In this document: one piece after another, positions 1-64,000 of the stretch | Layout: every line of letters begins with the position of its first letter | Numbering within the stretch: the first letter of the stretch is position 1 | Assembly (NCBI RefSeq): GCF_000746025.2 | Contig: NZ_CP045798.1 | Span: 2,032,501-2,096,500, forward strand | Direction of reading: 5' to 3' | Length of the DNA stretch: 64,000 bases | Origin: Thermanaerosceptrum fracticalcis | Lineage (GTDB): Bacteria; Bacillota; Peptococcia; DRI-13 | The notes under the pieces: generated by a model | Database searches by the model: none | What the model was told of the DNA's origin: nothing | What the model saw: the letters and a program-made list of their open reading frames with translations, nothing else | Made by a program: the position numbers and the translations under genes

Positions 1-929
1 AGTCTTTGCAAAAACTCTACCCCGGCCTGGGCATCTCCTCCCATGGGTCCTGCCCCCAAACGGAAAGACAAAAGATTGAGGAGGAGCCGGGGCTTTCTTT
101 CTCCCCCCTCCTGCAGGATCTTTTCCAGACCCCTGATTTCCCTGCCGGTAAAGGAGGTCAGGGCCACCGGCAGCACATTGGCTATCTGGCTTAGTTCCGT
201 CCTGATTTTATGTACTGCAGGTCCTGTCCGGGCCGGATAATTATGGCCGTAATAGAGGAGGGCAATGACAGGTTTCCCCTGTTCATAGCCCCAACGGGCA
301 AAATAAGCACGGGCATCAGGGAAAGTCTCCCTTGTCAAGGGATCCATAATACTTACAGGATCCGCTGTCTGAGGATTACCGGGCCGAGGCAGGTAAGTCA
401 GGGAGCCGTACTCCCGCAACAGCAGCAAAAGAAAGTTTCTAATATTTTCTTCGCCGGCAAAACGCCAGTATTCCAGAAGACGCAAATAATTGCGCAAATC
501 CCTCAAAATACCTATCGGCATCAGGGAGGCGGCCTTTTCCCCTATTTCCATCATTTTTTTCATCTTGGCCAACGAGGCCTCTCCCCCCTCACCGGACATC
601 CTGGACCCATCCAAACGCCCCAGCCGGAGGAGACTGCGGATCCCCGAATTTTCCCCGCCAAAAGGTACGATAAACCCCCGGAAAGCTTGAGCCCGGTTTA
701 AAAGATAAGCCTGGAGTTCACCGGGTGCCCCCATCAGGTCCAAGATCAAAAACCGGGAGGCATCCAGGGCCTGGTTTAACTTCTCCTTCTTGGCGGGCGG
801 AAGTTTCTTCTCACCGTTAAATAGGTGAAGTCGGAAGGCCCCGGGATATTGACTAAGGAGCTTATCCCTGACGATGACCAGGTCCTCCAGGGCTGCATAA
901 GAAACAGTAACAACCGTTATCTCTACCAA
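1..929 (-). CDS. cobN: CobN/BchH-type cobaltochelatase large subunit, N-terminal part (cut by window edge)
   Basis: Large subunit of the ATP-dependent metal chelatase that would insert cobalt into the corrin ring in the cytoplasm, working with the AAA+ and VWA proteins encoded just upstream. The first 309 codons are visible and the gene continues beyond base 1. Family features seen are a YLPRPG segment, an IMDPLTRETFPDA segment and a GGDAQAGVEFLQ segment, all in the order expected of CobN/BchH proteins. The start is TTG at 929, since the frame has a stop two codons upstream and an AGGGGGG ribosome site lies about 7 nt before it. It is the last visible gene of the riboswitch-led B12 operon, 28 bp after the VWA gene. 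An Mg-chelatase (BchH) role is less likely because no chlorophyll genes are seen and the leader is a B12 riboswitch. Confidence 0.85.
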   Translation of the reverse strand, partial: MVEITVVTVSYAALEDLVIVRDKLLSQYPGAFRLHLFNGEKKLPPAKKEKLNQALDASRFLILDLMGAPGELQAYLLNRAQAFRGFIVPFGGENSGIRSLLRLGRLDGSRMSGEGGEASLAKMKKMMEIGEKAASLMPIGILRDLRNYLRLLEYWRFAGEENIRNFLLLLLREYGSLTYLPRPGNPQTADPVSIMDPLTRETFPDARAYFARWGYEQGKPVIALLYYGHNYPARTGPAVHKIRTELSQIANVLPVALTSFTGREIRGLEKILQEGGERKPRLLLNLLSFRLGAGPMGGDAQAGVEFLQR

Positions 930-957
930 AATTTACACCCCCCTGATAATGCTGTAT

Positions 958-2070
958 CTATCTTTCCCGTTCAAATTCGTGTAAAAAACAGGTCACACAA
1001 TGCTTAACAGTCCGGTGACTTACTTCTTCCAACCTTACATAGCGACCGCCCATGACTTCTGCCAACCGGCGGGCTAAACCCAGAGAAAAAGCCCCTTCTT
1101 CCGTGTCCAGGACCAAAGAGATAATTCCTTTTTGTCTATAGATTCCAGCAGCATTTAAGGCTGCTTCCAGGGGGTTTTGCCCTTCTCGGGCCCAGTTGCA
1201 CCGTCCGTCGCTGACTAGGATCAGGATAGGGGTCAGGGCTTTGTTTTTGCGCCGGGCCTGGGTGATAACCTCTAAGCCCTGGAGCAGCCCTTCGGCCAAA
1301 GGAGTTTTCCCTCCTGTAGCCAATTCTGCCAGATATTTTTGGGCCCTTTCCGGACTTGGAGTCGGAGGCAGCAAAACCCGGGAACGATCCTGGCGAAAAG
1401 CCACAAGGGCTACCTGCTGCCTTTTGCGGTAAGCCTCCTTAAGGAGGGAGAGGAGGGCTCCCTTTACTGCCCCCATCCTGGCCCTGGCCCCCATGGACCC
1501 GCTGGCATCAACCACAAAAACCAGCAAATGCTGGGGAGGATTTTCTCTGATTTTTTCCCGAAAGTCCCGGGGCTCTATCTTTAAGAACCCCCCTTCCTTT
1601 TTGCGCCAAGGCTGACACAAGGCCGCCGCCCTTAAGGTGGCATCAAGGGCCACATCCCCTGCGTTTAATTCCTTTCCCCGGGGATAAGTCCAGCCGGCGT
1701 ACCGTCCTCTCTTCTTTCTGCACTCCCTGGTTCCTCGCCAGTCTCCTCTCCCCTTTCCTCCTGCCCCTGCCAGGCCGGGGGGAAGAATACCGTCTGAAAG
1801 AACTATTTCTTCAGGGTTATCTTTTCGCTCTTCAGCCTGACCCATGCCCTTACGCCAGTGGTTACCAGGGGGTAACCCCTTTTTTTCTTCCCTTCTATCT
1901 TCCTTTTCCGGAGGTGCTCCCGCCCCAGGCGGAAGAGGTTTCCCCTGAGCCTCCCCGGGCTGCCGGCTTTGACGGTGGGGCAGAGCATAGGCGGCGGCTT
2001 TCTTCACATCCTGGACCGTTACCGCCTTTCTTCCGTCCCAAGCAGCCAAAGCTCTGGCACACTCCACCAT
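958..2070 (-). CDS. chlD: ChlD-type chelatase subunit, linker and VWA half (second frame of chlD)
   Basis: C-terminal portion of a ChlD/CobT-like subunit. Seen: the last helices of an AAA+ module (the [14 protein letters not shown] stretch), a proline- and charge-rich linker at about residues 40-130, and a VWA domain with the MIDAS motif DASGSMG at 188-194. MIDAS Mg2+ normally contacts the chelatase partner. The first residues continue the AAA+ fold of the overlapping upstream frame (2019-2810), so this is not an independent gene: together they make one protein of about 617 residues, a normal ChlD length. Joining needs a -1 shift at the G5 run 2079-2083. Internal initiation at ATG 2070 is possible but would start inside a folded domain. 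Confidence 0.85.
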   Translation of the reverse strand: MVECARALAAWDGRKAVTVQDVKKAAAYALPHRQSRQPGEAQGKPLPPGAGAPPEKEDRREEKKGLPPGNHWRKGMGQAEERKDNPEEIVLSDGILPPGLAGAGGKGRGDWRGTRECRKKRGRYAGWTYPRGKELNAGDVALDATLRAAALCQPWRKKEGGFLKIEPRDFREKIRENPPQHLLVFVVDASGSMGARARMGAVKGALLSLLKEAYRKRQQVALVAFRQDRSRVLLPPTPSPERAQKYLAELATGGKTPLAEGLLQGLEVITQARRKNKALTPILILVSDGRCNWAREGQNPLEAALNAAGIYRQKGIISLVLDTEEGAFSLGLARRLAEVMGGRYVRLEEVSHRTVKHCVTCFLHEFERER

Positions 2071-2810
2071 GACCAGCTCCCCCGGTGACCTTTACTCCCC
2101 GCTGCCTGGGCCAGTTCTGCCGCTAAACCCAGGATCTCTTCTCCGGTCTTTACTTCCGGCAGGATCCTGCGGGCTGATTTTAATTTGCGGGCAAGCTCCG
2201 CCCCTTCCTCCTGCCACAAGGCCAGAAAACCTGCAGGGTTTTCTTCAAAGACCAGCCTTCTCTTGACTATTTCTTTGCGCAATTCCTCATCTTTTATGCC
2301 CTTCACTTCTACATATAAACCAAAGCGATCCAAAAGCTGGGGGGAAAGCTCCCCTTCCTCGGGATTCATAGTGCCCACCAGCACAAAACGAGACTGATGA
2401 CAAAGGGAAATCCCTTCCCTTTCCACCCTGTTGACTCCGGTGGCTGCCGCATCCAGTATTTTTTTTACAAGGAACGGGGGCAAAAGATTTATTTCATCTA
2501 TGTAAAGCACATGGCCGTGGGCCTGGGCTAAGATACCGGGCTGCAGCACCTTTTCTCCTCTTTGCAACATTTTTTCTAAATCTATCCCCCCTACCAAGCG
2601 GTCTTCCGTGGTATTAAGGGGGACTTCCACTATTTTCAAGGAGTCATCCAAAGTTACCAGAGAACGAACCAGGGAAGATTTGGCCGTCCCTTTGGCCCCG
2701 GAAAGGAGCACCCCCTGAACCCGGGGATTAATCAGACTCAGAAGCAGGGCTTCCTTGGCCTCCTCCTGTCCTACGACGGCCCCGAAGGGATATAGTTGTT
2801 TTCTGCTCAT
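2019..2810 (-). CDS. chlD: ChlI/ChlD-type AAA+ half (first frame of chlD)
   Basis: AAA+ ATPase module of the chelatase motor. Walker A GAKGTAKS is at residues 38-45, Walker B with LYIDEINLL follows near residue 105, and the sensor-type [19 protein letters not shown] stretch is conserved. The start ATG overlaps the stop of chlI (ATGA). Unlike chlI next door, it lacks the four-cysteine insert. Homology to ChlD ends at about residue 242 and the frame then runs 21 unrelated codons to a stop, whereas the expected continuation lies in the -1 frame. Ribosomes staying in frame would make a stand-alone 263-residue AAA+ subunit; ribosomes slipping -1 would make full ChlD. Whether this is programmed, a mutation or a sequencing indel cannot be settled here. 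Confidence 0.85.
2050..2100 (-). other. Candidate -1 ribosomal frameshift signal in chlD
   Basis: On the minus strand the 0-frame codons CGG GGG (2084-2079) sit in a G5 run; slipping back one base on GGG yields GAG CTG GTC ATG, restoring ChlD homology exactly. A Shine-Dalgarno-like GGGGAG (2100-2095) lies 13 nt upstream of the GGG codon. Downstream, AGCTGG can pair with CCAGAGCT with a two-base bulge and a 15-nt loop. Programmed frameshifting has been reported for chlD-type cobaltochelatase genes; its operation here is inference. Confidence 0.5.
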
Positions 2811-3841
2811 TTTTTCTCCCCGTCAAAGATGATTTTTTTAACGGCTTCTTCATCCAGGATCCCCGACTGAAAAGGCAGGCGTTTCATACGGTGGGGCAGA
2901 GCCAGAAGGGCGCTTTCCCACAATTCGTCTTCCCCTACTTCCTGCTGTCCTTTATAAGCAGCCAGAGTTTTAGCCGTCTTGATCATGGTCAGATCGGCCC
3001 GATGACCGTCAACTTCCAGCACCAAGGAAAGGCGGGCTGTTTTTTCATAAATTCTTTCGGGCACCACAACTGCAGACAGCAAGGACCTGGCTTCTGTAAT
3101 GCGCCGGAGCAGCTTTTCCTCCTCTGCCTGGTAGCGGGCCGCAAACCCCGCGGGGTCTTCTTCAAAGGCCATTCTCCTTTTGATGACCTCCATGCGCATA
3201 AGAATTCCCTGTTCCCCTTTTACTTCCACCGAAAGGCCGAAGCGGTCCAACAACTGGGGCCTGAGTTCCCCTTCCTCGGGGTTCATAGTGCCCACCAGCA
3301 CAAAGCGGGCAGGATGACTAAAAGAAATGCCTTCCCTTTCCACAGTATTCACACCCATGGCGGCGGCATCCAGCAGCAGATCCACCAAGTGGTCATCCAG
3401 GAGATTCACTTCATCCACGTAAAGAATGTTGCGGTGGGCCCAGGCCAAGATTCCCGGCTCAAACCGTTTTTCCCCCGCTTTAATGGCATGCTCCAGGTCA
3501 ATGGTCCCCGCTACCCGGTCCTCGGTAGCATTTATCGGCAGCTCTATAACCCTCATTTTTTCTCTGATGACGGAAAATTGTCCATCTTCCTTCTTTTTCT
3601 TACAGTCAGGACAAAGGGAACTCTCCTCCCAAGGATTGCAGTTAAAGGGACAGCCCGCTACTTTTTCCAAAGGAGGCAAAAGGCTGGCCAAAGCCCTTAC
3701 CGCCGTGGATTTAGCCGTTCCCTTCTCTCCTCTGATCAATACCCCGCCTAAAGCAGGATTCACCACATTCAGTATCAGGGCTTTTTTCATCCTTTCCTGA
3801 CCTACCAGGGCAGAAAAGGGATAATAGGATGTTATTTCCAT
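2807..3841 (-). CDS. chlI: ChlI-type AAA+ chelatase subunit
   Basis: AAA+ ATPase of 344 residues, expected to form a hexamer with ChlD and drive metal insertion by CobN. Walker A GEKGTAKS lies at 38-45, Walker B YVDEVNLL at about 141-148, and the [13 protein letters not shown] stretch precedes it. A four-cysteine insert (C64, C68, C77, C80) follows the first helix, as often seen in the ChlI-like proteins that accompany CobN in bacteria without chlorophyll. The ATG overlaps the end of the upstream ABC ATPase gene and its own stop overlaps the chlD start, so the genes are tightly coupled. With a separate chlI present, the AAA+ half of chlD would be a paralogue rather than the sole small subunit. 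Confidence 0.9.
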
Positions 3842-4308
3842 AGATATAAACCGCCTTTCTTTTTCCTTTTATTCAACCCTGCGGCATAGCAGGACAGCAC
3901 TGCCATAAAGCAAGAAGGCTCCAACTTCACTCTGCGCAGCTTTCCTTCTCTGCCTTCCTTTTCCAGGTAAGCCCTGGCCTTTTCATGGCTGGGGAAATAA
4001 TGGACTTCCATTCCTTCCCGTCCTTTTATTTCTACGGCAAATTGCCCCAGGTTTTTAGCCAGTTCTCCGGGTCTCCCCTCCCTGACTACTTGTCCCTGGT
4101 ACATAAAAACAATGCGCTGGCAAAGGATTTCGGCCTCTTCCAGATAATGAGTGGTCAAAAGCATGGTCATGCCCTGCCTGTTCAACTCTAAAAGAAGCTG
4201 CCATATTTCTTGCCTTATTTCCGGGTCCAGACCTGCCGTGGGTTCGTCAAGGACCAACAGTTCCGGCTGGTGCATGAGGGCCCTGGCCAGAAGCAGCCTC
4301 CTTTTCAT
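3832..4308 (-). pseudogene. ABC-2 type transporter ATP-binding protein, C-terminal part after a frameshift
   Basis: Second half of an ABC exporter-type ATPase. It begins in the signature region (FSGGMKRRLLLARAL is readable in this frame from about 4325) and carries Walker B LLVLDEPTAGLDPE and the switch histidine in LLTTHYLEEAE. It completes the protein begun at 4720; the two frames join near 4330-4345. The whole gene would be about 295 residues, normal for this family. The tail ends in a lysine-rich stretch and overlaps the chlI start. No membrane partner for this ATPase is encoded next to it. The break could be a real mutation or an assembly indel. Confidence 0.75.
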
Positions 4309-4720
4309 GCCTCCGGAAAAATTTTCTACTTGCCGGTTTGAAATTTTCCAATCCCGTAAATGCCAGTACTTCTCGGATTTTACGGTCCCTTTCCTCTCCC
4401 GGGATATGAAAAAGGCGGCCGTGAAACTCCAGGTTTTCCCAGGCTGTTAATTCACCTTCCAGGTTATTATGTTGAGGGATAAGTCCTATTTTGCTCTTAA
4501 TGCTGTAAAGATCCCGGGAAAAAATCTGGCCAAAGAGCCTGATTTCACCCCCTGTGGGCTTGAGCAAGCCGCATACCATCCGGATTAGCGTGGTTTTCCC
4601 TGCCCCGTTAGGACCCAAAAGCCCCAAAAAATCCCCCGCTTCTACCTTCAGCTTTACGGCATCCACTGCAGTAAAGTTGCCAAATTTTTTTGTGCAGTTA
4701 ATTATTTCTAGCACAGGCAT
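4247..4720 (-). pseudogene. ABC-2 type transporter ATP-binding protein, N-terminal part before a frameshift
   Basis: First half of an ABC ATPase, with Walker A GPNGAGKTT near residue 37 and a Q-loop in IGLIPQHNNLE. Similarity continues to the TGLENF stretch; after that the frame reads unrelated residues to a stop. The signature motif SGGMKRR is instead found in another frame of the same bases, so roughly the last 30 codons here are out of frame. The first ATG follows the BtuD-like gene by 13 bp, placing it in the cobalamin-riboswitch operon. Proteins of this type (CcmA/NatA-like) export drugs, lipids or metals; the substrate cannot be read from sequence. Confidence 0.75.
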
Positions 4721-4733
4721 GTTTTCAGCTCCC

Positions 4734-5516
4734 TTATCTGGCCAGTCCTTTAATAAAAATGCGGGGCAGTCCTTGTTGATCCCAGCATACCTCCACTTCC
4801 ACCCCGTAAAGGCGCCGCAAATTCTCCGGGTTAATAACCTCCCGGGGGGAACCCATAGCCATAATCTTCCCCTGTTCCATCAACACAACCTTCTCCGCAT
4901 AGCGGGCGGCCTGAGCCACATCATGAAGGACGGCGACAACAGTAAGTCCTTCTTCCTTGTTCAGTTCCCGCACTAATTCCAACAATTCCAGCTGGTGGGC
5001 AATATCCAGGTATGTGGTAGGTTCATCCAGAAGAATTATTTCAGGTTTTTGGGCCAAAGCCATAGCCAGAAAAACCCGCTGTCTTTCCCCTCCTGAAAGT
5101 TCTCCCATCCTGCGCAGAGCAAATTGCTGGACCTTTGTCCTGGCCATGGCCCAGGCAATAATCTTCAGGTCTTCCTGGGTATTGCCCCGCCACCATTTCT
5201 GGTGGGGGTAGCGCCCGTAACTCACCATATCCTTGACCAAAATATCGGGAGGGGCCACGGCCCCCTGGACCAGAATAGCCAGGCGTCTGGCTAAAGCTTT
5301 AGTATCCATGCTGGTGATTTTTTCCTTGCGGTAAAAGACACTGCCCCCATCAGGCTTCAGGTTGCGGGAAAGAAGCTTCAAAAGGGTTGACTTGCCGGAG
5401 CCGTTGGGACCCAAAACAGCCATAAAATCCCCTTCATTAATCTCTAAAGACATTTTTTTTAGAACTTCCTTTTTTTTATAAGCAAATTTCACCCCATCAA
5501 CATTTAAAAGGGCCAT
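4734..5516 (-). CDS. btuD: Iron-siderophore/cobalamin-type ABC importer ATPase (BtuD-like)
   Basis: Cytoplasmic ATPase of 260 residues powering uptake through the adjacent permease. Walker A GPNGSGKS is at 36-43, signature LSGGE at 140-144 and Walker B LLDEPT at 162-167, with the VLHD switch histidine after it. This is the BtuD/FecE/FhuC family. Because the operon is led by a cobalamin riboswitch and also holds chelatase genes, corrinoid (or cobalt-corrinoid precursor) import is the best guess; heme or siderophore is the alternative. The start overlaps the permease stop (TGATG), implying translational coupling. No substrate-binding protein (BtuF) is found in the operon. Confidence 0.88.
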   Translation of the reverse strand: MALLNVDGVKFAYKKKEVLKKMSLEINEGDFMAVLGPNGSGKSTLLKLLSRNLKPDGGSVFYRKEKITSMDTKALARRLAILVQGAVAPPDILVKDMVSYGRYPHQKWWRGNTQEDLKIIAWAMARTKVQQFALRRMGELSGGERQRVFLAMALAQKPEIILLDEPTTYLDIAHQLELLELVRELNKEEGLTVVAVLHDVAQAARYAEKVVLMEQGKIMAMGSPREVINPENLRRLYGVEVEVCWDQQGLPRIFIKGLAR

Positions 5517-6535
5517 CAGCTTTCCCTCCTTAAGAGATAGAGAAAAAAGGGCGCCCCCAGAAAAGCCATAATGATGCCCACGGGCAGTTCTACAGGAGCA
5601 AAGGCCAGCCTAGCCACCGTATCGCTGATGGTGACCACCCCTGTTCCCAAAAGGGCCGCTGCCGGCAGAAGAAACTTATGGTCCCCGCCGATCAAAAGCC
5701 TGGCTGCATGGGGCACAATCAAGCCGACAAAACCTAAAAGCCCCACCACACTGACAGCACTGGCCGCAAGCAGAGCCGCCACTGCTGTTAATCCGATCCG
5801 GACAGCTTCTACTTTCAGACCCAGGCCCCGGGCAATTTCATCCCCCAGGCGCAGAATATTCAATTTTTGTGCACCGTAAAAAGCGATTAAAACCCCTAGC
5901 AGGGTATAAGGTAAAATAACCTTGAAGTGGGGCCAGCTGCGGGCGGAAAGACCGCCAGCCATCCACATCAGGGCCCCATGGACCCGGTCGCTGTAAAAAA
6001 TCATCAGGGCGGAAATAAAGGAACCCAAAAAAGCAGAAACCGCCACCCCGGCCAGGATCACCCGCATAGGCTGAATATCCCCGCCCTTCCAGGCCAGAAT
6101 GTAAATCAGACACGCTGCCCCCATGGCCCCCAAAAAAGCCACAGGCACCAGCAAGTGAGTATTGTGGGGAAAAACAATGAGGATAATAATGCCGGCTAAA
6201 CCTGCCCCTGAAGAAATACCGATGATACCAGGATCAGCCAGGGGATTGCGCATCACACACTGGAGGATAGTGCCAGCCAGGGAGAGATTAATGCCCACCA
6301 GGGCTCCCACCAGGGTGCGGGGCAGACGAATATTGCGCATCACATGGGCCCAGGGTTCCTGGCTTTCCTCGGTAAAACTTTGCCAGATCTGCCCCAGGCT
6401 TATTTCCATAGCCCCTTTACTTAAACTGAAAAGAATACCCCCTACAGCCATCAAGAAAAACACAACCAAAATAAAAAACCGCCATACCCTTAAATCCTTT
6501 AACTGTCTAAACAGCTTTTGCCCACCAACTAACAT
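5516..6535 (-). CDS. btuC: FecCD/BtuC-type ABC importer permease
   Basis: Inner-membrane permease of 339 residues with about ten hydrophobic segments, the FecCD family pattern. Typical stretches are PRTLVGALVGINLSLAGTILQ, GISSGAGLAG, the GFVGLIVPHAARL coupling region and a C-terminal PVGIIMAFLGAPFFLYLL. It is the first gene after the long riboswitch leader. The ATG at 6535 has only a weak ribosome site (AGGA about 10 nt upstream), and a start slightly inside the protein cannot be excluded. The substrate is inferred from the B12 riboswitch, not from the protein itself. Confidence 0.88.
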   Translation of the reverse strand: MLVGGQKLFRQLKDLRVWRFFILVVFFLMAVGGILFSLSKGAMEISLGQIWQSFTEESQEPWAHVMRNIRLPRTLVGALVGINLSLAGTILQCVMRNPLADPGIIGISSGAGLAGIIILIVFPHNTHLLVPVAFLGAMGAACLIYILAWKGGDIQPMRVILAGVAVSAFLGSFISALMIFYSDRVHGALMWMAGGLSARSWPHFKVILPYTLLGVLIAFYGAQKLNILRLGDEIARGLGLKVEAVRIGLTAVAALLAASAVSVVGLLGFVGLIVPHAARLLIGGDHKFLLPAAALLGTGVVTISDTVARLAFAPVELPVGIIMAFLGAPFFLYLLRRES

Positions 6536-6820
6536 GGACCTAATTCCTGCCCTTCTAACTGGATTTCGCTCCCCTAAAAAAAGGGCCTCAATAATCTAAA
6601 AAATATATTGAGGCTGAACTAAAGAAAATTAGTGGAGGGTGTATCAAGAGGGGGCTTTCCTACGGCTATGCCAAGGCCGGGGGGGCTGCACTTCCCTAAA
6701 AGCCTTGACAGATGGCCCAAGGTCCACCCCTATCAAAAAGAGACAAGCTCTTTTTTGTAAAAAAGAATGCCCTTTGACGGGCACCAGAGAGTAGAATGTT
6801 TGACCGGAAAACAAAAATTA
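6536..6820 (-). other. Long untranslated leader between riboswitch terminator and btuC
   Basis: About 285 bases without a convincing gene. On the minus strand there are further hairpins: an AAAAGAG/CTCTTTT stem around 6735-6760, TGCCC/GGGCA around 6768-6785, and CCTCAATA/TATTGAGG around 6585-6613. Reading frames are short and interrupted. This is where a BtuF gene would often sit; no recognisable fragment of one was seen. Confidence 0.4.
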
Positions 6821-6847
6821 AAGCCTCTTAGCAACGCTAAGAGGCTT
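6821..6847 (-). terminator. Intrinsic terminator of the cobalamin riboswitch
   Basis: A perfect 12-bp stem (AAGCCTCTTAGC paired with GCTAAGAGGCTT, 3-nt loop), followed on the minus strand by a T-rich run. Its place 65 nt downstream of the aptamer fits a transcription-termination expression platform. Confidence 0.85.
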
Positions 6848-6910
6848 CCCCATCAATAAGCAACAGCAAACATGCAGGCTGACATTCTTCCCCTGTCCCC
6901 CACAAACTAC

Positions 6911-7067
6911 GTTTAAGGCAGGTCTCCTGACTTGCGGTTCATCCTCCTTACTGCCTTCCCGGGTATGACCAGTGGCATAAAAGTAAATCGTCACCGCTTA
7001 CAGTGGTGGGTCCGTGCCGGATTCACACCGGCTTCCCTATTCTCCCTTGCTACAGGGCACCTTAAAC
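6911..7067 (-). promoter_or_regulatory. Cobalamin (B12) riboswitch
   Basis: Read on the minus strand, it shows the family landmarks in order: a GTTTAAGG P1 strand, AAGGGAGAATAGGGAAGCC, the CCGGTG...CCGGCACGGACCC stem, CCACTGTAA, ATGCCACTG, GGGAAGGC, and the B12-box sequence GCAAGTCAGGAGACCTGCC. P1 is closed by GTTTAAGG at 6911-6918 and CCTTAAAC at 7060-7067. It should turn down the btuCD/ABC/chlID/cobN operon when adenosylcobalamin is plentiful. Confidence 0.96.
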
Positions 7068-7103
7068 TGACCATATTCAATTTATTAAGCTAATTACAAG
7101 CTA

Positions 7104-7132
7104 ATTATATCTCCCTTTTTTCCATTTGTCAA
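7104..7132 (-). promoter_or_regulatory. Consensus sigma-A promoter of the B12 operon
   Basis: TTGACA (7132-7127) and TATAAT (7109-7104) on the minus strand, separated by exactly 17 bp; both boxes are perfect. The start would fall about 30 nt before the riboswitch P1. Confidence 0.88.
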
Positions 7133-7196
7133 AACAGATTAATCATTATGCACAAAAACAGGAAACTGGGAAACAACCCTCCCCGCTTTTCTCTCC

Positions 7197-7272
7197 TGGT
7201 GACCCGCCCGGGACTCGAACCCGGTACCCACTGATTAAGAGTCAGTAGCTCTACCAATTAAGCTAGCGAGTC
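7197..7272 (-). tRNA. tRNA-Lys (anticodon CTT)
   Basis: Cloverleaf on the minus strand. The acceptor GACTCGC pairs with GCGGGTC, with discriminator A and encoded CCA at 7199-7197. The D-arm is TAGCTTAATTGGTAGAGC, the anticodon loop CTCTTAA between ACTGA/TCAGT, and the T-arm carries GGTTCGAGTCC. The CTT anticodon reads AAG. It stands alone between the riboswitch promoter region and the helicase gene. Confidence 0.95.
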
Positions 7273-7487
7273 ATGGCTAGGGCGAAAGGATTTGACACCC
7301 CAATTTATTATTTAATTTAATCATAGCATGTGCTTTGTAAAATAAATTACCCATGACAAAAAGTTATCATCATCTAAACAGCAATAACTCCTTATTTTTT
7401 TGCATGAAAATTTCCTTGTTTCGTTATACTACGAGTTAATCTAAAATATGCTAAAATGAAAGTTGCGACAATCTAAAAAAAGTTCAG

Positions 7488-8012
7488 GTGATGGTCCTTC
7501 CTATGCTCACCGATGCGCAAATCAAAGAAGTAACTGTTTTGGAAACAACCTACAGCAAAGGTCTCAAATATTACCAGGACGGCAGCGTGTTGTCCCTTCA
7601 TTACGACCGCAAGAACAACAGCTTTTTAGCCGTAGTGCGAGGCACCTATAAATATTATGTGAATGTAACGTTCAACAGCAGAAACCAGCTGGACGACTAT
7701 GCCTGCCAGTGTGAGGCCTTCTTCAGCTACGATGGGGCCTGCAAACATATCGTGGCCGTCATGAAAGCCATTCAGGCCGACTGGCATAAATATTTCGGTA
7801 CTTTCCAGCCATATGAAACCAAAGGGCCCCAGACAGCGCCAAAACTTCCCCAGGGTGTCCAATCTTTCCTGGATTTTTTCAGCAATAGAACATCTTCTTC
7901 CCTTGAGGAGCAAAACACCGTAACGGCCATCCTGAAACCGGAATTTAATTTTTTTTTTGTACCAGGACGGTTCCAAAGTGAGCTGGCTGGAATTTACCGT
8001 CGGCAGCGGTAA
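7488..8012 (+). pseudogene. SNF2-family helicase, N-terminal SWIM zinc-finger part (frameshifted)
   Basis: Start of a large SWIM/SNF2 protein. The SWIM finger is clear: C72-x-C74 and C84-x-H86. These proteins bind nucleic acid through SWIM and translocate on DNA with a C-terminal Swi2/Snf2 motor. The frame leaves homology at a run of ten T (7949-7958); nine T would continue smoothly into the next fragment (FFLYQDGSK). The ATG at 7488 has AGGTG close upstream. The last 20 or so codons are out-of-frame. A homopolymer error or slip is the simplest explanation. Confidence 0.75.
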
Positions 8013-8502
8013 AATGTACACCGTAAAAGACTTGAAAAAATTCCTGGGAACTTTAGCCAAATCGGAAGAATTTACTTTCGGAAAAAACTTCAGCCTAAAA
8101 CCTGGTGAGACAAAATTTGATCCTAAATCTGCCGCTCTGCTCCAATTCATCCAAACCATCGAAAGGGACGAAAAGCAACTTCTCAGTGGTCCGGGAACAA
8201 CCCTTACGCCTATTACCTCAGCCAGTCTCTTTCCATTGACGGAAGAAAGCTGAGACTAAATAATACCAACTTGCTTAAATTCTTCGACCTGATGGGTGAA
8301 GACTCCTTCGTTATCAATATCAACAAAACCCTTGCCGATGTAACCAGAATCGTTAGTACCTTCCCTGGAGAAAATCGGTTCCGTCAGCCTGGCTCCCTCC
8401 TTAAAGGAGAAATTCTACAGGGCACCCCTGACTAAACACGTTTACCTTGACCGGGCCGGCAGCGGCATCAGTGCCCGGGTAGAATTCAAATATGGGCAGG
8501 CA
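7957..8502 (+). pseudogene. SNF2-family helicase, middle part broken by two more frameshifts
   Basis: Continuation of the same protein in three successive frames: YQDGSKVSWLEFTVGSGKMY up to about 8195; NPYAYYLSQSLSIDGRKLRL from about 8200 to 8350; then VPSLEKIGSVSLAP onward from about 8355, which stays open into the helicase part at 8503. The third piece has the YLD and F-YG-aVVNP pattern of the bacterial SNF2-associated domain. The three changes lie within 400 bp, so either the gene is inactivated or this stretch is poorly sequenced. Confidence 0.65.
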
Positions 8503-10551
8503 GTGGTTAATCCCGCTGCCGATAAACAGGCAACCATATTCACTGACAAGGACAAAATCCTTATCAGACAGACAGTAGAAGAAAAAGAGATGGTAGACCT
8601 GTTCCTTAAATGGGGTTTCAAGAAACTTAAAGAGCATTTCCTTCTGGACAGCGAAGAAAAAATATATGACTTCCTGCAGGAAGGTCTTTCTGCTCTGGCC
8701 AGTCTGGCCGAAGTCTACTATTCAGAAGCTTTCAGAAACATAAGGATTAACACTTCCAGCCGTGTCACACCCGCAGTGAGGCTGAATATGGATACGAACC
8801 TTCTGGAAATGGCTTTGACTTATGAGCATTTGGACTCTAAAGAACTTATCGCATTATTAGGAGCATACAAACTGAAAAAAAAGTATTACAGGCTGAAAGA
8901 CGGTTCTTTTCTTGCCCTTGATGGCGACTGGCTTCGGGAAATGGCCGAATTAACAGAAAATCTTGACCTCAGCGAAAAAGATTTGAAAAAAAGTATCATC
9001 AAGCTTCCTAAATACCGTACTCTCTATCTTGACAGCCTGGCCAAAGAAAAAAACCTCCACCTGGAGCGAAACAATGCTTTCAAACAAATAATTCAGGATA
9101 TCCGGGAACCCCGTGAACTGGAATATTCGCTTCCCGAAGGGATCAAAGGCCAGCTCCGGGAATATCAGAAAACAGGCTTCAAGTGGCTTAAAACCCTGGC
9201 CTCTTACGGCCTGGGAGGTATCCTGGCCGATGATATGGGATTGGGAAAAACCTTACAGGTCTTAACCTTTCTCCTTGCAGAAAAAAACAATCCTCCCAGG
9301 GACTCTGCCCCTTCCCTGGTTATAGCCCCCACTTCCCTGGTCTACAACTGGCAGGAAGAAGCGCAAAAATTTGCTCCGGAACTTAAGACAACCCTTATTG
9401 TCGGAAACCAGGAGGAACGGCAGAAAACTATCCAGGATCTGTCTAAGACAGATCTGGCGGTAACCTCCTATCCCCTGCTCAGAAGAGATATGGAACTCTA
9501 TGAAAACCTTGAATTCAAATACTGTATCCTGGATGAAGCCCAGTATATCAAAAATCCCGACACCTTAAACGCTAAAGTCGTGAAAAGCATCAGAGCTCAA
9601 GGATATTTTGCCCTTACCGGTACTCCGTTGGAAAATTCACTGACCGAACTGTGGTCTATTTTTGACTTTCTCATGCCGGGATACCTTTTAAGCCATAACA
9701 AGTTCAAAAACAAATTCGAAACCCCTATTGTCAAACACCAGGATAAGAAGGCTCTGGAGGATCTGTCCCGTCATTTGCAGCCTTTCATCCTGCGTAGGAC
9801 CAAAAAAGAAGTTTTGCAAGAACTTCCTCCCAAGATAGAAAGCAAGTTAACCTGCGAGATGACTGAGGAACAGCGCAAATTATATACAGCCTATCTCTTC
9901 CAGGCCAAAAAAGAGTTTGAGGAAGAACTCCTGGCCCACGGCTTTGAAAAAAGCCAGCTTAAAATCCTGTCCCTCTTGACGCGGCTCAGACAAATCTGCT
10001 GCCACCCCGCCCTTTTTTTTGCAGACTATCAGGGAGGCAGCGGAAAAGCGGAAACCCTTATGGAATTATTAGCAGATGCCGTCAGTGCAGGGCACAGGGT
10101 TCTCCTTTTTTCCCAATTTACCAGCATGCTTTCTCTCCTAAAAGAAGAACTGGCAGCGGCTAAGATCTCCTACCACTACCTTGACGGTACAACGGAATCT
10201 AGGGAACGGCTCATGCTGGTCAACTCCTTTAATGCCGGGGAAAAAGAGGTGTTCTTGATTTCCCTGAAGGCTGGCGGGACAGGTTTGAACCTTACGGGGG
10301 CAGATATGGTGATCCACTATGACCCCTGGTGGAACCCGGCGGTTGAAGAACAAGCCGCAGACAGGGCTTATCGCATGGGCCAGCAAAACACCGTCCAGGT
10401 ATTCAAAATGATCACCAAGGACACCATTGAAGAAAAGATTTATGACCTGCAGCAAAAGAAAAAAGAACTGATCCAGGCCGTTATCAGGCCGGGTGAAAAC
10501 TTCCTGACGAAAATGAGCCAGGAAGAAATCAGAGCACTTTTTGATATTTAA
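8503..10551 (+). CDS. SNF2-family ATP-dependent helicase, C-terminal motor part
   Basis: 682 codons holding the complete Swi2/Snf2 motor: motif I DDMGLGKT at 243-250, motif II LDEAQYIKN, motif III ALTGTPLENS, and motifs V and VI in the C-lobe (GGTGLNLTGAD, DRAYRMGQ). It acts as a DNA translocase; in bacteria its precise role is unclear (RapA-like roles or defence). The reading frame extends upstream to 8344 without its own ribosome site, so the GTG at 8503 is only the first possible start and the piece is really the end of the SWIM/SNF2 gene beginning at 7488. It could give a truncated motor without SWIM only if an internal start were used. Confidence 0.85.
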   Translation: MVNPAADKQATIFTDKDKILIRQTVEEKEMVDLFLKWGFKKLKEHFLLDSEEKIYDFLQEGLSALASLAEVYYSEAFRNIRINTSSRVTPAVRLNMDTNLLEMALTYEHLDSKELIALLGAYKLKKKYYRLKDGSFLALDGDWLREMAELTENLDLSEKDLKKSIIKLPKYRTLYLDSLAKEKNLHLERNNAFKQIIQDIREPRELEYSLPEGIKGQLREYQKTGFKWLKTLASYGLGGILADDMGLGKTLQVLTFLLAEKNNPPRDSAPSLVIAPTSLVYNWQEEAQKFAPELKTTLIVGNQEERQKTIQDLSKTDLAVTSYPLLRRDMELYENLEFKYCILDEAQYIKNPDTLNAKVVKSIRAQGYFALTGTPLENSLTELWSIFDFLMPGYLLSHNKFKNKFETPIVKHQDKKALEDLSRHLQPFILRRTKKEVLQELPPKIESKLTCEMTEEQRKLYTAYLFQAKKEFEEELLAHGFEKSQLKILSLLTRLRQICCHPALFFADYQGGSGKAETLMELLADAVSAGHRVLLFSQFTSMLSLLKEELAAAKISYHYLDGTTESRERLMLVNSFNAGEKEVFLISLKAGGTGLNLTGADMVIHYDPWWNPAVEEQAADRAYRMGQQNTVQVFKMITKDTIEEKIYDLQQKKKELIQAVIRPGENFLTKMSQEEIRALFDI

Positions 10552-10570
10552 CAGCGTCAGGAGCCGAAAT

Positions 10571-10606
10571 AATTTAGAAAAACACCCGACAGGAAATCTG
10601 CCGGGT
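10571..10606. terminator. Terminator between the convergent helicase and uppP genes
   Basis: ACCCGAC and GCCGGGT form a stem with one mismatch, followed by ATTTTAGT on the plus strand and flanked by A-rich sequence for the other direction. Confidence 0.6.
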
Positions 10607-10646
10607 ATTTTAGTACTTCAGTCATATTTTTTAATTATTAGCATAA

Positions 10647-11432
10647 CTAAAACTTACCCAGGAACTGGGCAATGAGGATACCAATCCCCAGTATCCAGAC
10701 GTAAATGGAAAATACTTTTAAGGATCCCCGCTGGATGATGGCCAGCATCCATCTTACCGCGATATAACCGGCAACTGCCGCCGCTAAAGTGCCCGCCGCC
10801 AGGGCTCCCATGCTGATAGCCTCCACCTGTCCTTTAAAAAGCTTAACACTTTGTAAAACAACTGCCCCTAAAATAGCCGGCAGGGATAAGAGAAAGGAGA
10901 AACGGGCGGCCGCTTTTTTATCAATCCCCTGGAATAAGGCGCCGGAAATGGTTAAACCTGAGCGGGAAATGGCCGGTAAGATGGCAGCCCCCTGCAAGGT
11001 CCCCATGACCAGTGCATCTTTATATGTTATCTCATCTATATCCTTGTAACCTCTCTTTTTCAGATTATCGGCTATCCATAAAATAGTACCGGTCACCAGG
11101 AACTCCCATCCCACAGTCACACCGGTCTTGGAAATTTCCTCAAAAAAATCCTCAAAGGCCAAACCAATAACAGCAGTGGGAATGGTCCCGGCTATAACGA
11201 GGAGAGTTAAGCGGCTGAAAGGATGTTTTATCATATAAAGGATATCTTCCCAGAAGACAGCGACTACGGCTAAAAATGTTCCCAGGTGCAGCATGGTATC
11301 AAGAAAAAGCCCTGCCTCAGACAAGTTCAAGAGTTTCCTGCCTAATAAAAGATGACCTGTACTGCTGACGGGGAGGAATTCCGTCAATCCTTGTATAATC
11401 CCCAGTATTAACGCTTTTAAAATTTCTTCCAT
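10647..11432 (-). CDS. uppP: Undecaprenyl-diphosphatase (bacitracin resistance, BacA type)
   Basis: Membrane enzyme that dephosphorylates undecaprenyl diphosphate so the lipid carrier can be reused for peptidoglycan synthesis. Catalytic signatures are visible: QGLTEFLPVSSTGH near residues 14-27 and PAISRSG in the middle. About seven hydrophobic segments and 261 residues are normal for the family. The ATG at 11432 is chosen over 11444 because GGAGG lies 5 nt before it and the protein then begins MEEILKA, like known members. It is a single-gene unit converging with the helicase gene. Confidence 0.95.
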   Translation of the reverse strand: MEEILKALILGIIQGLTEFLPVSSTGHLLLGRKLLNLSEAGLFLDTMLHLGTFLAVVAVFWEDILYMIKHPFSRLTLLVIAGTIPTAVIGLAFEDFFEEISKTGVTVGWEFLVTGTILWIADNLKKRGYKDIDEITYKDALVMGTLQGAAILPAISRSGLTISGALFQGIDKKAAARFSFLLSLPAILGAVVLQSVKLFKGQVEAISMGALAAGTLAAAVAGYIAVRWMLAIIQRGSLKVFSIYVWILGIGILIAQFLGKF

Positions 11433-11643
11433 GTTCCCCTCCATACATTTAACTTAAAACATGAACATTGTAACAGAAAAGATGAGGAGGTTCCAGTAAA
11501 GATTATTCCCTTTTATTTAGTATATGCGTGAGATACTACAGTCTACCGGGCCATAAAACTACTAAAAGATACTTTTTCAGTAGATTTTACCCCATAAACT
11601 GTTAAAATGAAAGAGAAAACCTTAAATATAGGAGGCCTGTCCT

Positions 11644-12672
11644 TTGTCACTGAAAACCATACTTTACAGCGCTTTGGGTCTTTTCTTACTTTATGCGCTT
11701 TTTACCCTGGGACTGCCCTTTTTACTGGCTCTCCTTCTAGCACTGCTCTTGGAGCCCTTAATCCAACAGCTTAGCCAGAAAACGGGGTTCAAACGTATCT
11801 ATACCGCTTTTTTTGTTTGCACTGTTTTCGTTATCTTCGTGATAGGCGTAGGCTACATTATTATCGCCAAGGTATCTAAGGAAATCGTAGGACTTGCCAA
11901 AACCCTGCTGATCTTTATTAAGGAAGCCCACGGTCTGGAGTGGCTTAACGATAGAACCCATCACTTATTTCAATCCCTTCCCCCTGAATACCAGGCAAGC
12001 CTCCACCAGATCTTTCGCGGTCTCCTGGAAGCCTTACAGGGAATGATCGGTCAAATTGCCGAAATCTTCTTCAACATTGCCAGAAAATTACCCAACGTCT
12101 TTTTAGAAGTTCTTATAGTATTTATTGCCTTATATCTGATTAGCCTTAATTTTCCCAGGCTTAAAGACAGGTTTATGCAGCTCTTCGACCCGGAAGTCCA
12201 TGAAAGAGTGGAAATAGTATTAAAAAACCTGCAGCATGCCGTCATGGGTTTTATCAGAGCTCAGGTAATTGTCAGCATCATAATCTATTTTGTAGTATTC
12301 CTTGGTTTTCTTATCCTGGGAATCAGTTACCCCTCAGCAACAGCTCTTCTCGTTACCATTGTCGATATCCTGCCGGTATTGGGAACAGGTTCTGTGATTA
12401 TTCCCATGTCCATCTACGAATATATGACGGGTCATTATTTCCAAAGTATTGGCCTCTTAATTCACTATGCTATTATTATTACTTTCCGCCGTATCGTCGA
12501 GCCCAAAATCATGGCCAATGCCATGGGTATAGGGGCCCTCTCCGCTTTAATCAGTATGTATATAGGCTTTAAACTCACAGGGTTCATTGGTCTTATTCTC
12601 GGCCCTTCCGTGGTGATTTTCTTCCAAGCCCTGGTACAGGTGGGGATAATTAAAGTTAAAATAAAGTTTTAG
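11644..12672 (+). CDS. AI-2E family transporter (YtvI/PerM type)
   Basis: Integral membrane protein of 342 residues. Two N-terminal membrane segments are followed by a soluble segment (about residues 85-150) and then by paired C-terminal segments with the family pattern DILPVLGTGSVIIP and the GPSVVIF ending. Members export small molecules or, in some bacteria, act in Na+/H+ exchange or autoinducer-2 efflux; the substrate here is unknown. It starts at TTG 11644, with AGGAGG 8 nt upstream. It is monocistronic, with its own terminator directly behind it. Confidence 0.88.
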   Translation: MSLKTILYSALGLFLLYALFTLGLPFLLALLLALLLEPLIQQLSQKTGFKRIYTAFFVCTVFVIFVIGVGYIIIAKVSKEIVGLAKTLLIFIKEAHGLEWLNDRTHHLFQSLPPEYQASLHQIFRGLLEALQGMIGQIAEIFFNIARKLPNVFLEVLIVFIALYLISLNFPRLKDRFMQLFDPEVHERVEIVLKNLQHAVMGFIRAQVIVSIIIYFVVFLGFLILGISYPSATALLVTIVDILPVLGTGSVIIPMSIYEYMTGHYFQSIGLLIHYAIIITFRRIVEPKIMANAMGIGALSALISMYIGFKLTGFIGLILGPSVVIFFQALVQVGIIKVKIKF

Positions 12673-12680
12673 TAAAGTGT

Positions 12681-12710
12681 GGGGCCTAAAGTCAGGCCCC
12701 CTCTTTTTTT
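12681..12710 (+). terminator. Terminator of the AI-2E family gene
   Basis: GGGGCCT / AGGCCCC stem with a 6-nt loop, followed by CTCTTTTTTT. Confidence 0.92.
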
Positions 12711-12895
12711 ATAAACAGCATTGCAATCTTCTTTCCCGTAGCCCGCATCTTTTGCTTCCTGGTAGTACTCCTTGGCCACTTTGCATAATTTTGCATCCAG
12801 CCCCCAGCCAGGCCTCTGCCATTTCTACCCCCAGTTTTACACTTTCAGAGCAAGTCCCAGACCAAAACGGTTGGCAAAATCATTGTTAATAATCC
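12700..12895 (-). pseudogene. Relic of a 3-hydroxyisobutyrate/beta-hydroxyacid dehydrogenase C-terminus
   Basis: On the minus strand, three frames in succession read INNDFANRFGLGLALK, then VKLGVEMAEAWLGAGCKIMQ, then VAKEYYQEAKDAGYGKED, ending NAVYK. This is the C-terminal helical domain of the 6-phosphogluconate-dehydrogenase-like family (the LALKD-L pattern and the G-G-eD-sAvy ending). The Rossmann half is missing. At least two frame changes and the loss of the N-terminus indicate an old decayed gene rather than a single error. Confidence 0.65.
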
Positions 12896-12937
12896 AGGGG
12901 CCCCGTTACTTTAATGTGTCAATGGATAGGCCCCTAC

Positions 12938-13678
12938 TCACATAGGCACTAACTTTATTTCCCCCCGTACCGCCATCTTATCGCCCAGGATAGCCACAGC
13001 ACCTGTTACCCCTGAAATATTGAGGGCAAAATTGACGGCTCTTTCCAGGTTATCGGTGTTTTGCACCATGTTACAGGCGGCAGTAGCCACAGCGTCGGCC
13101 AGGGTGGCCGAAGGAGATAAAATTACCATCGCGTCGGCTTTGCCAAAACTTAAACTATGTCCCACCGTACCGGAAGAGGTGCAGATTCCGAGAGGTGTAC
13201 GACCAGGCCTAATTTCCAGGGCTATACGATGGGTAAAAGGAGAGTTGCCGGCAAAAATTCCCACGCGCCTGGTTTTACTGGTTTTCAGCCAGATGTCACC
13301 GCCGTTTTCTACAATAACCTCCCTGGAAAAAGCGGCCAGTTTTTTGCCTACTGTTTCCGAAAAATACCCTGCCACCGCCGCCATAGGCCCTACGCCGGCC
13401 AACTGGGCGGCTCTACTCATCTCCACTACCGAAAAGGGTGCATCAGGGAGAGGCTGATAAGGCTCCAGAGTGGTGAGAAAAACAGGGTCACGGCTGATAT
13501 ATTCTTTTAAAAGGTAACGCTCTTCACGGACTACAGCTTTTGCCAACTCTATGATTCTTGCATCATATCTTTCTTTCCTTACGGCAATATCCAGGTCAGT
13601 CTCCTCTACCATAACCTGAAAATGGCACAGGTCCTTCTGCTGGTGCAGGGTCCGGTAGGTGCGAGCTTCGTATACCAC
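12938..13678 (-). CDS. UPF0280 (ApbE-like, COG2122) protein of homocysteine biosynthesis
   Basis: Protein of 246 residues, the normal UPF0280 length. Conserved stretches include GPMAAVAGYFSE, VENGGDIWL and GTSSGTVGHS-like residues (CTSSGTVGHSLSFG). In methanogens a COG2122 protein works with DUF39 and NIL-ferredoxin proteins in sulfide assimilation into homocysteine, and all three are adjacent here. GTG at 13678 follows directly on the stop of the NIL-ferredoxin gene, with GGAGG 10 nt before it, so the two are co-translated. Its exact chemical step is not established. Confidence 0.88.
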   Translation of the reverse strand: MVYEARTYRTLHQQKDLCHFQVMVEETDLDIAVRKERYDARIIELAKAVVREERYLLKEYISRDPVFLTTLEPYQPLPDAPFSVVEMSRAAQLAGVGPMAAVAGYFSETVGKKLAAFSREVIVENGGDIWLKTSKTRRVGIFAGNSPFTHRIALEIRPGRTPLGICTSSGTVGHSLSFGKADAMVILSPSATLADAVATAACNMVQNTDNLERAVNFALNISGVTGAVAILGDKMAVRGEIKLVPM

Positions 13679-14080
13679 TTAAATTCTAACCTCCATGGCC
13701 TGTACGGGGCAGACTTTCAGGCACATTAAACAAACGATACAGTTGTCGCCGTCGAATTTTACTTCCATAGAAGGCCGCTCCATATACAAAGCCTGGGTAG
13801 GACAGTGGACCGTACAGGCCCCGCAGCTGGTACAGCGCTCTTCATTACGTACAACCTCCTGGGTTAAGGGCTGCACAGTGATTCCCTGTTTGCGCAGGAA
13901 AGAGATACCTTCCTTATATTTTTCTCCCGATAACTCCAGAACCATAGTTCCTTCCTTATGAGGGTTGATGGAGGCTTTCACAATATTAATGATTAAATCG
14001 TAATCCTTCACCAGGTGATAGATAATGGGCTTATCAGCAGTCTCTGCACTGAAGCGCAGGACAATTTTCTCAGGGGCCAT
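13679..14080 (-). CDS. NIL domain plus 2x[4Fe-4S] ferredoxin protein
   Basis: Small cytoplasmic electron carrier of 133 residues. The N-terminal 75 residues match the NIL domain (also found behind methionine ABC ATPases), followed by two [4Fe-4S] motifs, CTSCGACTVHC and CIVCLMCLKVC. Such proteins supply electrons in the DUF39-dependent conversion of aspartate semialdehyde and sulfide to homocysteine. ATG 14080 is preferred because GGAG stands 8 nt upstream; GTG 14089 would put the ribosome site at the start codon. The gap to the upstream DUF39 gene is filled by a repeat element. Confidence 0.9.
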   Translation of the reverse strand: MAPEKIVLRFSAETADKPIIYHLVKDYDLIINIVKASINPHKEGTMVLELSGEKYKEGISFLRKQGITVQPLTQEVVRNEERCTSCGACTVHCPTQALYMERPSMEVKFDGDNCIVCLMCLKVCPVQAMEVRI

Positions 14081-14100
14081 AGCATTCACTCCATTCTTCA

Positions 14101-14285
14101 GTTACTAGTTACTAGTTATTAGTGATGAACGATCACCAATCACCGTTGACCGATCACCGGCATATTTAGACGATCACCGACAACATTGTCCCTATCACCC
14201 TTATATTGGCAGGTCATATTTTTCATCTTTCACGATTTACGGTTTACGAGTGTAGACACTGGGCACCGGTCACCGGTCACGGTGA
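14101..14285. repeat. Degenerate heptanucleotide-repeat element 1
   Basis: Runs such as GTTACTA GTTACTA GTTATTA and CGATCAC CAATCAC CGTTGAC CGATCAC keep a 7-nt period, and the far end (CACCGGTCACCGGTCACGGTGATCG) can pair back with the first arm. Read on the minus strand, the TAACTAG run stops just before the ribosome site of the NIL-ferredoxin gene. No open frame crosses it. Confidence 0.75.
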
Positions 14286-14292
14286 TCGTCAG

Positions 14293-15495
14293 TTATTCTT
14301 TCTCATTGAGGGGCTTGCCGCTTAAGCCGGCAGCAGGGCCGGGCAGCAACTGGCTGGGTTCTCCCAGGAGGAAATCACCCTTTTCTATCCACTCTTTGAG
14401 GATATGGGCAATCTCCCGGGCCCGAGGATAACTGCTGAGGGGCCCTGTGGGAACTTCTTTATCCATGATCCGGATGGTTCCTTTCTTTAATTCTGCATAG
14501 CTTACCAATCCCAGATTACCTGGCTTCCGGTTAGGATAAGCATCACTGTAATCGACGATGGGAGCATACAGTTCTTCATCAGTTTTGGCGGCATAATAAA
14601 GAATTTCTTCATTTAGAATCGGGATGGGTAATCCCACCCCTACCGTCAAGGTGGCTCCGTAACCACGGAAACTGGTACCGACCAGCCAGCGGGGGCTCAT
14701 TTGCTTTAAGTCGCCCATTACGGAAAGCGTCCCCCCTGCTCCACACAGGTCTCTGTTGTTACCATCTTTGAGGGTACCGGGAAAATGCTGGGTCCCGTTC
14801 CACACCACATAACCCATACCCCCACCGAGAAAGATCCGTGTGCCAATCCCGATGGTCTTAAAATGGGGGTCTTTAAGCAAGGGGCTTAACTGGCCTGAAG
14901 TGGAGTAATTGGCATTGCCTAAACGGGGTTTTAGGGTACCCATATACGTATAGATAGTCCTGTCTCCCAGGTTAACGGCACAATTATAATTCTGGTAGCA
15001 GTTGCGCGGGTTAAAGAGGATAGCTTCGTTTATCTCATCTAAGGTGATAGTGGTCTCAATCTCCCGGCGAGGATAACAGTCTGTTCCGTAGCTGGTGGCT
15101 TTTAATTTGATGGGTTTACGGGCTACCAGTTCCTCTATAACATGGCCCCCGCCATAGCGAAATTCCCCGGGATAATTGCTGTTTAAGGGATCGTCTTCGG
15201 GCAATTCCGTTACACCCAGGTAGGCATCTACTGCAGCTATGCCGGAATAGGCAGGCACATTGTTTAACCAGACCTTTTGCATTTTAATACGCGGGGCAGA
15301 GTGACCGAAATTCAAAAATACTCCAGAAGAACACATAGGACCAAAAGTACCCGTCGTAACCACATCAACTTCCTGGGCAGTACGCGTGACGCCTTTTTCT
15401 TTAACTTTACTGATAACCTCTTCCGCCGTGAGAACCACAGCTTTTCCTTTTTTGATTCGTTCATTGATGTCCTGATAAGTACGTTCCACACTCAT
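14293..15495 (-). CDS. Homocysteine biosynthesis protein (DUF39 family)
   Basis: 400-residue DUF39 (HcyBio) protein, a cytoplasmic enzyme that helps make homocysteine directly from aspartate semialdehyde and sulfide. Typical stretches are TTGTFGPMCSSGVFLNFGH near residue 47 with conserved cysteines, CYPRREIETTI, and GLPIPILNEE. No C-terminal CBS pair is present, unlike some archaeal versions. The ATG at 15495 has GGGAGG 11 nt upstream. It is the first gene behind a SAM-I riboswitch and terminator, which independently supports a role in methionine/SAM supply. The next genes are NIL-ferredoxin and UPF0280. Confidence 0.93.
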   Translation of the reverse strand: MSVERTYQDINERIKKGKAVVLTAEEVISKVKEKGVTRTAQEVDVVTTGTFGPMCSSGVFLNFGHSAPRIKMQKVWLNNVPAYSGIAAVDAYLGVTELPEDDPLNSNYPGEFRYGGGHVIEELVARKPIKLKATSYGTDCYPRREIETTITLDEINEAILFNPRNCYQNYNCAVNLGDRTIYTYMGTLKPRLGNANYSTSGQLSPLLKDPHFKTIGIGTRIFLGGGMGYVVWNGTQHFPGTLKDGNNRDLCGAGGTLSVMGDLKQMSPRWLVGTSFRGYGATLTVGVGLPIPILNEEILYYAAKTDEELYAPIVDYSDAYPNRKPGNLGLVSYAELKKGTIRIMDKEVPTGPLSSYPRAREIAHILKEWIEKGDFLLGEPSQLLPGPAAGLSGKPLNEKE

Positions 15496-15536
15496 TTTGT
15501 CTTTCTCCTCCCTTGTAAGTGCCCTTCCCCTGTTAA

Positions 15537-15568
15537 TTTAAAAGGCCTCTTCCCAAGAGAAGAGGCCC
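15537..15568 (-). terminator. Terminator of the SAM riboswitch
   Basis: GGCCTCTTC/GAAGAGGCC stem (15544-15567), followed on the minus strand by TTTTAAATT. Confidence 0.88.
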
Positions 15569-15589
15569 CAATCATGCTGTATACGGGGT

Positions 15590-15700
15590 CTCTTATCTTT
15601 CAGAAGTTGATTACTTCTGCAGGAATTAGCACCAATTTGAGCATGCCCAAACGGTTGCCGGGTTTCATCGGGCCAGTCCCTCCACCTCTCGGGATAAGAG
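15590..15700 (-). promoter_or_regulatory. SAM-I (S-box) riboswitch
   Basis: Minus-strand landmarks: P1 CTCTTATC (15700-15693) pairing with GATAAGAG (15597-15590), CGAGAGGTGGAGGGACTGGCCC, GATGAAACCCGGCAACC, GGTGCTAATTCCTGC and the closing strand. The terminator lies 20 nt downstream, so excess SAM should stop transcription of the DUF39 operon. Confidence 0.97.
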
Positions 15701-15727
15701 CACAAACAATATTTTAAATTAAGATAA

Positions 15728-15756
15728 AGTCTATCAAGGCTTCCCCAAACTGTCAA
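15728..15756 (-). promoter_or_regulatory. Sigma-A promoter of the SAM-riboswitch operon
   Basis: TTGACA (15756-15751), 17-bp spacer, TAGACT (15733-15728) on the minus strand, 28 nt before the aptamer. Confidence 0.8.
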
Positions 15757-15908
15757 CACCATTTTTAGCAGATTTCACTCTTATACTCATATTTTATTAT
15801 TTCCCTTTTTCTCTAAAATCTCAACTATATTAAGCAAGTTTCATTATATAATTATATTACTGCAAGCTTATTTTAAGAACATTACACCTAATGAAGGAGA
15901 GAATCACC

Positions 15909-16406
15909 GTGAAAAAAAGCTGGCTCTGGTTACCGGCGGTATTCCTCGTTTATGCCGCTGTCCTTGTTTTTATTTTCGCTCTCCCCTCTTTCGGCTTATT
16001 CAAGAAAGACGTAAGCATCCAGTTTATCGATGAGAAAATTCCTTTAGCCAAGGCGGGGGATCCCGGCTGGGGCTATGTGAAGCGGGTACAGTTTGATGCC
16101 GATAAAGACGGAGAATTAGAAGATATTGTAGTCATTGCGAAGATTGATAAAATCGACACCGGCGAAAATTATCTTACTGCCCCGGGTACACCTTGGCAGG
16201 CCTATATCGAAGAAAAAGACGGAAGAAGGACTTACCTTTATTCCGGCACCCAGTTCCGGCGGGTCGATATTTTCCTGGGAACTACAAATAATACCCTGGG
16301 CTTGACTCTAGACGAAGGAGAAAAGGGTTACTGGTTAGCTGACTTCACGTATATCCCGGAAGGAAAAATCACCAATTACAAGTATTTGCGCCACTCATCG
16401 TTCTAG
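15909..16406 (+). CDS. Membrane-anchored protein of unknown function
   Basis: 165 residues. A lysine-containing start is followed by one hydrophobic segment (about residues 3-27) and then a soluble domain that should lie outside the membrane. The soluble part contains FDADKDGELEDIVVIAKID, a calcium-site-like run of acidic residues seen in FG-GAP/VCBS-type repeats. GTG 15909 is preferred because GGAGAG lies 8 nt before it; ATG 15891 has no ribosome site. It shares no operon with neighbours. I do not recognise the family. Confidence 0.7.
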   Translation: MKKSWLWLPAVFLVYAAVLVFIFALPSFGLFKKDVSIQFIDEKIPLAKAGDPGWGYVKRVQFDADKDGELEDIVVIAKIDKIDTGENYLTAPGTPWQAYIEEKDGRRTYLYSGTQFRRVDIFLGTTNNTLGLTLDEGEKGYWLADFTYIPEGKITNYKYLRHSSF

Positions 16407-16693
16407 GGAGGAAACGTATAATCCTTTCGTAGGGTAAGCCCAGGGTTCTGTAGCCATAGTTTCCCGGATAGGGTTGGATTCTACCCGAAAAGACTCATTC
16501 ACTACTGCCAAAAACCACCTCAATAGAAGATACCGGCAAACATCGATGTTAAACATCTGGTTTACTTAGGGTAGCAGAGAATACTGCTTTGTCCCTCTCG
16601 AAAAGAAAAGCCCGGTAAATATCCAGGTCTTAAGAGTTAGCCAATATGATTAAAATTATACTTCGCTTCTCGCTTTGTTGCCCAAAGTAATAT
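16407..16693. other. Intergenic stretch without a recognised gene
   Basis: 287 bases with no convincing open frame. The plus strand contains short self-complementary pieces (for example GATGTTAAACATC near 16540-16555). On the minus strand a stretch reads VNESFRVESNPIRETMATEP, which looks protein-like but is short and unassigned. It could be a decayed gene or a structured RNA; I cannot tell. Confidence 0.3.
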
Positions 16694-16885
16694 TTAAATT
16701 TTCCTTATCCACTTGAGGTATTTGACGATCAATCTGTCTAACCTTTCACTGATAGAAAGAATTCGTTTATTCGATACATTACTCCACTTTTGTTGAATAG
16801 AGGTCACCAATTTACGTCGTTGATACTCGATCATTCTTTTTAATAAACGACGGTAGTTAAATTTGTTTGTAATAATATTCTTCAC
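16694..16885 (-). CDS. Spo0E-like sporulation regulatory protein
   Basis: Small 63-residue protein with the Spo0E-family core: an N-terminal basic helix, a turn, then RILSISERLDRLIVKYLK (the LSqxLDxLI signature). Spo0E proteins dephosphorylate Spo0A-P and so delay sporulation. The start is uncertain: GTG 16885 sits directly on AAGGAG, which is too close, and the ATG about 50 nt inside lacks a good site. It lies behind the small XRE gene and a hairpin (ACCCGA/TCGGGT, 16896-16925). Short length limits certainty. Confidence 0.65.
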   Translation of the reverse strand: MKNIITNKFNYRRLLKRMIEYQRRKLVTSIQQKWSNVSNKRILSISERLDRLIVKYLKWIRKI

Positions 16886-16932
16886 TCCTTAGATCACCCG
16901 AAAATGAAGTGAGTTCGCTCGGGTTTCTATTC

Positions 16933-17133
16933 CTAATCATCTATTTCCAATATTTTAGTTATTTTGTTACGAATATTAGCATTATTGTTTACACCACACA
17001 GCAATTCACTTAAGCGAACCTCATGGCAGCCTAATTCTTTACAAAGTTGCCGCTGGCTCATCCCTTTCTGAAGGAGAGCCATCTTCACTTTTATCCCGTA
17101 CTCTGTGAGCTGGCGTTTTCGCTTGGTCATCAC
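16933..17133 (-). CDS. Small Cro/XRE-like helix-turn-helix protein
   Basis: 66 residues forming essentially one HTH domain. The pattern ALLQKGMSQRQLCKELGCHEVRLSELLCG contains the two DNA-binding helices (SQRQLCKEL and EVRLSELL). Similar one-domain regulators occur in phages and in sporulation gene neighbourhoods of Firmicutes. It is transcribed away from the larger XRE gene at 17320, so the 190-bp divergent spacer probably holds both promoters. The target is unknown. Confidence 0.65.
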   Translation of the reverse strand: MMTKRKRQLTEYGIKVKMALLQKGMSQRQLCKELGCHEVRLSELLCGVNNNANIRNKITKILEIDD

Positions 17134-17245
17134 CTCACCCCCGCTTGCACTTGTTATTGCTCCTGGTACTCAGTGATGTAGTCCAAAGTTCTAAGGATAT
17201 GATACAATCTCTACGTAAGATATTACATTTATACCTATTATATGC

Positions 17246-17290
17246 TTTGATTTCAAACACTGTCAAGATTTAGTGATTTATTTTCAAACA
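17246..17290 (+). promoter_or_regulatory. Candidate operator repeats upstream of the XRE gene
   Basis: TTTGATTTCAAA (17246-17257) is a palindrome around TT. TTTCAAACA occurs at 17251-17259 and again at 17282-17290, and GTTTCAAG follows. The spacing suits autoregulation by the neighbouring XRE protein. Confidence 0.4.
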
Positions 17291-17319
17291 TAACTGCTTT
17301 GTTTCAAGGAGGAATCCTT

Positions 17320-18120
17320 TTGCACAGGAAAAAAGCATTGACCACGATAGGCGAACGGATTAGATATTTACGGGAAACGAGAAACGTTACCCAACTGGAA
17401 CTGGCTAAAAAAACGGGTATTTCGCGGGGTAATCTCAGTAGTTATGAAACAGGAAGGTTCAGTCCCTCCTCTGAGGCATTAGTTAGTATTGCGAATTTTT
17501 TTGACGTAAGCACGGACTGGCTCTTGACGGGTTCAATCAAAAAACCAAAACATCCCAATAAAGTTTATCAGCATATCACCACATTGTTAGACCACTTAAG
17601 TGAGAAAAACCTGATCATCCTTTCTGAATTTGTAGAGTATCTCGTAAAGAAAGAGACTACCTCAGAAACTCCCCATAAACCTGAACATTCCATGGCTGCT
17701 GAGGAAAAAGAGCACTATTCCCCTCCCGGGTATATCTACTTGCCAGTCTTGGACCAGGAAAATCTGAAGAGTCTCAGGGCAGCCAGCAAAATCATTGAAG
17801 GCTTTGTTGTCATCTCCCGCAATAAGGTTACCGGGAGCTGCTTTCTCCTCAAAATACGGGAAGATACTATAGCAGCAGAAAACGATCTTGCCCTGGTCAT
17901 ACAGGATCAAAATGTTGAAAACGGAGAGTTAGTCCTTGTCAACCTCAACAGTTCCTTTACTATCCGCAGCTATTACCGGGATACAACACAGATTAAACTT
18001 ATCTCCCCCAATTCCTGCCATCCCGAAATCCTGCTTACCGGTAAAGAACAAGTTCAGATAATAGGCAAGGTTGCCAGGATATTCAGAAGTAATGAAGTTA
18101 ATATAATCGAGGAATTATAA
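17320..18120 (+). CDS. XRE regulator with degenerate LexA/CI-like S24 domain
   Basis: Repressor-type protein of about 266 residues. The N-terminal HTH (TQLELAKKTGISRGNLSSYE, residues 23-43) is followed by a charged linker and a C-terminal beta-rich domain resembling peptidase S24 (LexA, CI). At the self-cleavage serine position (GDSM in active forms) the sequence reads REDTI, and the lysine of the dyad appears replaced by arginine in FTIRSY. Self-cleavage is therefore unlikely, although dimerisation could remain. TTG 17320 is chosen because AAGGAGG lies 7 nt upstream; earlier starts would translate the ribosome site. It is monocistronic with a strong terminator. Confidence 0.8.
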   Translation: MHRKKALTTIGERIRYLRETRNVTQLELAKKTGISRGNLSSYETGRFSPSSEALVSIANFFDVSTDWLLTGSIKKPKHPNKVYQHITTLLDHLSEKNLIILSEFVEYLVKKETTSETPHKPEHSMAAEEKEHYSPPGYIYLPVLDQENLKSLRAASKIIEGFVVISRNKVTGSCFLLKIREDTIAAENDLALVIQDQNVENGELVLVNLNSSFTIRSYYRDTTQIKLISPNSCHPEILLTGKEQVQIIGKVARIFRSNEVNIIEEL

Positions 18121-18200
18121 ATTGCCTTAACCGGCTATTTTTTAAAACCCTGTCCTGTAAGTATTTACAAAGAAGCCTTAGTTGCACTTGTGCCGTTAAT

Positions 18201-18241
18201 GCTAAAAAGACCCCGGGTCACATACCCAGGGTCTTTTTAGC
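18201..18241. terminator. Bidirectional terminator between XRE and chemoreceptor genes
   Basis: Perfect 13-bp stem GCTAAAAAGACCC / GGGTCTTTTTAGC with a further GGGT/ACCC inside, flanked by A and T runs on both strands. It serves two convergent genes. Confidence 0.9.
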
Positions 18242-18329
18242 TTATTAGCCAATGTAATTTTTATTTTTATTTTATCCACTCCCTAAGCGCTACTTCCTCC
18301 GAGCTTCCTCATAAGAGGCGTATATTTAC

Positions 18330-20327
18330 TTAAGCTAGTTTAAATACTCTTACCAAATTTTCTAAAGAATTGGCCATGGCACTGGTTTCTTCAGCTGTTG
18401 CGGCCACTGTTTGCACAGCGGAAGCCTGTTCTTCCGCAGCAGCCGATACTTCCTGGCTATTGGCTGCTGTAGCCTCGCTAATGGAGGCAATGGTATTAAT
18501 TAAATTGACAACCTGATCGGAAGTGGCCACTTCATCTTTCGTAATCTCTACTATTTCCTGAATATTCCCCACGGTTTCCTCAACAGCATCGATTATCTCA
18601 GCAAAAGCCTGGTCAGTAGCTTTTACCACTTTGACCCCGTTCTCTACCGCTTCTTTTCCTGACCTCATGGATTCCACGGCTTTATTGGTCTCTTTCACCA
18701 TTTCGCTGACCAAAGCTGCTATTTCACTTGCCCCTTTATGGGATTCCTCCGACAGTTTCCGGACTTCATCGGCCACTACGGCAAACCCCCTGCCGTGTTC
18801 CCCGGCCCTGGCTGCCTCAATGGCAGCGTTTAAAGCCAGTAAATCTGTTTGGGCCGCAATAGCATTGATGGTGCTGATGATTTCTCCGATCTTGGCTGAC
18901 AGCTTGCTGAGCCGCTGGACAACTTCAGCCGTATCACTGGATTTTTCGTTAATGATATTCATCGCCTGTACTGTTTCTTCTACTTTTGTCCTGCCATCCT
19001 GGGCAATCCTCATCGTATTGGCTGATCTTTCATTTGCGGACAGGGCTTTATGCTGAGCAAGCTTTACCAAACTTGCCAACTGCACCAGGGACTTAGAAGC
19101 TTCAATTACAGAATTGTTTTGAGCATCTGCATCTTTAGCAACCTGCTGGATACTGGCAGTGATTTGCTCAGTAGCAGAGCTGACCTGTTCAGAAGAAGCT
19201 GCCATTTCCTGAGAGGATGCCGCCAGCTCCTGGGCACTGGTCCGGACTTGCCTGACTATTTCTCCCTGATGAGTAATCATCTGGTTAAAAGATTCTCCCA
19301 ATGCCTGTATCTCATCCTTTGTCCTGATCTGGGCATAAACGGTTAAATCACCTTTACCCGCTTTTTCCATTAGTTGTTGTAATTGTCTAAGAGGATTAAT
19401 AATGTTCTTGGCGGAAAGGAAATAAGCGAGGGACAGAGCTATGAGTAAAGCTATACCAATTATGATTAAGGTTCTATTTTTTATGGCTAAAGCGGGGGCC
19501 ATGTATTCATCATAGTTAGCTGTAATGGCCAAAATCCAGTTACCGGCCGGTTGAAATCTTACGAACTTTTTAACCCCTTCATATGTATAATATCCATCTG
19601 CAGTTTCCCCGGCTTTCATCTTTTGCACAAGAGCTTTTAACTCAGCATTATCTGTATCACTCAAGTTCTCTTTAAGCACTTTTTCTTTATTGGGGTGATA
19701 CACCACAAGGCCATTTTTGTCAATCATATAGGCGTAGCCGTTCTCACCGATTTTTATTTTTTCCGCATGCTCTGAGATTTTATCAAACAAAATGGTGGCA
19801 ATCAGCACCCCCTGCACTTTATTTTCTCCCCTTAAGGGTTCAGCAAGGGCAACAACAGGTTTACCCGTGATTCTTGACATAATAACTTCACTGACTGCCC
19901 CGGACCCTCCCAGGGCTTTTTTTAGATAATCCCTATCGCTTAAATCCACATCTGAATTGAGAGACTCGTTGGTCATGATGGTCTTTCCCCGGCTGTCGGT
20001 AACAATAACCATTTCAATCAAACCGGCATTCTCGCGCTGCAGTTCAGCCACATAAGCAAAGGCCGCTCTTTTTTCCTGCTGGCTGTTTACTACAGCCCCA
20101 AGAAGCTGGGGTGTTTCGCTGGCGAACTTCACGTAATCCCTCACTGTCCCTAAGGTCAGTCCCACATTTTCTGCGGTTAAAGCATTAGTTACTGCCAGCT
20201 GCTGTTCAATAGTTTTTTGTAAAGATTCCGAGGCCATTTTATAAGATAAGAAACCCAAAACCAAAAGAGGGGTAGATATCAGGACCAGGAACATGGTAAT
20301 AAGTTTAACCTTTAAACTCAGTTTCAC
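18330..20327 (-). CDS. Methyl-accepting chemotaxis protein with Cache sensor
   Basis: Chemoreceptor of 665 residues. TM1 at about residues 7-29 is followed by an extracytoplasmic double-Cache domain (about 35-275) with [15 protein letters not shown]2 near 285-305, a HAMP domain, and a long coiled-coil signalling region with the conserved tip ([33 protein letters not shown]). It should bind small ligands such as amino or organic acids outside and control CheA. GTG 20327 is preferred over upstream codons because GGAGGG lies 8 nt before it and the product then begins with a membrane signal. The gene before it, whose stop overlaps this ribosome site, is broken. Confidence 0.93.
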
Positions 20328-20329
20328 TT

Positions 20330-20820
20330 TTATCCCTCCAAAAATGACCTGTAAATTTCTTTTTTTACCCCACATGGGATACGCATTTGTCCAAGGTCCA
20401 AGGCTTTCCTGATTATAATAATATTGCCGCACAATTCTACTTCATCGGCAAAAGCCTTAATCAAAAATAAACCTCGGCCTGTCTCTTCCAGAAGCTTATC
20501 CCCGGGCAGTTCTAAAGGAATTTGCCCGTTTCCGAAGCGGGACCGCAGTCCTGCACCTCAAAAGTGATACTGTTTGTATCATATGTATAACGGAGATATA
20601 TAGGTTTCCTTTCATCCCTTTTATTACCATGGATTTAGGCGTTGCTCAGGGCTTCTATAAGCAACTGTTCAATTTCAAAAGCGTGCGCTTTACCTCCCAC
20701 CTCTCTTATAATCTGAAAGTTACGCTTTTTAACCCACTCAATCCGTATAAGACAATTTCCCTTTTTCAATTCAGCTTTTACCTTCTTCCCAGGTTGAGCC
20801 ATTATATTATAATAAATCAT
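20330..20820 (-). pseudogene. Broken anti-sigma-factor-type histidine-kinase-like ATPase
   Basis: Minus-strand HATPase_c_2 protein (RsbW/SpoIIAB type) of about 155 codons. N-box residues are readable as IEQLLIEALSNA followed by IHGN, the D-box as FEVQDCGPGFGNG across a frame change, and the end as [17 protein letters not shown]. It is interrupted by an in-frame TAA at 20637-20635 (a single change from TTA would mend it) and by a one-base loss near GGTCCCG. Two independent lesions argue for a true pseudogene. Its stop overlaps the chemoreceptor ribosome site, suggesting the two once formed an operon in which this regulator accompanied the receptor. Confidence 0.75.
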
Positions 20821-20960
20821 TTATCTTTTAAAAAATATCCTGATTTATGATAACATAGGACCTATGTCGAATTTTGTTCTTATGTTGCCGCTTTTTAGTA
20901 TATAAAAATATACTTGTTGTTTTTTAAGATAATTTCGATAAAAAAGGACAAAAATAAAGA

Positions 20961-20980
20961 GGTGAGCACCTTTACTCACC
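20961..20980 (-). terminator. Terminator of the RNA methyltransferase gene
   Basis: GGTGAG/CTCACC stem with an 8-nt loop, followed on the minus strand by TCTTTATTTTTG. Confidence 0.65.
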
Positions 20981-21024
20981 CTAAAGAATACTTTGTACTT
21001 TCCCCAAAGATATCCTGCTCCAAA

Positions 21025-22173
21025 TTATATATCTCTCTTAAATCCCGGGACCTTGGGCCCAAAGAACTGATAATAATGGGTTTCAATGCGTCCGTTAAAA
21101 AGCTTGCGATTTTTATCAGCCCGGCGTCCGAAAAGGGTTTCAAAGCGAGGATGAGAGGTAAGTACATAATATGACCAGGTATCAAGTTTCTTAAAAATTT
21201 GTCCCATTTCCTTGTAAAGGCGTTCCACTGCCTTCATTTCCTCTAAACGTTCGCCATAAGGGGGGTTGCAGATAATATACCCGAATTTCTTTTTAGACTT
21301 AAGTTCCGCTACAGGACAGCGCTGAAAATGAATATGTTTTTCCACCCCGGCTTCCCGGGCATGATAACGGGCTAAACTTAAGGCTTCGTCATCAATATCA
21401 AAACCGGCAATATCTAAACTTATATCCTTTTTTATAAGGTCCAGGGCTTCACCCCTTGCTTCTTTCCAGTATTTTTCCTGTATATTTGGCCATTTTTCTG
21501 CCGCAAAATCACGCCTCAACCCCGATGCCAGGTTAAGCCCCAGCATGGCAGCTTCTATAGGGATAGTTCCCGAGCCGCAGAAGGGGTCAATGAGGGGCCT
21601 CTCCGGGTGCCAGCGGCTTAAATAAACAAGAGCGGAAGCCAGAGTTTCCTTAAGGGGTGCCTGTCCCACCAGTTTGCGGTACCCCCTTTTATGCAGGCCA
21701 GCCCCGCTTGTATCAATAGTTATGGTGACCACATCTTTGAGAAGAGCTACCTCCACCTTATAACGGGGCCCTGTTTCTTCAAACCACTGTCTTTTATATC
21801 TTTCCTTCATTTTTTCAACTATGGCTTTTTTTACAATGGCTTGACAGTCAGATACACTGAAAAGGGTGGATTTAACTGATTTGCCCTCTACAGGAAAGTT
21901 GGCATCTTCAGGTAACCAGTCAGGCCAGGGTAAGGCTTTGGTCTGTTGAAACAATTCCTCAAAAGTGCGGGCCTCAAATTGCCCCATTTTTAAAAGTACC
22001 CGGTCCGCTGTTCTGAGCCATATATTGGTACGGCAGACAGCCAGTTCATCACCCCAAAAGGTTACCCGGCCATTCTCTACCTTTTGTTCAATATAGCCTA
22101 AATCCAGAACTTCCCTGGCTACGACAGATTCCAGGCCAAAGGCAGCAGTTGCTATGAGTTCAAGCTTTCCCAT
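21025..22173 (-). CDS. THUMP-domain class I RNA N2-guanine methyltransferase (RlmL/YpsC family)
   Basis: Cytoplasmic 382-residue enzyme methylating guanine in 23S rRNA. The N-terminal THUMP domain (about residues 50-160) has the GxGLHKRGYR ending. It is followed by the Rossmann methyltransferase, with DPFCGSGTIPIEAA as motif I and NPPYGERL as catalytic motif IV. The length is typical of Firmicutes YpsC-like proteins, which lack the second methyltransferase domain of E. coli RlmL. The exact target base is by family only. It stands alone with its own terminator. Confidence 0.92.
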   Translation of the reverse strand: MGKLELIATAAFGLESVVAREVLDLGYIEQKVENGRVTFWGDELAVCRTNIWLRTADRVLLKMGQFEARTFEELFQQTKALPWPDWLPEDANFPVEGKSVKSTLFSVSDCQAIVKKAIVEKMKERYKRQWFEETGPRYKVEVALLKDVVTITIDTSGAGLHKRGYRKLVGQAPLKETLASALVYLSRWHPERPLIDPFCGSGTIPIEAAMLGLNLASGLRRDFAAEKWPNIQEKYWKEARGEALDLIKKDISLDIAGFDIDDEALSLARYHAREAGVEKHIHFQRCPVAELKSKKKFGYIICNPPYGERLEEMKAVERLYKEMGQIFKKLDTWSYYVLTSHPRFETLFGRRADKNRKLFNGRIETHYYQFFGPKVPGFKRDI

Positions 22174-22453
22174 GAAACCTCCCTGTTACGTATTTCATTT
22201 CTGTGTTATATCTTCTTTAATTCTCTGTAAAAATATTCCTGAAGTCAATCTGACTTGTTGCGAACAACAGAGGTATGTTTTCGAAAATGGCAGTAATATT
22301 AATAAAAAAACTAATAAGCCTTAGTCCTTCATTATTCGATTTTACAATTCGACGTTTTCCCGCATATCCCTCTAATATTTGCCAAAACCTTATAAGACAC
22401 CTGACATGTATATACCATATATTTTTCCAATGATACATATAAATAAAATTATG
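22174..22453. other. AT-rich intergenic stretch
   Basis: About 280 bases between the methyltransferase start and the hdrC promoter. An 80-codon minus-strand frame exists (22217-22459), but it has no ribosome site, unusual composition and no resemblance I recognise, so no gene is called. Confidence 0.35.
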
Positions 22454-22482
22454 TTGCAATCTTAGTTAAGGCGACATATAAT
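22454..22482 (+). promoter_or_regulatory. Sigma-A promoter of the hdr-mvh-hyp block
   Basis: TTGCAA (22454-22459), 17-bp spacer, perfect TATAAT (22477-22482), about 100 nt before the hdrC ATG. Confidence 0.75.
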
Positions 22483-22584
22483 TTAGTAAAAATAATTTTC
22501 TGAATTGAGCATATTTTTTGAGAAAAATCCCCTGGGCCAAAAAAATTACTGAAAAGTGATTTTTTGTGCAAAGGGGTGTTTTTT

Positions 22585-23145
22585 ATGTCCATTTTAGTCT
22601 TGGAAAAAAAGGGACTTACCTTACTGGAGGAAATCCTCTCCTATCCAGGCGGCAAAGCAATTTTAGGCTGTATCCAGTGCGGCACCTGTTCTGGCTCCTG
22701 TCCCACCAGCTATAGTATGGACTATACTCCCCGTAAGTTGATTGCGATGATTCGCGCAAATAAACGGGAGGAAGTTTTAAACAGCCTAGGCATCTGGAAC
22801 TGTACCTCCTGCTATACCTGTTCTGTTCGCTGTCCCCGGGGTATTAAATTTACCGATATCATGTACATCTTAAAAAATCTGGCTTTTAAACAAAACCGTC
22901 GTGAAAAGAGAAACAAGGTCGCGGCCTTCTACCGTTCCTTCCAGCAGGTCCTCAATCGTTACGGCCGGGTCCATGAAGGAGAAATGATGATGCGCTACGC
23001 CCTCACCACTAACCCTGCCAAACTTCTGGGATTTGCTCCCATGGGTTTAAAGCTTTTAACGAAAGGCCGCCTACAGGTACTGCCCCACAGTATCAAAGGG
23101 ACAGGACAACTGCAGGAACTGTTCAAGCGTGCACAAGCACAATAA
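22585..23145 (+). CDS. hdrC: HdrC-like heterodisulfide reductase subunit C
   Basis: 186-residue iron-sulfur protein that passes electrons from HdrA to HdrB. It has two [4Fe-4S] motifs: C29/C32/C35/C39 (CIQCGTCSGSC) and C73/C76/C79/C83 (CTSCYTCSVRC). No membrane segment is seen, so this is the soluble (HdrABC) type and not HdrE-linked. The ATG at 22585 follows AAGGGG by about 9 nt; the upstream ATG at 22564 has no site. It is the first gene of the hydrogenase block and is followed by a repeat element before hdrB. Confidence 0.92.
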   Translation: MSILVLEKKGLTLLEEILSYPGGKAILGCIQCGTCSGSCPTSYSMDYTPRKLIAMIRANKREEVLNSLGIWNCTSCYTCSVRCPRGIKFTDIMYILKNLAFKQNRREKRNKVAAFYRSFQQVLNRYGRVHEGEMMMRYALTTNPAKLLGFAPMGLKLLTKGRLQVLPHSIKGTGQLQELFKRAQAQ

Positions 23146-23325
23146 AGCTGCCTTCAGCAGCGTGACCGGTGACCAGTTTTATTTAAGAGTACAAGGAACC
23201 GTTAACCGTAGACAAATTCAGACAAAGTTTATCCGCTGCCCGCCACCCGTTACCCGCTACCCGTAAATATATCGGGAATCGGGAACCGGGGAGCGTCCGT
23301 TACTAACAACTACCAACTAACGCAA
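23146..23325. repeat. Degenerate heptanucleotide-repeat element 2
   Basis: Sits between hdrC and hdrB. A 5' arm of CCCG-type heptamers (CACCCGT TACCCGC TACCCGT) faces a 3' arm of CGGGAAT-type heptamers and can fold into a long imperfect hairpin around 23232-23296. A short CTAACAA CTACCAA run follows and ends next to the hdrB ribosome site. No gene is seen. Confidence 0.75.
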
Positions 23326-23339
23326 GGAGGATCATATAG

Positions 23340-24203
23340 ATGAAATATCAATTTTTCCCAGGCTGTTCCTTACTGACATCGGCCAAAGATTTTTCCCAAT
23401 CCATCTATGCCGTTGCTCCGGAAGTCAATCTGGAACTTACAGAGATACCTGATTGGAATTGCTGCGGCGCCACCGTCACATCCTCTCTGGATTACCTGTC
23501 GGCCCAGCTTATGCCCGCCAGGAATTTAGCCTTAGCCAGCCAGCAGGAGGGCGATATTATGGCGGCATGTAATTCCTGCTATCTCACCCTGGCCAAAGCC
23601 AATGAAAATATATCATCCTACCCGGAATTACAATATAAAGTCAACAGCCTTTTAGCGGAAGTAGGGCTAAAGATGGCCCGCAAAGTTAAAGTCAAGCACC
23701 TCATAGAAATTCTCTGGCGCGAGGTGGGTATCCCAAAAATAAAGGATTTAGTGAAAAAGCCCCTCAGCGGGCTAAAGGTAGTCCCTTATTACGGCTGCCA
23801 GATTGTCAAACCAACCAGCTTTGACGAAGCGGAAAATCCTCAAAGTATGGACCAAATCCTCACTGCTTTAGGGTGTGATGTCCAGGACTTTTATCAGAAG
23901 AGCCGCTGCTGCGGCGGAGCTTTAATCACAACCCAGCCGGAGCTGGCCCTCAAACTAATCCAGGAAATTCTGGCGGAAGCCCAAGAACGCCAGGCTGATT
24001 TGATTGCTACGACCTGCCCCCTCTGCCAGATGAACCTTGATGCCTACCAGGGCCAGGTAAACCGCAAATATAAGCGCAATTACCATATCCCTGTTGTCTA
24101 TTTCACCCAGTTGATGGGTCTTGCTTTTGGTAAAGACTATCAGTCTTTAGGATTGGAAAGGGGATTGGTTTCCGCTAAACCTGTCCTCAGCAAAATCAGC
24201 TAG
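23340..24203 (+). CDS. hdrB: HdrB-like heterodisulfide reductase subunit B
   Basis: 287-residue catalytic subunit carrying two CCG domains that bind the non-cubane [4Fe-4S] clusters where a disulfide is reduced. C9, C41-C42-G-A and C78 belong to the first domain; YGCQIVKP, CCGGAL near residue 192 and TTCPLC to the second. In methanogens the substrate is CoM-S-S-CoB; in a bacterium the natural disulfide or other acceptor is unknown. ATG 23340 has AAGGAGG 9 nt before it. It would form a complex with HdrA and HdrC. Confidence 0.93.
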   Translation: MKYQFFPGCSLLTSAKDFSQSIYAVAPEVNLELTEIPDWNCCGATVTSSLDYLSAQLMPARNLALASQQEGDIMAACNSCYLTLAKANENISSYPELQYKVNSLLAEVGLKMARKVKVKHLIEILWREVGIPKIKDLVKKPLSGLKVVPYYGCQIVKPTSFDEAENPQSMDQILTALGCDVQDFYQKSRCCGGALITTQPELALKLIQEILAEAQERQADLIATTCPLCQMNLDAYQGQVNRKYKRNYHIPVVYFTQLMGLAFGKDYQSLGLERGLVSAKPVLSKIS

Positions 24204-24213
24204 GAGGTGTCCC

Positions 24214-26163
24214 ATGACTGAACGCATTGGTGTATATGTTTGCCACTGCGGTTCCAATATCGCCAGTGTGGTAGATGTAGCTTCTCTGGCCGAAAAAGCT
24301 AAAACCTGGCCCCAGGTGGTGATCTCCCGGGATTATAAATACATGTGCTCCGATCCTGGTCAGGAATATATTAAAAAAGATATTGAGGAATACGGTTTGA
24401 GTCGCGTGGTGGTAGCCGCCTGTTCTCCCCGCATGCATGAGTCTACTTTCCGTCGGGCGCTGGAAAAGGCGGGCCTAAACGGCTATCTCCTGGAAATGGC
24501 CAACATCCGGGAGCACTGTTCCTGGGTTACTACAGATAAGCAGTTAGCCACTCAGAAAGCCCTCAACCTAACACGGGCTGCCGTAAAGAGGGTTGTTTAT
24601 CACCAGCCTATTGTGGAACGAGAGGTTAGCGTCAATCCTGCAACACTGGTAGTAGGGGGAGGAATCTCCGGTATCCAGGCCGCCCTGCAGGTAGCAGAGG
24701 CAGGTCACCTGGTCTACCTGGTAGAGAAAGAAGCTTACATTGGCGGGCATATGGCACAATTTGACAAGACTTTCCCCACCCTGGACTGCGCCGCCTGTAT
24801 TCTCACCCCCAAGATGGTCCAGGTGGGAGACCATCCCAATATTACTTTGTTAACCAGCAGCGAGGTTACGGCTGTCGAGGGTTACGTAGGTAATTTTACG
24901 GTAACGGTCAGGGAAAAACCCCGTTACATTAACCCCGTGGAATGTACGGGATGCGGCGATTGTGTTGCGGCCTGTGTCTTAAAGGATACCATCCCGACCG
25001 ATTTCGATTTGGGACTCTCCAAACGAGGCGCCGCCTATATCCCCTTCCCCCAGGCCGTACCATTACGGGCTGTCATCGATGATAAACACTGCCTCCTGCT
25101 CAATAGAAAAAAATGTTCTATGGAATGTGTCAAGGCCTGCCAGCGCCGGGCTATTAACTTTGCCCAAAAAGATAAATATCATACCATCCAGGTCGGCACC
25201 ATCATCCTGGCTACAGGCTATGAATTATTTGATGCTGCAAAAGCCCCCCAGTATGGTTTTGGACGTTATGATAATGTTATAAATGGTCTACAGTTCGAGC
25301 GTATGACCAATGCTTCCGGACCCACCCAGGGCAAAATTGTCATGAAAAACGGGGAGGAACCCAAAAGGGTGGCCATTCTCCACTGTATTGGCAGCCGGGA
25401 TGCCAACTACCAGCGTTACTGTTCCCGGGTCTGCTGCATGAGCTCGGTGAAATTTGCCCATATGGTCAAAGACCACACCAATGCGGAAGTTTATGAATTT
25501 TATATCGATATGCGGACCTTTGGTAAGCAGTATGAAGAATTCTACAACCGCGTACTGGAAGAGGGTGTCAACTTCATCCGGGGCAAAGGGGCAGAAGTGA
25601 CTAAAGTAGACGGGCAGCTTGTGGTACGGGCGGAAGATACCCTGCTAGGTGCTTTTCGCGAAATACCCGTCGACATGGTGATCCTCAATACAGCCCTGGT
25701 CCCCCGTCACGATGCGGAACATGTGGCCCAGGTCTTCGGTATCTCCCGGAGCGCCGACGGCTTTTTCCTGGAGTCCCATATTAAATTAGACCCTGTTACC
25801 ACTACTACGGATGGCATCTATTTGGCAGGATGCTGTCAGAGCCCCAAGGATATACCCGATTCCGTAGCCCAGGGTTCCGCAGCGGCAGCCCAGTCTCTCT
25901 CCGTTATCGCTACGGGGAAAGTAAAAATTTCGCCCATTACTGCCAGTGTCAATAAGGAATTATGTGCAGGCTGCAGGATCTGCGTAGGCTTGTGTCCTTT
26001 CCGTTCCATTCAAATTGATAAAGCCACAGGTCGCGCCTCTATTAACGAAGCCGTCTGTAAGGGTTGCGGCACCTGCGCTGCCGCCTGTCCTTCCGGTGCC
26101 ATTACGGTATTGCATTTCAATGACGAACAGATACTGGCCCAGATCGAGGGGGTGTTGGCATGA
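24214..26163 (+). CDS. hdrA: HdrA-like flavin subunit (electron bifurcation)
   Basis: 649-residue core subunit. The N-terminal domain has conserved Cys10/Cys12 and ACSPRMHE. An FAD Rossmann motif GGGISGIQAA lies at 148-157, followed by LDCAACILTPKM, a ferredoxin-type CTGCGDCVAAC insertion near residue 245, and a C-terminal pair of [4Fe-4S] motifs (CAGCRICVGLC, CKGCGTCAAAC). In Hdr complexes the FAD splits electrons from hydrogenase, sending one to ferredoxin and one to the HdrB disulfide site. The size corresponds to methanogen-type HdrA, not a fused HdrA2. AGGAGG lies 6 nt upstream. The stop overlaps mvhD (ATGA). Confidence 0.95.
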   Translation: MTERIGVYVCHCGSNIASVVDVASLAEKAKTWPQVVISRDYKYMCSDPGQEYIKKDIEEYGLSRVVVAACSPRMHESTFRRALEKAGLNGYLLEMANIREHCSWVTTDKQLATQKALNLTRAAVKRVVYHQPIVEREVSVNPATLVVGGGISGIQAALQVAEAGHLVYLVEKEAYIGGHMAQFDKTFPTLDCAACILTPKMVQVGDHPNITLLTSSEVTAVEGYVGNFTVTVREKPRYINPVECTGCGDCVAACVLKDTIPTDFDLGLSKRGAAYIPFPQAVPLRAVIDDKHCLLLNRKKCSMECVKACQRRAINFAQKDKYHTIQVGTIILATGYELFDAAKAPQYGFGRYDNVINGLQFERMTNASGPTQGKIVMKNGEEPKRVAILHCIGSRDANYQRYCSRVCCMSSVKFAHMVKDHTNAEVYEFYIDMRTFGKQYEEFYNRVLEEGVNFIRGKGAEVTKVDGQLVVRAEDTLLGAFREIPVDMVILNTALVPRHDAEHVAQVFGISRSADGFFLESHIKLDPVTTTTDGIYLAGCCQSPKDIPDSVAQGSAAAAQSLSVIATGKVKISPITASVNKELCAGCRICVGLCPFRSIQIDKATGRASINEAVCKGCGTCAAACPSGAITVLHFNDEQILAQIEGVLA

Positions 26164-26588
26164 CAGGAAGCTTCGAACCGAAAATAGTAGGTATCCTTTG
26201 CAACTGGTGTTCCTACGCGGGAGCTGATTTAGCGGGCACTTCCCGCCTCAAATATCCCGCCAATATTCACATTGTCCGGGTCATGTGTTCCGGACGGGTT
26301 GACCCTACCTTTGTGCTTAAAGCCTTCGAATTAGGCGCTGACGGCGTCCTGGTCAGCGGCTGCCGTCCCGGTGACTGCCATTATGTAGACGGAAATTACA
26401 AGACCATGCGCCGCACACCCCTTCTGGAAAACCTCCTAAGGCAGATGGGCGTAGAACCTGCTCGTTTCCGCCAGGTCTGGGTTTCCGCATCCCAAGGAGA
26501 AATTTTTGCCCGTATTGTAGAGGAAATGGTAAAAGATTTGAAGGAAATTGGACCTTACATGCGCCAAGGGGGTGAAGACCTTGCCTAA
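26160..26588 (+). CDS. mvhD: MvhD-like electron-transfer subunit linking hydrogenase and HdrA
   Basis: 142-residue [2Fe-2S] protein (MvhD/FrhD family). Conserved cysteines appear in LCNWCSYAGAD, MCSGRVDP and SGCRPGDCHY. It carries electrons from the hydrogenase small subunit to HdrA. It starts at the overlapping ATGA with hdrA and overlaps the next gene by several bases, so the three proteins should be made in stoichiometric amounts. Confidence 0.92.
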   Translation: MTGSFEPKIVGILCNWCSYAGADLAGTSRLKYPANIHIVRVMCSGRVDPTFVLKAFELGADGVLVSGCRPGDCHYVDGNYKTMRRTPLLENLLRQMGVEPARFRQVWVSASQGEIFARIVEEMVKDLKEIGPYMRQGGEDLA

Positions 26589-27546
26589 ACTGAACCTGGC
26601 AATTTACTGGGCCGCTGCCTGCGGAGGCTGTGACGTAGCCATCCTGGATCTGGATGAAAAAATTTTAAATGTGGCTGAGGCCGCAAATATCGTTCTTTGG
26701 CCCATCGCCATGGATTATAAATACCAGGACCTCTCCCTTCTTCCCAAAGATAGTATAGACGTATGCCTTTTTAACGGTGCCGTACGTAATTCTGAACAAA
26801 AGGAACTGGCCGAAATATTACGGGAACGCTCCCGGGTCATGGTTGCCTTCGGTTCCTGCGCATGTTTCGGCGGAATACCTGGTCTTGCAAATTTTTCCAA
26901 CAGGGAAGGCATACTGAAAAGAGTGTATAAAACCAGCCCAACCACTGTAAATCATGAAGGAATTCTTCCCCAGGCAGAAACTGCTGTACCCGAGGGTACC
27001 CTCACGCTTCCTGCCTTCATGAACAGGGTTTATACCTTAAACCAGGTAGTGGATGTGGATTACTACCTTCCCGGCTGTCCTCCTCCCCCAGACCTCATCT
27101 GGACAGCCGTGGAAGCTATCGTCAGCGGTAATCTCCCCCCCAAGGGGAGCGTAATAGCCGGAACAAAGTCTCTCTGCGATACTTGCCAAAGGGTAAAGGA
27201 ACAGAAAAACCTTAAAGGGTTTGTCCGGCCCCACGAAATCATCCCGGACCCGGAAAAATGCTTACTGGAACAAGGACTGGTCTGCTGTGGGCCAGCCACC
27301 CGGGACGGCTGCGGACACCGCTGTATAAAAGCCAACATGCCCTGCCGAGGCTGCTTCGGACCTACCGGCAATATCCACGACCAGGGAGCTAAACTGGTCA
27401 GTGCTTTAACTTCCATTCTGCAGGCCACTACTAAAGAAGAGGCCCGCCAGGCTGCCGAAACTATCGTTGATGCTGCCGGGACTTTTTACCGGTTTGGCTT
27501 ACCCGATGCTTTATTACAGCGTGTGAAGAGGAGGGAACAGGCATGA
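26581..27546 (+). CDS. mvhG: [NiFe] hydrogenase small subunit, group 3c (MvhG-like)
   Basis: 321-residue electron-transfer subunit with several [4Fe-4S] clusters. The proximal cluster site shows as AACGGCD near the N-terminus with FGSCACFGG and PGCPPPP. Later cysteines (CDTCQR, CCGPATRDGCGHRC, CRGCFG) supply the others. No Tat signal or membrane helix is present, as expected for a cytoplasmic group 3 enzyme. TTG 26581 is preferred, with AGGGGG 8-9 nt upstream; GTG 26572 would be too near that site. It overlaps the end of mvhD and the start of mvhA. Confidence 0.92.
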   Translation: MPKLNLAIYWAAACGGCDVAILDLDEKILNVAEAANIVLWPIAMDYKYQDLSLLPKDSIDVCLFNGAVRNSEQKELAEILRERSRVMVAFGSCACFGGIPGLANFSNREGILKRVYKTSPTTVNHEGILPQAETAVPEGTLTLPAFMNRVYTLNQVVDVDYYLPGCPPPPDLIWTAVEAIVSGNLPPKGSVIAGTKSLCDTCQRVKEQKNLKGFVRPHEIIPDPEKCLLEQGLVCCGPATRDGCGHRCIKANMPCRGCFGPTGNIHDQGAKLVSALTSILQATTKEEARQAAETIVDAAGTFYRFGLPDALLQRVKRREQA

Positions 27547-29000
27547 AACGTATCACCATCGACCCCATTACCAGGCTGGAAGGCCACGGTAAAATCGAAG
27601 TATTCTTAGATGATGCAGGAAACGTGGCCAAAGCCTACCTCCAGATTCCCGAATTGCGGGGCTTTGAAAAGTTTTGTGAAGGCCGGGCCGCCGAAGAAAT
27701 GCCCCGGATTGTACCCCGCATCTGCGGAGTCTGCCCTGAGGCCCACCACCTGGCTTCTGCCAAAGCTTTGGATAGTCTTTGGCAGGTAGACCCTCCACCT
27801 GCCGCCAAAAAACTAAGGGAACTTTTCTACTGTGCCCATTTTATCCATTCCCACATCGCCCACTTTTATGCCCTGGCCGCCCCGGACTTTGTGGTAGGTC
27901 CCGGTGCCGATAAATCCCAGCGCAACATCCTGGGGGTAGTGGCAAAAGTTGGCCTGGAAACAGGCACGCAAGTGATCAAACACCGTTCTTACGCCCAGAA
28001 GATCCAGGCTATGATTGGCGGCAAGGCCACTCATCCTGTATGCGGCCTGCCGGGGGGTATGAGTAAGCCCCTTTCTGAAGAAGAACGCAAGCACATTGAA
28101 GCCATGGCTATGTCCTGTGTGGACTTTGCAAAAGAATCCTTACAAATTTTTGAAGACGTAGTCCTCAAGAATAACGAGTACGTCAAACTTATCCTTAGTG
28201 AAATGTACCAGCTGGCCCCTTATTCCATGGGCCTGGTCGACGGGAATAACAGGGTAAACTTTTATGACGGCTTAGTAAGGGTTGTAGACCAAAAAGGCCA
28301 GGAAGTTGCTAAATTCGCAAGCCATCAATATCCTGATTTTATCGCCGAACATGTGGAAAGCTGGTCATATTTGAAATTTCCCTACTTGAAAAATCCAGGC
28401 TGGAAAGGTATTATGGAGGATGCAGAAAGCGGTATCCTCTGGGTCGGTCCCCTGGGTAGATTAAATGCCGCTGAAGGAATGGCCACCCCCATGGCCCAAA
28501 AAGCTTATGAGAAAATGTATGGCGCTTTGGGCGGTAAGCCCTCCCGCGCAACCCTGGCTTTCCACTGGGCCCGTCTGGTGGAACTGCTCTATGCCGCCGA
28601 ACGCATGCTGGAACTCTCCCAGGACCCGGAAATTACAAGTACGGACATCCGGCGCCTTCCCACGGCCATACCAAGAGAAGGTTTCGGCATCGTAGAGGCC
28701 CCCCGGGGAACCCTCTACCACCATTACCAGACAAACGAGCAGGGAATCCTGGAAAAAGTAAATATTGTCGTAGCTACCGCCCATAATTATGCTGCCATGA
28801 ACATCTCCGTAGATAAAGCAGCCAAGGGCCTGGTTAAAAACGGTGAGCTTAACCAGCAAGCCTTAAATATGATCGAAATGGCTTTCCGGGCCTATGACCC
28901 CTGTTTCGGCTGCGCCACCCACACCATGCCCGGCAGTCTCCCGGTAGATATCAAGATATATAACAGCCAGGGAGAACCCTGGATAAATTTGCCTTGGTAA
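27543..29000 (+). CDS. mvhA: [NiFe] hydrogenase large subunit, group 3c (MvhA-like)
   Basis: 485-residue catalytic subunit that oxidises H2. The NiFe ligands are present: L1 RICGVC with C61/C64 and L2 DPCFGC with C454/C457. All are cysteine, with no in-frame TGA selenocysteine. A 25-residue tail after H460 (TMPGSLP...) is the piece removed by the maturation protease, whose gene follows directly. ATG overlaps the mvhG stop. Together with MvhDG and HdrABC it would couple H2 oxidation to ferredoxin reduction, or run in reverse to make H2. Confidence 0.95.
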   Translation: MKRITIDPITRLEGHGKIEVFLDDAGNVAKAYLQIPELRGFEKFCEGRAAEEMPRIVPRICGVCPEAHHLASAKALDSLWQVDPPPAAKKLRELFYCAHFIHSHIAHFYALAAPDFVVGPGADKSQRNILGVVAKVGLETGTQVIKHRSYAQKIQAMIGGKATHPVCGLPGGMSKPLSEEERKHIEAMAMSCVDFAKESLQIFEDVVLKNNEYVKLILSEMYQLAPYSMGLVDGNNRVNFYDGLVRVVDQKGQEVAKFASHQYPDFIAEHVESWSYLKFPYLKNPGWKGIMEDAESGILWVGPLGRLNAAEGMATPMAQKAYEKMYGALGGKPSRATLAFHWARLVELLYAAERMLELSQDPEITSTDIRRLPTAIPREGFGIVEAPRGTLYHHYQTNEQGILEKVNIVVATAHNYAAMNISVDKAAKGLVKNGELNQQALNMIEMAFRAYDPCFGCATHTMPGSLPVDIKIYNSQGEPWINLPW

Positions 29001-29455
29001 AAGGAAACACTATTATTATAGGTCTGGGCAATCCCATTTTGAGCGATGATGGTGTGGGATGGGTCATTGCCCAAGAACTGGCAAAAACATTAAAGGATGA
29101 GTTCCAAGTAACCACGGCCTCTCTTGCCGGGTTTAATCTCCTGGACCTTCTGGCAGGCTATGAACGAACCTTTATAGTCGACGCCATTCAAACTAAGAAC
29201 GGGAAGGCCGGTGATATTTACCGTCTCACACCGGAAGATTTGCAGTTTTCCCGACGCCTGGCCTCGGTCCATGACATCAACCTGGTAACAGCCCTGGAGC
29301 TTGGTAAAACCTTAGGCCTATCGTTACCGAAAGAAATTGTAATTTACGCTATAGAAGCCCAGGATACCCTGACCTTCGCGGAAAAGCTCTCTCCCCCGGT
29401 GGAAGAAGCGGTACCCCGCGTAGTAAAGGCTATTCTGGAGGAACTTAAGCAATAA
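28994..29455 (+). CDS. Hydrogenase maturation endopeptidase (HyaD/HycI family)
   Basis: 153-residue protease that clips the large-subunit C-terminus after nickel insertion. Signatures: GLGNPILSDDGVG at the N-terminus with the nickel-sensing Asp, the VDAIQT strand, and HDINLVTAL with the conserved His. It starts at TTG overlapping the mvhA stop (TTGGTAA), with only a distant GGAGAA, so translation probably depends on coupling to mvhA. Confidence 0.9.
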   Translation: MVKGNTIIIGLGNPILSDDGVGWVIAQELAKTLKDEFQVTTASLAGFNLLDLLAGYERTFIVDAIQTKNGKAGDIYRLTPEDLQFSRRLASVHDINLVTALELGKTLGLSLPKEIVIYAIEAQDTLTFAEKLSPPVEEAVPRVVKAILEELKQ

Positions 29456-29626
29456 CACTTCCGATTTTCAATTTCCGACATTTTTAGTTGCCACCCGCTA
29501 CCGTTACCCGCTACCCGAAGATTAAATAACATTTTATTGATTCGGGTGTCGGGAGTCGGGAAGCGGGGGGCGTTTTTGTACTACCAACTACCAACTACCA
29601 ACTAACAACTACCAACTAACACGGGG
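29456..29626. repeat. Degenerate heptanucleotide-repeat element 3
   Basis: Lies between the protease gene and hypA. An arm of TACCCGC/TACCGTT units (29492-29520) faces an arm of TCGGGTG/TCGGGAG/TCGGGAA units (29540-29572). Then comes a near-perfect run of six heptamers, AACTACC or AACTAAC (29580-29622), directly before GGGGTGG and the hypA ATG. No gene is seen. Confidence 0.85.
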
Positions 29627-29632
29627 TGGAAC

Positions 29633-29995
29633 ATGCACGAACTAGCTCTGGCCCAACAGCTTCTGCAGGTGGTTGAGCAAACTGCCCGGGCCAACAGGTT
29701 AAAAAACGTGGTGGAAATAAAAATTGTGGTAGGAGAAATGATGGCCGTAGTACCGGAAGCCCTGGAGTTCTCCTTTCAGGTCATAAGTCAAAATACCGTA
29801 GCCCAGGGAGCTAAACTGGTAATAGAGGAACAGCAGGCCCTCAATGCGTGTCCCCAGTGCCAGGAAACTTACCCCTGGCTGGAGTACGGCTACCGCTGCC
29901 CGTCCTGTTCCCACCTGGGAGGTAAAATCATCCAGGGCCGGGACTTTTATATCGATTACATTGAAGGAGATGAGGCGAGCAGTGATAAAAGTTAA
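29633..29995 (+). CDS. hypA: Hydrogenase nickel chaperone HypA
   Basis: 120-residue metallochaperone. It begins MHE, whose His2 binds nickel, and has a zinc-binding loop CPQC...CPSC at about residues 73-92. It delivers Ni2+ to the hydrogenase large subunit together with HypB. The ribosome site GGGGTGG is adjacent to the repeat element. It overlaps hypB. Confidence 0.95.
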   Translation: MHELALAQQLLQVVEQTARANRLKNVVEIKIVVGEMMAVVPEALEFSFQVISQNTVAQGAKLVIEEQQALNACPQCQETYPWLEYGYRCPSCSHLGGKIIQGRDFYIDYIEGDEASSDKS

Positions 29996-30656
29996 ACTCG
30001 TTACCAACATTCTCAGGGCCAATGAGGATATGGCCTCCAGGAACAGGGAAATCTTCAGGGAAAAAGGCAGTAAAGTCGTCAACCTCATCAGTTCTCCCGG
30101 GGCAGGCAAAACCACCCTGCTGGAAACCACTATCCGCACCCTAAAGAATCACCTTACGATTGGCGTCATCGAAGGTGACCTCATGACCACCCGGGACGGG
30201 GAACGCATTGCTGCCCTGGAGGTGCCCGTAGTGCAAATCAATACCAGGGGCGGCTGTCACCTGGATGCTAACATGGTCCATAAAGCCCTGACTGAACTTC
30301 CTTCCGGAAAACTGGATCTTATTTTTATTGAAAATGTGGGAAACCTGGTCTGTCCTTCAGCTTTTGATCTGGGGGAAGATAAAAAAGTCGTTATTCTCTC
30401 TGTAACGGAAGGCAGTGACAAACCGGCCAAATATCCTACCACTTTTGAAGGAGCGGCAGCCTGTCTCCTTAATAAGATAGACCTGCTCCCTTACACAAAT
30501 TTTAATCTCCGGGAATTTTACGAGGACCTGAAAACCATCAAACCAGACCTGCCGGTTTTTGAAGTAAGTGCCCTAACTGGTCAGGGTATGGAAGCCTGGT
30601 ATGGATGGTTAACGACTATCGATGTGACAGGAGAACCGTCCCCATGTCGCACATAA
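29982..30656 (+). CDS. hypB: Hydrogenase nickel-insertion GTPase HypB
   Basis: 224-residue GTPase of the SIMIBI class. P-loop SSPGAGKT is at 37-44, followed by EGDLMTTRD, the metal-site NTRGGCHLDANMV, and the G4 motif NKIDLLPY. No histidine-rich N-terminal nickel-storage tract is present. GTG 29982 (giving MIKVKL) is preferred over ATG 29970, because the AAGGAG at 29964-29969 touches that ATG; the typical HypB start also matches. It overlaps hypA by 14 bp. Confidence 0.92.
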   Translation: MIKVKLVTNILRANEDMASRNREIFREKGSKVVNLISSPGAGKTTLLETTIRTLKNHLTIGVIEGDLMTTRDGERIAALEVPVVQINTRGGCHLDANMVHKALTELPSGKLDLIFIENVGNLVCPSAFDLGEDKKVVILSVTEGSDKPAKYPTTFEGAAACLLNKIDLLPYTNFNLREFYEDLKTIKPDLPVFEVSALTGQGMEAWYGWLTTIDVTGEPSPCRT

Positions 30657-32887
30657 TGGCCCAGAAAATTAAAGTATGCGGGGTGATACAAGGGGTGGGC
30701 TTTCGCCCCTTTGTCCATAGATTGGCCGAAAGACACGGGCTGAGGGGCTGGGTTCGTAACGAAGGTTCCCACGTGGAGATCTGGGTGGAAGGAACTAACG
30801 AACAAATCCAAGCCTTCGTCCGTGGACTCCACGAAAAACACCCTCCGGCAGCACAAATTAAAGAAACATACACCGAGGTTTATCCTGTCCGGGGTTACAG
30901 TGATTTTGTCATTCAGGAAAGTAAAGAGGCTTCGGGTGATATCTTTATTTCCCCCGACCTGGCCCTCTGTCCTGAGTGTTTACAGGAATTCCGCAGCCAC
31001 CGGGACAGACGTTTCCGCTATCCCTTCATCAACTGTACCAACTGCGGCCCCCGCTACACCATCATCCGGCAGGTCCCCTATGACCGCGGCAACACGACCA
31101 TGGCGGAATTCACCATGTGCCAGGAATGCAGTGAAGAGTATCACGACATAAAGAGCAGGAGATATCATGCCCAGCCCAATGCCTGTCCCCAGTGTGGTCC
31201 CACTCTTTCCCTTGTGGATGCTAAAGGTTGTATCTGCCGGGAGGATTTCAGCCACCTTCTCGCCAAGGGCTTTATCCTCGCTGTGAAAGGACTGGGTGGA
31301 TTCCATCTCGTCTGCGATGCCAGAAATCCAGAGGCCGTTAACACTTTACGCCAGAGAAAAGGCCGTGAAGCCAAACCCTTTGCTCTAATGGCCAAGGACC
31401 TGGATGTGATAAAAAAATACGCCTATATAAGCAAGGAAGAAGAAGAACTGTTGCAAAGCCCCCAAGCCCCCATAGTTCTCTTAGAACAAATCTTACCTTC
31501 TTCTCTTCCCCCCTCCCTAAACCCCGGTCTTAAAACTTTAGGGATGATGCTTCCTTATACACCCCTTCACCATCTCTTATTTACTGGGAACCTGGATATC
31601 CTGGTGATGACCAGCGCCAACCTTTCCCATGAACCCATTGTCTATACCAACGAGGAGGCTTTGCAGAGACTAAAAAGTATAGCCGATTACTTTCTCCTCC
31701 ATAATCGTCCCATTTATCATCGCTGTGATGACTCCATCACCGCAGTGGTTAAAAAACATACCCAAATCTCCCGGCGGGCCAGGGGTTATGTCCCTCTTCC
31801 CGTAAAAATCACCCCTTTAAAAAGAAGAGTCCTGGCTTTAGGGGGGGACCTGAAAAACACTTTCTGCCTGGCAGCGGGCGACAAAGCATTCTTAAGCCAG
31901 CATATGGGAGATATGGATAATCTAGAGGCCCAGCTGGAATTCCGAAAAACCCTTTCTCACCTGCAGTCTTATTTTAATATTGCCCCGGAAATAGTAGCCC
32001 ATGACTTACATCCCGGTTACACTACTACCCAGTTGGCCCAAAGCCTCAACCTGCCTTTAGTGGGCGTGCAGCACCATGAGGCCCATTTAGCCAGTTGCCT
32101 GGTGGATAACAATTACACAGGTGAAGTATTAGGTCTGGTGTGTGACGGCACAGGTTATGGTTCTGACAGCAACCTCTGGGGCTTTGAGTTCTTCCGGGGA
32201 ACCATCGACTGCTTCCAGCGCCTGGCCCATCTCGCTTATGTCCCCCTCATCGGCGGTGATAAAACGGTAGAGCGCCCGGATAGAATGGCCCTGCTTTTTC
32301 TTCTTCATGAATGGGGCCAGGAAGGCGCAAAGTGGGCAGAAAAACTGCTGGGCTTTGCCCCTTCTGAAATAGCTTTATACCAGCGTATCCTCCAGAACTC
32401 CCGGGACATCCCTCTCACCTCCAGCTGCGGCCGTCTCTTTGATGCCGTCTCGGCTTTAACGGGAGTCTGCAGGAGAAACAGCTATGAAGGGCAGGCGGCC
32501 ATGGAACTGGAAAGCCTGTGTATTCCCGGCGTTAAAGAAACCTATTCCTTTGCTGTGCGGCAAGAAGGCGGGATAGAAACTCTTTCTCTCCGGGAAATGT
32601 GGCCGGAACTCATTGCAGACATCTGCAAGAAACGTGATACAGGCTTTATTGCCGCCAAGTTCCATCGTACCCTGCAAGAAATGATAACCCATACTTTCCT
32701 TCTCTTACGGGAAGAAACAAACATCACTACCGTGGCCTTGAGTGGTGGCGTCATGCAAAACAAAGTCCTGCTCAGCGGTCTCCTTACTGAATTGGAAAGA
32801 AAAGATTTTGAGATTCTCATACACCGCCAGGTTCCCCCCAATGACGGGGGAATAAGCCTGGGTCAAGCAGTCATAGCAGGGAGGTAA
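30644..32887 (+). CDS. hypF: Carbamoyltransferase HypF
   Basis: 747-residue multidomain enzyme supplying the cyanide ligands of the NiFe site from carbamoyl phosphate. In order: an N-terminal acylphosphatase domain (VQGVGFRPF-like IQGVGFRPFVHRLAE), two zinc fingers (CPECLQEF..., CNTCGPR-like CTNCGPRYT, CQECSEEY, CPQCGP), a YrdC domain (KGLGGFHLVCDA, KPFALMAKD) and a Kae1-like domain (GVQHHEAHLASC, GLVCDGTGYG, SGGVMQN). ATG 30644 has GGAGAA 9 nt upstream and overlaps the hypB end. Length is normal. Confidence 0.95.
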   Translation: MSHIMAQKIKVCGVIQGVGFRPFVHRLAERHGLRGWVRNEGSHVEIWVEGTNEQIQAFVRGLHEKHPPAAQIKETYTEVYPVRGYSDFVIQESKEASGDIFISPDLALCPECLQEFRSHRDRRFRYPFINCTNCGPRYTIIRQVPYDRGNTTMAEFTMCQECSEEYHDIKSRRYHAQPNACPQCGPTLSLVDAKGCICREDFSHLLAKGFILAVKGLGGFHLVCDARNPEAVNTLRQRKGREAKPFALMAKDLDVIKKYAYISKEEEELLQSPQAPIVLLEQILPSSLPPSLNPGLKTLGMMLPYTPLHHLLFTGNLDILVMTSANLSHEPIVYTNEEALQRLKSIADYFLLHNRPIYHRCDDSITAVVKKHTQISRRARGYVPLPVKITPLKRRVLALGGDLKNTFCLAAGDKAFLSQHMGDMDNLEAQLEFRKTLSHLQSYFNIAPEIVAHDLHPGYTTTQLAQSLNLPLVGVQHHEAHLASCLVDNNYTGEVLGLVCDGTGYGSDSNLWGFEFFRGTIDCFQRLAHLAYVPLIGGDKTVERPDRMALLFLLHEWGQEGAKWAEKLLGFAPSEIALYQRILQNSRDIPLTSSCGRLFDAVSALTGVCRRNSYEGQAAMELESLCIPGVKETYSFAVRQEGGIETLSLREMWPELIADICKKRDTGFIAAKFHRTLQEMITHTFLLLREETNITTVALSGGVMQNKVLLSGLLTELERKDFEILIHRQVPPNDGGISLGQAVIAGR

Positions 32888-32891
32888 CAGC

Positions 32892-33119
32892 ATGTGTGTA
32901 GCCGTTCCGGCCAAGATTCTCTCTATTAACGGAGAGGAAGCCTTAGTTGACTTGCAGGGAAACCAGCTTACGATCTGTATAACCCTGGTCCCCCAGGCCA
33001 AGATAGGTGATTATGTCCTGATCCATGCAGGTTTTGCTATTCATACCATCGACAGGGAAGAGGCCTTGGAGACCCTGGCCCTCTGGGAGGAGTTGAACAA
33101 ATTTGCCCGGGAAAGTTAA
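32892..33119 (+). CDS. hypC: Hydrogenase assembly chaperone HypC
   Basis: 75-residue chaperone. It begins MCVAVPAK; Cys2 binds the Fe(CN)2CO unit during transfer from HypD to the large subunit. IGDYVLIHAGFAI is the conserved OB-fold ending. GGGAGG lies 7 nt before the ATG. It overlaps hypD at its 3' end. Confidence 0.95.
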   Translation: MCVAVPAKILSINGEEALVDLQGNQLTICITLVPQAKIGDYVLIHAGFAIHTIDREEALETLALWEELNKFARES

Positions 33120-34167
33120 GACTATAGGAGACCTGATCAGAGGAATCAAGGAAAAAGCCAGACCCCTTCGTTTCATGGAAGTGTGCGGTACTCATACTAT
33201 GGCCATTGCCAAATATGGTTTGCGTCAGTTACTTCCAGCGGAAATAGAATTGCTATCGGGTCCCGGGTGCCCCGTCTGCGTTACGTCCCAGAGCGACATT
33301 GACCTGGCCCTGGAACTGGCTGGCCGGCCTGGGGTCACCCTTTTCACCTTCGGCGATATGCTCCGGGTTCCCGGAGCTTCGGGAAGCCTGGAAACCATTC
33401 GAGCCAGGGGAGCAAATGTGATTATTTGCTACTCTGCCTTGGAGTGTCTCCAATATGCCGTAAACCACCCCCAGGAAGAGATTGTGTTTTTGGGTGTAGG
33501 TTTTGAAACTACCGCTCCCACTGTGGCCGTGGCTATAGAACAGGCCCTGGCCCATAAGGTAAACAATTTTAGTGTTCTCTCCTTTCACAAAAGGGTTGTT
33601 CCTGCCCTCCAAGCTCTGGTTAGTGGGGGCAATACGGCTATTGACGGTTTTCTTCTCCCGGGTCATGTGAGCAGCATCCTGGGTCAGGAACCCTATGAAT
33701 TTTTAGCCCGGGAATACAATAAAGCCTGTGTCATCACAGGCTTTACCGCCGAAGATATTCTCCTTGGTATTCTAATGCTCCTTTCGCAGGTTGAGAATAA
33801 ATCTTACCGGGTGGAAATCCAGTATAAAAGAGGTGTTAATCCTGAAGGTAACCCCCAGGCCCTGGCTTATTTAGCTAAATATTTTACACCCGTGGAAACC
33901 ACCTGGCGGGGATTGGGCGCAATTCCCGAGAGCGGCCTCGGCCTTGCTGAAGCATACAAGGATTTTGATGCTTTCCGGCGCTTCTCTCTTCAACTTGGCC
34001 GCAAGGAAATCCCTACGGCCTGCAGCTGCGGGGAAATCCTAAAAGGCCTGAAAAAGCCTGTAGAATGTGTGCTCTTTGCCAAACAGTGTACACCCCTGGA
34101 ACCGGTAGGACCCTGTATGGTCTCTTCCGAAGGTTCCTGTGCCGCCAGCTTCTACTACGGGAGGTAA
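33103..34167 (+). CDS. hypD: Hydrogenase iron-cofactor scaffold HypD
   Basis: 354-residue [4Fe-4S] scaffold for Fe(CN)2CO assembly. Family motifs: MEVCGTHT near residue 24, GPGCPVCVT, LGVGFETTAPT, LPGHVSSILG, and a C-terminal cysteine set in TACSCGEILKG...CTPLEPVGPCMVSSEG. TTG 33103 inside the hypC end has GGAGGAG about 10 nt upstream. hypE starts 5 bp after its stop. Confidence 0.95.
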   Translation: MPGKVKTIGDLIRGIKEKARPLRFMEVCGTHTMAIAKYGLRQLLPAEIELLSGPGCPVCVTSQSDIDLALELAGRPGVTLFTFGDMLRVPGASGSLETIRARGANVIICYSALECLQYAVNHPQEEIVFLGVGFETTAPTVAVAIEQALAHKVNNFSVLSFHKRVVPALQALVSGGNTAIDGFLLPGHVSSILGQEPYEFLAREYNKACVITGFTAEDILLGILMLLSQVENKSYRVEIQYKRGVNPEGNPQALAYLAKYFTPVETTWRGLGAIPESGLGLAEAYKDFDAFRRFSLQLGRKEIPTACSCGEILKGLKKPVECVLFAKQCTPLEPVGPCMVSSEGSCAASFYYGR

Positions 34168-34172
34168 AAAAA

Positions 34173-35177
34173 ATGGATCAAGACTGTATTCTTATGTCCC
34201 ACGGAGCCGGGGGCTTAAAAACCTATCAACTGATTAAAGAAATATTCCATAAACACTTTGCTAACCCTATCCTTGCCCAGGAACTGGACGCCAGCCTCTT
34301 TCCCAGTGCCCCGGGTCGTTGGGCCATGACCACTGACAGCTTTGTGGTGAAACCCCTCTTTTTTCCCGGTGGGGATATTGGCAAGCTTTCAGTCTGTGGC
34401 ACTGTCAACGATCTGGCTGTATCAGGGGCAAAACCCCTGTACCTAACCAGTTCCTTCATCATGGAAGAAGGCTTTCCCCTTATAGACCTGGAAAAAATCG
34501 TGGCCAGTATGGCCCACACGGCACGGGAGGCAGGGATTCAGATCGTGGCCGGTGATACTAAAGTGGTGGAAAAGGGTTCCGGTGACGGGATTTTCATCAC
34601 CACCACGGGCTTAGGCCTCGTACCTGGGGAGATTGATTATTCTCCACAACACATGAGGCCCGGTGATAAAGTAATTATCTCCGGTCCCTTAGGTCAGCAT
34701 GGTCTTACCATCATGGCCGCCCGTGGCAGCCTTCCTGTCTCAACCTCCCTGGTCAGCGACTGTGCCTGCCTCCATGAACTGCTAAACCCCCTCCATTCCC
34801 CGGAGATTCGCTGTATGCGGGATCCCACTCGGGGCGGACTGGCCACTACGCTAAATGAATTAGCTTTACAAAGCGGGCTGGGGTTTCTTCTGGAGGAAGG
34901 CGCCATTCCCCGGGACCCTGCAGTAGAAGGTTTAGCTGACCTCCTGGGCCTGGACTCCCTCTACCTGGCCAATGAGGGAAAAGCCGTTGTGATTGCCTCT
35001 CCCCAGGCTGCCCCCCGGGTTCTGGCACAACTCCGCAATCACCCTTTAGGACGGCAGGCCTCCCTCATCGGTGAGGTCACCGGTGAGACTCCGGGGCAGG
35101 TCCTCTTACAGACAGATCTGGGTACGAAAAGAGTGCTGCGCATGCCTGCAGGGGAACTGTTGCCCAGGATATGCTAA
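34173..35177 (+). CDS. hypE: Carbamoyl dehydratase HypE
   Basis: 334-residue PurM-like ATPase that turns the thiocarbamate made by HypF into thiocyanate on its own C-terminal cysteine. The start MDQDCILMSHGAGG and the motifs GDTKVVEKG and RDPTRGGLATTLNELA are typical, and the required C-terminal PRIC ending is intact. ATG 34173 has GGGAGG 10 nt upstream. It is the last gene of the hydrogenase block. Confidence 0.95.
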   Translation: MDQDCILMSHGAGGLKTYQLIKEIFHKHFANPILAQELDASLFPSAPGRWAMTTDSFVVKPLFFPGGDIGKLSVCGTVNDLAVSGAKPLYLTSSFIMEEGFPLIDLEKIVASMAHTAREAGIQIVAGDTKVVEKGSGDGIFITTTGLGLVPGEIDYSPQHMRPGDKVIISGPLGQHGLTIMAARGSLPVSTSLVSDCACLHELLNPLHSPEIRCMRDPTRGGLATTLNELALQSGLGFLLEEGAIPRDPAVEGLADLLGLDSLYLANEGKAVVIASPQAAPRVLAQLRNHPLGRQASLIGEVTGETPGQVLLQTDLGTKRVLRMPAGELLPRIC

Positions 35178-35221
35178 GAAGGGATTTAGGCCATTAATAC
35201 GGTTATACAAACCCTACTAAC

Positions 35222-37492
35222 TTATGAAATATTTCTCTTGTAATACTCCTCAAGTTTGTTATTACAATGCTCCTTAATCCACTCAACATCCTCTTTTGAT
35301 AGCTTTCTAAATATATGTCGGTTAAACTCGACATACTCAATATCACGGCTTCTCCTGACAAAACGCATATCTTCAAATCGTCTAAATGGATTGGCAAATA
35401 TATTCCTCTCTACATCCTTCCGAGTAAATCCCTCTTTACAGAATATACTGTTCTTCTTTTCTACAACCAACCCTTTATTCTTTCGGTCACTGTAAAAACC
35501 AATAAAATAATCAACTATATCCTCTACCCTAACTCTTCCATTTTCATCAACATGCTCAAACATAGCTTTTAGGAGGACTGGCTTATAGGAATAGCTCATA
35601 TCCATGGTCTTTACAATATCCATAAACTTATCCTTCATATTTGCTGCAGTTATCAGTTCCCAGCCAAACTCAGACGCATACTTTTTCACAGTTTCTTCTT
35701 TAAAATATTTAAAACTGTACCTATCACCTACCGGAACCTCCAAATCAGGTTTTATCTTTCCTTCTCTAATATACCTTTCAACTGTCTCTTTCTGTACATC
35801 AACCATTCTCACAAATTCTAGCTGAGATATCATATTCTTAACTTCGTCCTGCCAATTAAACAGATCAATCAATTCATAGTCTGTTATATCTACTGGGAAG
35901 TCCAGGTAAACCTCGGGTTTTTCGCCTTTGGCCAGCAAGTTCATATCATGCTCTATCTGCTTGTCTGGCGCAAGTACCAATTGTCCGGGACGATAATTCT
36001 TGATATTTAACAGCCTATGAATCGAGTAAGGCATGTTAAACATATTGGCATTATCAATAAAATCAAAGACCATCAGATAGTCCTTACCTTTACATTTACG
36101 CATTCCTCTTCCCAGCTGTTGTATATAAAGGGTTTTAGACATGGTAGGTCTGGCCATAAAAAGCACTTCTGTCTTCGGACTGTCCCATCCTTCATTCAGA
36201 AGATCGCAAGCACAAAGCACATTTATATCTCCATTTTCATAACAATCTAATATGCGTGCTCTTTCAGAACTTTTCTGCGTGCCTGAAACAGCTTCACATT
36301 TTACATCATTCTCCCTAAAAAGCCCCGCAATTTCTTCCGCATGCTTAACAGAAGCACAAAAAACTAAGGTCTTCTTGTTTTTCACATATTGCAAGTATGT
36401 ATCAACAATTATCCTGTTCCTTTCAGGCACAAACAGCTTGCTTTCAAGGTCCTGCGAATTATATTTGATCCCGTTGATTCTTACAGCGGAAATGTCTACA
36501 TTAGTTTTAACCCGGATACAGCGGATTGGAGTTAGTTCACCTATTTCAACAGCCGTTTTCAGGTCCAGTTTATGCGCAACATTTTTAAATAACTCCAGTA
36601 AATCCTCACCGTCTGTCCTCTCCGGAGTTGCCGTAAGTCCCAGGGTAAATTTCGGTCTAAAATACCCAAGTACCTTCCTGTAAGTATTTGCAGTACTATG
36701 ATGGCATTCGTCAATAATAATATATCCGAAGTCATCCGGCTTGAACTGATCAAGATTCTGCGCCACACTTTGAATACTTGCACATACTACATATGCATTT
36801 GTATCTTTTTCTTCAGCCACATACATACCAGTTTGTTTCTCAGGCCAGATATGCTCGAATGTATTTTTTGCCTGAGTGACAAGCTCCCGGGTATGCGCCA
36901 GGAAAAGGGTTCTTTCACCAAAGTTCTTGGCATCAGTAACTGCAGTGACCGTTTTACCTGTGCCTGTTGCATGGTATAAAAGCGCAATACTTTCTCCGTT
37001 GTTCCTCATCTTTTTAAGGTTATCAATTGCAAACTGCTGATGATCTTTCAGTTCAACAGCCTTTCCTTTCTGCTTTAGCAGATAATCCTCCAGCATCCTG
37101 AATTCAGGCATTTCACCGACAAAGGTAATCAGTTCATCCTTTACCTTTTCACGCTGCTTCTTCAATTGGCTGTATGCCCAACGGTATACCTTCCAGTTGT
37201 TGAAAATCAGGCTGTTTTGTTTTAGCAAATCGTCAAAATATTTATTACTCGAAATCTTATTAGGATTATGAAAACGTTCCCCGTCAATCTCTATAGCAAT
37301 CCGCATCTCTTCGCTTTCAAGAGCAAAGTCAATAAATCTCCTGTTGCCATAAATATCTACAAAAGGGTACTGTACAAATAGATACTGGGTTTTTTCAGGC
37401 CCAAATGCATCACAGAAAAGCTCGACAAATAAGTCTTCCGCGACACTTGCCACACTGGCAGACTGTTTTATCTCAGTCTTCATCCTGTTCAC
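35222..37492 (-). CDS. Fusion of Vsr/DUF559-like nuclease domain and SF2 DEAD/DEAH helicase
   Basis: Protein of about 756 residues. Residues 45-110 resemble a PD-(D/E)XK nuclease of DUF559/Vsr type: D55 in FIDFAL, E68-x-D70 in IAIEIDGERFH, then FNNWKVYRW. A SF2 helicase follows: ATGTGKT at 175-181, DECHH at 261-265, GLTATPERTDG, and the QQLGRGMRK arginine motif. After it come a MerR/HTH-like patch (ETVERYIREGKIKPD) and an alpha-rich tail. This architecture is typical of defence or restriction-like helicases. It begins within the stop of the MazG-like gene (GTGA); ATG 37483, with GGAG 8 nt before it, is an equally good start. No methyltransferase accompanies it. Base composition is AT-richer than neighbours, which hints at transfer. 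Confidence 0.85.
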   Translation of the reverse strand: MNRMKTEIKQSASVASVAEDLFVELFCDAFGPEKTQYLFVQYPFVDIYGNRRFIDFALESEEMRIAIEIDGERFHNPNKISSNKYFDDLLKQNSLIFNNWKVYRWAYSQLKKQREKVKDELITFVGEMPEFRMLEDYLLKQKGKAVELKDHQQFAIDNLKKMRNNGESIALLYHATGTGKTVTAVTDAKNFGERTLFLAHTRELVTQAKNTFEHIWPEKQTGMYVAEEKDTNAYVVCASIQSVAQNLDQFKPDDFGYIIIDECHHSTANTYRKVLGYFRPKFTLGLTATPERTDGEDLLELFKNVAHKLDLKTAVEIGELTPIRCIRVKTNVDISAVRINGIKYNSQDLESKLFVPERNRIIVDTYLQYVKNKKTLVFCASVKHAEEIAGLFRENDVKCEAVSGTQKSSERARILDCYENGDINVLCACDLLNEGWDSPKTEVLFMARPTMSKTLYIQQLGRGMRKCKGKDYLMVFDFIDNANMFNMPYSIHRLLNIKNYRPGQLVLAPDKQIEHDMNLLAKGEKPEVYLDFPVDITDYELIDLFNWQDEVKNMISQLEFVRMVDVQKETVERYIREGKIKPDLEVPVGDRYSFKYFKEETVKKYASEFGWELITAANMKDKFMDIVKTMDMSYSYKPVLLKAMFEHVDENGRVRVEDIVDYFIGFYSDRKNKGLVVEKKNSIFCKEGFTRKDVERNIFANPFRRFEDMRFVRRSRDIEYVEFNRHIFRKLSKEDVEWIKEHCNNKLEEYYKRNIS

Positions 37493-37815
37493 TCCAGTTC
37501 TTCAATTACTTCCTTTAATAATAATCGCTCTTTAAAACCTCCCCGTTCCTCCGCCTTTTTCAGGCGAATTCTTTCAAATTCCTCGATGGTTACTTTCTTA
37601 TAATCAAGAATTGCGTATATTACCTCAACAATGTCAGCTAATTCCTCAACATTATCATTACAAATATATTCCTGAAGTTCTTCCCCCAGCTTTTCATCAA
37701 GGAGCTTTTTATAAATAGCTTCATCTAATTTTTCAATTATGGCCTTTTTCCCAGTCATTTCTATAATTTCTGGTATTCTATCTCTCACCAGCTTATCATA
37801 TTTAATTGTAGCCAT
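37489..37815 (-). CDS. MazG-like/phosphoribosyl-ATP pyrophosphohydrolase-type protein
   Basis: 108-residue all-alpha NTP pyrophosphohydrolase. The start YDKLVRDRIPEII is characteristic, and metal-binding acidic residues appear in KLGEELQEY and EELADIVEVIYAI (E-x2-E ... E-x2-D pattern). It should hydrolyse (d)NTPs to NMPs. It is not HisE because no his genes are near and the N-terminus is of the house-cleaning type. ATG 37815 is chosen because AAGGAG lies 10 nt upstream. It overlaps the nuclease-helicase gene by 4 bp, so both proteins should be made together. Confidence 0.85.
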   Translation of the reverse strand: MATIKYDKLVRDRIPEIIEMTGKKAIIEKLDEAIYKKLLDEKLGEELQEYICNDNVEELADIVEVIYAILDYKKVTIEEFERIRLKKAEERGGFKERLLLKEVIEELE

Positions 37816-37951
37816 TTTTACCAATCTCCTTCAAAGCACCCTTAGATAACAATTAGTATATTTTTTCTATAATTCAACAAATACCCTGTTTTTCCTTTTT
37901 ATACGGGCTTTTTTTCCTGAATTTCCTCTATTGTTGATCCCCATAATAATT

Positions 37952-37984
37952 AGAGCCATAAGGTATATTCCACCTCATGGCTCT
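37952..37984. terminator. Hairpin between lplA region and the MazG-like gene
   Basis: AGAGCCAT / ATGGCTCT, 8-bp stem with a 17-nt loop and AT-rich flanks. It lies downstream of lplA (minus) in an intergenic gap and probably ends that transcript. Confidence 0.45.
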
Positions 37985-38004
37985 CTAAACTTAAATTATA
38001 TATT

Positions 38005-38988
38005 TCAGACCAAAAAACAGCTCAATAGTTCCTCTTTCGTAATGGATCCGAAATATTTCGTGATATCTATATTCGCGAGTTTATTGGCTATTTCCTTTTC
38101 TTCAAAACGAAGCCCTTTAAACTGTGCTTCCAATTCTTCCAGGTCACAACTGCTGAAAAAATCCCCAAATATTTTACAATCCTGAATAATGCCCTTATCT
38201 ACAAAGAGATTTACTTCCACTCCACCGCAGGCAAAACGCCCGGACTTTTTAAAATTAAAAGCGGGGGAATTACCAAAGTTCCATTCCCAGGTCAGATACT
38301 TTTCCGCCGTCAGTTCCCGGACTTTGGCCAGATCATTTTCCGCAAGCTTATACTCCCGGATTGGTTTTCCTTCAAACAGGGCATAGAGGAGTATTTCCCG
38401 AAATTCCTCAATAGAAATCTTCTCTTTTAGATAATCGATGACATTTGTTACCCGGCTGCGCACTGATTTTACACCTTTGGATTCAATTTTATCTCCTTTC
38501 ACATTGAGGGCTTCCTGCACATTCTCTAATTTAGAATTAAAAAGAATCGTACCGTGATGGAGAACCTTCCCCTTATATATATACTGGGCGTTGCCGGAAA
38601 ACTTTTTCCCAGCTATGGTTATATCATTTCGGCCGGTATGTTCAGCTTTAATTCCCAAGGTAGCCAAAGCCTTAACCACCGGTTCCGTAAATTTGCGAAA
38701 ATCAATGTTGCCGTTTTCCGTCTTTTCAATAAAAGTGAAGTTTAAATTCCCCAGGTCATGATAGACAGCGCCCCCGCCGGTCATTCTGCGTACCACATGA
38801 ATATTATTCTTCCTAATGTAATCAACATTTATTTCTTCGATGGTATTTTGAAACCTTCCGATGATAACAGAGGGTTCGTTCTGCCAAAGAAGTATACAGT
38901 TTTCATGTAAGTCCAGGTTCTTCAGAACATATTCTTCCAAAGCCAGATTATGATGGGGGTCTAAACACTCATTACGGATAAACAGCAT
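38005..38988 (-). CDS. lplA: Lipoate-protein ligase
   Basis: 327-residue enzyme attaching lipoate (via lipoyl-AMP) to lipoyl domains. Conserved stretches: RRMTGGGAVYHDLGNLNFT, the lysine-containing GKKFSGNAQ, and HHGTILFN. A C-terminal accessory domain (about 250-327) is present, as in bacterial LplA. ATG 38988 has GAGGG 5 nt upstream; TTG 39000 has no usable site. No lipoyl-dependent enzyme lies nearby, so it probably serves genes elsewhere (for example glycine cleavage). Confidence 0.93.
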   Translation of the reverse strand: MLFIRNECLDPHHNLALEEYVLKNLDLHENCILLWQNEPSVIIGRFQNTIEEINVDYIRKNNIHVVRRMTGGGAVYHDLGNLNFTFIEKTENGNIDFRKFTEPVVKALATLGIKAEHTGRNDITIAGKKFSGNAQYIYKGKVLHHGTILFNSKLENVQEALNVKGDKIESKGVKSVRSRVTNVIDYLKEKISIEEFREILLYALFEGKPIREYKLAENDLAKVRELTAEKYLTWEWNFGNSPAFNFKKSGRFACGGVEVNLFVDKGIIQDCKIFGDFFSSCDLEELEAQFKGLRFEEKEIANKLANIDITKYFGSITKEELLSCFLV

Positions 38989-39094
38989 CCTATCCCTCAA
39001 CCTTTCATCCCATTATCAATATGTCAACTTCATCATAATAAGGGTGGGAAGACTTGGCAAGGCAAAATACCATATAAGTTTTCAAAAATTAGTT

Positions 39095-40294
39095 TTACCT
39101 GATAAACAGGTAAGTTATAACACTGGCCATAAACATAACGGGAACAGTTATCCGGTATTCCCTGTATAATTCCCGGGTAGAAACCTTGAAAAATTCGTTG
39201 GTTAAAGCCTGGCACAAATGAATGGGTGAAATAAAGTAGCCGCAGTATCCCATCGTATAAATGAGCATGGCCGTAGGCACCAGCTGCTCCTGTGTGACTA
39301 AAGGTAATAACAAAGGATAGAGCATTCCTACAATAGCCGAGGTATTAGCGACAATGTAGCCGACCGTAAAAGGTAGGATAATAAGGATAAGCCAAAAGGG
39401 TAGACCCTCATTAATGATGTCCCGAATCAACATGGTAAGTCCCGGAATATTTTCCATTATCTCTTTAAAAATCATGATACCTACAGCGGCATAAAACAAA
39501 GGCAAATTTTTGCTTTTTATAAGTAGAACTTTAAAATCAGCGGTTTCAACCCTCACCAGATAAGTCAAGACACAACCGAGAAGAATAGCTAGATAGAAAG
39601 GAAGCCAAATTGCAAGCACAAGGCTCACCAGAAGTGGTGAAGTATAACGTAATACTTTAAGAAAAATGTTACCCTTTCCTTCATCTGTAGTAAATTCATG
39701 TTCAGTCCTGGGAAGTGGGGCAATGTACACCAGGTAGGCCGCAACCAGACAGGCAAGGGCTACAGGAAACTGGGCTAAAATTAAAGATTTTATAGGTATC
39801 CCGGCAATATAAGAAGCATTCACAATACCCACGGATATAGGCATGATAAAATACCACGCATGACGCAGATATAGATTAATAGCCGCTTTCCTGGCCTTGC
39901 TGATACCTACTTTGTCTCCCATGGTATCAATGACCGGAGCCGCAACAATGGCACTTCCCGTAACCATAAAAGTAGAAAGTAAAGAAGGAATAATAAACAG
40001 CAGGGTTTTGGTATTACTAAACATTTTCTCCAGGTATTCCACCATTTTATCCATAACGCCATAACCCTGCATCATGATGCTTAATAAACTGATTAAAAAA
40101 ACACTCACTACCAGTTCTATAGTCTGCCTTTCCACTAAGGCCTTACCCATGATGATTACTATTTCTTTCACCGGTATACGGGAGAATAAAGCCAGGGCAA
40201 TTCCGCCAGAAATAATGGCCAGCCCCATAGGTACCTTTCTTTTTATGAGATATAAGATTAAAGAAAAGGATATGATTAAACCGAGTACTAGCAT
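39095..40294 (-). CDS. DUF401 family membrane protein (putative permease)
   Basis: 399 residues with about ten to twelve hydrophobic segments. The pattern SLLSTFMVTGSAIVAAPVID, the repeated hairpin organisation, and NTSAIVGMLYPLLLP near the C-terminus fit the DUF401 family, related to ion/organic-anion transporters. The substrate is unknown. The ATG has AAGGAG 8 nt upstream. Neighbours (lplA and the 2-oxoacid oxidoreductase operon) give no firm hint about the substrate. Confidence 0.8.
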   Translation of the reverse strand: MLVLGLIISFSLILYLIKRKVPMGLAIISGGIALALFSRIPVKEIVIIMGKALVERQTIELVVSVFLISLLSIMMQGYGVMDKMVEYLEKMFSNTKTLLFIIPSLLSTFMVTGSAIVAAPVIDTMGDKVGISKARKAAINLYLRHAWYFIMPISVGIVNASYIAGIPIKSLILAQFPVALACLVAAYLVYIAPLPRTEHEFTTDEGKGNIFLKVLRYTSPLLVSLVLAIWLPFYLAILLGCVLTYLVRVETADFKVLLIKSKNLPLFYAAVGIMIFKEIMENIPGLTMLIRDIINEGLPFWLILIILPFTVGYIVANTSAIVGMLYPLLLPLVTQEQLVPTAMLIYTMGYCGYFISPIHLCQALTNEFFKVSTRELYREYRITVPVMFMASVITYLFIR

Positions 40295-40371
40295 GCATAT
40301 TCTCCTTTGTCCTAATAATTTTGTAAAAAATATACTATAATTTTACTACAGAAATCCTTGTGGTAACAGAT

Positions 40372-40395
40372 AGGGCCTGACAAATGTCAGACCCT
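40372..40395 (-). terminator. Probable terminator of the 2-oxoacid oxidoreductase operon
   Basis: AGGGCCTGACA / TGTCAGACCCT stem with one mismatch and a very short loop, downstream of korC. The following T-run is weak on the minus strand. Confidence 0.45.
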
Positions 40396-40471
40396 TTAAA
40401 ATTTACTTATTTGTTTTTCGTTTAGCAAAAGCCAGGATAGCCCCTAAGGCAATGGAAAGGAAGGAAGCCGT

Positions 40472-41002
40472 TTAACTCTCCAGGCCTTTTTTAATGGCAA
40501 CGATATTCATGTCATAAAGTTCAGGCTTTTTCTTACCCACAACCTCATCCATGGCTTTTTCTATCTTTTCTAGACTTACCAGTTTGAGCTTAGGGAGCAG
40601 GGCCCCCAGGCATACCATATTGGCTAAATTAGCATTACCGATTTCATTGGCAATATCGCCAGCAGGTATGGTAATGATCTCAATATCCTCCCGGGTTTTA
40701 TCCATTTCCACAATGGAACTGTTCACTACCAGTACCCCGCCCGGCCTAATCCGGGTAAGAAATTTATCAAAGGAGGGTTTATTTAGCACAATCCCGCCGT
40801 CAGCCTGGTCGATAACAGGTGAATGAATTTCTTCGTCAGACAGAATCACGGAACAGTTGGCTGTGCCTCCCCTCATTTCCGGTCCATAAGAGGGTATCCA
40901 GCAGACTTCAAGGTTCCCCAGCATACCGGCATAGGCCAGTATTTTACCGATAAACATCACACCCTGGCCCCCAAAACCGGCCAGCAGCACTTTATCCATC
41001 AT
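40472..41002 (-). CDS. 2-oxoacid:ferredoxin oxidoreductase, gamma subunit
   Basis: 176-residue subunit of KorC/VorC type, beginning with the GFGGQGVMFIGKILAYAG nucleotide-type fold and containing PEMRGGTANC. It overlaps the beta subunit gene by 4 bp. The complex oxidatively decarboxylates 2-oxoacids with CoA to acyl-CoA, reducing ferredoxin. After its TAA the same frame stays open for another 25 codons (see findings). Confidence 0.92.
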   Translation of the reverse strand: MMDKVLLAGFGGQGVMFIGKILAYAGMLGNLEVCWIPSYGPEMRGGTANCSVILSDEEIHSPVIDQADGGIVLNKPSFDKFLTRIRPGGVLVVNSSIVEMDKTREDIEIITIPAGDIANEIGNANLANMVCLGALLPKLKLVSLEKIEKAMDEVVGKKKPELYDMNIVAIKKGLES

Positions 41003-41754
41003 AAGCCTTTAACCTCCTCGGAAACCTTTATTTCACCCATCTGATAGACAGGAATCATTTTTTCCCGTAACCATTTGAGGCTGTCAACAGGCGACATTCC
41101 CCAGTTGGTAGGACAGGTGGAGAGAATACTGACCAGGGTAAAACCCAATCCTGCCTGCTGAACCTGGAAAGCCTTTTTAATGGCCTTTTTGGCCTGCAGG
41201 ATATGCTTGGGAGAGTCAACAGACACAGAAGCTACGTACACAGCGCCATCAAAAGTAGCGATAGTCTTAGGAAGGTCAATGGGAAAACCAGCAACGGCGT
41301 TATCACGGCCATAGGGACTGGTGGTGGTAACCTGGCCCGTGAGGGTTGTGGGGGCCATCTGTCCTCCCGTCATGCCGTAGATGGCATTGTTCACCATAAT
41401 AGACGTTATCTTTTCTCCTCTGGCCGCTACATGAATCGCATGGGAAGTACCTATGGCCGCAATATCCCCATCACCCTGGTAGGTAAACACTATCCTGTCG
41501 GGTAAGGCTCGCTTGATACCGGTGGCCACTGCCTGGGCTCTCCCGTGTGCCGCCCCTACGAAATCACAGCTGAAAAAATCCAGAGAAAAACCGGCACAGC
41601 CCACAGGAGCTACCCCGATGGTATCTTCTATAATATTCAACTCTTCCAATACTTCGCCGATTAAACGGTGAATAATACCGTGGGTACAGCCTGGGCAGTA
41701 ATGGAAGGGTATTTCTGTTAAGCCTTTAGGCCTGCCAAATACTTTTTGCATCAC
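40999..41754 (-). CDS. 2-oxoacid:ferredoxin oxidoreductase, beta (TPP-binding) subunit
   Basis: 251 residues. The TPP/Mg site is GDGDIAAIG with the downstream NNAIYGMTGGQ (GDG...NN pattern), and cysteines in FHYCPGCTHG are conserved. The beta subunit binds thiamine diphosphate and carries the reaction centre. It sits 1 bp behind the alpha subunit gene. The kinase and phosphotransbutyrylase upstream suggest branched-chain (Vor) or 2-oxobutyrate-like substrates rather than 2-oxoglutarate. Confidence 0.93.
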   Translation of the reverse strand: MMQKVFGRPKGLTEIPFHYCPGCTHGIIHRLIGEVLEELNIIEDTIGVAPVGCAGFSLDFFSCDFVGAAHGRAQAVATGIKRALPDRIVFTYQGDGDIAAIGTSHAIHVAARGEKITSIMVNNAIYGMTGGQMAPTTLTGQVTTTSPYGRDNAVAGFPIDLPKTIATFDGAVYVASVSVDSPKHILQAKKAIKKAFQVQQAGLGFTLVSILSTCPTNWGMSPVDSLKWLREKMIPVYQMGEIKVSEEVKGL

Positions 41755-41755
41755 A

Positions 41756-42826
41756 CTATGCCTCCCCTCTCACTGGCAAATTAAAGACTTGCCCCACATA
41801 TTTTAATATTTCCCTTTCATGAGGAAGCATCCCACCCTGCCTGCTGTAGAGGTGTACGGGAACACGGCAGTTCACAGCCAGTTTAACATCCTCTATCATT
41901 TGTCCGGCATTGAGCTCCACGGTCACAATTCCTTTGATCCCATCAAAGTGAGACGTAAAGGCTTTCACCGGGAAAGGCCACAGGGTAATGGGACGGATTA
42001 AGCCCAGTTTAATTCCCTGTTTACGGGCATTAAGCACCACGCTTTTGGCAATTCTGCCGCATGTTCCATAGCCAACTAAGAGATATTCGGCATCGTCAGC
42101 ATAAAAACTTTCCCAGCGCTGCTCTGCCTCCTTTATCTGATCATATTTGGCTTGCCAGCGTCGACAGCCTTCTTCCGCCAGCTCATTCACCAGAAAATAG
42201 CTGGCAATTTTCCGTTTGGCCCTGCCTTTACATCCATCGGTCTTCCAATCCTTGGGAGGCAGGTTTTCCTCTTTTCTTTCCTTTAGCTGAACAGGCTCCA
42301 TCATCTGGCCTAAGAAGCCGTCAGCCAGAAGTAAAACAGGATTTCTGTACTTATCAGCCAGATCAAAGGCTTCCATGGTTAAATCATAGAGCTCCTGGGC
42401 TTTTGAGGGCGCTAAAACGATGAGCCTGTAATCACCGTGCCCGCCCCCTTTCGTGGATTGGAAATAGTCTGACTGGGCAGGCCCCAACCCCCCTAAGCCC
42501 GGTCCCGTACGATTGATATTGACAATCACTACGGGGAGTTCATTGGCAGCCAGATAGGATATGCCTTCCTGTTTTAAGCTGATCCCGGGACTGGAAGAAG
42601 CCGTCATGACCCTTGCTCCTGCTGCTGCAGCGCCAAAACACATATTGATGGCAGCCACTTCACATTCAGCTTGCAGGACAGTCCCCCCACCTTTAGGCAA
42701 ATGTTTAGCCAGGTACTCTACAATCTCTGTAGAGGGTGTAATAGGATAGCCGAAAAATAATTTACAGCCGGCCCGCATGGCGGCTTCAGCAATTGTCTCA
42801 TTTCCTTTTAATAAAACCTTACTCAT
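41756..42826 (-). CDS. 2-oxoacid:ferredoxin oxidoreductase, alpha subunit
   Basis: 356 residues of KorA/VorB type with the start KGNETIAEAAMRAGCKLFFGYPITPSTE, the TASSSPGISLKQEG stretch and the C-terminal PFPV...VTVELNAGQM domain. It forms the alpha-beta-gamma-delta complex with the three neighbouring genes. The ATG has AAAGGAG 8 nt upstream and follows the ferredoxin gene by 26 bp. Confidence 0.93.
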   Translation of the reverse strand: MSKVLLKGNETIAEAAMRAGCKLFFGYPITPSTEIVEYLAKHLPKGGGTVLQAECEVAAINMCFGAAAAGARVMTASSSPGISLKQEGISYLAANELPVVIVNINRTGPGLGGLGPAQSDYFQSTKGGGHGDYRLIVLAPSKAQELYDLTMEAFDLADKYRNPVLLLADGFLGQMMEPVQLKERKEENLPPKDWKTDGCKGRAKRKIASYFLVNELAEEGCRRWQAKYDQIKEAEQRWESFYADDAEYLLVGYGTCGRIAKSVVLNARKQGIKLGLIRPITLWPFPVKAFTSHFDGIKGIVTVELNAGQMIEDVKLAVNCRVPVHLYSRQGGMLPHEREILKYVGQVFNLPVRGEA

Positions 42827-42852
42827 TACCTCAGCTCCTTTCCTTTTGCAGA

Positions 42853-43056
42853 TTACTTATAGATTTCCAAAGCCAGGTCGGGACACACCAGGCCACACAG
42901 GGTACATCCTGTACATTTCTCTTCTTCCGTTACCGTTACGGTATAATACCCTTTCTGATTAACCTTATCGCCGATAGAGAGAATTTTCTTGGGACAAATC
43001 TCTACACAAAGGCCACAGCTTTTACAATACTCACTCAATACCACAACTTTAGGCAC
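42853..43056 (-). CDS. 2x[4Fe-4S] ferredoxin, delta subunit of the 2-oxoacid oxidoreductase
   Basis: 67-residue ferredoxin with motifs CKSCGLCVEIC and CTGCTLCGLVC. It acts as the electron exit of the complex. The start is GTG 43056, with AAGGAGG 7 nt upstream; longer versions would read through that site. It follows ptb and precedes the alpha subunit gene. Confidence 0.92.
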   Translation of the reverse strand: MPKVVVLSEYCKSCGLCVEICPKKILSIGDKVNQKGYYTVTVTEEEKCTGCTLCGLVCPDLALEIYK

Positions 43057-43075
43057 CAAGAGCCCTCCTTTCGCC

Positions 43076-43981
43076 TCATTTATCGCCATGAGCCAAACAA
43101 GCCAGCGCAATAGAGTGTAATTTACCCTCGGCGGTTTCCGCCCGGGAAGTCATCACAATAGGATGGGTGGCTCCCAAAACTAGACCGGCCATTTTTGCTT
43201 TGGCATAGTAAATTAATGATTTTCCTAAGGCATTGCCTGTCTCGATATTGGGAACAAGGAAAAGATCCACTTTTCCGGATACCCGGCTTGTGATTCCCTT
43301 ATGTTTCGCCGCCAGTGGGCTTACAGCCACGTCAAGGGCAATGGGTCCTTCCACCACACCGGGGGGCAGTTCCCCTTGCTCACTCATTTCAACTAAAGCT
43401 TTAGCGTCTACTGTAGCGGGCATCTTGGGATTAACCATTTCATTGGCCGTTAAAAGGGCCACATAGGGATTGGTTATGCCTATAGACTTTAATGCCAGCA
43501 AGGCATTGACAAGAATATCTTTTTTCTCACCTAAGTTGGGCGCTATATTGATGCCCCCATCGGTATGAAAAACTAGTTTTTCTTCACCCGGGATTTCAAA
43601 CACAGCCAAATGACTGAGCAAGCGCCCTGTACGCAGTCCTTCTGTGGCGTGAAGAACCGCCTTTAAAAAATCACTGCTGTTAATGAGTCCCTTCATCAAC
43701 ACCTGGGCCTCACCCTTTTTTACCAGAGAAACAGCCCTTAAGGCAGCTTTATTTGTCTCAGGCTCATGAATAACCTGTGTGTCCGGGGAAAGTCCCACCT
43801 TTTCCCGCAGGGGATTGATTAAATTTTCGTCTCCCACCAGAATAGCCCTGGCTATCCCCGCCTCTTCCGCAGCCTTCACCGCTTCCAGGACATCCTGGTC
43901 CTGGGCAACAACAACGCTAATAGTTACCGGTCCGGCACTTCTCACTTTTTCTAATATTTCGCCGAAACTTCTGTACAACAA
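43076..43981 (-). CDS. ptb: Phosphate butyryltransferase (Ptb family)
   Basis: 301-residue cytoplasmic enzyme converting butyryl-CoA (or isovaleryl-/isobutyryl-CoA) and phosphate to the acyl phosphate. Conserved stretches: LMKGLINSSDFLKAVL, FHTDGGINIAPNL, NPYVALLTANE, and KSLIYYAKAKMAGLVLGA. TTG 43981 has AAGGAG 7 nt upstream. It lies downstream of buk with a 330-bp heptamer-repeat element between them. Together with Buk it yields one ATP per acyl-CoA made by the oxidoreductase. Confidence 0.92.
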   Translation of the reverse strand: MLYRSFGEILEKVRSAGPVTISVVVAQDQDVLEAVKAAEEAGIARAILVGDENLINPLREKVGLSPDTQVIHEPETNKAALRAVSLVKKGEAQVLMKGLINSSDFLKAVLHATEGLRTGRLLSHLAVFEIPGEEKLVFHTDGGINIAPNLGEKKDILVNALLALKSIGITNPYVALLTANEMVNPKMPATVDAKALVEMSEQGELPPGVVEGPIALDVAVSPLAAKHKGITSRVSGKVDLFLVPNIETGNALGKSLIYYAKAKMAGLVLGATHPIVMTSRAETAEGKLHSIALACLAHGDK

Positions 43982-43983
43982 TG

Positions 43984-44310
43984 CTCACTCCTTATCAATA
44001 GAATCGACTTCCCGCTTTCCGACTTCCGAGATCCGATTTCTGCTAACCAATAGCCGCTTTCCGTTATCCGACGTCTTTTTTTGGCGAATACGGCTTCGCC
44101 TCCCGATATCCCATATCCGATTTCCGAGTTCAATTGCTTCCTAGTCCATGTTCTAGTACAGCATTGTCGGAAGTCATCCAGTCGGATGTCGGCGATCGTC
44201 AGTCGGTAGTCGGATGTCGGTGAACGGGGAGCATTAGTCACTGCCAACTATCAACTATCAACTAACAACTAACAACTAACAACTACCAACTATCAACTAT
44301 CAACTAACAA
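43984..44310. repeat. Degenerate heptanucleotide-repeat element 4
   Basis: Largest copy, filling the buk-ptb gap. The ptb side holds CTTCCCG CTTTCCG ACTTCCG AGATCCG, the middle TCGGATG TCGGCGA TCGTCAG TCGGTAG TCGGATG TCGGTGA, and the buk side ten AACTANC heptamers (about 44240-44312). A GGCGAA/TTCGCC hairpin lies near 44080. The opposite arms can pair. No gene is seen. Confidence 0.85.
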
Positions 44311-45390
44311 CTAAACATACTCCTTCGCTTCCTCTTCACCCCGGAGAACCCTTAAGGCACCAAGGGCCAGGGATTCTAATTCTTCTTCCCCGGGGACAAC
44401 CACCACAGGCGCAATAAACTTCACTCTTCTCATGATATCATTTACTATCCTGGTGGAATGGGCAATCCCTCCGGTGATGATAATCCGGTCCACATCCCCT
44501 TCCAAGACTGCCGACATAGCCCCAATTTCTTTGGCTACCTGGTAAGCCAGGGCATCCAGGAGCAGGTTAGCCAGTTCATGTCCCTGGTCAGCCATTTTCT
44601 CCACTTCCCGGAGGTCCGTGGTCCCTAAATAGGCATAGAGCCCGCCTTTGCTGGTCAGCTTTTCTCTCATCTCTTCATAGGTATATTTACCCGAATAACA
44701 CAATTTCACCAACTGGCTGGCAGGTAATCCCCCGCAGCGATCAGGGGAAAAGGGCCCTTCCTCTTTGGCATTATTTACATCAATCATCCGTCCCTGCCTG
44801 TGAGGGGCTACGGACACTCCCGTGCCCAGGTGGGCGACAACGAAATTCACTTCTTCGTATTTTTTCCCCATTTCTTTAGCTACTTTACGGGCCACTGCTT
44901 TCATATTTAAAGCGTGGGAAAGACTGGTCCTTTCCAAATCGGGCAGTCCGGAAATCCGTGCCACCGGCTCCATTTCATCGACAGAAACAGGATCTACAAT
45001 AAAGGCAGGAATACCCAGCTGCTGCCCCAGGTCATAGGCAATCACCGCCCCGAGGTTTGAAGCATGCTCGCCACGTTCAGCCTTTTTAAGGTCAGCCACC
45101 ATTTGTTCATTCACCAGATAAGTTCCTCCCGCTAAAGGTTTTAAGAGACCGCCTCTGCCCGCCACTGCCTTAAAGGTTGTCAGTTCAATGTCCTCTTTCC
45201 TCAGGGCCTCTATAATCATGGTGAGACGGTACTGGTACTGGTCAAATACCCGGTTAAAATTCTTTAATTCCTGTGCTGAATGTTCTACGGTTTTTTTAAA
45301 GCGTTGTTTTTCTCCGTCATAGACGGCAAATTTTGTGGATGTAGCCCCTGGATTGATTACCAGGATTCTGTACTGTTGGTATTCACCCAT
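44311..45390 (-). CDS. buk: Butyrate kinase (acetate/butyrate kinase family)
   Basis: 359-residue ASKHA-fold kinase making ATP from butyryl (or branched acyl) phosphate. Signature NPGATSTKFAVYD lies at the N-terminus, with FVVAHLGTGVSVAPH mid-protein and the adenosine site IIITGGIAHS near residue 285. It lies behind the IclR regulator gene by about 70 bp and ahead of ptb. The ATG at 45390 is preceded by GGGAGG at about 10 nt. Confidence 0.93.
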   Translation of the reverse strand: MGEYQQYRILVINPGATSTKFAVYDGEKQRFKKTVEHSAQELKNFNRVFDQYQYRLTMIIEALRKEDIELTTFKAVAGRGGLLKPLAGGTYLVNEQMVADLKKAERGEHASNLGAVIAYDLGQQLGIPAFIVDPVSVDEMEPVARISGLPDLERTSLSHALNMKAVARKVAKEMGKKYEEVNFVVAHLGTGVSVAPHRQGRMIDVNNAKEEGPFSPDRCGGLPASQLVKLCYSGKYTYEEMREKLTSKGGLYAYLGTTDLREVEKMADQGHELANLLLDALAYQVAKEIGAMSAVLEGDVDRIIITGGIAHSTRIVNDIMRRVKFIAPVVVVPGEEELESLALGALRVLRGEEEAKEYV

Positions 45391-45458
45391 ACCTTCTGAC
45401 CTCCCTTTATTTTGTGTTCCTACTGTGGGAACGTCGTTCTGTTTATGTGAGAAAAAAA

Positions 45459-46232
45459 TTAGCGTAGCAAGTTAGAAATATCTGATGTTGTTCTTCTGAC
45501 TTCCGTAACAATTTCCCCAAACCTGTCTGACTTTACCCTTGAGGTGGGACCGGACAAACTGAGGGCAGCGATGACCTCACCGTTTCGCCCCAAGATAGGT
45601 GCACCTACACAGGTAAGACCCAATTCTAATTCCTCATCATCTATGGCATATCCTTTTTCTCTGATATCTGCAAGCTCTGCTAACAACTGAGGCCAGCCCA
45701 CTATGGTTTTTTCGGTGTATTTGGGCAGCTCTTTACCGATAAACCTCTCCAGATAACCAGGTGGACTAAACGCCAGGAGGCATTTGCCCACAGAGGAAGA
45801 ATGACAGGGAGCGCTTGAGCCGACGGGGGGCGTCACACTTAGCACCTGCTGGGTCTCAATTTTATCAATAATGATGTGTTTGGGATAAATTTCGGCACTG
45901 TTATCCAGGACAGAAATATGCACCACTTCCCGGAACTTATCGGATAAGGCCTTGGCATAAGGGTAGGCCAGATTCTTAATGGTTAGTTTTTCTTTAACCA
46001 GCATACCTAAAGAATAAATCTTCAGTCCCAGCCAGTATTTCCCGTTGTCAGGATTCTGGTGGACAAATCCTCTTTTTTCCAGGGTGGCCAGTGTTCTATA
46101 GACAGTGCTTTTATATATTCCTAATGCACTGCTGATTTGCGTAATCCCCATTTCCCTTCCCTCCTGCTGTAAGAGCAAGAGAATGTCCAAAGCCCGGTCG
46201 ATAGAGTTGATTACGTCTTTTTCATTAATCAT
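45459..46232 (-). CDS. IclR family transcriptional regulator
   Basis: 257-residue regulator. The winged HTH lies at about residues 20-65 (ITQISSALGIYKSTVYRTLATLEKRGF), and the C-terminal IclR effector domain has GSSAPCHSSSVGKCLLA and LTCVGAPI. It is the first gene before buk, so it probably controls the buk-ptb-oxidoreductase operon and its own expression in response to an organic acid. The ATG has GGGAGG about 8-10 nt upstream. Confidence 0.88.
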   Translation of the reverse strand: MINEKDVINSIDRALDILLLLQQEGREMGITQISSALGIYKSTVYRTLATLEKRGFVHQNPDNGKYWLGLKIYSLGMLVKEKLTIKNLAYPYAKALSDKFREVVHISVLDNSAEIYPKHIIIDKIETQQVLSVTPPVGSSAPCHSSSVGKCLLAFSPPGYLERFIGKELPKYTEKTIVGWPQLLAELADIREKGYAIDDEELELGLTCVGAPILGRNGEVIAALSLSGPTSRVKSDRFGEIVTEVRRTTSDISNLLR

Positions 46233-46364
46233 TGATTCTCACCTCCCCCCTCCAGGCTTTTCTAGTAGATAAAGGTGAGTCATTTTGCTACCCAACTCTT
46301 TTCCCATCAAATTTATTATATAACACAATACGTCCACGAAATAGAGTAAAAAAGTAAAAATAAA

Positions 46365-46384
46365 GGAGACCCGTCAAGGTCTCC
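46365..46384 (-). terminator. Terminator of the lipoprotein gene
   Basis: GGAGACC / GGTCTCC stem with a 6-nt loop, followed on the minus strand by TTTATTTTTACTTTTTT. Confidence 0.85.
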
Positions 46385-46427
46385 TAGAGTTTCTTTAAAG
46401 TACTTATTTTAAAGATAGTGGGTTAGG

Positions 46428-47153
46428 TCATTTAGTATTTTTCAGACGGTATATTTCTAAAATAACAGGCTGCTGGTTGGGCTTTTCCACATAGGTAAAA
46501 CCTATCTCTTCCCCAGTTTTTAGTTGTAACGCTGAGAATTTATCCCTCACACTGTCTCCTAATTTAAAGGCTCTGGCCGATATTTTTTCCGGCACACCGC
46601 TAACTCTTATTTCAATAGAATTATTATCAATCTGTCCTACATATTTACCAGTATCCTTACGGGGTACAGGGGTAGGATTATTACCGGTTACCCCACCAAA
46701 AACAAGCTGTCTTCCATCCTCTTTAATCCCGATTAAAATGTGCGGGTACGTTAAGGCCTCTGTAACATTCTGTCCCGGCTGGGGTGAATGGAGCTTAGCT
46801 TTAACTTCAATCTCCTTTTCCTTTCCAAGAAGGGTAACATTTTCAATGTAGTACCCGCCTGTAGGCTTTTCCCCCACACTTAACAACAGGTAGCGCTCTG
46901 TACCTAAACTAAAAGCATGGAGCCCGTCGACTTTGTAGTTTTTTTCATACCACTGGGCAAATTCACCGGTCATTAATTTTTCGAACTGGGGCGAAGGAAT
47001 TTTTATGGTTTCGTAAGTTATTTCTCCTATTATAACCTCCGGTTTTTTTTCTTCTTGAGGACGAGGACTTTCCACCTTCTGGCTGCTGCAGCCTACAATG
47101 ATAAGAACTAAGATCAACACAACTGATATCATAAACAGCCAAGTTCTTCTCAT
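46428..47153 (-). CDS. Lipoprotein with PrcB-like C-terminal domain
   Basis: 241 residues. A lipoprotein signal has a hydrophobic core followed by a lipobox ending in Cys22 (LIIVGC), so it should sit on the outer face of the membrane. The middle contains YLLLSVGEKPTGGYYIENV, resembling the PrcB C-terminal/protease-complex-related domain (the eKPTGGY pattern), then a second beta-rich region. Function is unknown. It is monocistronic with its own terminator. Confidence 0.75.
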   Translation of the reverse strand: MRRTWLFMISVVLILVLIIVGCSSQKVESPRPQEEKKPEVIIGEITYETIKIPSPQFEKLMTGEFAQWYEKNYKVDGLHAFSLGTERYLLLSVGEKPTGGYYIENVTLLGKEKEIEVKAKLHSPQPGQNVTEALTYPHILIGIKEDGRQLVFGGVTGNNPTPVPRKDTGKYVGQIDNNSIEIRVSGVPEKISARAFKLGDSVRDKFSALQLKTGEEIGFTYVEKPNQQPVILEIYRLKNTK

Positions 47154-47196
47154 ATAATCATCACGCTCCCTTACCTAATATGACTCACTCCAACTC

Positions 47197-48123
47197 CTAA
47201 CCCCTCTCTCTGGTTTGGAGAAAGCCGGGTTGTAATTGCGGCAGCAAACTAGTCTGGGAAAAGGCATAAAGAGTCAAAGCGCACCAGATAAAGCCAAAAC
47301 TAAGCAGGTGAGTTTTTGTAAAGTGTTCCTTGAAAATGAAAACACCTAAAAACAGGCTGATACTGGGGGAAAGATATTGGAGAAAACCCAATGTGGAAAG
47401 GCGAACTCTTTTAGCTCCCTGAGAAAACCACAACAGTGGCAAGGCAGTTACCACACCCGAACACATGAGGAGAAAATTGATATAAAAGTAACTTACGCCA
47501 AAAGAGCCGCTGCCCCGGAACTGCTGCAAAAACAAATAGCCAAGGGCCAAAGGGGCGACAAAAGCTGTTTCCAGGGTTAAACCTGTCAGGGAGTCAAGAT
47601 TGGTCATTTTTTTAACCAGACCATACAGTCCGAAGGTCAAAGCCAGGGAAAGGGCTACCCAGGGTATGCTCCCGTACTGTATAGTAAGTACTGAAACACC
47701 CATAGCTGCTAATAGTATAGAGATTAACTGCCAAATATTAAGCCTTTCCTTAAGCACCACCATACCCAGAAAAACATTGAAAAGAGGATTAATATAGTAG
47801 CCCAGGCTGGCTTCTACCACTCTATTGGCATTAACCGCCCAGATATAAATAAACCAGTTGGCGCTAATGAGAATGGCCCCAAGAAAAACAATCGCCAGTT
47901 TGGACCAGTCAGAAATTACCTGGCGCAAACTATACATGCGCCCGGAAAACAATAAAAGAAAGGAAACAAAAAGGAAAGACCAGAAAATGCGATGACTCAG
48001 AATTTCTAGAGCGGGTACCTGCTGCAGTACTTTCCAGTAAAGGGGAAGAATGCCCCAGGCTGTGAAGGCAGCCGCTGCATACCATACCCCGCTTGCGCTT
48101 TCATGCTTTTCTTTCTCGGACAA
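47197..48123 (-). CDS. rarD: EamA/RarD family transporter
   Basis: 308-residue DMT-superfamily membrane protein with ten hydrophobic segments. The start GVWYAAAAFTAWGILPLYWK and the HRIFWSFLF segment are characteristic of RarD. The substrate is unknown. It starts at TTG 48123 with a weak ribosome site. It lies just downstream of glnS (20-bp gap) and may be co-transcribed. Confidence 0.85.
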   Translation of the reverse strand: MSEKEKHESASGVWYAAAAFTAWGILPLYWKVLQQVPALEILSHRIFWSFLFVSFLLLFSGRMYSLRQVISDWSKLAIVFLGAILISANWFIYIWAVNANRVVEASLGYYINPLFNVFLGMVVLKERLNIWQLISILLAAMGVSVLTIQYGSIPWVALSLALTFGLYGLVKKMTNLDSLTGLTLETAFVAPLALGYLFLQQFRGSGSFGVSYFYINFLLMCSGVVTALPLLWFSQGAKRVRLSTLGFLQYLSPSISLFLGVFIFKEHFTKTHLLSFGFIWCALTLYAFSQTSLLPQLQPGFLQTRERG

Positions 48124-48143
48124 TGCTCAGACCCCATTTCCCA

Positions 48144-49856
48144 TTACGCCTTTTCTATTTTAGACCAAGAATCCCGGAGTCCAACAATTCTGTTGAAAAC
48201 CAGTTTTCCTTCTGTAGAATCGGGGTCCACACAGAAATATCCCTGTCTCATAAACTGGTAGCGGCTCCCTGGTGCAGCACCGACTAAGCTTGGTTCCACC
48301 AGACAGTTGTTGAGTGTGACCAGTGAGTTGGGGTTTAACTTCGCTTTCCAGTCAGTGTTTTCCTCATCTTCTTCCGCATCATCTTCCAACAGCAGGTGCT
48401 CATAGAGGCGCACTTCTGCCTTAAGGGCATTGGCAGCGGAAACCCAGTGCAATGTACCCTTGACTTTACGGCCGCTTGTGTCGGCACCGCTTTTTGTAGT
48501 GGGGTCATAAGTACAGCGCAGTTCTATGACTTCACCGGTTTTTTCATCTTTAATCACTTCCTCACATTTGATAACGTAAGCGTGCTTGAGACGAACTTCC
48601 TGCCCGGGGGCCAAACGGAAATATTTCTTGGGCGGGTTTTCCATGAAATCTTCCTGTTCGATATATATTACCCGGGAAAAGGGGATTTTTCTAGTGCCCA
48701 TTTCCGGGTTTTCCGGATTATTCTCAGCTTCCATTTCTTCCACCAGATTTTCGGAATAGTTGGTGATAACCACCTTCAGGGGACGCAGCACTGCCATCAC
48801 CCGGGGAGCTTTGGAGTTCAAATCTTCCCTGATACAGTGTTCCAAAAGGGCTATATCCACGGTGCTGTTACTTTTGGCCACACCTATCCGGTCACAGAAA
48901 TCCCGGATGGCTTCGGGGGTGTAACCACGTCTCCTTAAACCGGAGATGGTAGGCATCCGCGGGTCATCCCAGCCCTTCACATATCCCTCTTCTACCAGTT
49001 CCCGCAGCTTTCGTTTACTCATGACGGTATTGGTAAGATTAAGCCGGGCAAATTCAATTTGCTGTGGACGACTTTCCAGGTGACTATCCTGCATACAGTT
49101 ATCGATAACCCAATCATACAGGGGTCGATGGTCCTCGAACTCCAGGGTGCATATGGAATGGGTAATACCTTCTAAAGCATCAGAGAGGGGATGGGCATAA
49201 TCATACATGGGATAAATACACCACTTATCCCCGGTCCTGTGATGGGTGGCCCGCATAATGCGGTAAAGCACAGGGTCGCGCATATTCAAATTGGGCGACG
49301 CCATATCTATTTTAGCCCGTAAGACACGGGAACCATTGGGGAACTCCCCTTTTCTCATACGTTCAAACAAATCCAGATTCTCTTCCACGGAACGGCTGCG
49401 GTAAGGACTTTCTTTTCCCGGCTCAGTGAGGGTACCTCGGTACTCTTTCATCTCCTGCGGGCTTAAATCACATACATAGGCCTTACCCGCCTTGATTAAT
49501 TTGACGGCAAACTGGTAAAGTTCTTCAAAATAATCGGAGGCATAGAACATCCGGTCACCCCAGTCAAAACCTAACCATTTTACGTCCTGCTGAATCGATT
49601 CGACAAACTCCACTTCCTCTTTACTGGGGTTAGTATCATCAAACCTTAAGTTGCATAAACCCCCATATTCGTTGGCCAGGCCAAAATTAAGGCAGATTGA
49701 TTTGGCATGTCCTATATGCAGGTAGCCGTTGGGTTCGGGAGGAAAACGGGTATGGACGCGGCCGTCATTTTTGTTCATTTTCAAATCTTCGTTAACAATA
49801 TTTTTTATAAAGTTAGAAGGCTGGGGCAAATTAGCGGGTGCATCCAGTGTTTCCAT
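48144..49856 (-). CDS. glnS: Glutaminyl-tRNA synthetase
   Basis: 570-residue class I synthetase charging tRNA-Gln. HIGH region [15 protein letters not shown] is at residues 40-54, the KMSKS equivalent is VMSKRKL, and [24 protein letters not shown] is diagnostic for GlnRS rather than GluRS. The C-terminal beta-barrel anticodon-binding part is complete. Many Firmicutes lack GlnRS and use GatCAB amidation instead, so its presence is notable. No T-box leader is seen upstream. Confidence 0.95.
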
Positions 49857-49952
49857 CTATCATAATACCTCCTTGAGTTGAATATTATCTCGTAAAATGG
49901 GGAAAGCGTTTACTTTAAAAATTGTACCACAAAATTTAAATGTCTCCTATAT

Positions 49953-50858
49953 TCATCTCGCCAGCCGCAACCCCAGCTTGTGGGCATAAAGATACGCCTC
50001 CCGGAATTCTTCCCTGGTCAGGGGTCTGGCGATTTCTTCATATTGAAAGGCCTGGTGTTCGGGATAATATTGCTCCATTAAGTTAACCAGACATTCCGGG
50101 GATAGTTCCTCTTTAATAAACTCCAAGACTTTTTTGGTATCTTCCAGGCCCCCCGGCATCATCAAATGGCGGATGAGTAGACCCTGATAGGCTATGCCCC
50201 TGTCGTCCAGCTTCAAGCCTCCCACCTGTCGGTCCATTTCCTTTAAGGCAGCCTTCACCTTAACAGGATAATCTTTTACCCGGGAATACTTTTCTCCCCG
50301 CTCTGCTGTGTTGTACTTAAAGTCGGGCATATAGATGTCAACTATCCCCTCTAATAATTGCAGGGTCTTTAGCCTTTCATAACCTCCGCAGTTATAGACC
50401 AGGGGTAAATTTAATCCCTCCTCCGCGGCTATGGACAATGCCTCCAATATATTTGGCACAAAGTGGGTTGGTGTCACCAAATTGATATTGTGACAGCGGT
50501 AATAGTTCTGAAGCTTAAGCATGAGTTTAGCTAAAGCTTCGTTAGATACCTCTTCTCCTTCCCCGCCAAAACTCAATTCACAGTTTTGACAGAATACACA
50601 GCGCATATTACAGTAGCCAAAGAAGATGGTCCCCGACCCGTTTTTTCCCACCAGGGGCCCCTCTTCGCCGAAATGGGGTCCATAGCTTGCCACCACTACC
50701 CTGTCCCTGGCCCGGCAGAATCCTATCCTCTCTTTTCTATTCACAGCACATTCATGGGGACATAAATTACACTCCGTTAAATGCTTCCTGGCTTCCTTAA
50801 CCCTCTCCCTTAACTCACCCTTGGCCAAAAGGCTTCTATATCCCGGTGTATCCGTCAT
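49953..50858 (-). CDS. Radical SAM protein (COG1313, PflA-like)
   Basis: 301 residues. The radical SAM cluster motif CNMRCVFC (C-x3-C-x2-C) occurs in the FGYCNMRC stretch, preceded by a cysteine-rich N-terminus (CNLCPHEC, GFCRA) that may bind another cluster. The family is distantly related to pyruvate-formate-lyase activating enzymes; its substrate is unknown. The ATG has AAAGGGG 7 nt upstream. It is separated from glnS by about 95 bp on the same strand. Confidence 0.85.
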   Translation of the reverse strand: MTDTPGYRSLLAKGELRERVKEARKHLTECNLCPHECAVNRKERIGFCRARDRVVVASYGPHFGEEGPLVGKNGSGTIFFGYCNMRCVFCQNCELSFGGEGEEVSNEALAKLMLKLQNYYRCHNINLVTPTHFVPNILEALSIAAEEGLNLPLVYNCGGYERLKTLQLLEGIVDIYMPDFKYNTAERGEKYSRVKDYPVKVKAALKEMDRQVGGLKLDDRGIAYQGLLIRHLMMPGGLEDTKKVLEFIKEELSPECLVNLMEQYYPEHQAFQYEEIARPLTREEFREAYLYAHKLGLRLAR

Positions 50859-51024
50859 TTTTTAACCCCTTTACATATGGCATAAATATCTATATCTACA
50901 TTTTAAATAATCGTCTAATAAGTTATGTATACGTCATAAAAACCCCATGTATAAAAGAACATCATTTTGGAATAATTCGTAATGCATTGAGCTAATATTT
51001 AAAAACATTCTTTTAAGGTGATTT

Positions 51025-51492
51025 ATGGAAAAAGAAAAACTTTTAGCCAAATTAAACTGGTTTTATAACCTGGAACTTAGTCAGGTGGATTTATACACTG
51101 CACAAAGTAAGTCCCTAAATGATCAGGAAATATGTGTGGCTTTTGAGCGTATTGCTATAATTGAACAGCAGCACGTGGATAACATCGCCAATGCTATCCA
51201 CGAACTGGGCGGCCAACCCAGTAAGATAGGGGATGTCGTAGCTCCCATTGTGGGAAATGTAACAGGAAGAATACTTTCGCTGTCAGGTGTAGAGCATGTC
51301 CTGAACATCAACATCTTACTGGAGCAAAGGGCCATGGAGGATTATCGGAACCTAATAAATGACCTCAGCAACACTAGATATCCCGGTCACCTTATCAAAA
51401 CTCTCCAGTATAATCTCATCGACGAGGGCCTGCATGCTGCCTGGTCTAAGGAAAAACTCGGTGTTTACGGCGAAAAGGAAAAACAGACCTAA
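51025..51492 (+). CDS. Ferritin-like diiron-type protein
   Basis: 155-residue four-helix bundle. Putative iron ligands: LELSQVDLY (helix 1), ERIAIIEQQHVDNI (ExxH), LEQRAMEDY, and DEGLHAAW (ExxH). It may store iron or act on reactive oxygen, or be a membrane-associated Coq7-like protein; sequence alone does not decide. AAGGTG lies 7 nt before the ATG. It has its own terminator and converges with the aminotransferase gene. Confidence 0.75.
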   Translation: MEKEKLLAKLNWFYNLELSQVDLYTAQSKSLNDQEICVAFERIAIIEQQHVDNIANAIHELGGQPSKIGDVVAPIVGNVTGRILSLSGVEHVLNINILLEQRAMEDYRNLINDLSNTRYPGHLIKTLQYNLIDEGLHAAWSKEKLGVYGEKEKQT

Positions 51493-51509
51493 GACGGGTC
51501 TGTTTTTTG
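51483..51509 (+). terminator. Terminator of the ferritin-like gene
   Basis: ACAGACC / GGTCTGT stem with a short loop, then a T-run; the stem includes the stop codon region. Confidence 0.85.
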
Positions 51510-52916
51510 TTACCGCTTAAACACCGTGGCAACGGCAGTACGTACACTGCTTAACATTACGCCGGTAAATCCGCTGTGTCCTAGGATTTCTTCCAGGGCT
51601 GCAATCACCCTGTCTATAGCCTCATAGCTTACGGTGAGTGGGGGTTCCAGCCGGATAACGTTGGGATTATTGAGGGTATAGGCCGTAATAATCTGGTATT
51701 TATTCATGAGTTCACTGGCTACCAAAGAACCAAAATACTCCCCGGCCAGTTGATTAACTTTACCCAAGGTTAATTTGTCCAGTACACCCCCCACAGGCTG
51801 TTTGAATTCAAGGCCGATCAATAAACCTCTTCCCCGCAGGTCCTTGATGATATCATATTTACCCTTCAATTCCGAGAGCTTGGCCATGAAGTATTCCCCT
51901 TTTTCCCTGGCTTGCTGAGCAAGACTTTGGGCAACTATAGAGTTTAATGCTGCTATGCCTGCAGCCATAGCCAGTGAATTGCCCCCAAAAGTGGAGGTAT
52001 GCAGGGCAAATTTATCCATTCCCCCATAGACCCGGTCCCAGATCTGGGGTCGGGTAACAAAAGCCCCGATAGGTATGACACCGCCGCCCAGGGATTTAGC
52101 CAGACACATGATGTCAGGCACTACATTCTCATGCTCACAGGCAAAGAGATATCCTGTCCGCCCAAAACCTGTCTGGATTTCATCAACGATCAAGAGTGTA
52201 CCGTAGCGGTCACAAAGCTGGCGAACTCCGGCTAAATAGCCATCGGGCGGAACCATTACCCCGCCTTCACCTTGAATAGGCTCCACAATAAAAGCAGCTA
52301 CGTCTTTACTCATGAGCTTTCCTTCTAAAGCACCAAGGTCACCGAAGGGTACAGCTTCGCACCCGGTCAAAAGGGGTTGAAAAGGTTTCTGGTATTTTTC
52401 CCGTCCCGTCACGGAAAGGGAACCAAAAGTTTTGCCATGAAAAGAATCTTTACAGTAAACAATCTTACTGCGTCCGGGATTGGCCGCCCGGGCCAGCTTC
52501 AATGCCCCCTCCACCGCTTCAGCGCCACTGTTGGCAAAAAAGACCCGATCCAGATCACCCGGTGTCACCTGGGCCAAGTTGTGGGCTAAGGCTGCCGCCA
52601 GAGGGTTGAGAGAGGCCTGTAAGAGATTGGGCCGTGACATTACTGCCTTTACCGCTTCCTGGACTTCCGGTGGATTATGGCCCAAGTTCAGGGCACCGTA
52701 ACCTCCTAGAAAATCCAGGTAGGCTTTTCCTTCCTTATCCCACACGGTGACCCCTTCAGCTCTTACAAACTGCTTATCAAAATCTAAAAAACCCATGACA
52801 TCTACCAGGCCTGGATTAACGTAGCGGCGGTAAGTTTCCCGGACTTCCCGCTTGTCCATGGCCAGGGCTCCATCCAAGGTCATAAAATTCTTCTTTTGCC
52901 CATCCTTCATTTTCAT
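51510..52916 (-). CDS. Class III aminotransferase (ornithine/putrescine type)
   Basis: 468-residue PLP enzyme. LFVDEIQTGFGRTG-like residues (LLIVDEIQTGFGRTG) hold the PLP-ring aspartate, and the lysine is in AKSLGGGVIPIGAF. An N-terminal extension of about 35 residues and a C-terminal tail exceed ArgD length and match the putrescine/ornithine aminotransferase branch. It transfers an omega-amino group to 2-oxoglutarate. AGGAG lies 7-9 nt before the ATG. The substrate is inferred from family shape only. Confidence 0.88.
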   Translation of the reverse strand: MKMKDGQKKNFMTLDGALAMDKREVRETYRRYVNPGLVDVMGFLDFDKQFVRAEGVTVWDKEGKAYLDFLGGYGALNLGHNPPEVQEAVKAVMSRPNLLQASLNPLAAALAHNLAQVTPGDLDRVFFANSGAEAVEGALKLARAANPGRSKIVYCKDSFHGKTFGSLSVTGREKYQKPFQPLLTGCEAVPFGDLGALEGKLMSKDVAAFIVEPIQGEGGVMVPPDGYLAGVRQLCDRYGTLLIVDEIQTGFGRTGYLFACEHENVVPDIMCLAKSLGGGVIPIGAFVTRPQIWDRVYGGMDKFALHTSTFGGNSLAMAAGIAALNSIVAQSLAQQAREKGEYFMAKLSELKGKYDIIKDLRGRGLLIGLEFKQPVGGVLDKLTLGKVNQLAGEYFGSLVASELMNKYQIITAYTLNNPNVIRLEPPLTVSYEAIDRVIAALEEILGHSGFTGVMLSSVRTAVATVFKR

Positions 52917-53136
52917 CCGTCTCTCCTTTCGGATACTTCATCTTCTGTTAGCAGTGCATTATGGTAATAGTATGATAATATGGAAGCATTTTCAATACAT
53001 ATATCTTATAACAATTTGGCAAAATAAGCAATTTTGCTCATCTTTTAATGCAGAACAATATTGAATAAGTTATTTGAAAGGGGAAATCATATTAGCGAAA
53101 ACCATTTTGAAACATTTACTTAAGGGAGTGATGATA

Positions 53137-53565
53137 GTGAGTCTAGTTGAGTGGAATCCTTTCAAAGAACTGGATTACCTGACGAGGGATATGGCCAATT
53201 TCTTGGAAAGGTCACCTTTCAGGCTGGCCTATGGACCGGCGGGACCTAAAGTGGATGTTTACCAGACTGATACGGAAGTGGTAGTAAAGGCCGAAATACC
53301 CGGTGTGGCTAAAGAAGACCTCCATGTCTATGTAGACGAAAACTCCGTCAGATTATCAGGCCAAACTAGAAAAAGTAATGAATTTAAAGATGAAAATGTT
53401 TTTCGGACCGAACGATATTATGGAAGCTTTTCCAGAACCATCCCCCTGCCCGTGGAGATAAAATCCGATGAGGCTCAAGCACAGTACAAAGATGGTATTC
53501 TAACTATTAAAGTACCTAAAGTGGAACCAGCTAAAACAAAAGGTAAAAGAATCAATATACAGTAA
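53137..53565 (+). CDS. Hsp20 small heat-shock protein
   Basis: 142-residue chaperone. The alpha-crystallin domain lies at about residues 35-130 (KVDVYQTDTEVVVKAEIPGV start, RTIPLPVEI, YKDGILTIKVPK ending). It holds unfolding proteins in oligomers. GTG 53137 (giving MSLVEWNPFKEL) is chosen because AAGGGAG lies 8 nt upstream; ATG 53131 is too close. No CIRCE element is seen upstream. Confidence 0.92.
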   Translation: MSLVEWNPFKELDYLTRDMANFLERSPFRLAYGPAGPKVDVYQTDTEVVVKAEIPGVAKEDLHVYVDENSVRLSGQTRKSNEFKDENVFRTERYYGSFSRTIPLPVEIKSDEAQAQYKDGILTIKVPKVEPAKTKGKRINIQ

Positions 53566-53673
53566 TAGAGTAGGTAAACGATTTGCATGGCAATGCGCCA
53601 AGCATAATTCATTTCACGGACCCGGTTATGAACATCTCTTATTACAATATTTTCAACAGTTCTATTGGTTGAG

Positions 53674-53728
53674 AGTACCGGTTTGAGAAAAAGTCTTTCT
53701 TCTCAAAGACTTCAGCCGGTACTTTTTT
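53674..53728 (+). terminator. Large terminator hairpin downstream of hsp20
   Basis: AGTACCGG / CCGGTACT stem with an inner TTGAGAA/TTCTCAA stem, followed by TTTTTT. Confidence 0.8.
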
Positions 53729-54015
53729 GTGATCCCATGCACTTTAGCATTGCCGGTCCTTTTGTTGAAGTCGAATACGTACGCAACTCCCATGTCCACC
53801 TGCATCTGGTGTCACATTGGCGGGTATTCCACTGCCATGTATTGCCGCTCATGGCCTTTTGTCTTGGGTATTGAATACTCTTTCCTTACCCCTTCTACAA
53901 ACCTCTATGGTAACACATTCCATTTCTTCCAGCAGGGTGTTGTCCCCCATTACACCTTTTGACCAAATTCATAAAATAATTATGGAAAGATTATTTAAGG
54001 AGAAGTGAATGTGCC
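53729..54015. other. Intergenic region, possibly a decayed gene
   Basis: 290 bases between the hsp20 terminator and the LysM gene. The minus strand reads GDNTLLEEMECVTIEVCRRG and, in another frame, VAYVFDFNKRTGNAKVHGI, broken by stops. It looks like an eroded coding sequence, but I cannot name the family. Confidence 0.3.
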
Positions 54016-54357
54016 ATGCCAACAAGACAATTGCCGCCCTGTGCCTCGGGACGTTACTGGAGAGTAAAAAGAGGAGATACGCTATACCTGATAGCAATCA
54101 AATCAGGAATAACAGTAACGACATTAAGGCAGCTAAATCCTAATGTGGACCCCAATAATCTCCGTGTAGGAAGCTTAATCTGTTTACCGCCGGAACAGCC
54201 CTGTCCCTCAGGAATATATTGGGAAGTTGCTGCAGGTGATACCCTTTATAGCATAGCTAGAGCAACGAACACTACTGTTAAAAAGTTATTGGAACTTAAC
54301 CCCAATATTGAGCCAAATAATCTACAAATAGGCCAAAATATTTGTTTGCCAGGATAA
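54016..54357 (+). CDS. Two-LysM-domain protein
   Basis: 113 residues made of two LysM repeats (about 14-58 and 68-112). Each has the GDTLY-x-IA start and a LNPN-v-PNNL-iG-xICLP end. LysM binds peptidoglycan or chitin-like sugars. There is no signal peptide, a pattern common in Clostridia for spore-coat or cortex-associated SafA-like proteins. AAGGAG lies 13 nt upstream. A terminator follows. Confidence 0.88.
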   Translation: MPTRQLPPCASGRYWRVKRGDTLYLIAIKSGITVTTLRQLNPNVDPNNLRVGSLICLPPEQPCPSGIYWEVAAGDTLYSIARATNTTVKKLLELNPNIEPNNLQIGQNICLPG

Positions 54358-54440
54358 TGCGTCCTGGTCCTGGCAACAATAGCCCTTTTGTATCGAGACA
54401 GACGAATTAAACATAAAGGAAATATTCACCGTAATAACAA

Positions 54441-54478
54441 AGCCTATCTCCCGTAATCAGGAGATAGGCTTTCATCTT
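54441..54478. terminator. Terminator downstream of the LysM gene
   Basis: Perfect 11-bp stem AGCCTATCTCC / GGAGATAGGCT followed by TTCATCTTTC. Confidence 0.75.
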
Positions 54479-54506
54479 TCTGCCAAAAAATACTACGGAT
54501 ACTTCC

Positions 54507-54535
54507 TTGATAAATATAAAATTTACTAGTAATAT
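54507..54535 (+). promoter_or_regulatory. Sigma-A promoter of the lytS-type gene
   Basis: TTGATA, 17-bp spacer, TAATAT; ends 72 nt before the ATG. Confidence 0.65.
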
Positions 54536-54606
54536 GAATTAGCATTACAGAACTAACAATAGAGAAACTCTCAAACGTCTTATGGGTTGTTGTGAGGTGA
54601 AAACTA

Positions 54607-56322
54607 ATGGTGATAAACATTTTGACTGCCCTCTTAAATAAAATGGGTTTGATTATCGTTCTGGCCATCATTCTTTCAAAATTAACGATTTTTAAAAGAT
54701 TGGTAACGAAACAAGATCTCAAACTTACAGATAAGTTGATTATGGCCATAGTTTTCGGTCTTTTCGGGATCCTTGGAACCTATTTCGGAGTAGGGGTTAA
54801 AGGCGCTATTGCCAACTCACGGGCCATAGGTGTGATCGCCGGTGGTCTATTGGGGGGACCTTTTGTGGGTATAGGTGCCGGTTTGATCGCCGGCCTGCAC
54901 CGCTGGGCCATCGATATCGGCGGCTTCACAGCCCTAGCATGTGCCATCTCCACTATTACTGAGGGTTTTATCGGGGGATATTCTTACCGCTTTATCGGAC
55001 ATATGAAAAATAAATGGATCATGGGTTTATTTATTGGTGTAGTATCTGAGCTCATACAAATGTTGATCATTCTCGCGGTGGCCAAACCCTTTTCCGCGGC
55101 CCTTGATTTGGTACAAATCATTATCCTGCCCATGGTAGTTGTAAACTCCTTAGGTATCGCTCTTTTTATTGCCGTTACGGAAAATATATTCACCGAGGCT
55201 TCCCGGGTTAAAGCTGCTCAAGCCCAGCTGGTTTTAAAAATTGCCAACAGGACACTACCTTACTTTCGCAAAGGCTTATATAGCCCCTGTGTGATAGAGG
55301 CGGCCAAAATCATTCATCAAATGACTGACATCGCAGCCGTAGCCATTACAGATACTAAATATATCCTGGCCCATGTAGGGATGGGGGAAGACCATCACAT
55401 CGCCGGTCACGAGATTTTGACGGCTTTGACCAAAAACGTCATTGAGGAAGGCAAATATAGAGTGGTTCATACCAAAGAAGAGATTGGCTGCATTAATGAA
55501 GACTGCCTGCTGGGTTCTGCCGTGATAGTCCCCTTAAAAGAAAAAGATAAGGTTATTGGGACATTAAAGCTTTATAAAATGGGCCAATATAGTATAACCT
55601 CAGTGGAAGAAGAATTAGCCCTGGGTATGGCTGAACTTTTCTCAACTCAGTTAGAATTAAGCAAAGTTGAAAGGCACGCCCAATTATTGGCTAATGCTGA
55701 GTTAAAAGTTTTACAGGCCCAAATCAATCCCCACTTCTTATTTAACGCCTTGAACACCATTAAGTCTTTCTGCCGGACTGATCCGGAAACAGCCAGAGAT
55801 TTACTGGAGTATTTAGGCGACTATTACCGCAACAATCTGCAGGGTAAGGATTTCATCACATTGGCTGAGGAATTTAATCATATTAAAGCCTATTTAGCTA
55901 TCGAAGAAGCCCGTTTTAGTGACCAGATTCAGGTTGAGTACATGATTGACGAAGAAATTCTCAAATTCCAATTGCCCAGCCTTATTTTGCAGCCTATCGT
56001 GGAGAATAGTATTACACACGGCATCCTCCCCAAAGGTCAAGGCAAGATCATGATTAAAGGGGAAAAGATTGGTCAAGAAATGAAAATCACTATCAGCGAT
56101 AACGGTATAGGCTTCAGCAAAGAAAAGTTAGAAAACATCTTAAGTGAAGGATTTCAAGGTAAAAGTATAGGTTTAAGAAATGTCAATAACCGGCTGATTA
56201 ATATTTATGGTCAAGAGTACAGACTAAGGATAAGCAGTATAAAAGGAAAAGGAACCACAGTAGAAATTACAATTCCTTTAAGAGGTGGGAAAGATGAACA
56301 TCCGGGCGTTAGTGGTGGATGA
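54607..56322 (+). CDS. LytS/BtsS-type sensor histidine kinase
   Basis: 571-residue membrane kinase. The N-terminal 5TM-LYT domain (about residues 1-195) has GARDL-like GVKGAIANSRAIGVIAGGLLGGP. It is followed by a GAF domain (about 210-345), the LytS-type His box QINPHFLFNALNTI with the phospho-His, and an HATPase with NGIGF and KGKGTTVEI. Such kinases in E. coli (BtsS) sense pyruvate. The next two genes (LytTR regulator, CstA transporter) match that arrangement. GAGGTG lies 7 nt before the ATG. Confidence 0.92.
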   Translation: MVINILTALLNKMGLIIVLAIILSKLTIFKRLVTKQDLKLTDKLIMAIVFGLFGILGTYFGVGVKGAIANSRAIGVIAGGLLGGPFVGIGAGLIAGLHRWAIDIGGFTALACAISTITEGFIGGYSYRFIGHMKNKWIMGLFIGVVSELIQMLIILAVAKPFSAALDLVQIIILPMVVVNSLGIALFIAVTENIFTEASRVKAAQAQLVLKIANRTLPYFRKGLYSPCVIEAAKIIHQMTDIAAVAITDTKYILAHVGMGEDHHIAGHEILTALTKNVIEEGKYRVVHTKEEIGCINEDCLLGSAVIVPLKEKDKVIGTLKLYKMGQYSITSVEEELALGMAELFSTQLELSKVERHAQLLANAELKVLQAQINPHFLFNALNTIKSFCRTDPETARDLLEYLGDYYRNNLQGKDFITLAEEFNHIKAYLAIEEARFSDQIQVEYMIDEEILKFQLPSLILQPIVENSITHGILPKGQGKIMIKGEKIGQEMKITISDNGIGFSKEKLENILSEGFQGKSIGLRNVNNRLINIYGQEYRLRISSIKGKGTTVEITIPLRGGKDEHPGVSGG

Positions 56323-57076
56323 TGAAAGGCCGGCCAGGAATGAATTAATATATCTCATCAAAAAGATAGGTGGCATAGAAGTTTGTGGGGAAGCTTCTTC
56401 TGCCCTTGAGGCTCTTAAAAAGGTTGTGGAACTTCGACCCGAACTGGTTTTCCTGGACATTCAAATGGAACCGGTAAACGGGATCGTTTTGGCCAGAAAA
56501 ATAATGGAGGACCCCCATCCACCCTTTATCGTTTTTGCTACGGCTTATGACAAATACGCAGTTGAGGCTTTTGAGATCAATGCCATGGATTATATATTAA
56601 AACCTTTTTCCGAAGGAAGAATTAGAACCACCATAGAGCGTATTCTAGACAAGATCAACGAAAATAAATCTTACAACGTCAACAATAAAGAGCAACTGCT
56701 AGATCTGCTGGAAAAACTAACAGAAAAAAAGACTTTCGAAAAAATACCTGTCTGGCAAGGAGACAGGATAATCCTGTTAGACCCGGAAGATATCGTTTTT
56801 ATTGTTACCACCGAGGGTAAAAATACAGTATTGAAAACAGTGACGGGCGAATATGAAGCCAGCTATTCCATAGGTGAAATGGAAGAAAGCTTGTCGCACA
56901 GCGTATTTTTTAAACCCCACAGGAGCTTTCTCATAAACTTAAATTATATTAAAGAGATCGAGCCATGGTTCCATAATACCTACCAACTGGTCATGAAGAA
57001 TTATGAAAATGAGAAGATTCCGGTATCCCGTAACCGGGTTAAGGAGTTTAAGAAAGCCATAAATCTAAAAAAGTAA
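56294..57076 (+). CDS. LytTR-family response regulator
   Basis: 260 residues. The receiver domain (acidic VVDDE start, phospho-Asp in LVFLDIQMEPVNG, lysine in YILKPFSEGR) is followed by a LytTR DNA-binding domain (about 155-255; FKPHRSFLINLNYIKEIEPW). It overlaps the kinase gene by 29 bp. ATG 56294 is preferred over GTG 56285 because GAGGTGG is 6 nt before it. It probably drives the downstream cstA-like gene. Confidence 0.92.
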   Translation: MNIRALVVDDERPARNELIYLIKKIGGIEVCGEASSALEALKKVVELRPELVFLDIQMEPVNGIVLARKIMEDPHPPFIVFATAYDKYAVEAFEINAMDYILKPFSEGRIRTTIERILDKINENKSYNVNNKEQLLDLLEKLTEKKTFEKIPVWQGDRIILLDPEDIVFIVTTEGKNTVLKTVTGEYEASYSIGEMEESLSHSVFFKPHRSFLINLNYIKEIEPWFHNTYQLVMKNYENEKIPVSRNRVKEFKKAINLKK

Positions 57077-57092
57077 TAAAAGCCACTTTACG

Positions 57093-57122
57093 CCCTAAAA
57101 AGATATTTTTAGGGTTATTTTT
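57093..57122 (+). terminator. Terminator after the response-regulator gene
   Basis: CCCTAAAAA / TTTTTAGGG stem followed by TTATTTTTA; it separates the kinase-regulator unit from cstA. Confidence 0.8.
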
Positions 57123-57131
57123 ATGCAATTT

Positions 57132-57150
57132 AAGTCAACCAGACTGACTT
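57132..57150 (+). promoter_or_regulatory. Candidate regulator-binding palindrome upstream of cstA
   Basis: AAGTCA-N7-TGACTT inverted repeat, about 55 nt before the cstA start. It could bind the LytTR regulator, although LytTR sites are usually direct repeats. Confidence 0.3.
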
Positions 57151-57205
57151 TACTTTAAATTTAAGGTATCTTAAGTATACAAAATACTAAGGGAGGTCGT
57201 TGAAC

Positions 57206-58639
57206 ATGGTAACGTTTCTCGCATCCATTCTTTTATTAATTGGCGGTTACTTTGTTTACGGTAAAATTGTAGAAAAAGCATTTGGTGTTGATGAAACACG
57301 GCCAACCCCTGCTACTTCCATGGCAGACGGTGTTGACTATGTACCCATGGGATGGAAGAAAATTTTCCTGATCCAATTTTTAAACATTGCCGGATTAGGC
57401 CCCATCTATGGTGCCATTTCCGGGGCCCTCTGGGGACCGGCGGCTTTCCTGTGGATTGTCTTTGGCGCTATTTTTGCAGGAGCAGTCCATGACTTCTTTT
57501 CGGGAATGCTCTCGGTCCGGCACAATGGGGCCAGCATCTCAGAAATAGTAGGTATTTATTTAGGTGATACCGCCAAACAGATCATGAGAGTATTTTCCAT
57601 CATCCTGTTAATCCTGGTAGGAACAGTATTTATGCTGGGTCCCGCTAAGTTATTAGCCAGCCTGACTCCAGATATCTTGACAACTAATGTCTGGCTTGCC
57701 ATCATCTTCGTCTATTACTTCCTGGCTACCATCCTTCCCATCGATAAATTAATCGGAAGATTCTATCCCATTTTTGGTGCTGCTTTAATATTCATGGCAG
57801 TGGGGATTTCCGTAGGTCTGATTTTTAAAGGATACACCCTGCCTGAATTGACCCTGGCTAATTTACACCCCAAAGGATTGCCTATCTGGCCCTTGCTCTT
57901 TATCACTATCGCTTGTGGTGCTATCAGCGGGTTCCATGCTACTCAGTCGCCCATGATGGCACGTTGCCTGCAAAACGAAAAACAGGGTAGAAAAGTATTT
58001 TATGGCGCAATGATTGCTGAAGGAATCATTGCCCTGATCTGGGCAGCCGGTGCTATTGCTTTCTTCCACGGCACAGACGGATTGGCAGCAGCTTTAGCCA
58101 AAGGTGGGCCTGGCGCCGTTGTTCACACCATTTCTACCAGTGTTCTCGGTGTATTTGGCGGTGTGTTAGCCATGTTAGGCGTTATCGCCTGCCCCATTAC
58201 CTCCGGGGATACGGCCTTCAGGAGTGCGCGTTTAACTATTGCCGACTCCTTTAACCTGAAACAAGGTAAGCCACTGGCTCGCTTACAACTGGCTGTTCCT
58301 CTTTTCATTGTTGCCTTTCTTCTAACCAGAATTAACTTCGATATTGTGTGGCGTTACTTTGCCTGGTCCAACCAGACACTGGCCATGATTGTCCTGTGGA
58401 CCGCTGCCGTATATCTTAAAAGCATCGCCAAAAACCACTGGATTGCTACAGTTCCAGCAACCTTTATGACAGCGGTGACAGTGACTTATATCTTCCAGGC
58501 TCCGGAAGGATTCGGTTTACCCACAACCGTTTCTTACCCCATCGGTCTAATCGCAGCGGCCGTTGCCTTAGGTTGCTTTCTCTTGATTAAAGGCAAGACA
58601 AGAAGAAACGAAAAACTAAAACCGGCATTAACGAAATAG
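57206..58639 (+). CDS. cstA: CstA-family carbon starvation/pyruvate transporter
   Basis: 477-residue membrane protein with about 13 to 16 hydrophobic segments. The CstA start is seen as GYFVYGKIVEKAFGVD, then LNIAGLGPIYGAISGALWGP, FFSGMLSVRHNGASISEIVG, and ISGFHATQSPMMARC. It is shorter than E. coli CstA/BtsT (about 700 residues), as in many Clostridia. With the upstream LytS/LytTR pair it matches the pyruvate-sensing BtsSR-BtsT design, so pyruvate (or a peptide) is the likely cargo. ATG 57206 has GGGAGG 9 nt upstream. Confidence 0.9.
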   Translation: MVTFLASILLLIGGYFVYGKIVEKAFGVDETRPTPATSMADGVDYVPMGWKKIFLIQFLNIAGLGPIYGAISGALWGPAAFLWIVFGAIFAGAVHDFFSGMLSVRHNGASISEIVGIYLGDTAKQIMRVFSIILLILVGTVFMLGPAKLLASLTPDILTTNVWLAIIFVYYFLATILPIDKLIGRFYPIFGAALIFMAVGISVGLIFKGYTLPELTLANLHPKGLPIWPLLFITIACGAISGFHATQSPMMARCLQNEKQGRKVFYGAMIAEGIIALIWAAGAIAFFHGTDGLAAALAKGGPGAVVHTISTSVLGVFGGVLAMLGVIACPITSGDTAFRSARLTIADSFNLKQGKPLARLQLAVPLFIVAFLLTRINFDIVWRYFAWSNQTLAMIVLWTAAVYLKSIAKNHWIATVPATFMTAVTVTYIFQAPEGFGLPTTVSYPIGLIAAAVALGCFLLIKGKTRRNEKLKPALTK

Positions 58640-58645
58640 TTAATA

Positions 58646-58678
58646 AAACTGGCTGTTGAATATTTCAACAGCCAGTTT
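58646..58678. terminator. Bidirectional terminator between cstA and the kinase gene
   Basis: Perfect 15-bp stem AAACTGGCTGTTGAA / TTCAACAGCCAGTTT with a 3-nt loop. Confidence 0.9.
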
Positions 58679-58691
58679 CGTTTACATAAAT

Positions 58692-60449
58692 TTATATATT
58701 TAAACCCGGCAAGAAGATCCTAAAGGTTGTTCCTTTTCCTTCCTTACTCTCCACAGTAATTGTACCTCCATGGGCATCGACGATATTTTTAACAATGGAG
58801 AGTCCTAACCCGGTGCCGCCGCTTTCCCTGTTCCGGGATTTGTCAGCCCGGTAAAATCTCTCAAATATATAAGGTAAATCCTTGACCAGTATGCCTGCAC
58901 CGGTATCACTTACGTTAATCACGAACCCTTCATCATCTTTCCCTACACTAATTTTGATAGATCCTTTTTTAGCATAGCGAATGGCATTACTCATAAGGTT
59001 AATTAAAACCTGTTCTATCCGGAACCTGTCTGCCCAGATCTCAGTGGCATCGTCACATACTTCACATTGAAAAGCCAAACCTTCCTGATCCAGAGCAGAT
59101 TTAAACTTATCCCTTAGCTGTAGACAAAGTTGTTCCACATCAACCCATTCTTTATTCAGCTTGATCGCTCCTGTTTGTAAACGGGAAAGCTCCAGCAAGT
59201 CATCAACAAGTCTTTTTAACCTGTTAGCTTCATCATGGATGATTTTAAGGAAACTTTTTCTTTGCTCTGGGTTATCTGCTAACCCGTCCATAATGGCCTC
59301 GGCATATCCCTGAATCAGACTGATAGGTGTACGCAATTCATGGGAAACATTGGCCACAAACTCTTTGCGCATTTGTTCTAATTTTCGCTCCCGGGTCACA
59401 TCCTGCAAAACAATGACTACCCCGATAATTTCCTCATTCTCAGGCTGAAAGAGGGGTGAAAGCCTTACAGACAGAGTTTTATCAGATAGGGATATTTCCC
59501 CTTTTTTAATGGTTCTTTCTTTTATGACCTCATTAAACAGCACATTTACTTCGGCCAGGTGAACACACTCTGTTAATAATGCAGCTTCTTTAATTTCTCC
59601 ACAATCGTTAAGGAGTTTCTTGGCCTGGGGGTTATACAGGATTATCCGCCCGGCAGAATCAAGGGTTATTACGCCATCTGTCATACTGGTCAGCACATTT
59701 TCCAGTTTCTCTTTCTCGTATGACAGAGCAGAGATATTTTGCCTTAACTGAGCGGACAAGAAATTAAAGGTAGCACTGAGCACACCTATTTCATCACTGG
59801 ACAGGACCGGTATTCTATGATTGAAGTTGCCCTTGGCCATTTCCATGGCCACTTCATTCATTTTAATCAGAGGCCTGGAAAGGTTCTTGGAAAGAAAAAA
59901 GGCCAAAATAGAGGCTAACACGATGGACCCCAGGAGACCAAAGTAAATCAGTCGTCTCAAAGACTCCAAAGTTGCTGTAATGGGAGCTACCGGGGTATAC
60001 ATGAGGATAGCCTTTTTTATTTCATTGTCAACTGTAATGGGTAAGGCTACAGACAGCATCTGGGTGTCAAAATGATGATGAAAACCACGTTTGATGGCGA
60101 TCTGTCCATTAAAAACTTCCGCCAGTTCTGTATCCTGAAAAACCGACCCCGGCGGCAGCTGCATCATGGTATTACAGGCCTGTATCTGCCCTTCTCTATC
60201 CACAATAAGGATATGAGCATTAATAATACGGGATACTATCTCTATCTGGTTACTAACTTCCAGGCTATGGGGTGCATTCTTATATAAATCTGCTATTTGC
60301 TGTCCCTGGTTAATAAGGTTTTTGGCAATCTGGGAGTAATAGAAATTTTCCACGAGCTGAAAGAGACCCATACTGAGGAGAGTCAGAATAATTATCATAA
60401 GAATAACGATAGCCACCCATAATTTGGCTACCACACTTTTTCTAATCAT
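58692..60449 (-). CDS. PhoR/ResE-type sensor histidine kinase
   Basis: 585-residue membrane kinase. TM1 at about residues 10-33 and TM2 at about 165-190 flank an extracytoplasmic sensor. A HAMP domain (NLSRPLIKMNEVAMEMAKG), a PAS domain (LTSMTDGVITLDSAGRIILYNP), the His box FVANVSHELRTPISLIQGYAE, and ATPase motifs (DTGAGI, GTGLGLSIVKNIV) follow. It starts directly after the stop of its response regulator gene, with GAGGTG as ribosome site. The stimulus is not evident; phosphate, redox or envelope sensing are options. Confidence 0.93.
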   Translation of the reverse strand: MIRKSVVAKLWVAIVILMIIILTLLSMGLFQLVENFYYSQIAKNLINQGQQIADLYKNAPHSLEVSNQIEIVSRIINAHILIVDREGQIQACNTMMQLPPGSVFQDTELAEVFNGQIAIKRGFHHHFDTQMLSVALPITVDNEIKKAILMYTPVAPITATLESLRRLIYFGLLGSIVLASILAFFLSKNLSRPLIKMNEVAMEMAKGNFNHRIPVLSSDEIGVLSATFNFLSAQLRQNISALSYEKEKLENVLTSMTDGVITLDSAGRIILYNPQAKKLLNDCGEIKEAALLTECVHLAEVNVLFNEVIKERTIKKGEISLSDKTLSVRLSPLFQPENEEIIGVVIVLQDVTRERKLEQMRKEFVANVSHELRTPISLIQGYAEAIMDGLADNPEQRKSFLKIIHDEANRLKRLVDDLLELSRLQTGAIKLNKEWVDVEQLCLQLRDKFKSALDQEGLAFQCEVCDDATEIWADRFRIEQVLINLMSNAIRYAKKGSIKISVGKDDEGFVINVSDTGAGILVKDLPYIFERFYRADKSRNRESGGTGLGLSIVKNIVDAHGGTITVESKEGKGTTFRIFLPGLNI

Positions 60450-61139
60450 TTAATTCACCTCAAACTTGTAGCCCACACCCCAGACAGTCTTAATATACTG
60501 GTCACCCTTTTCCCCCAATTTTTCCCGGAGTTTTTTGATGTGGGTATCCACTGTACGCAGGTCACCATAGTATTCATAATCCCATACCGTTTCCATAATC
60601 TTTTCCCTGGTTAAAACTTTTCCTTTATTCTGGGCTAAATAAACAAGAAGGTCGAATTCTTTTGGTGTTAAAATAATATGTTCACCTGCCAAGGTAATTT
60701 CCCGGCCAGGGACGTTTATCTCCATATCTCCTGCTTTGATGATCTCTACAGTTTCCAGGGGATTATTCGATCTTTTTAACAGGGCTTTGACCCTAGCCAC
60801 CAGTTCCCGGGGACTAAAAGGTTTCACCACATAATCATCCCCGCCCAGTTCAAAGCCTAAGAGACGTTCATATTCTTCACCCCTGGCAGTTAAAAATATT
60901 ACAGGACTATCGGAAAAGCGCCTGATCTCTTTACAGAGGGCAAACCCATCCATCTTAGGCATCATCACATCTATAATGAAAAGATGAAATTCTTCTCCTT
61001 CTTCGATCTTTTTTAACGCCTCCTGTCCATTTTCCGCCGTTACTACCCGGTAGTGTTCTTTAGTTAGGTATAAAGAAACTAACTCTCTAATACCGGACTC
61101 ATCGTCAACCACCAGAATGTTCCTTTTATATCCTGCCAC
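60450..61139 (-). CDS. OmpR/PhoB-family response regulator
   Basis: 229 residues. The receiver (VVDDE at the start, phospho-Asp in FIIDVMMPKMDG, lysine in VVKPFSPRE) is followed by a winged-helix DNA-binding domain (LTPKEFDLLVYLA, VWDYEYYGDLRTVDTHIKKLREK). GTG 61139 has AAGGAGG 7 nt upstream, so longer starts at 61193 are rejected. It forms an operon with the methyltransferase gene upstream and the kinase gene downstream. Confidence 0.93.
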   Translation of the reverse strand: MAGYKRNILVVDDESGIRELVSLYLTKEHYRVVTAENGQEALKKIEEGEEFHLFIIDVMMPKMDGFALCKEIRRFSDSPVIFLTARGEEYERLLGFELGGDDYVVKPFSPRELVARVKALLKRSNNPLETVEIIKAGDMEINVPGREITLAGEHIILTPKEFDLLVYLAQNKGKVLTREKIMETVWDYEYYGDLRTVDTHIKKLREKLGEKGDQYIKTVWGVGYKFEVN

Positions 61140-61189
61140 TGTAATTCCTCCTTTTTCTCCAATATTCCAAATTATATCATTTTTATCCT

Positions 61190-61813
61190 TCATTTATTTG
61201 GTTCAGCAGTAATCAACTTTACAATATCCATAAACAGATTTTCTACCTTTAAGATTCTCATTCCTGACATCTCAATATTTCTTTCCGTTCTCCGGTTGAT
61301 GTTAACACCGCTGTATTTCACAGAGAAAGGATTAAGCCAATCCATCACAGGCCCTAGAAGAACATTCTCACTGCGTACATGTTCCAAAAGATAGAGCCTA
61401 CCCCCGGGTTTGGCCACACGACGTAGTTCTTTAAATCCTTTAATCGCATCAGGTACAGAACAAAATACACAAGCAGTGATTATGGTATCGAAGGTATTAT
61501 CCGGAAAAGGCAAGTTTTGAATATCTGCCAATAGTAATTCTATTGGAACCTTGCTTAGAGATAATTTTTCTTTTGCTCTTTCCAACATCTTGGGACTGAA
61601 ATCAACAGCAACTACTTTAACACCTTCCGGATAATAGGGAAGATTAGCCCCTGTGCCCACTCCGGCTTCTAAAACCAGCCCTTGTGCCTTAGAGCATAAG
61701 GTTTTTCTCCATTTTCCCATCATCATTCTTTCCATAGGAGCGAGCAGCCTGTCATAACTCTCTGCCTTTTTATCGTATTTCTCTCTAACCTCAGTGGTCA
61801 TTTTATCATCCAT
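61190..61813 (-). CDS. Class I SAM-dependent methyltransferase
   Basis: 207-residue methyltransferase of UbiE/phospholipid-N-methyltransferase type. Motif I VLEAGVGTGANLPYYP, acidic VVAVDFSPKMLERA and LLADIQNLPFPDNTFD are seen. The substrate is unknown; lipid or quinone-like methylation is a family-level guess. It lies immediately upstream of the two-component pair on the same strand, so the three genes may share a transcript. Confidence 0.8.
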   Translation of the reverse strand: MDDKMTTEVREKYDKKAESYDRLLAPMERMMMGKWRKTLCSKAQGLVLEAGVGTGANLPYYPEGVKVVAVDFSPKMLERAKEKLSLSKVPIELLLADIQNLPFPDNTFDTIITACVFCSVPDAIKGFKELRRVAKPGGRLYLLEHVRSENVLLGPVMDWLNPFSVKYSGVNINRRTERNIEMSGMRILKVENLFMDIVKLITAEPNK

Positions 61814-61997
61814 GGCATCATACCTCTTTGATCATAGCAAAAAAATTATTTTTGGGACATTCCTTTATAATAATCACTACCATAAGTCTACAACAAAGAC
61901 TTGTCCAAATTGTTATTATTTTATGAAGCAATTGTGAACTTTTACAAATACTGACCAAAAGAACCTGTACAGGAAAACCTATACTTTACTACTAATA

Positions 61998-62024
61998 AAG
62001 CGTGAGGATAAATCTCTCACGCTT
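61998..62024. terminator. Terminator of the repeat-lipoprotein gene
   Basis: AAGCGTGAG / CTCACGCTT stem with a 9-nt loop. On the minus strand it follows the lipoprotein stop by a few bases; T-rich flanks occur on both sides. Confidence 0.7.
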
Positions 62025-62030
62025 TTTGTT

Positions 62031-62366
62031 CTATGGTTTCAGTACCTCTTTCAAAATGGCCTGCATTTCGGGCGTCTTCATCGTTTCCACCATGGCCTGG
62101 CGCATTTCCGGTGTTTTCATCATCTCCACCATGGCTTGTCTCATTTCCGGTGTTTTCATCATTTCCACCATAGCCTGCCGTATCTCAGGTGTTTTCATCA
62201 TTTCTACCATGCCATAGCGGGCCTCCGGCGTTGTCATCATATCTCTCATCATGTTAAAACCATAATTATTATCAGTCCCCGGGCGACGTTGTGGTGCACA
62301 GGCGGAAACTATCAATGAAAATACTAGTAGTAAACAAAGGAATTTACATATTTTTCTTATATGCAA
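62031..62366 (-). CDS. Short lipoprotein with tandem 13-residue repeats
   Basis: 111 residues. A basic start and hydrophobic core end in a lipobox with Cys23 (LIVSAC), so it should be lipid-anchored outside the cell. After a short linker the rest is tandem units of the form MVEMMKTPEMRQA (about five, the first and last diverged), predicted as one long amphipathic helix. DNA repeats of 39 bp encode them. TTG 62366 is chosen since AGGAGGG lies 9 nt upstream and the product then starts with a proper signal peptide; ATG 62387 would contain that ribosome site. Function unknown; coiled-coil lipoproteins such as spore GerD are only loosely similar. Confidence 0.75.
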   Translation of the reverse strand: MHIRKICKFLCLLLVFSLIVSACAPQRRPGTDNNYGFNMMRDMMTTPEARYGMVEMMKTPEIRQAMVEMMKTPEMRQAMVEMMKTPEMRQAMVETMKTPEMQAILKEVLKP

Positions 62367-62494
62367 AATGTATTTCCCTCCTCCCATAGATCATTTTTCT
62401 CTTTTATTTTGTGCAAAACCGGCTCTAAAAAATACTAGGCCTAATGTTAATTCGTAATTTTTTCATGTTTATTAGTAATTTTTTTGTTATTCAC

Positions 62495-62602
62495 AAGGGT
62501 AAAGAGCAAACTGCAACTCTGGAAGAAGTAACGGCCAATACCCACGGTCTCTCCGAATTGGCTCAGGATTTACATAATCAAGTAAATAAATTTAAGATAT
62601 AA
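62495..62602 (+). pseudogene. C-terminal relic of a methyl-accepting chemotaxis protein
   Basis: From GGTAAAGAG to the TAA the plus strand reads about 35 codons: GKEQTATLEEVTANTHGL followed by SELAQDLHNQVNKFKI. That is the typical extreme C-terminus of a chemoreceptor signalling domain. The rest of the gene is gone, and the bases before it are AT-rich and carry no start. Confidence 0.7.
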
Positions 62603-62611
62603 GGATAAGTA

Positions 62612-62640
62612 AGGCATGTGCTAAGCGCACATGCCTCTTT
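62612..62640. terminator. Hairpin between the receptor relic and hbd
   Basis: AGGCATGTGC / GCACATGCCT 10-bp stem followed by CTTTCTG on the plus strand. Confidence 0.75.
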
Positions 62641-62700
62641 CTGCTCATTTATTTTAACAAAGACAAAGATTCAAACAAAGTCTCAACCTTTGTAAGAAAA

Positions 62701-63549
62701 TTAATACACGAAAAATCCCTGACCACTCTTACGCCCTAGATGACCAGCACGGACTTTCTTCCGCAGTAAAGGGCACGGCCGGTACTTGGAATCACCGGTT
62801 TCGTTATATAGGGTTTCCATAATAGCTAAACAAACATCCAGACCTACCAGATCACCTAAAGCCAAGGGACCAATGGGATGGTTAGCCCCTAGTTTCATAG
62901 CGGTATCAATATCATCCGCAGAAGATACACCCTCCATTAAAAGGAATGCAGCCTCGTTTATCATAGGAATGAGAATACGGTTGACGATAAAACCCGGCGC
63001 CTCTTTTACATCAACAGGTTGTTTGCCCATTTTCTCCGCCAGTTCTTTAATAACCTCCACCGTTTCATCACTGGCATCCTCTCCACGGATCACTTCTACC
63101 AACTTCATTACCGGAACGGGATTGAAAAAGTGCATACCGATAACCTGATGGGGCCGTTTGGTTGCCCTAGCTATTTCGGTAATACTAAGGGCAGATGTGT
63201 TGGAAGCTAAAATAGTATGGCTAGGGCAAATTTCATCTAACTCAGCCAAAACTTTTTTCTTAACGTCGATATTTTCCACGATTGCTTCGATGACTAAATC
63301 AACTTCTACAGCCCGGGATTTTTCTGTAGTGGTAGCAATCAAAGCAAGAATCCGCTTTTTTTCATACTCATCTAATTTACCTTTTTTAACAGCATTGCTA
63401 AGGTTCTTTTCGATGACGTGAAAACCATGGACTACCGCTTCCTCAGCCACGTCACACAACAGAACTGAAAAGCCAGCTGTAGCAGCAGCCTGAGCAATAC
63501 CACTACCCATAGTTCCTGCCCCGAGTACCATTATTTTTCGGATATTCAA
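62701..63549 (-). CDS. hbd: 3-hydroxybutyryl-CoA dehydrogenase
   Basis: 282-residue NAD(P)-dependent dehydrogenase. The Rossmann motif [14 protein letters not shown] starts at residue 10. [12 protein letters not shown], the catalytic-His stretch [16 protein letters not shown] and the C-terminal [14 protein letters not shown] are all typical. It interconverts acetoacetyl-CoA and 3-hydroxybutyryl-CoA in butyrate metabolism, fitting the Ptb-Buk genes elsewhere in the window. TTG 63549 has GGAGGAG 7 nt upstream. It lies 28 bp behind a MaoC-type gene on the same strand. Confidence 0.95.
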
Positions 63550-63577
63550 CTTAGCTCCTCCTCACTGATACTCCTAG

Positions 63578-64000
63578 CTATTTATTTTTTTTAACCGGCA
63601 TGGATATTGCTTCACCATCAATGACGATTTGCCCGTTCTGGTTGGTACAGGTAGTACGAAGCTTAACTCTGTTTTTTTCCACGTTAATTTCTAATACCTC
63701 AACTTCTGCTGTAATAGTATCGCCTATTTTAACAGGTGCGGTAAATTTCACCGTTTGAGAAATGTAGATGTTGCCAGGACCTGGCAGTTGCATTCCTAAT
63801 ACTGCGGAAATGAGACCAGTGCTTAATATGCCATGGGCAATTCTTTCTTTGAAAATAGTACCTTTAGCGTATTCTTCGTTTACATGGGCCGGGTTCAAGT
63901 CACCGGTAATCCCTGCAAACATGTACACGTCAGCTTCACTAATGGTTTTAGTAAACGAAGCCTTTTCACCAACTACTAATTCTTCGACGGACTTCCCTTG
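63578..64000 (-). CDS. MaoC-family (R)-specific enoyl-CoA hydratase, cut by window edge
   Basis: Hot-dog-fold hydratase; about 140 codons are visible and the 5' end lies beyond 64000. FAGITGDLNPAHVNEEYA contains the catalytic Asp/His of the MaoC hydratase signature, and IAHGILSTGLISAVLG is the next conserved stretch. The frame is open to the edge and reads GKSVEELVVGEKASF there, so the GTG at 63928 is internal and not the start. Its neighbour hbd suggests conversion of crotonyl-CoA to 3-hydroxybutyryl-CoA. Confidence 0.9.
   Translation of the reverse strand, partial: QGKSVEELVVGEKASFTKTISEADVYMFAGITGDLNPAHVNEEYAKGTIFKERIAHGILSTGLISAVLGMQLPGPGNIYISQTVKFTAPVKIGDTITAEVEVLEINVEKNRVKLRTTCTNQNGQIVIDGEAISMPVKKNK

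Follow-up and report, generated by a model that had tools for sequence, protein, structure and literature searches.

How might a predicted nuclease-helicase that is encoded without a methyltransferase spare the genome that carries it? The question is raised by two neighboring genes of Thermanaerosceptrum fracticalcis, one for a small hydrolase and one for a nuclease-helicase, which lie within a 64,000-nucleotide stretch of contig NZ_CP045798.1 (hereafter the window). A first-pass annotation of this DNA had read the two genes as a module and as a candidate defense system. We examined both proteins, their relatives and their genomic surroundings, and conclude that the pair is likely a restriction-like defense module, and one that appears to have escaped description.

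Layout of the locus

The features of the locus, together with others placed in the window and one elsewhere in the genome, are collected in Table 1. The most likely start of the hydrolase gene is ATG 37815, which is preceded by AAGGAGA 9 nt upstream. The nuclease-helicase gene has two candidate starts: GTG 37492 produces the 4-bp overlap between the genes that had been annotated, while ATG 37483, with GGAG 8 nt upstream, replaces this overlap by a 5-nt gap. The overlap thus depends on which of the two codons is used. Given the hairpin that separates the module from lplA, the pair probably forms its own transcription unit. The surrounding genes encode hydrogenase, lipoate and fermentation functions, and the locus itself is not a defense island.

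Table 1. Positions of the features discussed, in window coordinates unless stated otherwise.
Feature	Position	Strand	Basis or remark
Hydrolase gene	37489..37815	-	ORF real; 108 aa from ATG 37815, 111 aa from TTG 37824
Nuclease-helicase gene	35222..37492	-	ORF real; 756 aa from GTG 37492, 753 aa from ATG 37483
PD-(D/E)XK nuclease domain, residues about 15-125 (D55, E68-x-D70, Q92)	37118..37450	-	Profile and invariance
SF2 ATPase/helicase core, residues 146-483	36044..37057	-	ResIII 7.6e-39, Helicase_C 5.6e-17
HTH/excisionase-like patch, residues about 555-600	35693..35830	-	Weak; putative DNA binding
C-terminal domain, residues 621-756	35225..35632	-	Common to MazG-linked PLD-helicases
Terminator-like hairpin, 14 pairs	37952..37984	-	Between lplA and module
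Cobalamin riboswitch	6900-7079	-	
tRNA-Lys (CTT)	7197-7272	-	
SAM riboswitch	15590-15700	-	
Wadjet-type locus, own genome	about 1646-5035 within region 3100000-3113200	+	JetC, JetD homologues

With 38.2% GC, the module is nearly as AT-rich as any 2.6-kb segment of the window, whose mean is 45.8%. The annotated contrast with the flanks is clear on the hydrogenase side (51-55%) but slight relative to lplA (40.5%) and DUF401 (40.3%), so that base composition alone fails to delimit the module on the lplA side. Because these two nearly as AT-rich genes are both conserved in the sister genome, the earlier argument for horizontal transfer from AT content relative to lplA is not supported in that form, and composition alone is weak grounds for proposing transfer.

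In agreement with the first-pass annotation, the open reading frames between window positions 28000 and 46000 include no methyltransferase, and the locus therefore lacks the cognate methyltransferase of classic restriction-modification. A search of the whole genome for C5-methyltransferases, covering PF00145 as distinct from the N6 and N4 methyltransferases, is likewise negative.

Domains and catalytic residues of the nuclease-helicase

In the second protein, a PD-(D/E)XK nuclease is predicted at the N terminus, followed by an SF2 core and, toward the C terminus, a region that would bind DNA. For the nuclease domain, the MTES_1575 profile matches the window protein at E 2.5e-6, with a score of 27.9 bits that lies under the curated cut-off of 38.2. 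Across the family, the same profile matches 52 of 54 members at E<=0.01 (best 1.2e-9) and DUF559 matches 16 of 54, while the PLDc profile matches none of these 54 PD-type members. The catalytic residues fall where they had been proposed: among 82 homologues, D55 and E68 are invariant (82/82 each) and D70 is kept in 81.

The motifs of the SF2 core are intact, as judged from the two profile matches in Table 1 and from the alignment of homologues. Its nearest relative in the PDB is SauUSI (7clg, E 2.1e-55), which also ranks first in the structural comparison, and RadD and XPB are also among the nearest solved relatives. The HTH-like patch of the first-pass annotation receives weak matches, namely a PADLOC mad1 match over residues 555-595 (E 0.0017) and an Excisionase-like match in 1 of the 54 members; the patch probably binds DNA. 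The structural model of the full protein is of moderate confidence (pLDDT 77), and the C-terminal region consequently has no confident fold match.

Fold and metal-binding motif of the hydrolase

Sequence and structural modeling together predict that the first protein is a small all-alpha NTP pyrophosphohydrolase of the MazG/HisE type. Pfam and NCBIfam profiles give no meaningful match to the window protein itself, and a sequence search of the PDB returns chance matches only. Among 94 relatives, the leading profile families are PRA-PH (23/94) and MazG-like (16/94). AlphaFold models the protein with very high confidence (pLDDT 96), and in a structural comparison ranks 1-31 are occupied entirely by all-alpha NTP pyrophosphohydrolases (Z 5.7-7.6), including integron MazG, HisE, YpjD, DR2231, RS21-C6 and the MazG-like protein of phage S-2L, with no unrelated family above them. 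A Z of up to 7.6 is middling for a helical protein, and the fold assignment thus rests on the consistency of this match list combined with the motif. The protein has the four-helix fold of the superfamily and its EExxE ... ExxD metal-binding motif, here E45-E46-x-x-E49 ... E58-x-x-D61 together with E64. E45, E46, D61 and E64 are present in all 94 relatives, E49 in 92 and E58 in 91. The MazG-like designation therefore stands on family-level matches and structure, and for both proteins the annotated folds are supported.

The two genes are paired in other genomes

To what extent do the two genes travel together? Searching the genomes of bacteria and archaea from the helicase side yields 235 relatives, and the best 80 of these come nearly all from Clostridia. 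In the 81 intact nuclease-helicase loci (80 genomic and one viral), a hydrolase gene lies within 1 kb in 61, nearly always immediately upstream and on the same strand. About a quarter of the 81 loci have no adjacent hydrolase, which counts against a two-component model. From the other side, in a search blind to helicases, 60 genomes out of 398 from the phylum contain a hydrolase homologue, and by our count a same-strand SF2 helicase stands within about 600 bp in 30 of 58 hydrolase loci; random adjacency is estimated at ~4 in 10,000, taking 1.2 kb in a ~3 Mb genome. The annotated two-gene module is thus a conserved pairing when approached from either gene.

The hydrolase family also occurs alone, on plasmids and viral contigs. 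Environmental viral contigs often contain its relatives (213 matches, of which 80 were retained); none of the 80 adjoins a helicase, and one has a helicase 1.5 kb away. A phage collection contains no hydrolase match, and four plasmid regions with the hydrolase have no annotated nuclease-helicase beside it. On the strength of this phage collection and the 80 viral contigs we rejected the idea that the pair as such is phage-borne, and on that of the four plasmid regions the idea that it is carried on plasmids.

Several loci depart from the simple arrangement. Relatives from the gut have a third small gene between the pair, encoding either DUF6998 or an unassigned protein of 115-130 aa, and in two loci a HIT hydrolase gene follows the helicase. 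The nuclease-helicase occurs at three distinct places in the genome of Desulfosporosinus metallidurans OL, in each case next to a hydrolase gene, one of them truncated, and Faecalibacterium gallinarum has two nuclease-helicase loci. The human gut phage contig MT836124.1 encodes a full-length distant relative (28.6%; 7974-10511 of the locus read) with a degenerate nuclease motif, ExN for ExD, and this gene adjoins a methyltransferase-like open reading frame.

Hydrolase linkage recurs with a second type of nuclease

In the phylum hydrolase sample, the nuclease of most hydrolase-linked helicases is of the PLD and not of the PD-(D/E)XK type. Gene order differs between the two kinds of pair: 55 of 56 PD-type pairs begin with the hydrolase, and 19 of 26 PLD-type pairs begin with the helicase. 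In the helicase-core tree, the PD and PLD clades are split by a branch of length about 2 with 100% SH-aLRT support. The opposite gene order combined with this deep split suggests that the linkage has been selected more than once, and the fully supported long branch indicates that its origin or its rearrangement was probably not a single event. A tree of the hydrolase, built on few columns, does not show how frequently partners were exchanged.

Both MazG-linked clades have a C-terminal domain in common (hhalign 97%, E 4e-11). DUF3427, the C-terminal domain of SauUSI-like proteins, has no Pfam match in the PD-type family, and the common domain is not detected in the DUF3427 proteins (hhalign probability 0.9%, E 0.065). 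Since it is common to the two MazG-linked groups and is not detected in the DUF3427 group, it may serve in docking or recognition. In 14 of 28 loci, the SauUSI-like PLD-helicase-DUF3427 proteins have instead an adjacent Nudix gene, at distances between about -67 and +64 bp; these 28 are the DUF3427 loci met within the sampled loci, some of them cut by contig ends. MutT genes have been noted beside SauUSI homologues in a published legend (PMC7641849). A restriction-type nuclease motor accompanied by a nucleotide-hydrolyzing partner is thus a recurring theme.

Distribution and neighbors point to a probable defense role

The module is sparsely distributed: among 46 genomes from the class, a single one has an intact full-length copy, and there is one remnant besides. 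The homologous site in a same-genus genome (contig 153; 5535-7704 of the locus read) holds a 494-aa open reading frame beside a decayed helicase. This remnant retains helicase residues 412-582 and 696-756, with the internal stretch deleted; missing are the hydrolase and roughly 411 residues from the start of the helicase, and the flanks are conserved at 89-92% identity. The module has been replaced and has decayed at this site.

Among the neighbors of the 81 loci, Wadjet genes lie near 7, Mza-like genes near 5 and DUF3427 proteins near 17. Counted by PADLOC family, the neighborhoods contain 161 families, compared with 79 for a random control of the same size, a modest enrichment of about twofold, and the control also held a Wadjet locus. 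We therefore retain a modest enrichment for the family as a whole and discard the stronger claim of a defense-island setting. The genome of T. fracticalcis has a Wadjet-type locus of its own, with JetC and JetD homologues, ~1 Mb from the module; it came to light through the random control.

The patchy distribution, the presence of several copies per genome, the decay in a sister genome and the Wadjet or Mza-like neighbors of some loci make a defense role likely, and together with the conserved pairing they uphold the candidacy proposed in the first-pass annotation.

A proposed restriction-like module in which the hydrolase would protect the host

What would each protein contribute to such a role? 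SauUSI cuts DNA containing 5mC or 5hmC and translocates by means of ATP (PMC7913695), and by analogy with this relative the likeliest mechanism for the nuclease-helicase would be a SauUSI-like one. The C-terminal region would recognize foreign or modified DNA, the SF2 motor would translocate at the expense of ATP, and the N-terminal PD-(D/E)XK domain would cut. Under the explanation we tentatively prefer, the two genes form a two-component restriction-like module without a methyltransferase, in which the hydrolase sanitizes the dNTP pool for self-protection. The MazG-type partner would hydrolyze modified or non-canonical dNTPs; the bases that trigger the nuclease would thereby be kept out of host DNA, and this exclusion would take the place of methylation.

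The locus has no methyltransferase and the genome no C5-methyltransferase, and it may thus be the hydrolase that protects the host. The chemistry that this requires is available in the superfamily, since DCTPP1, an all-alpha member, hydrolyzes 5-methyl-dCTP and lowers DNA methylation (PMC4491611). The trigger is unlikely to be 5mC in general, because homologues of C5-methyltransferases lie near 7 of the 81 nuclease-helicases (one of the seven is a 129-aa fragment), and we rejected 5mC as a general target on this count.

A broader proposition, which we regard as rather improbable though worth stating, is that pool sanitation defines a whole class of restriction systems, in which at least three nuclease-helicase clades each recruited an NTP pyrophosphohydrolase to keep trigger bases out of DNA. 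On the same rather improbable reading, the recruited partners would be MazG-type enzymes for two clades, Nudix enzymes for one and HIT enzymes in a few loci.

Alternatively, both proteins might attack the phage, the hydrolase depleting dNTPs or modified phage dNTPs on infection while the nuclease-helicase cuts DNA, a proposal close to that of the first-pass annotation, which suggested control of the nucleotide pool together with DNA attack once a phage has entered. The conserved, operon-like pairing and the defense neighbors are compatible with such joint action, as is the inclusion of a MazG domain among predicted, unvalidated defense domains in one report (PMC13092281). Neither gene contains an evident regulatory or sensor part, and a hydrolase family so common on viral contigs fits housekeeping better than toxicity; we consider joint attack unlikely. 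As the hydrolase is widespread alone, including on viral contigs without a helicase, a sanitizing and self-protecting function is at least as plausible as an attacking one.

It is also unlikely, in our estimation, that the pair has nothing to do with defense and serves DNA repair or genome sanitation, the hydrolase clearing damaged dNTPs and a RadD-like nuclease-helicase removing lesions. The kinship of the SF2 core with RadD and XPB, and the house-cleaning character of the MazG, Nudix and HIT folds, speak for this proposal. Its weaknesses are the very patchy distribution, the sister-genome decay, the several copies in one genome, a nuclease domain of restriction type and the Wadjet or Mza-like neighbors.

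Least probable is that the hydrolase acts as a protein antitoxin or allosteric regulator, which would bind the common C-terminal domain and hold the nuclease inactive until it meets a nucleotide ligand: the presence of that domain in both MazG-linked clades agrees with the idea, as does the failure to detect it in the DUF3427 clade with its Nudix neighbors, but the hydrolase retains every one of its catalytic residues and is missing from a quarter of the loci.

Comparison with known systems

The preferred explanation, restriction with a sanitized nucleotide pool, can be set against the systems that the pair most resembles. As in the first-pass annotation, which could name no counterpart, no model in PADLOC-DB 2.0.0 fits both proteins; the hydrolase has no match there, and the helicase has partial matches, mostly to other helicase families. 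We thus discarded assignment to a named PADLOC system.

SauUSI, a modification-dependent type IV enzyme of PLD-SF2-DUF3427 architecture, has the closest SF2 core, and the window protein shares with it a SauUSI/RadD-type core, the succession of N-terminal nuclease, motor and C-terminal DNA-recognition region on one chain, and the lack of a methyltransferase. In contrast to SauUSI, it has a PD-(D/E)XK domain (MTES_1575/DUF559) in place of PLD, no DUF3427 and a MazG partner upstream, whereas the SauUSI-like proteins in the sampled loci often have a Nudix neighbor and not a MazG one. Membership in the SauUSI family is ruled out by the nuclease type and the DUF3427 domain. The RadD/XPB helicases have the helicase core in common with the window protein but carry neither an N-terminal nuclease nor a MazG partner, and RadD is, by its database name, a repair protein.

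Hhe-type systems combine a DUF4011 SF1 helicase with Vsr; the core of the window protein is SF2 (ResIII and Helicase_C), which excludes this type. The MTES_1575/DUF559/Vsr-like REase domains of conflict systems have the same catalytic residues, and their profile is matched across the family, with the window protein itself below the curated cut-off. In the report on the Vsr-fold REase (PMC3710099), the founding protein combines an SF1 helicase with transglutaminase, HEPN and wHTH, while the window protein has an SF2 core and a MazG partner.

The hydrolase has its fold and EExxE/ExxD motif in common with MazG, HisE, DR2231, RS21-C6/DCTPP1 and the cyanophage S-2L MazG-like protein. Relative to these all-alpha NTP pyrophosphohydrolases, its family forms a subfamily of its own, marked by the conserved motifs KLVRDxIP and RGGF, and about half of the phylum sample of this subfamily is linked to nuclease-helicases. 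Nucleotide-centered systems were reportedly predicted by Burroughs in 2015. DefensePredictor, published in 2026, predicted a MazG NTP pyrophosphohydrolase as a defense domain, so the idea of MazG in defense is not new; its text, on which our comparison with the window pair is based, names no helicase partner (PMC13092281).

The searchable literature yielded no description of the pair, of its recurrence with two nucleases, of the common C-terminal domain or of the Nudix parallel. A functional pairing would explain how a modification-sensing nuclease without a methyltransferase spares its own genome, would tie house-cleaning nucleotide enzymes to restriction by one testable rule, and would give a likely role to a very common family of small hydrolases annotated only as 'nucleoside triphosphate pyrophosphohydrolase'. 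Both domains are of known kinds, and it is their pairing, together with its recurrence across two types of nuclease, that sets this module apart as apparently undescribed.
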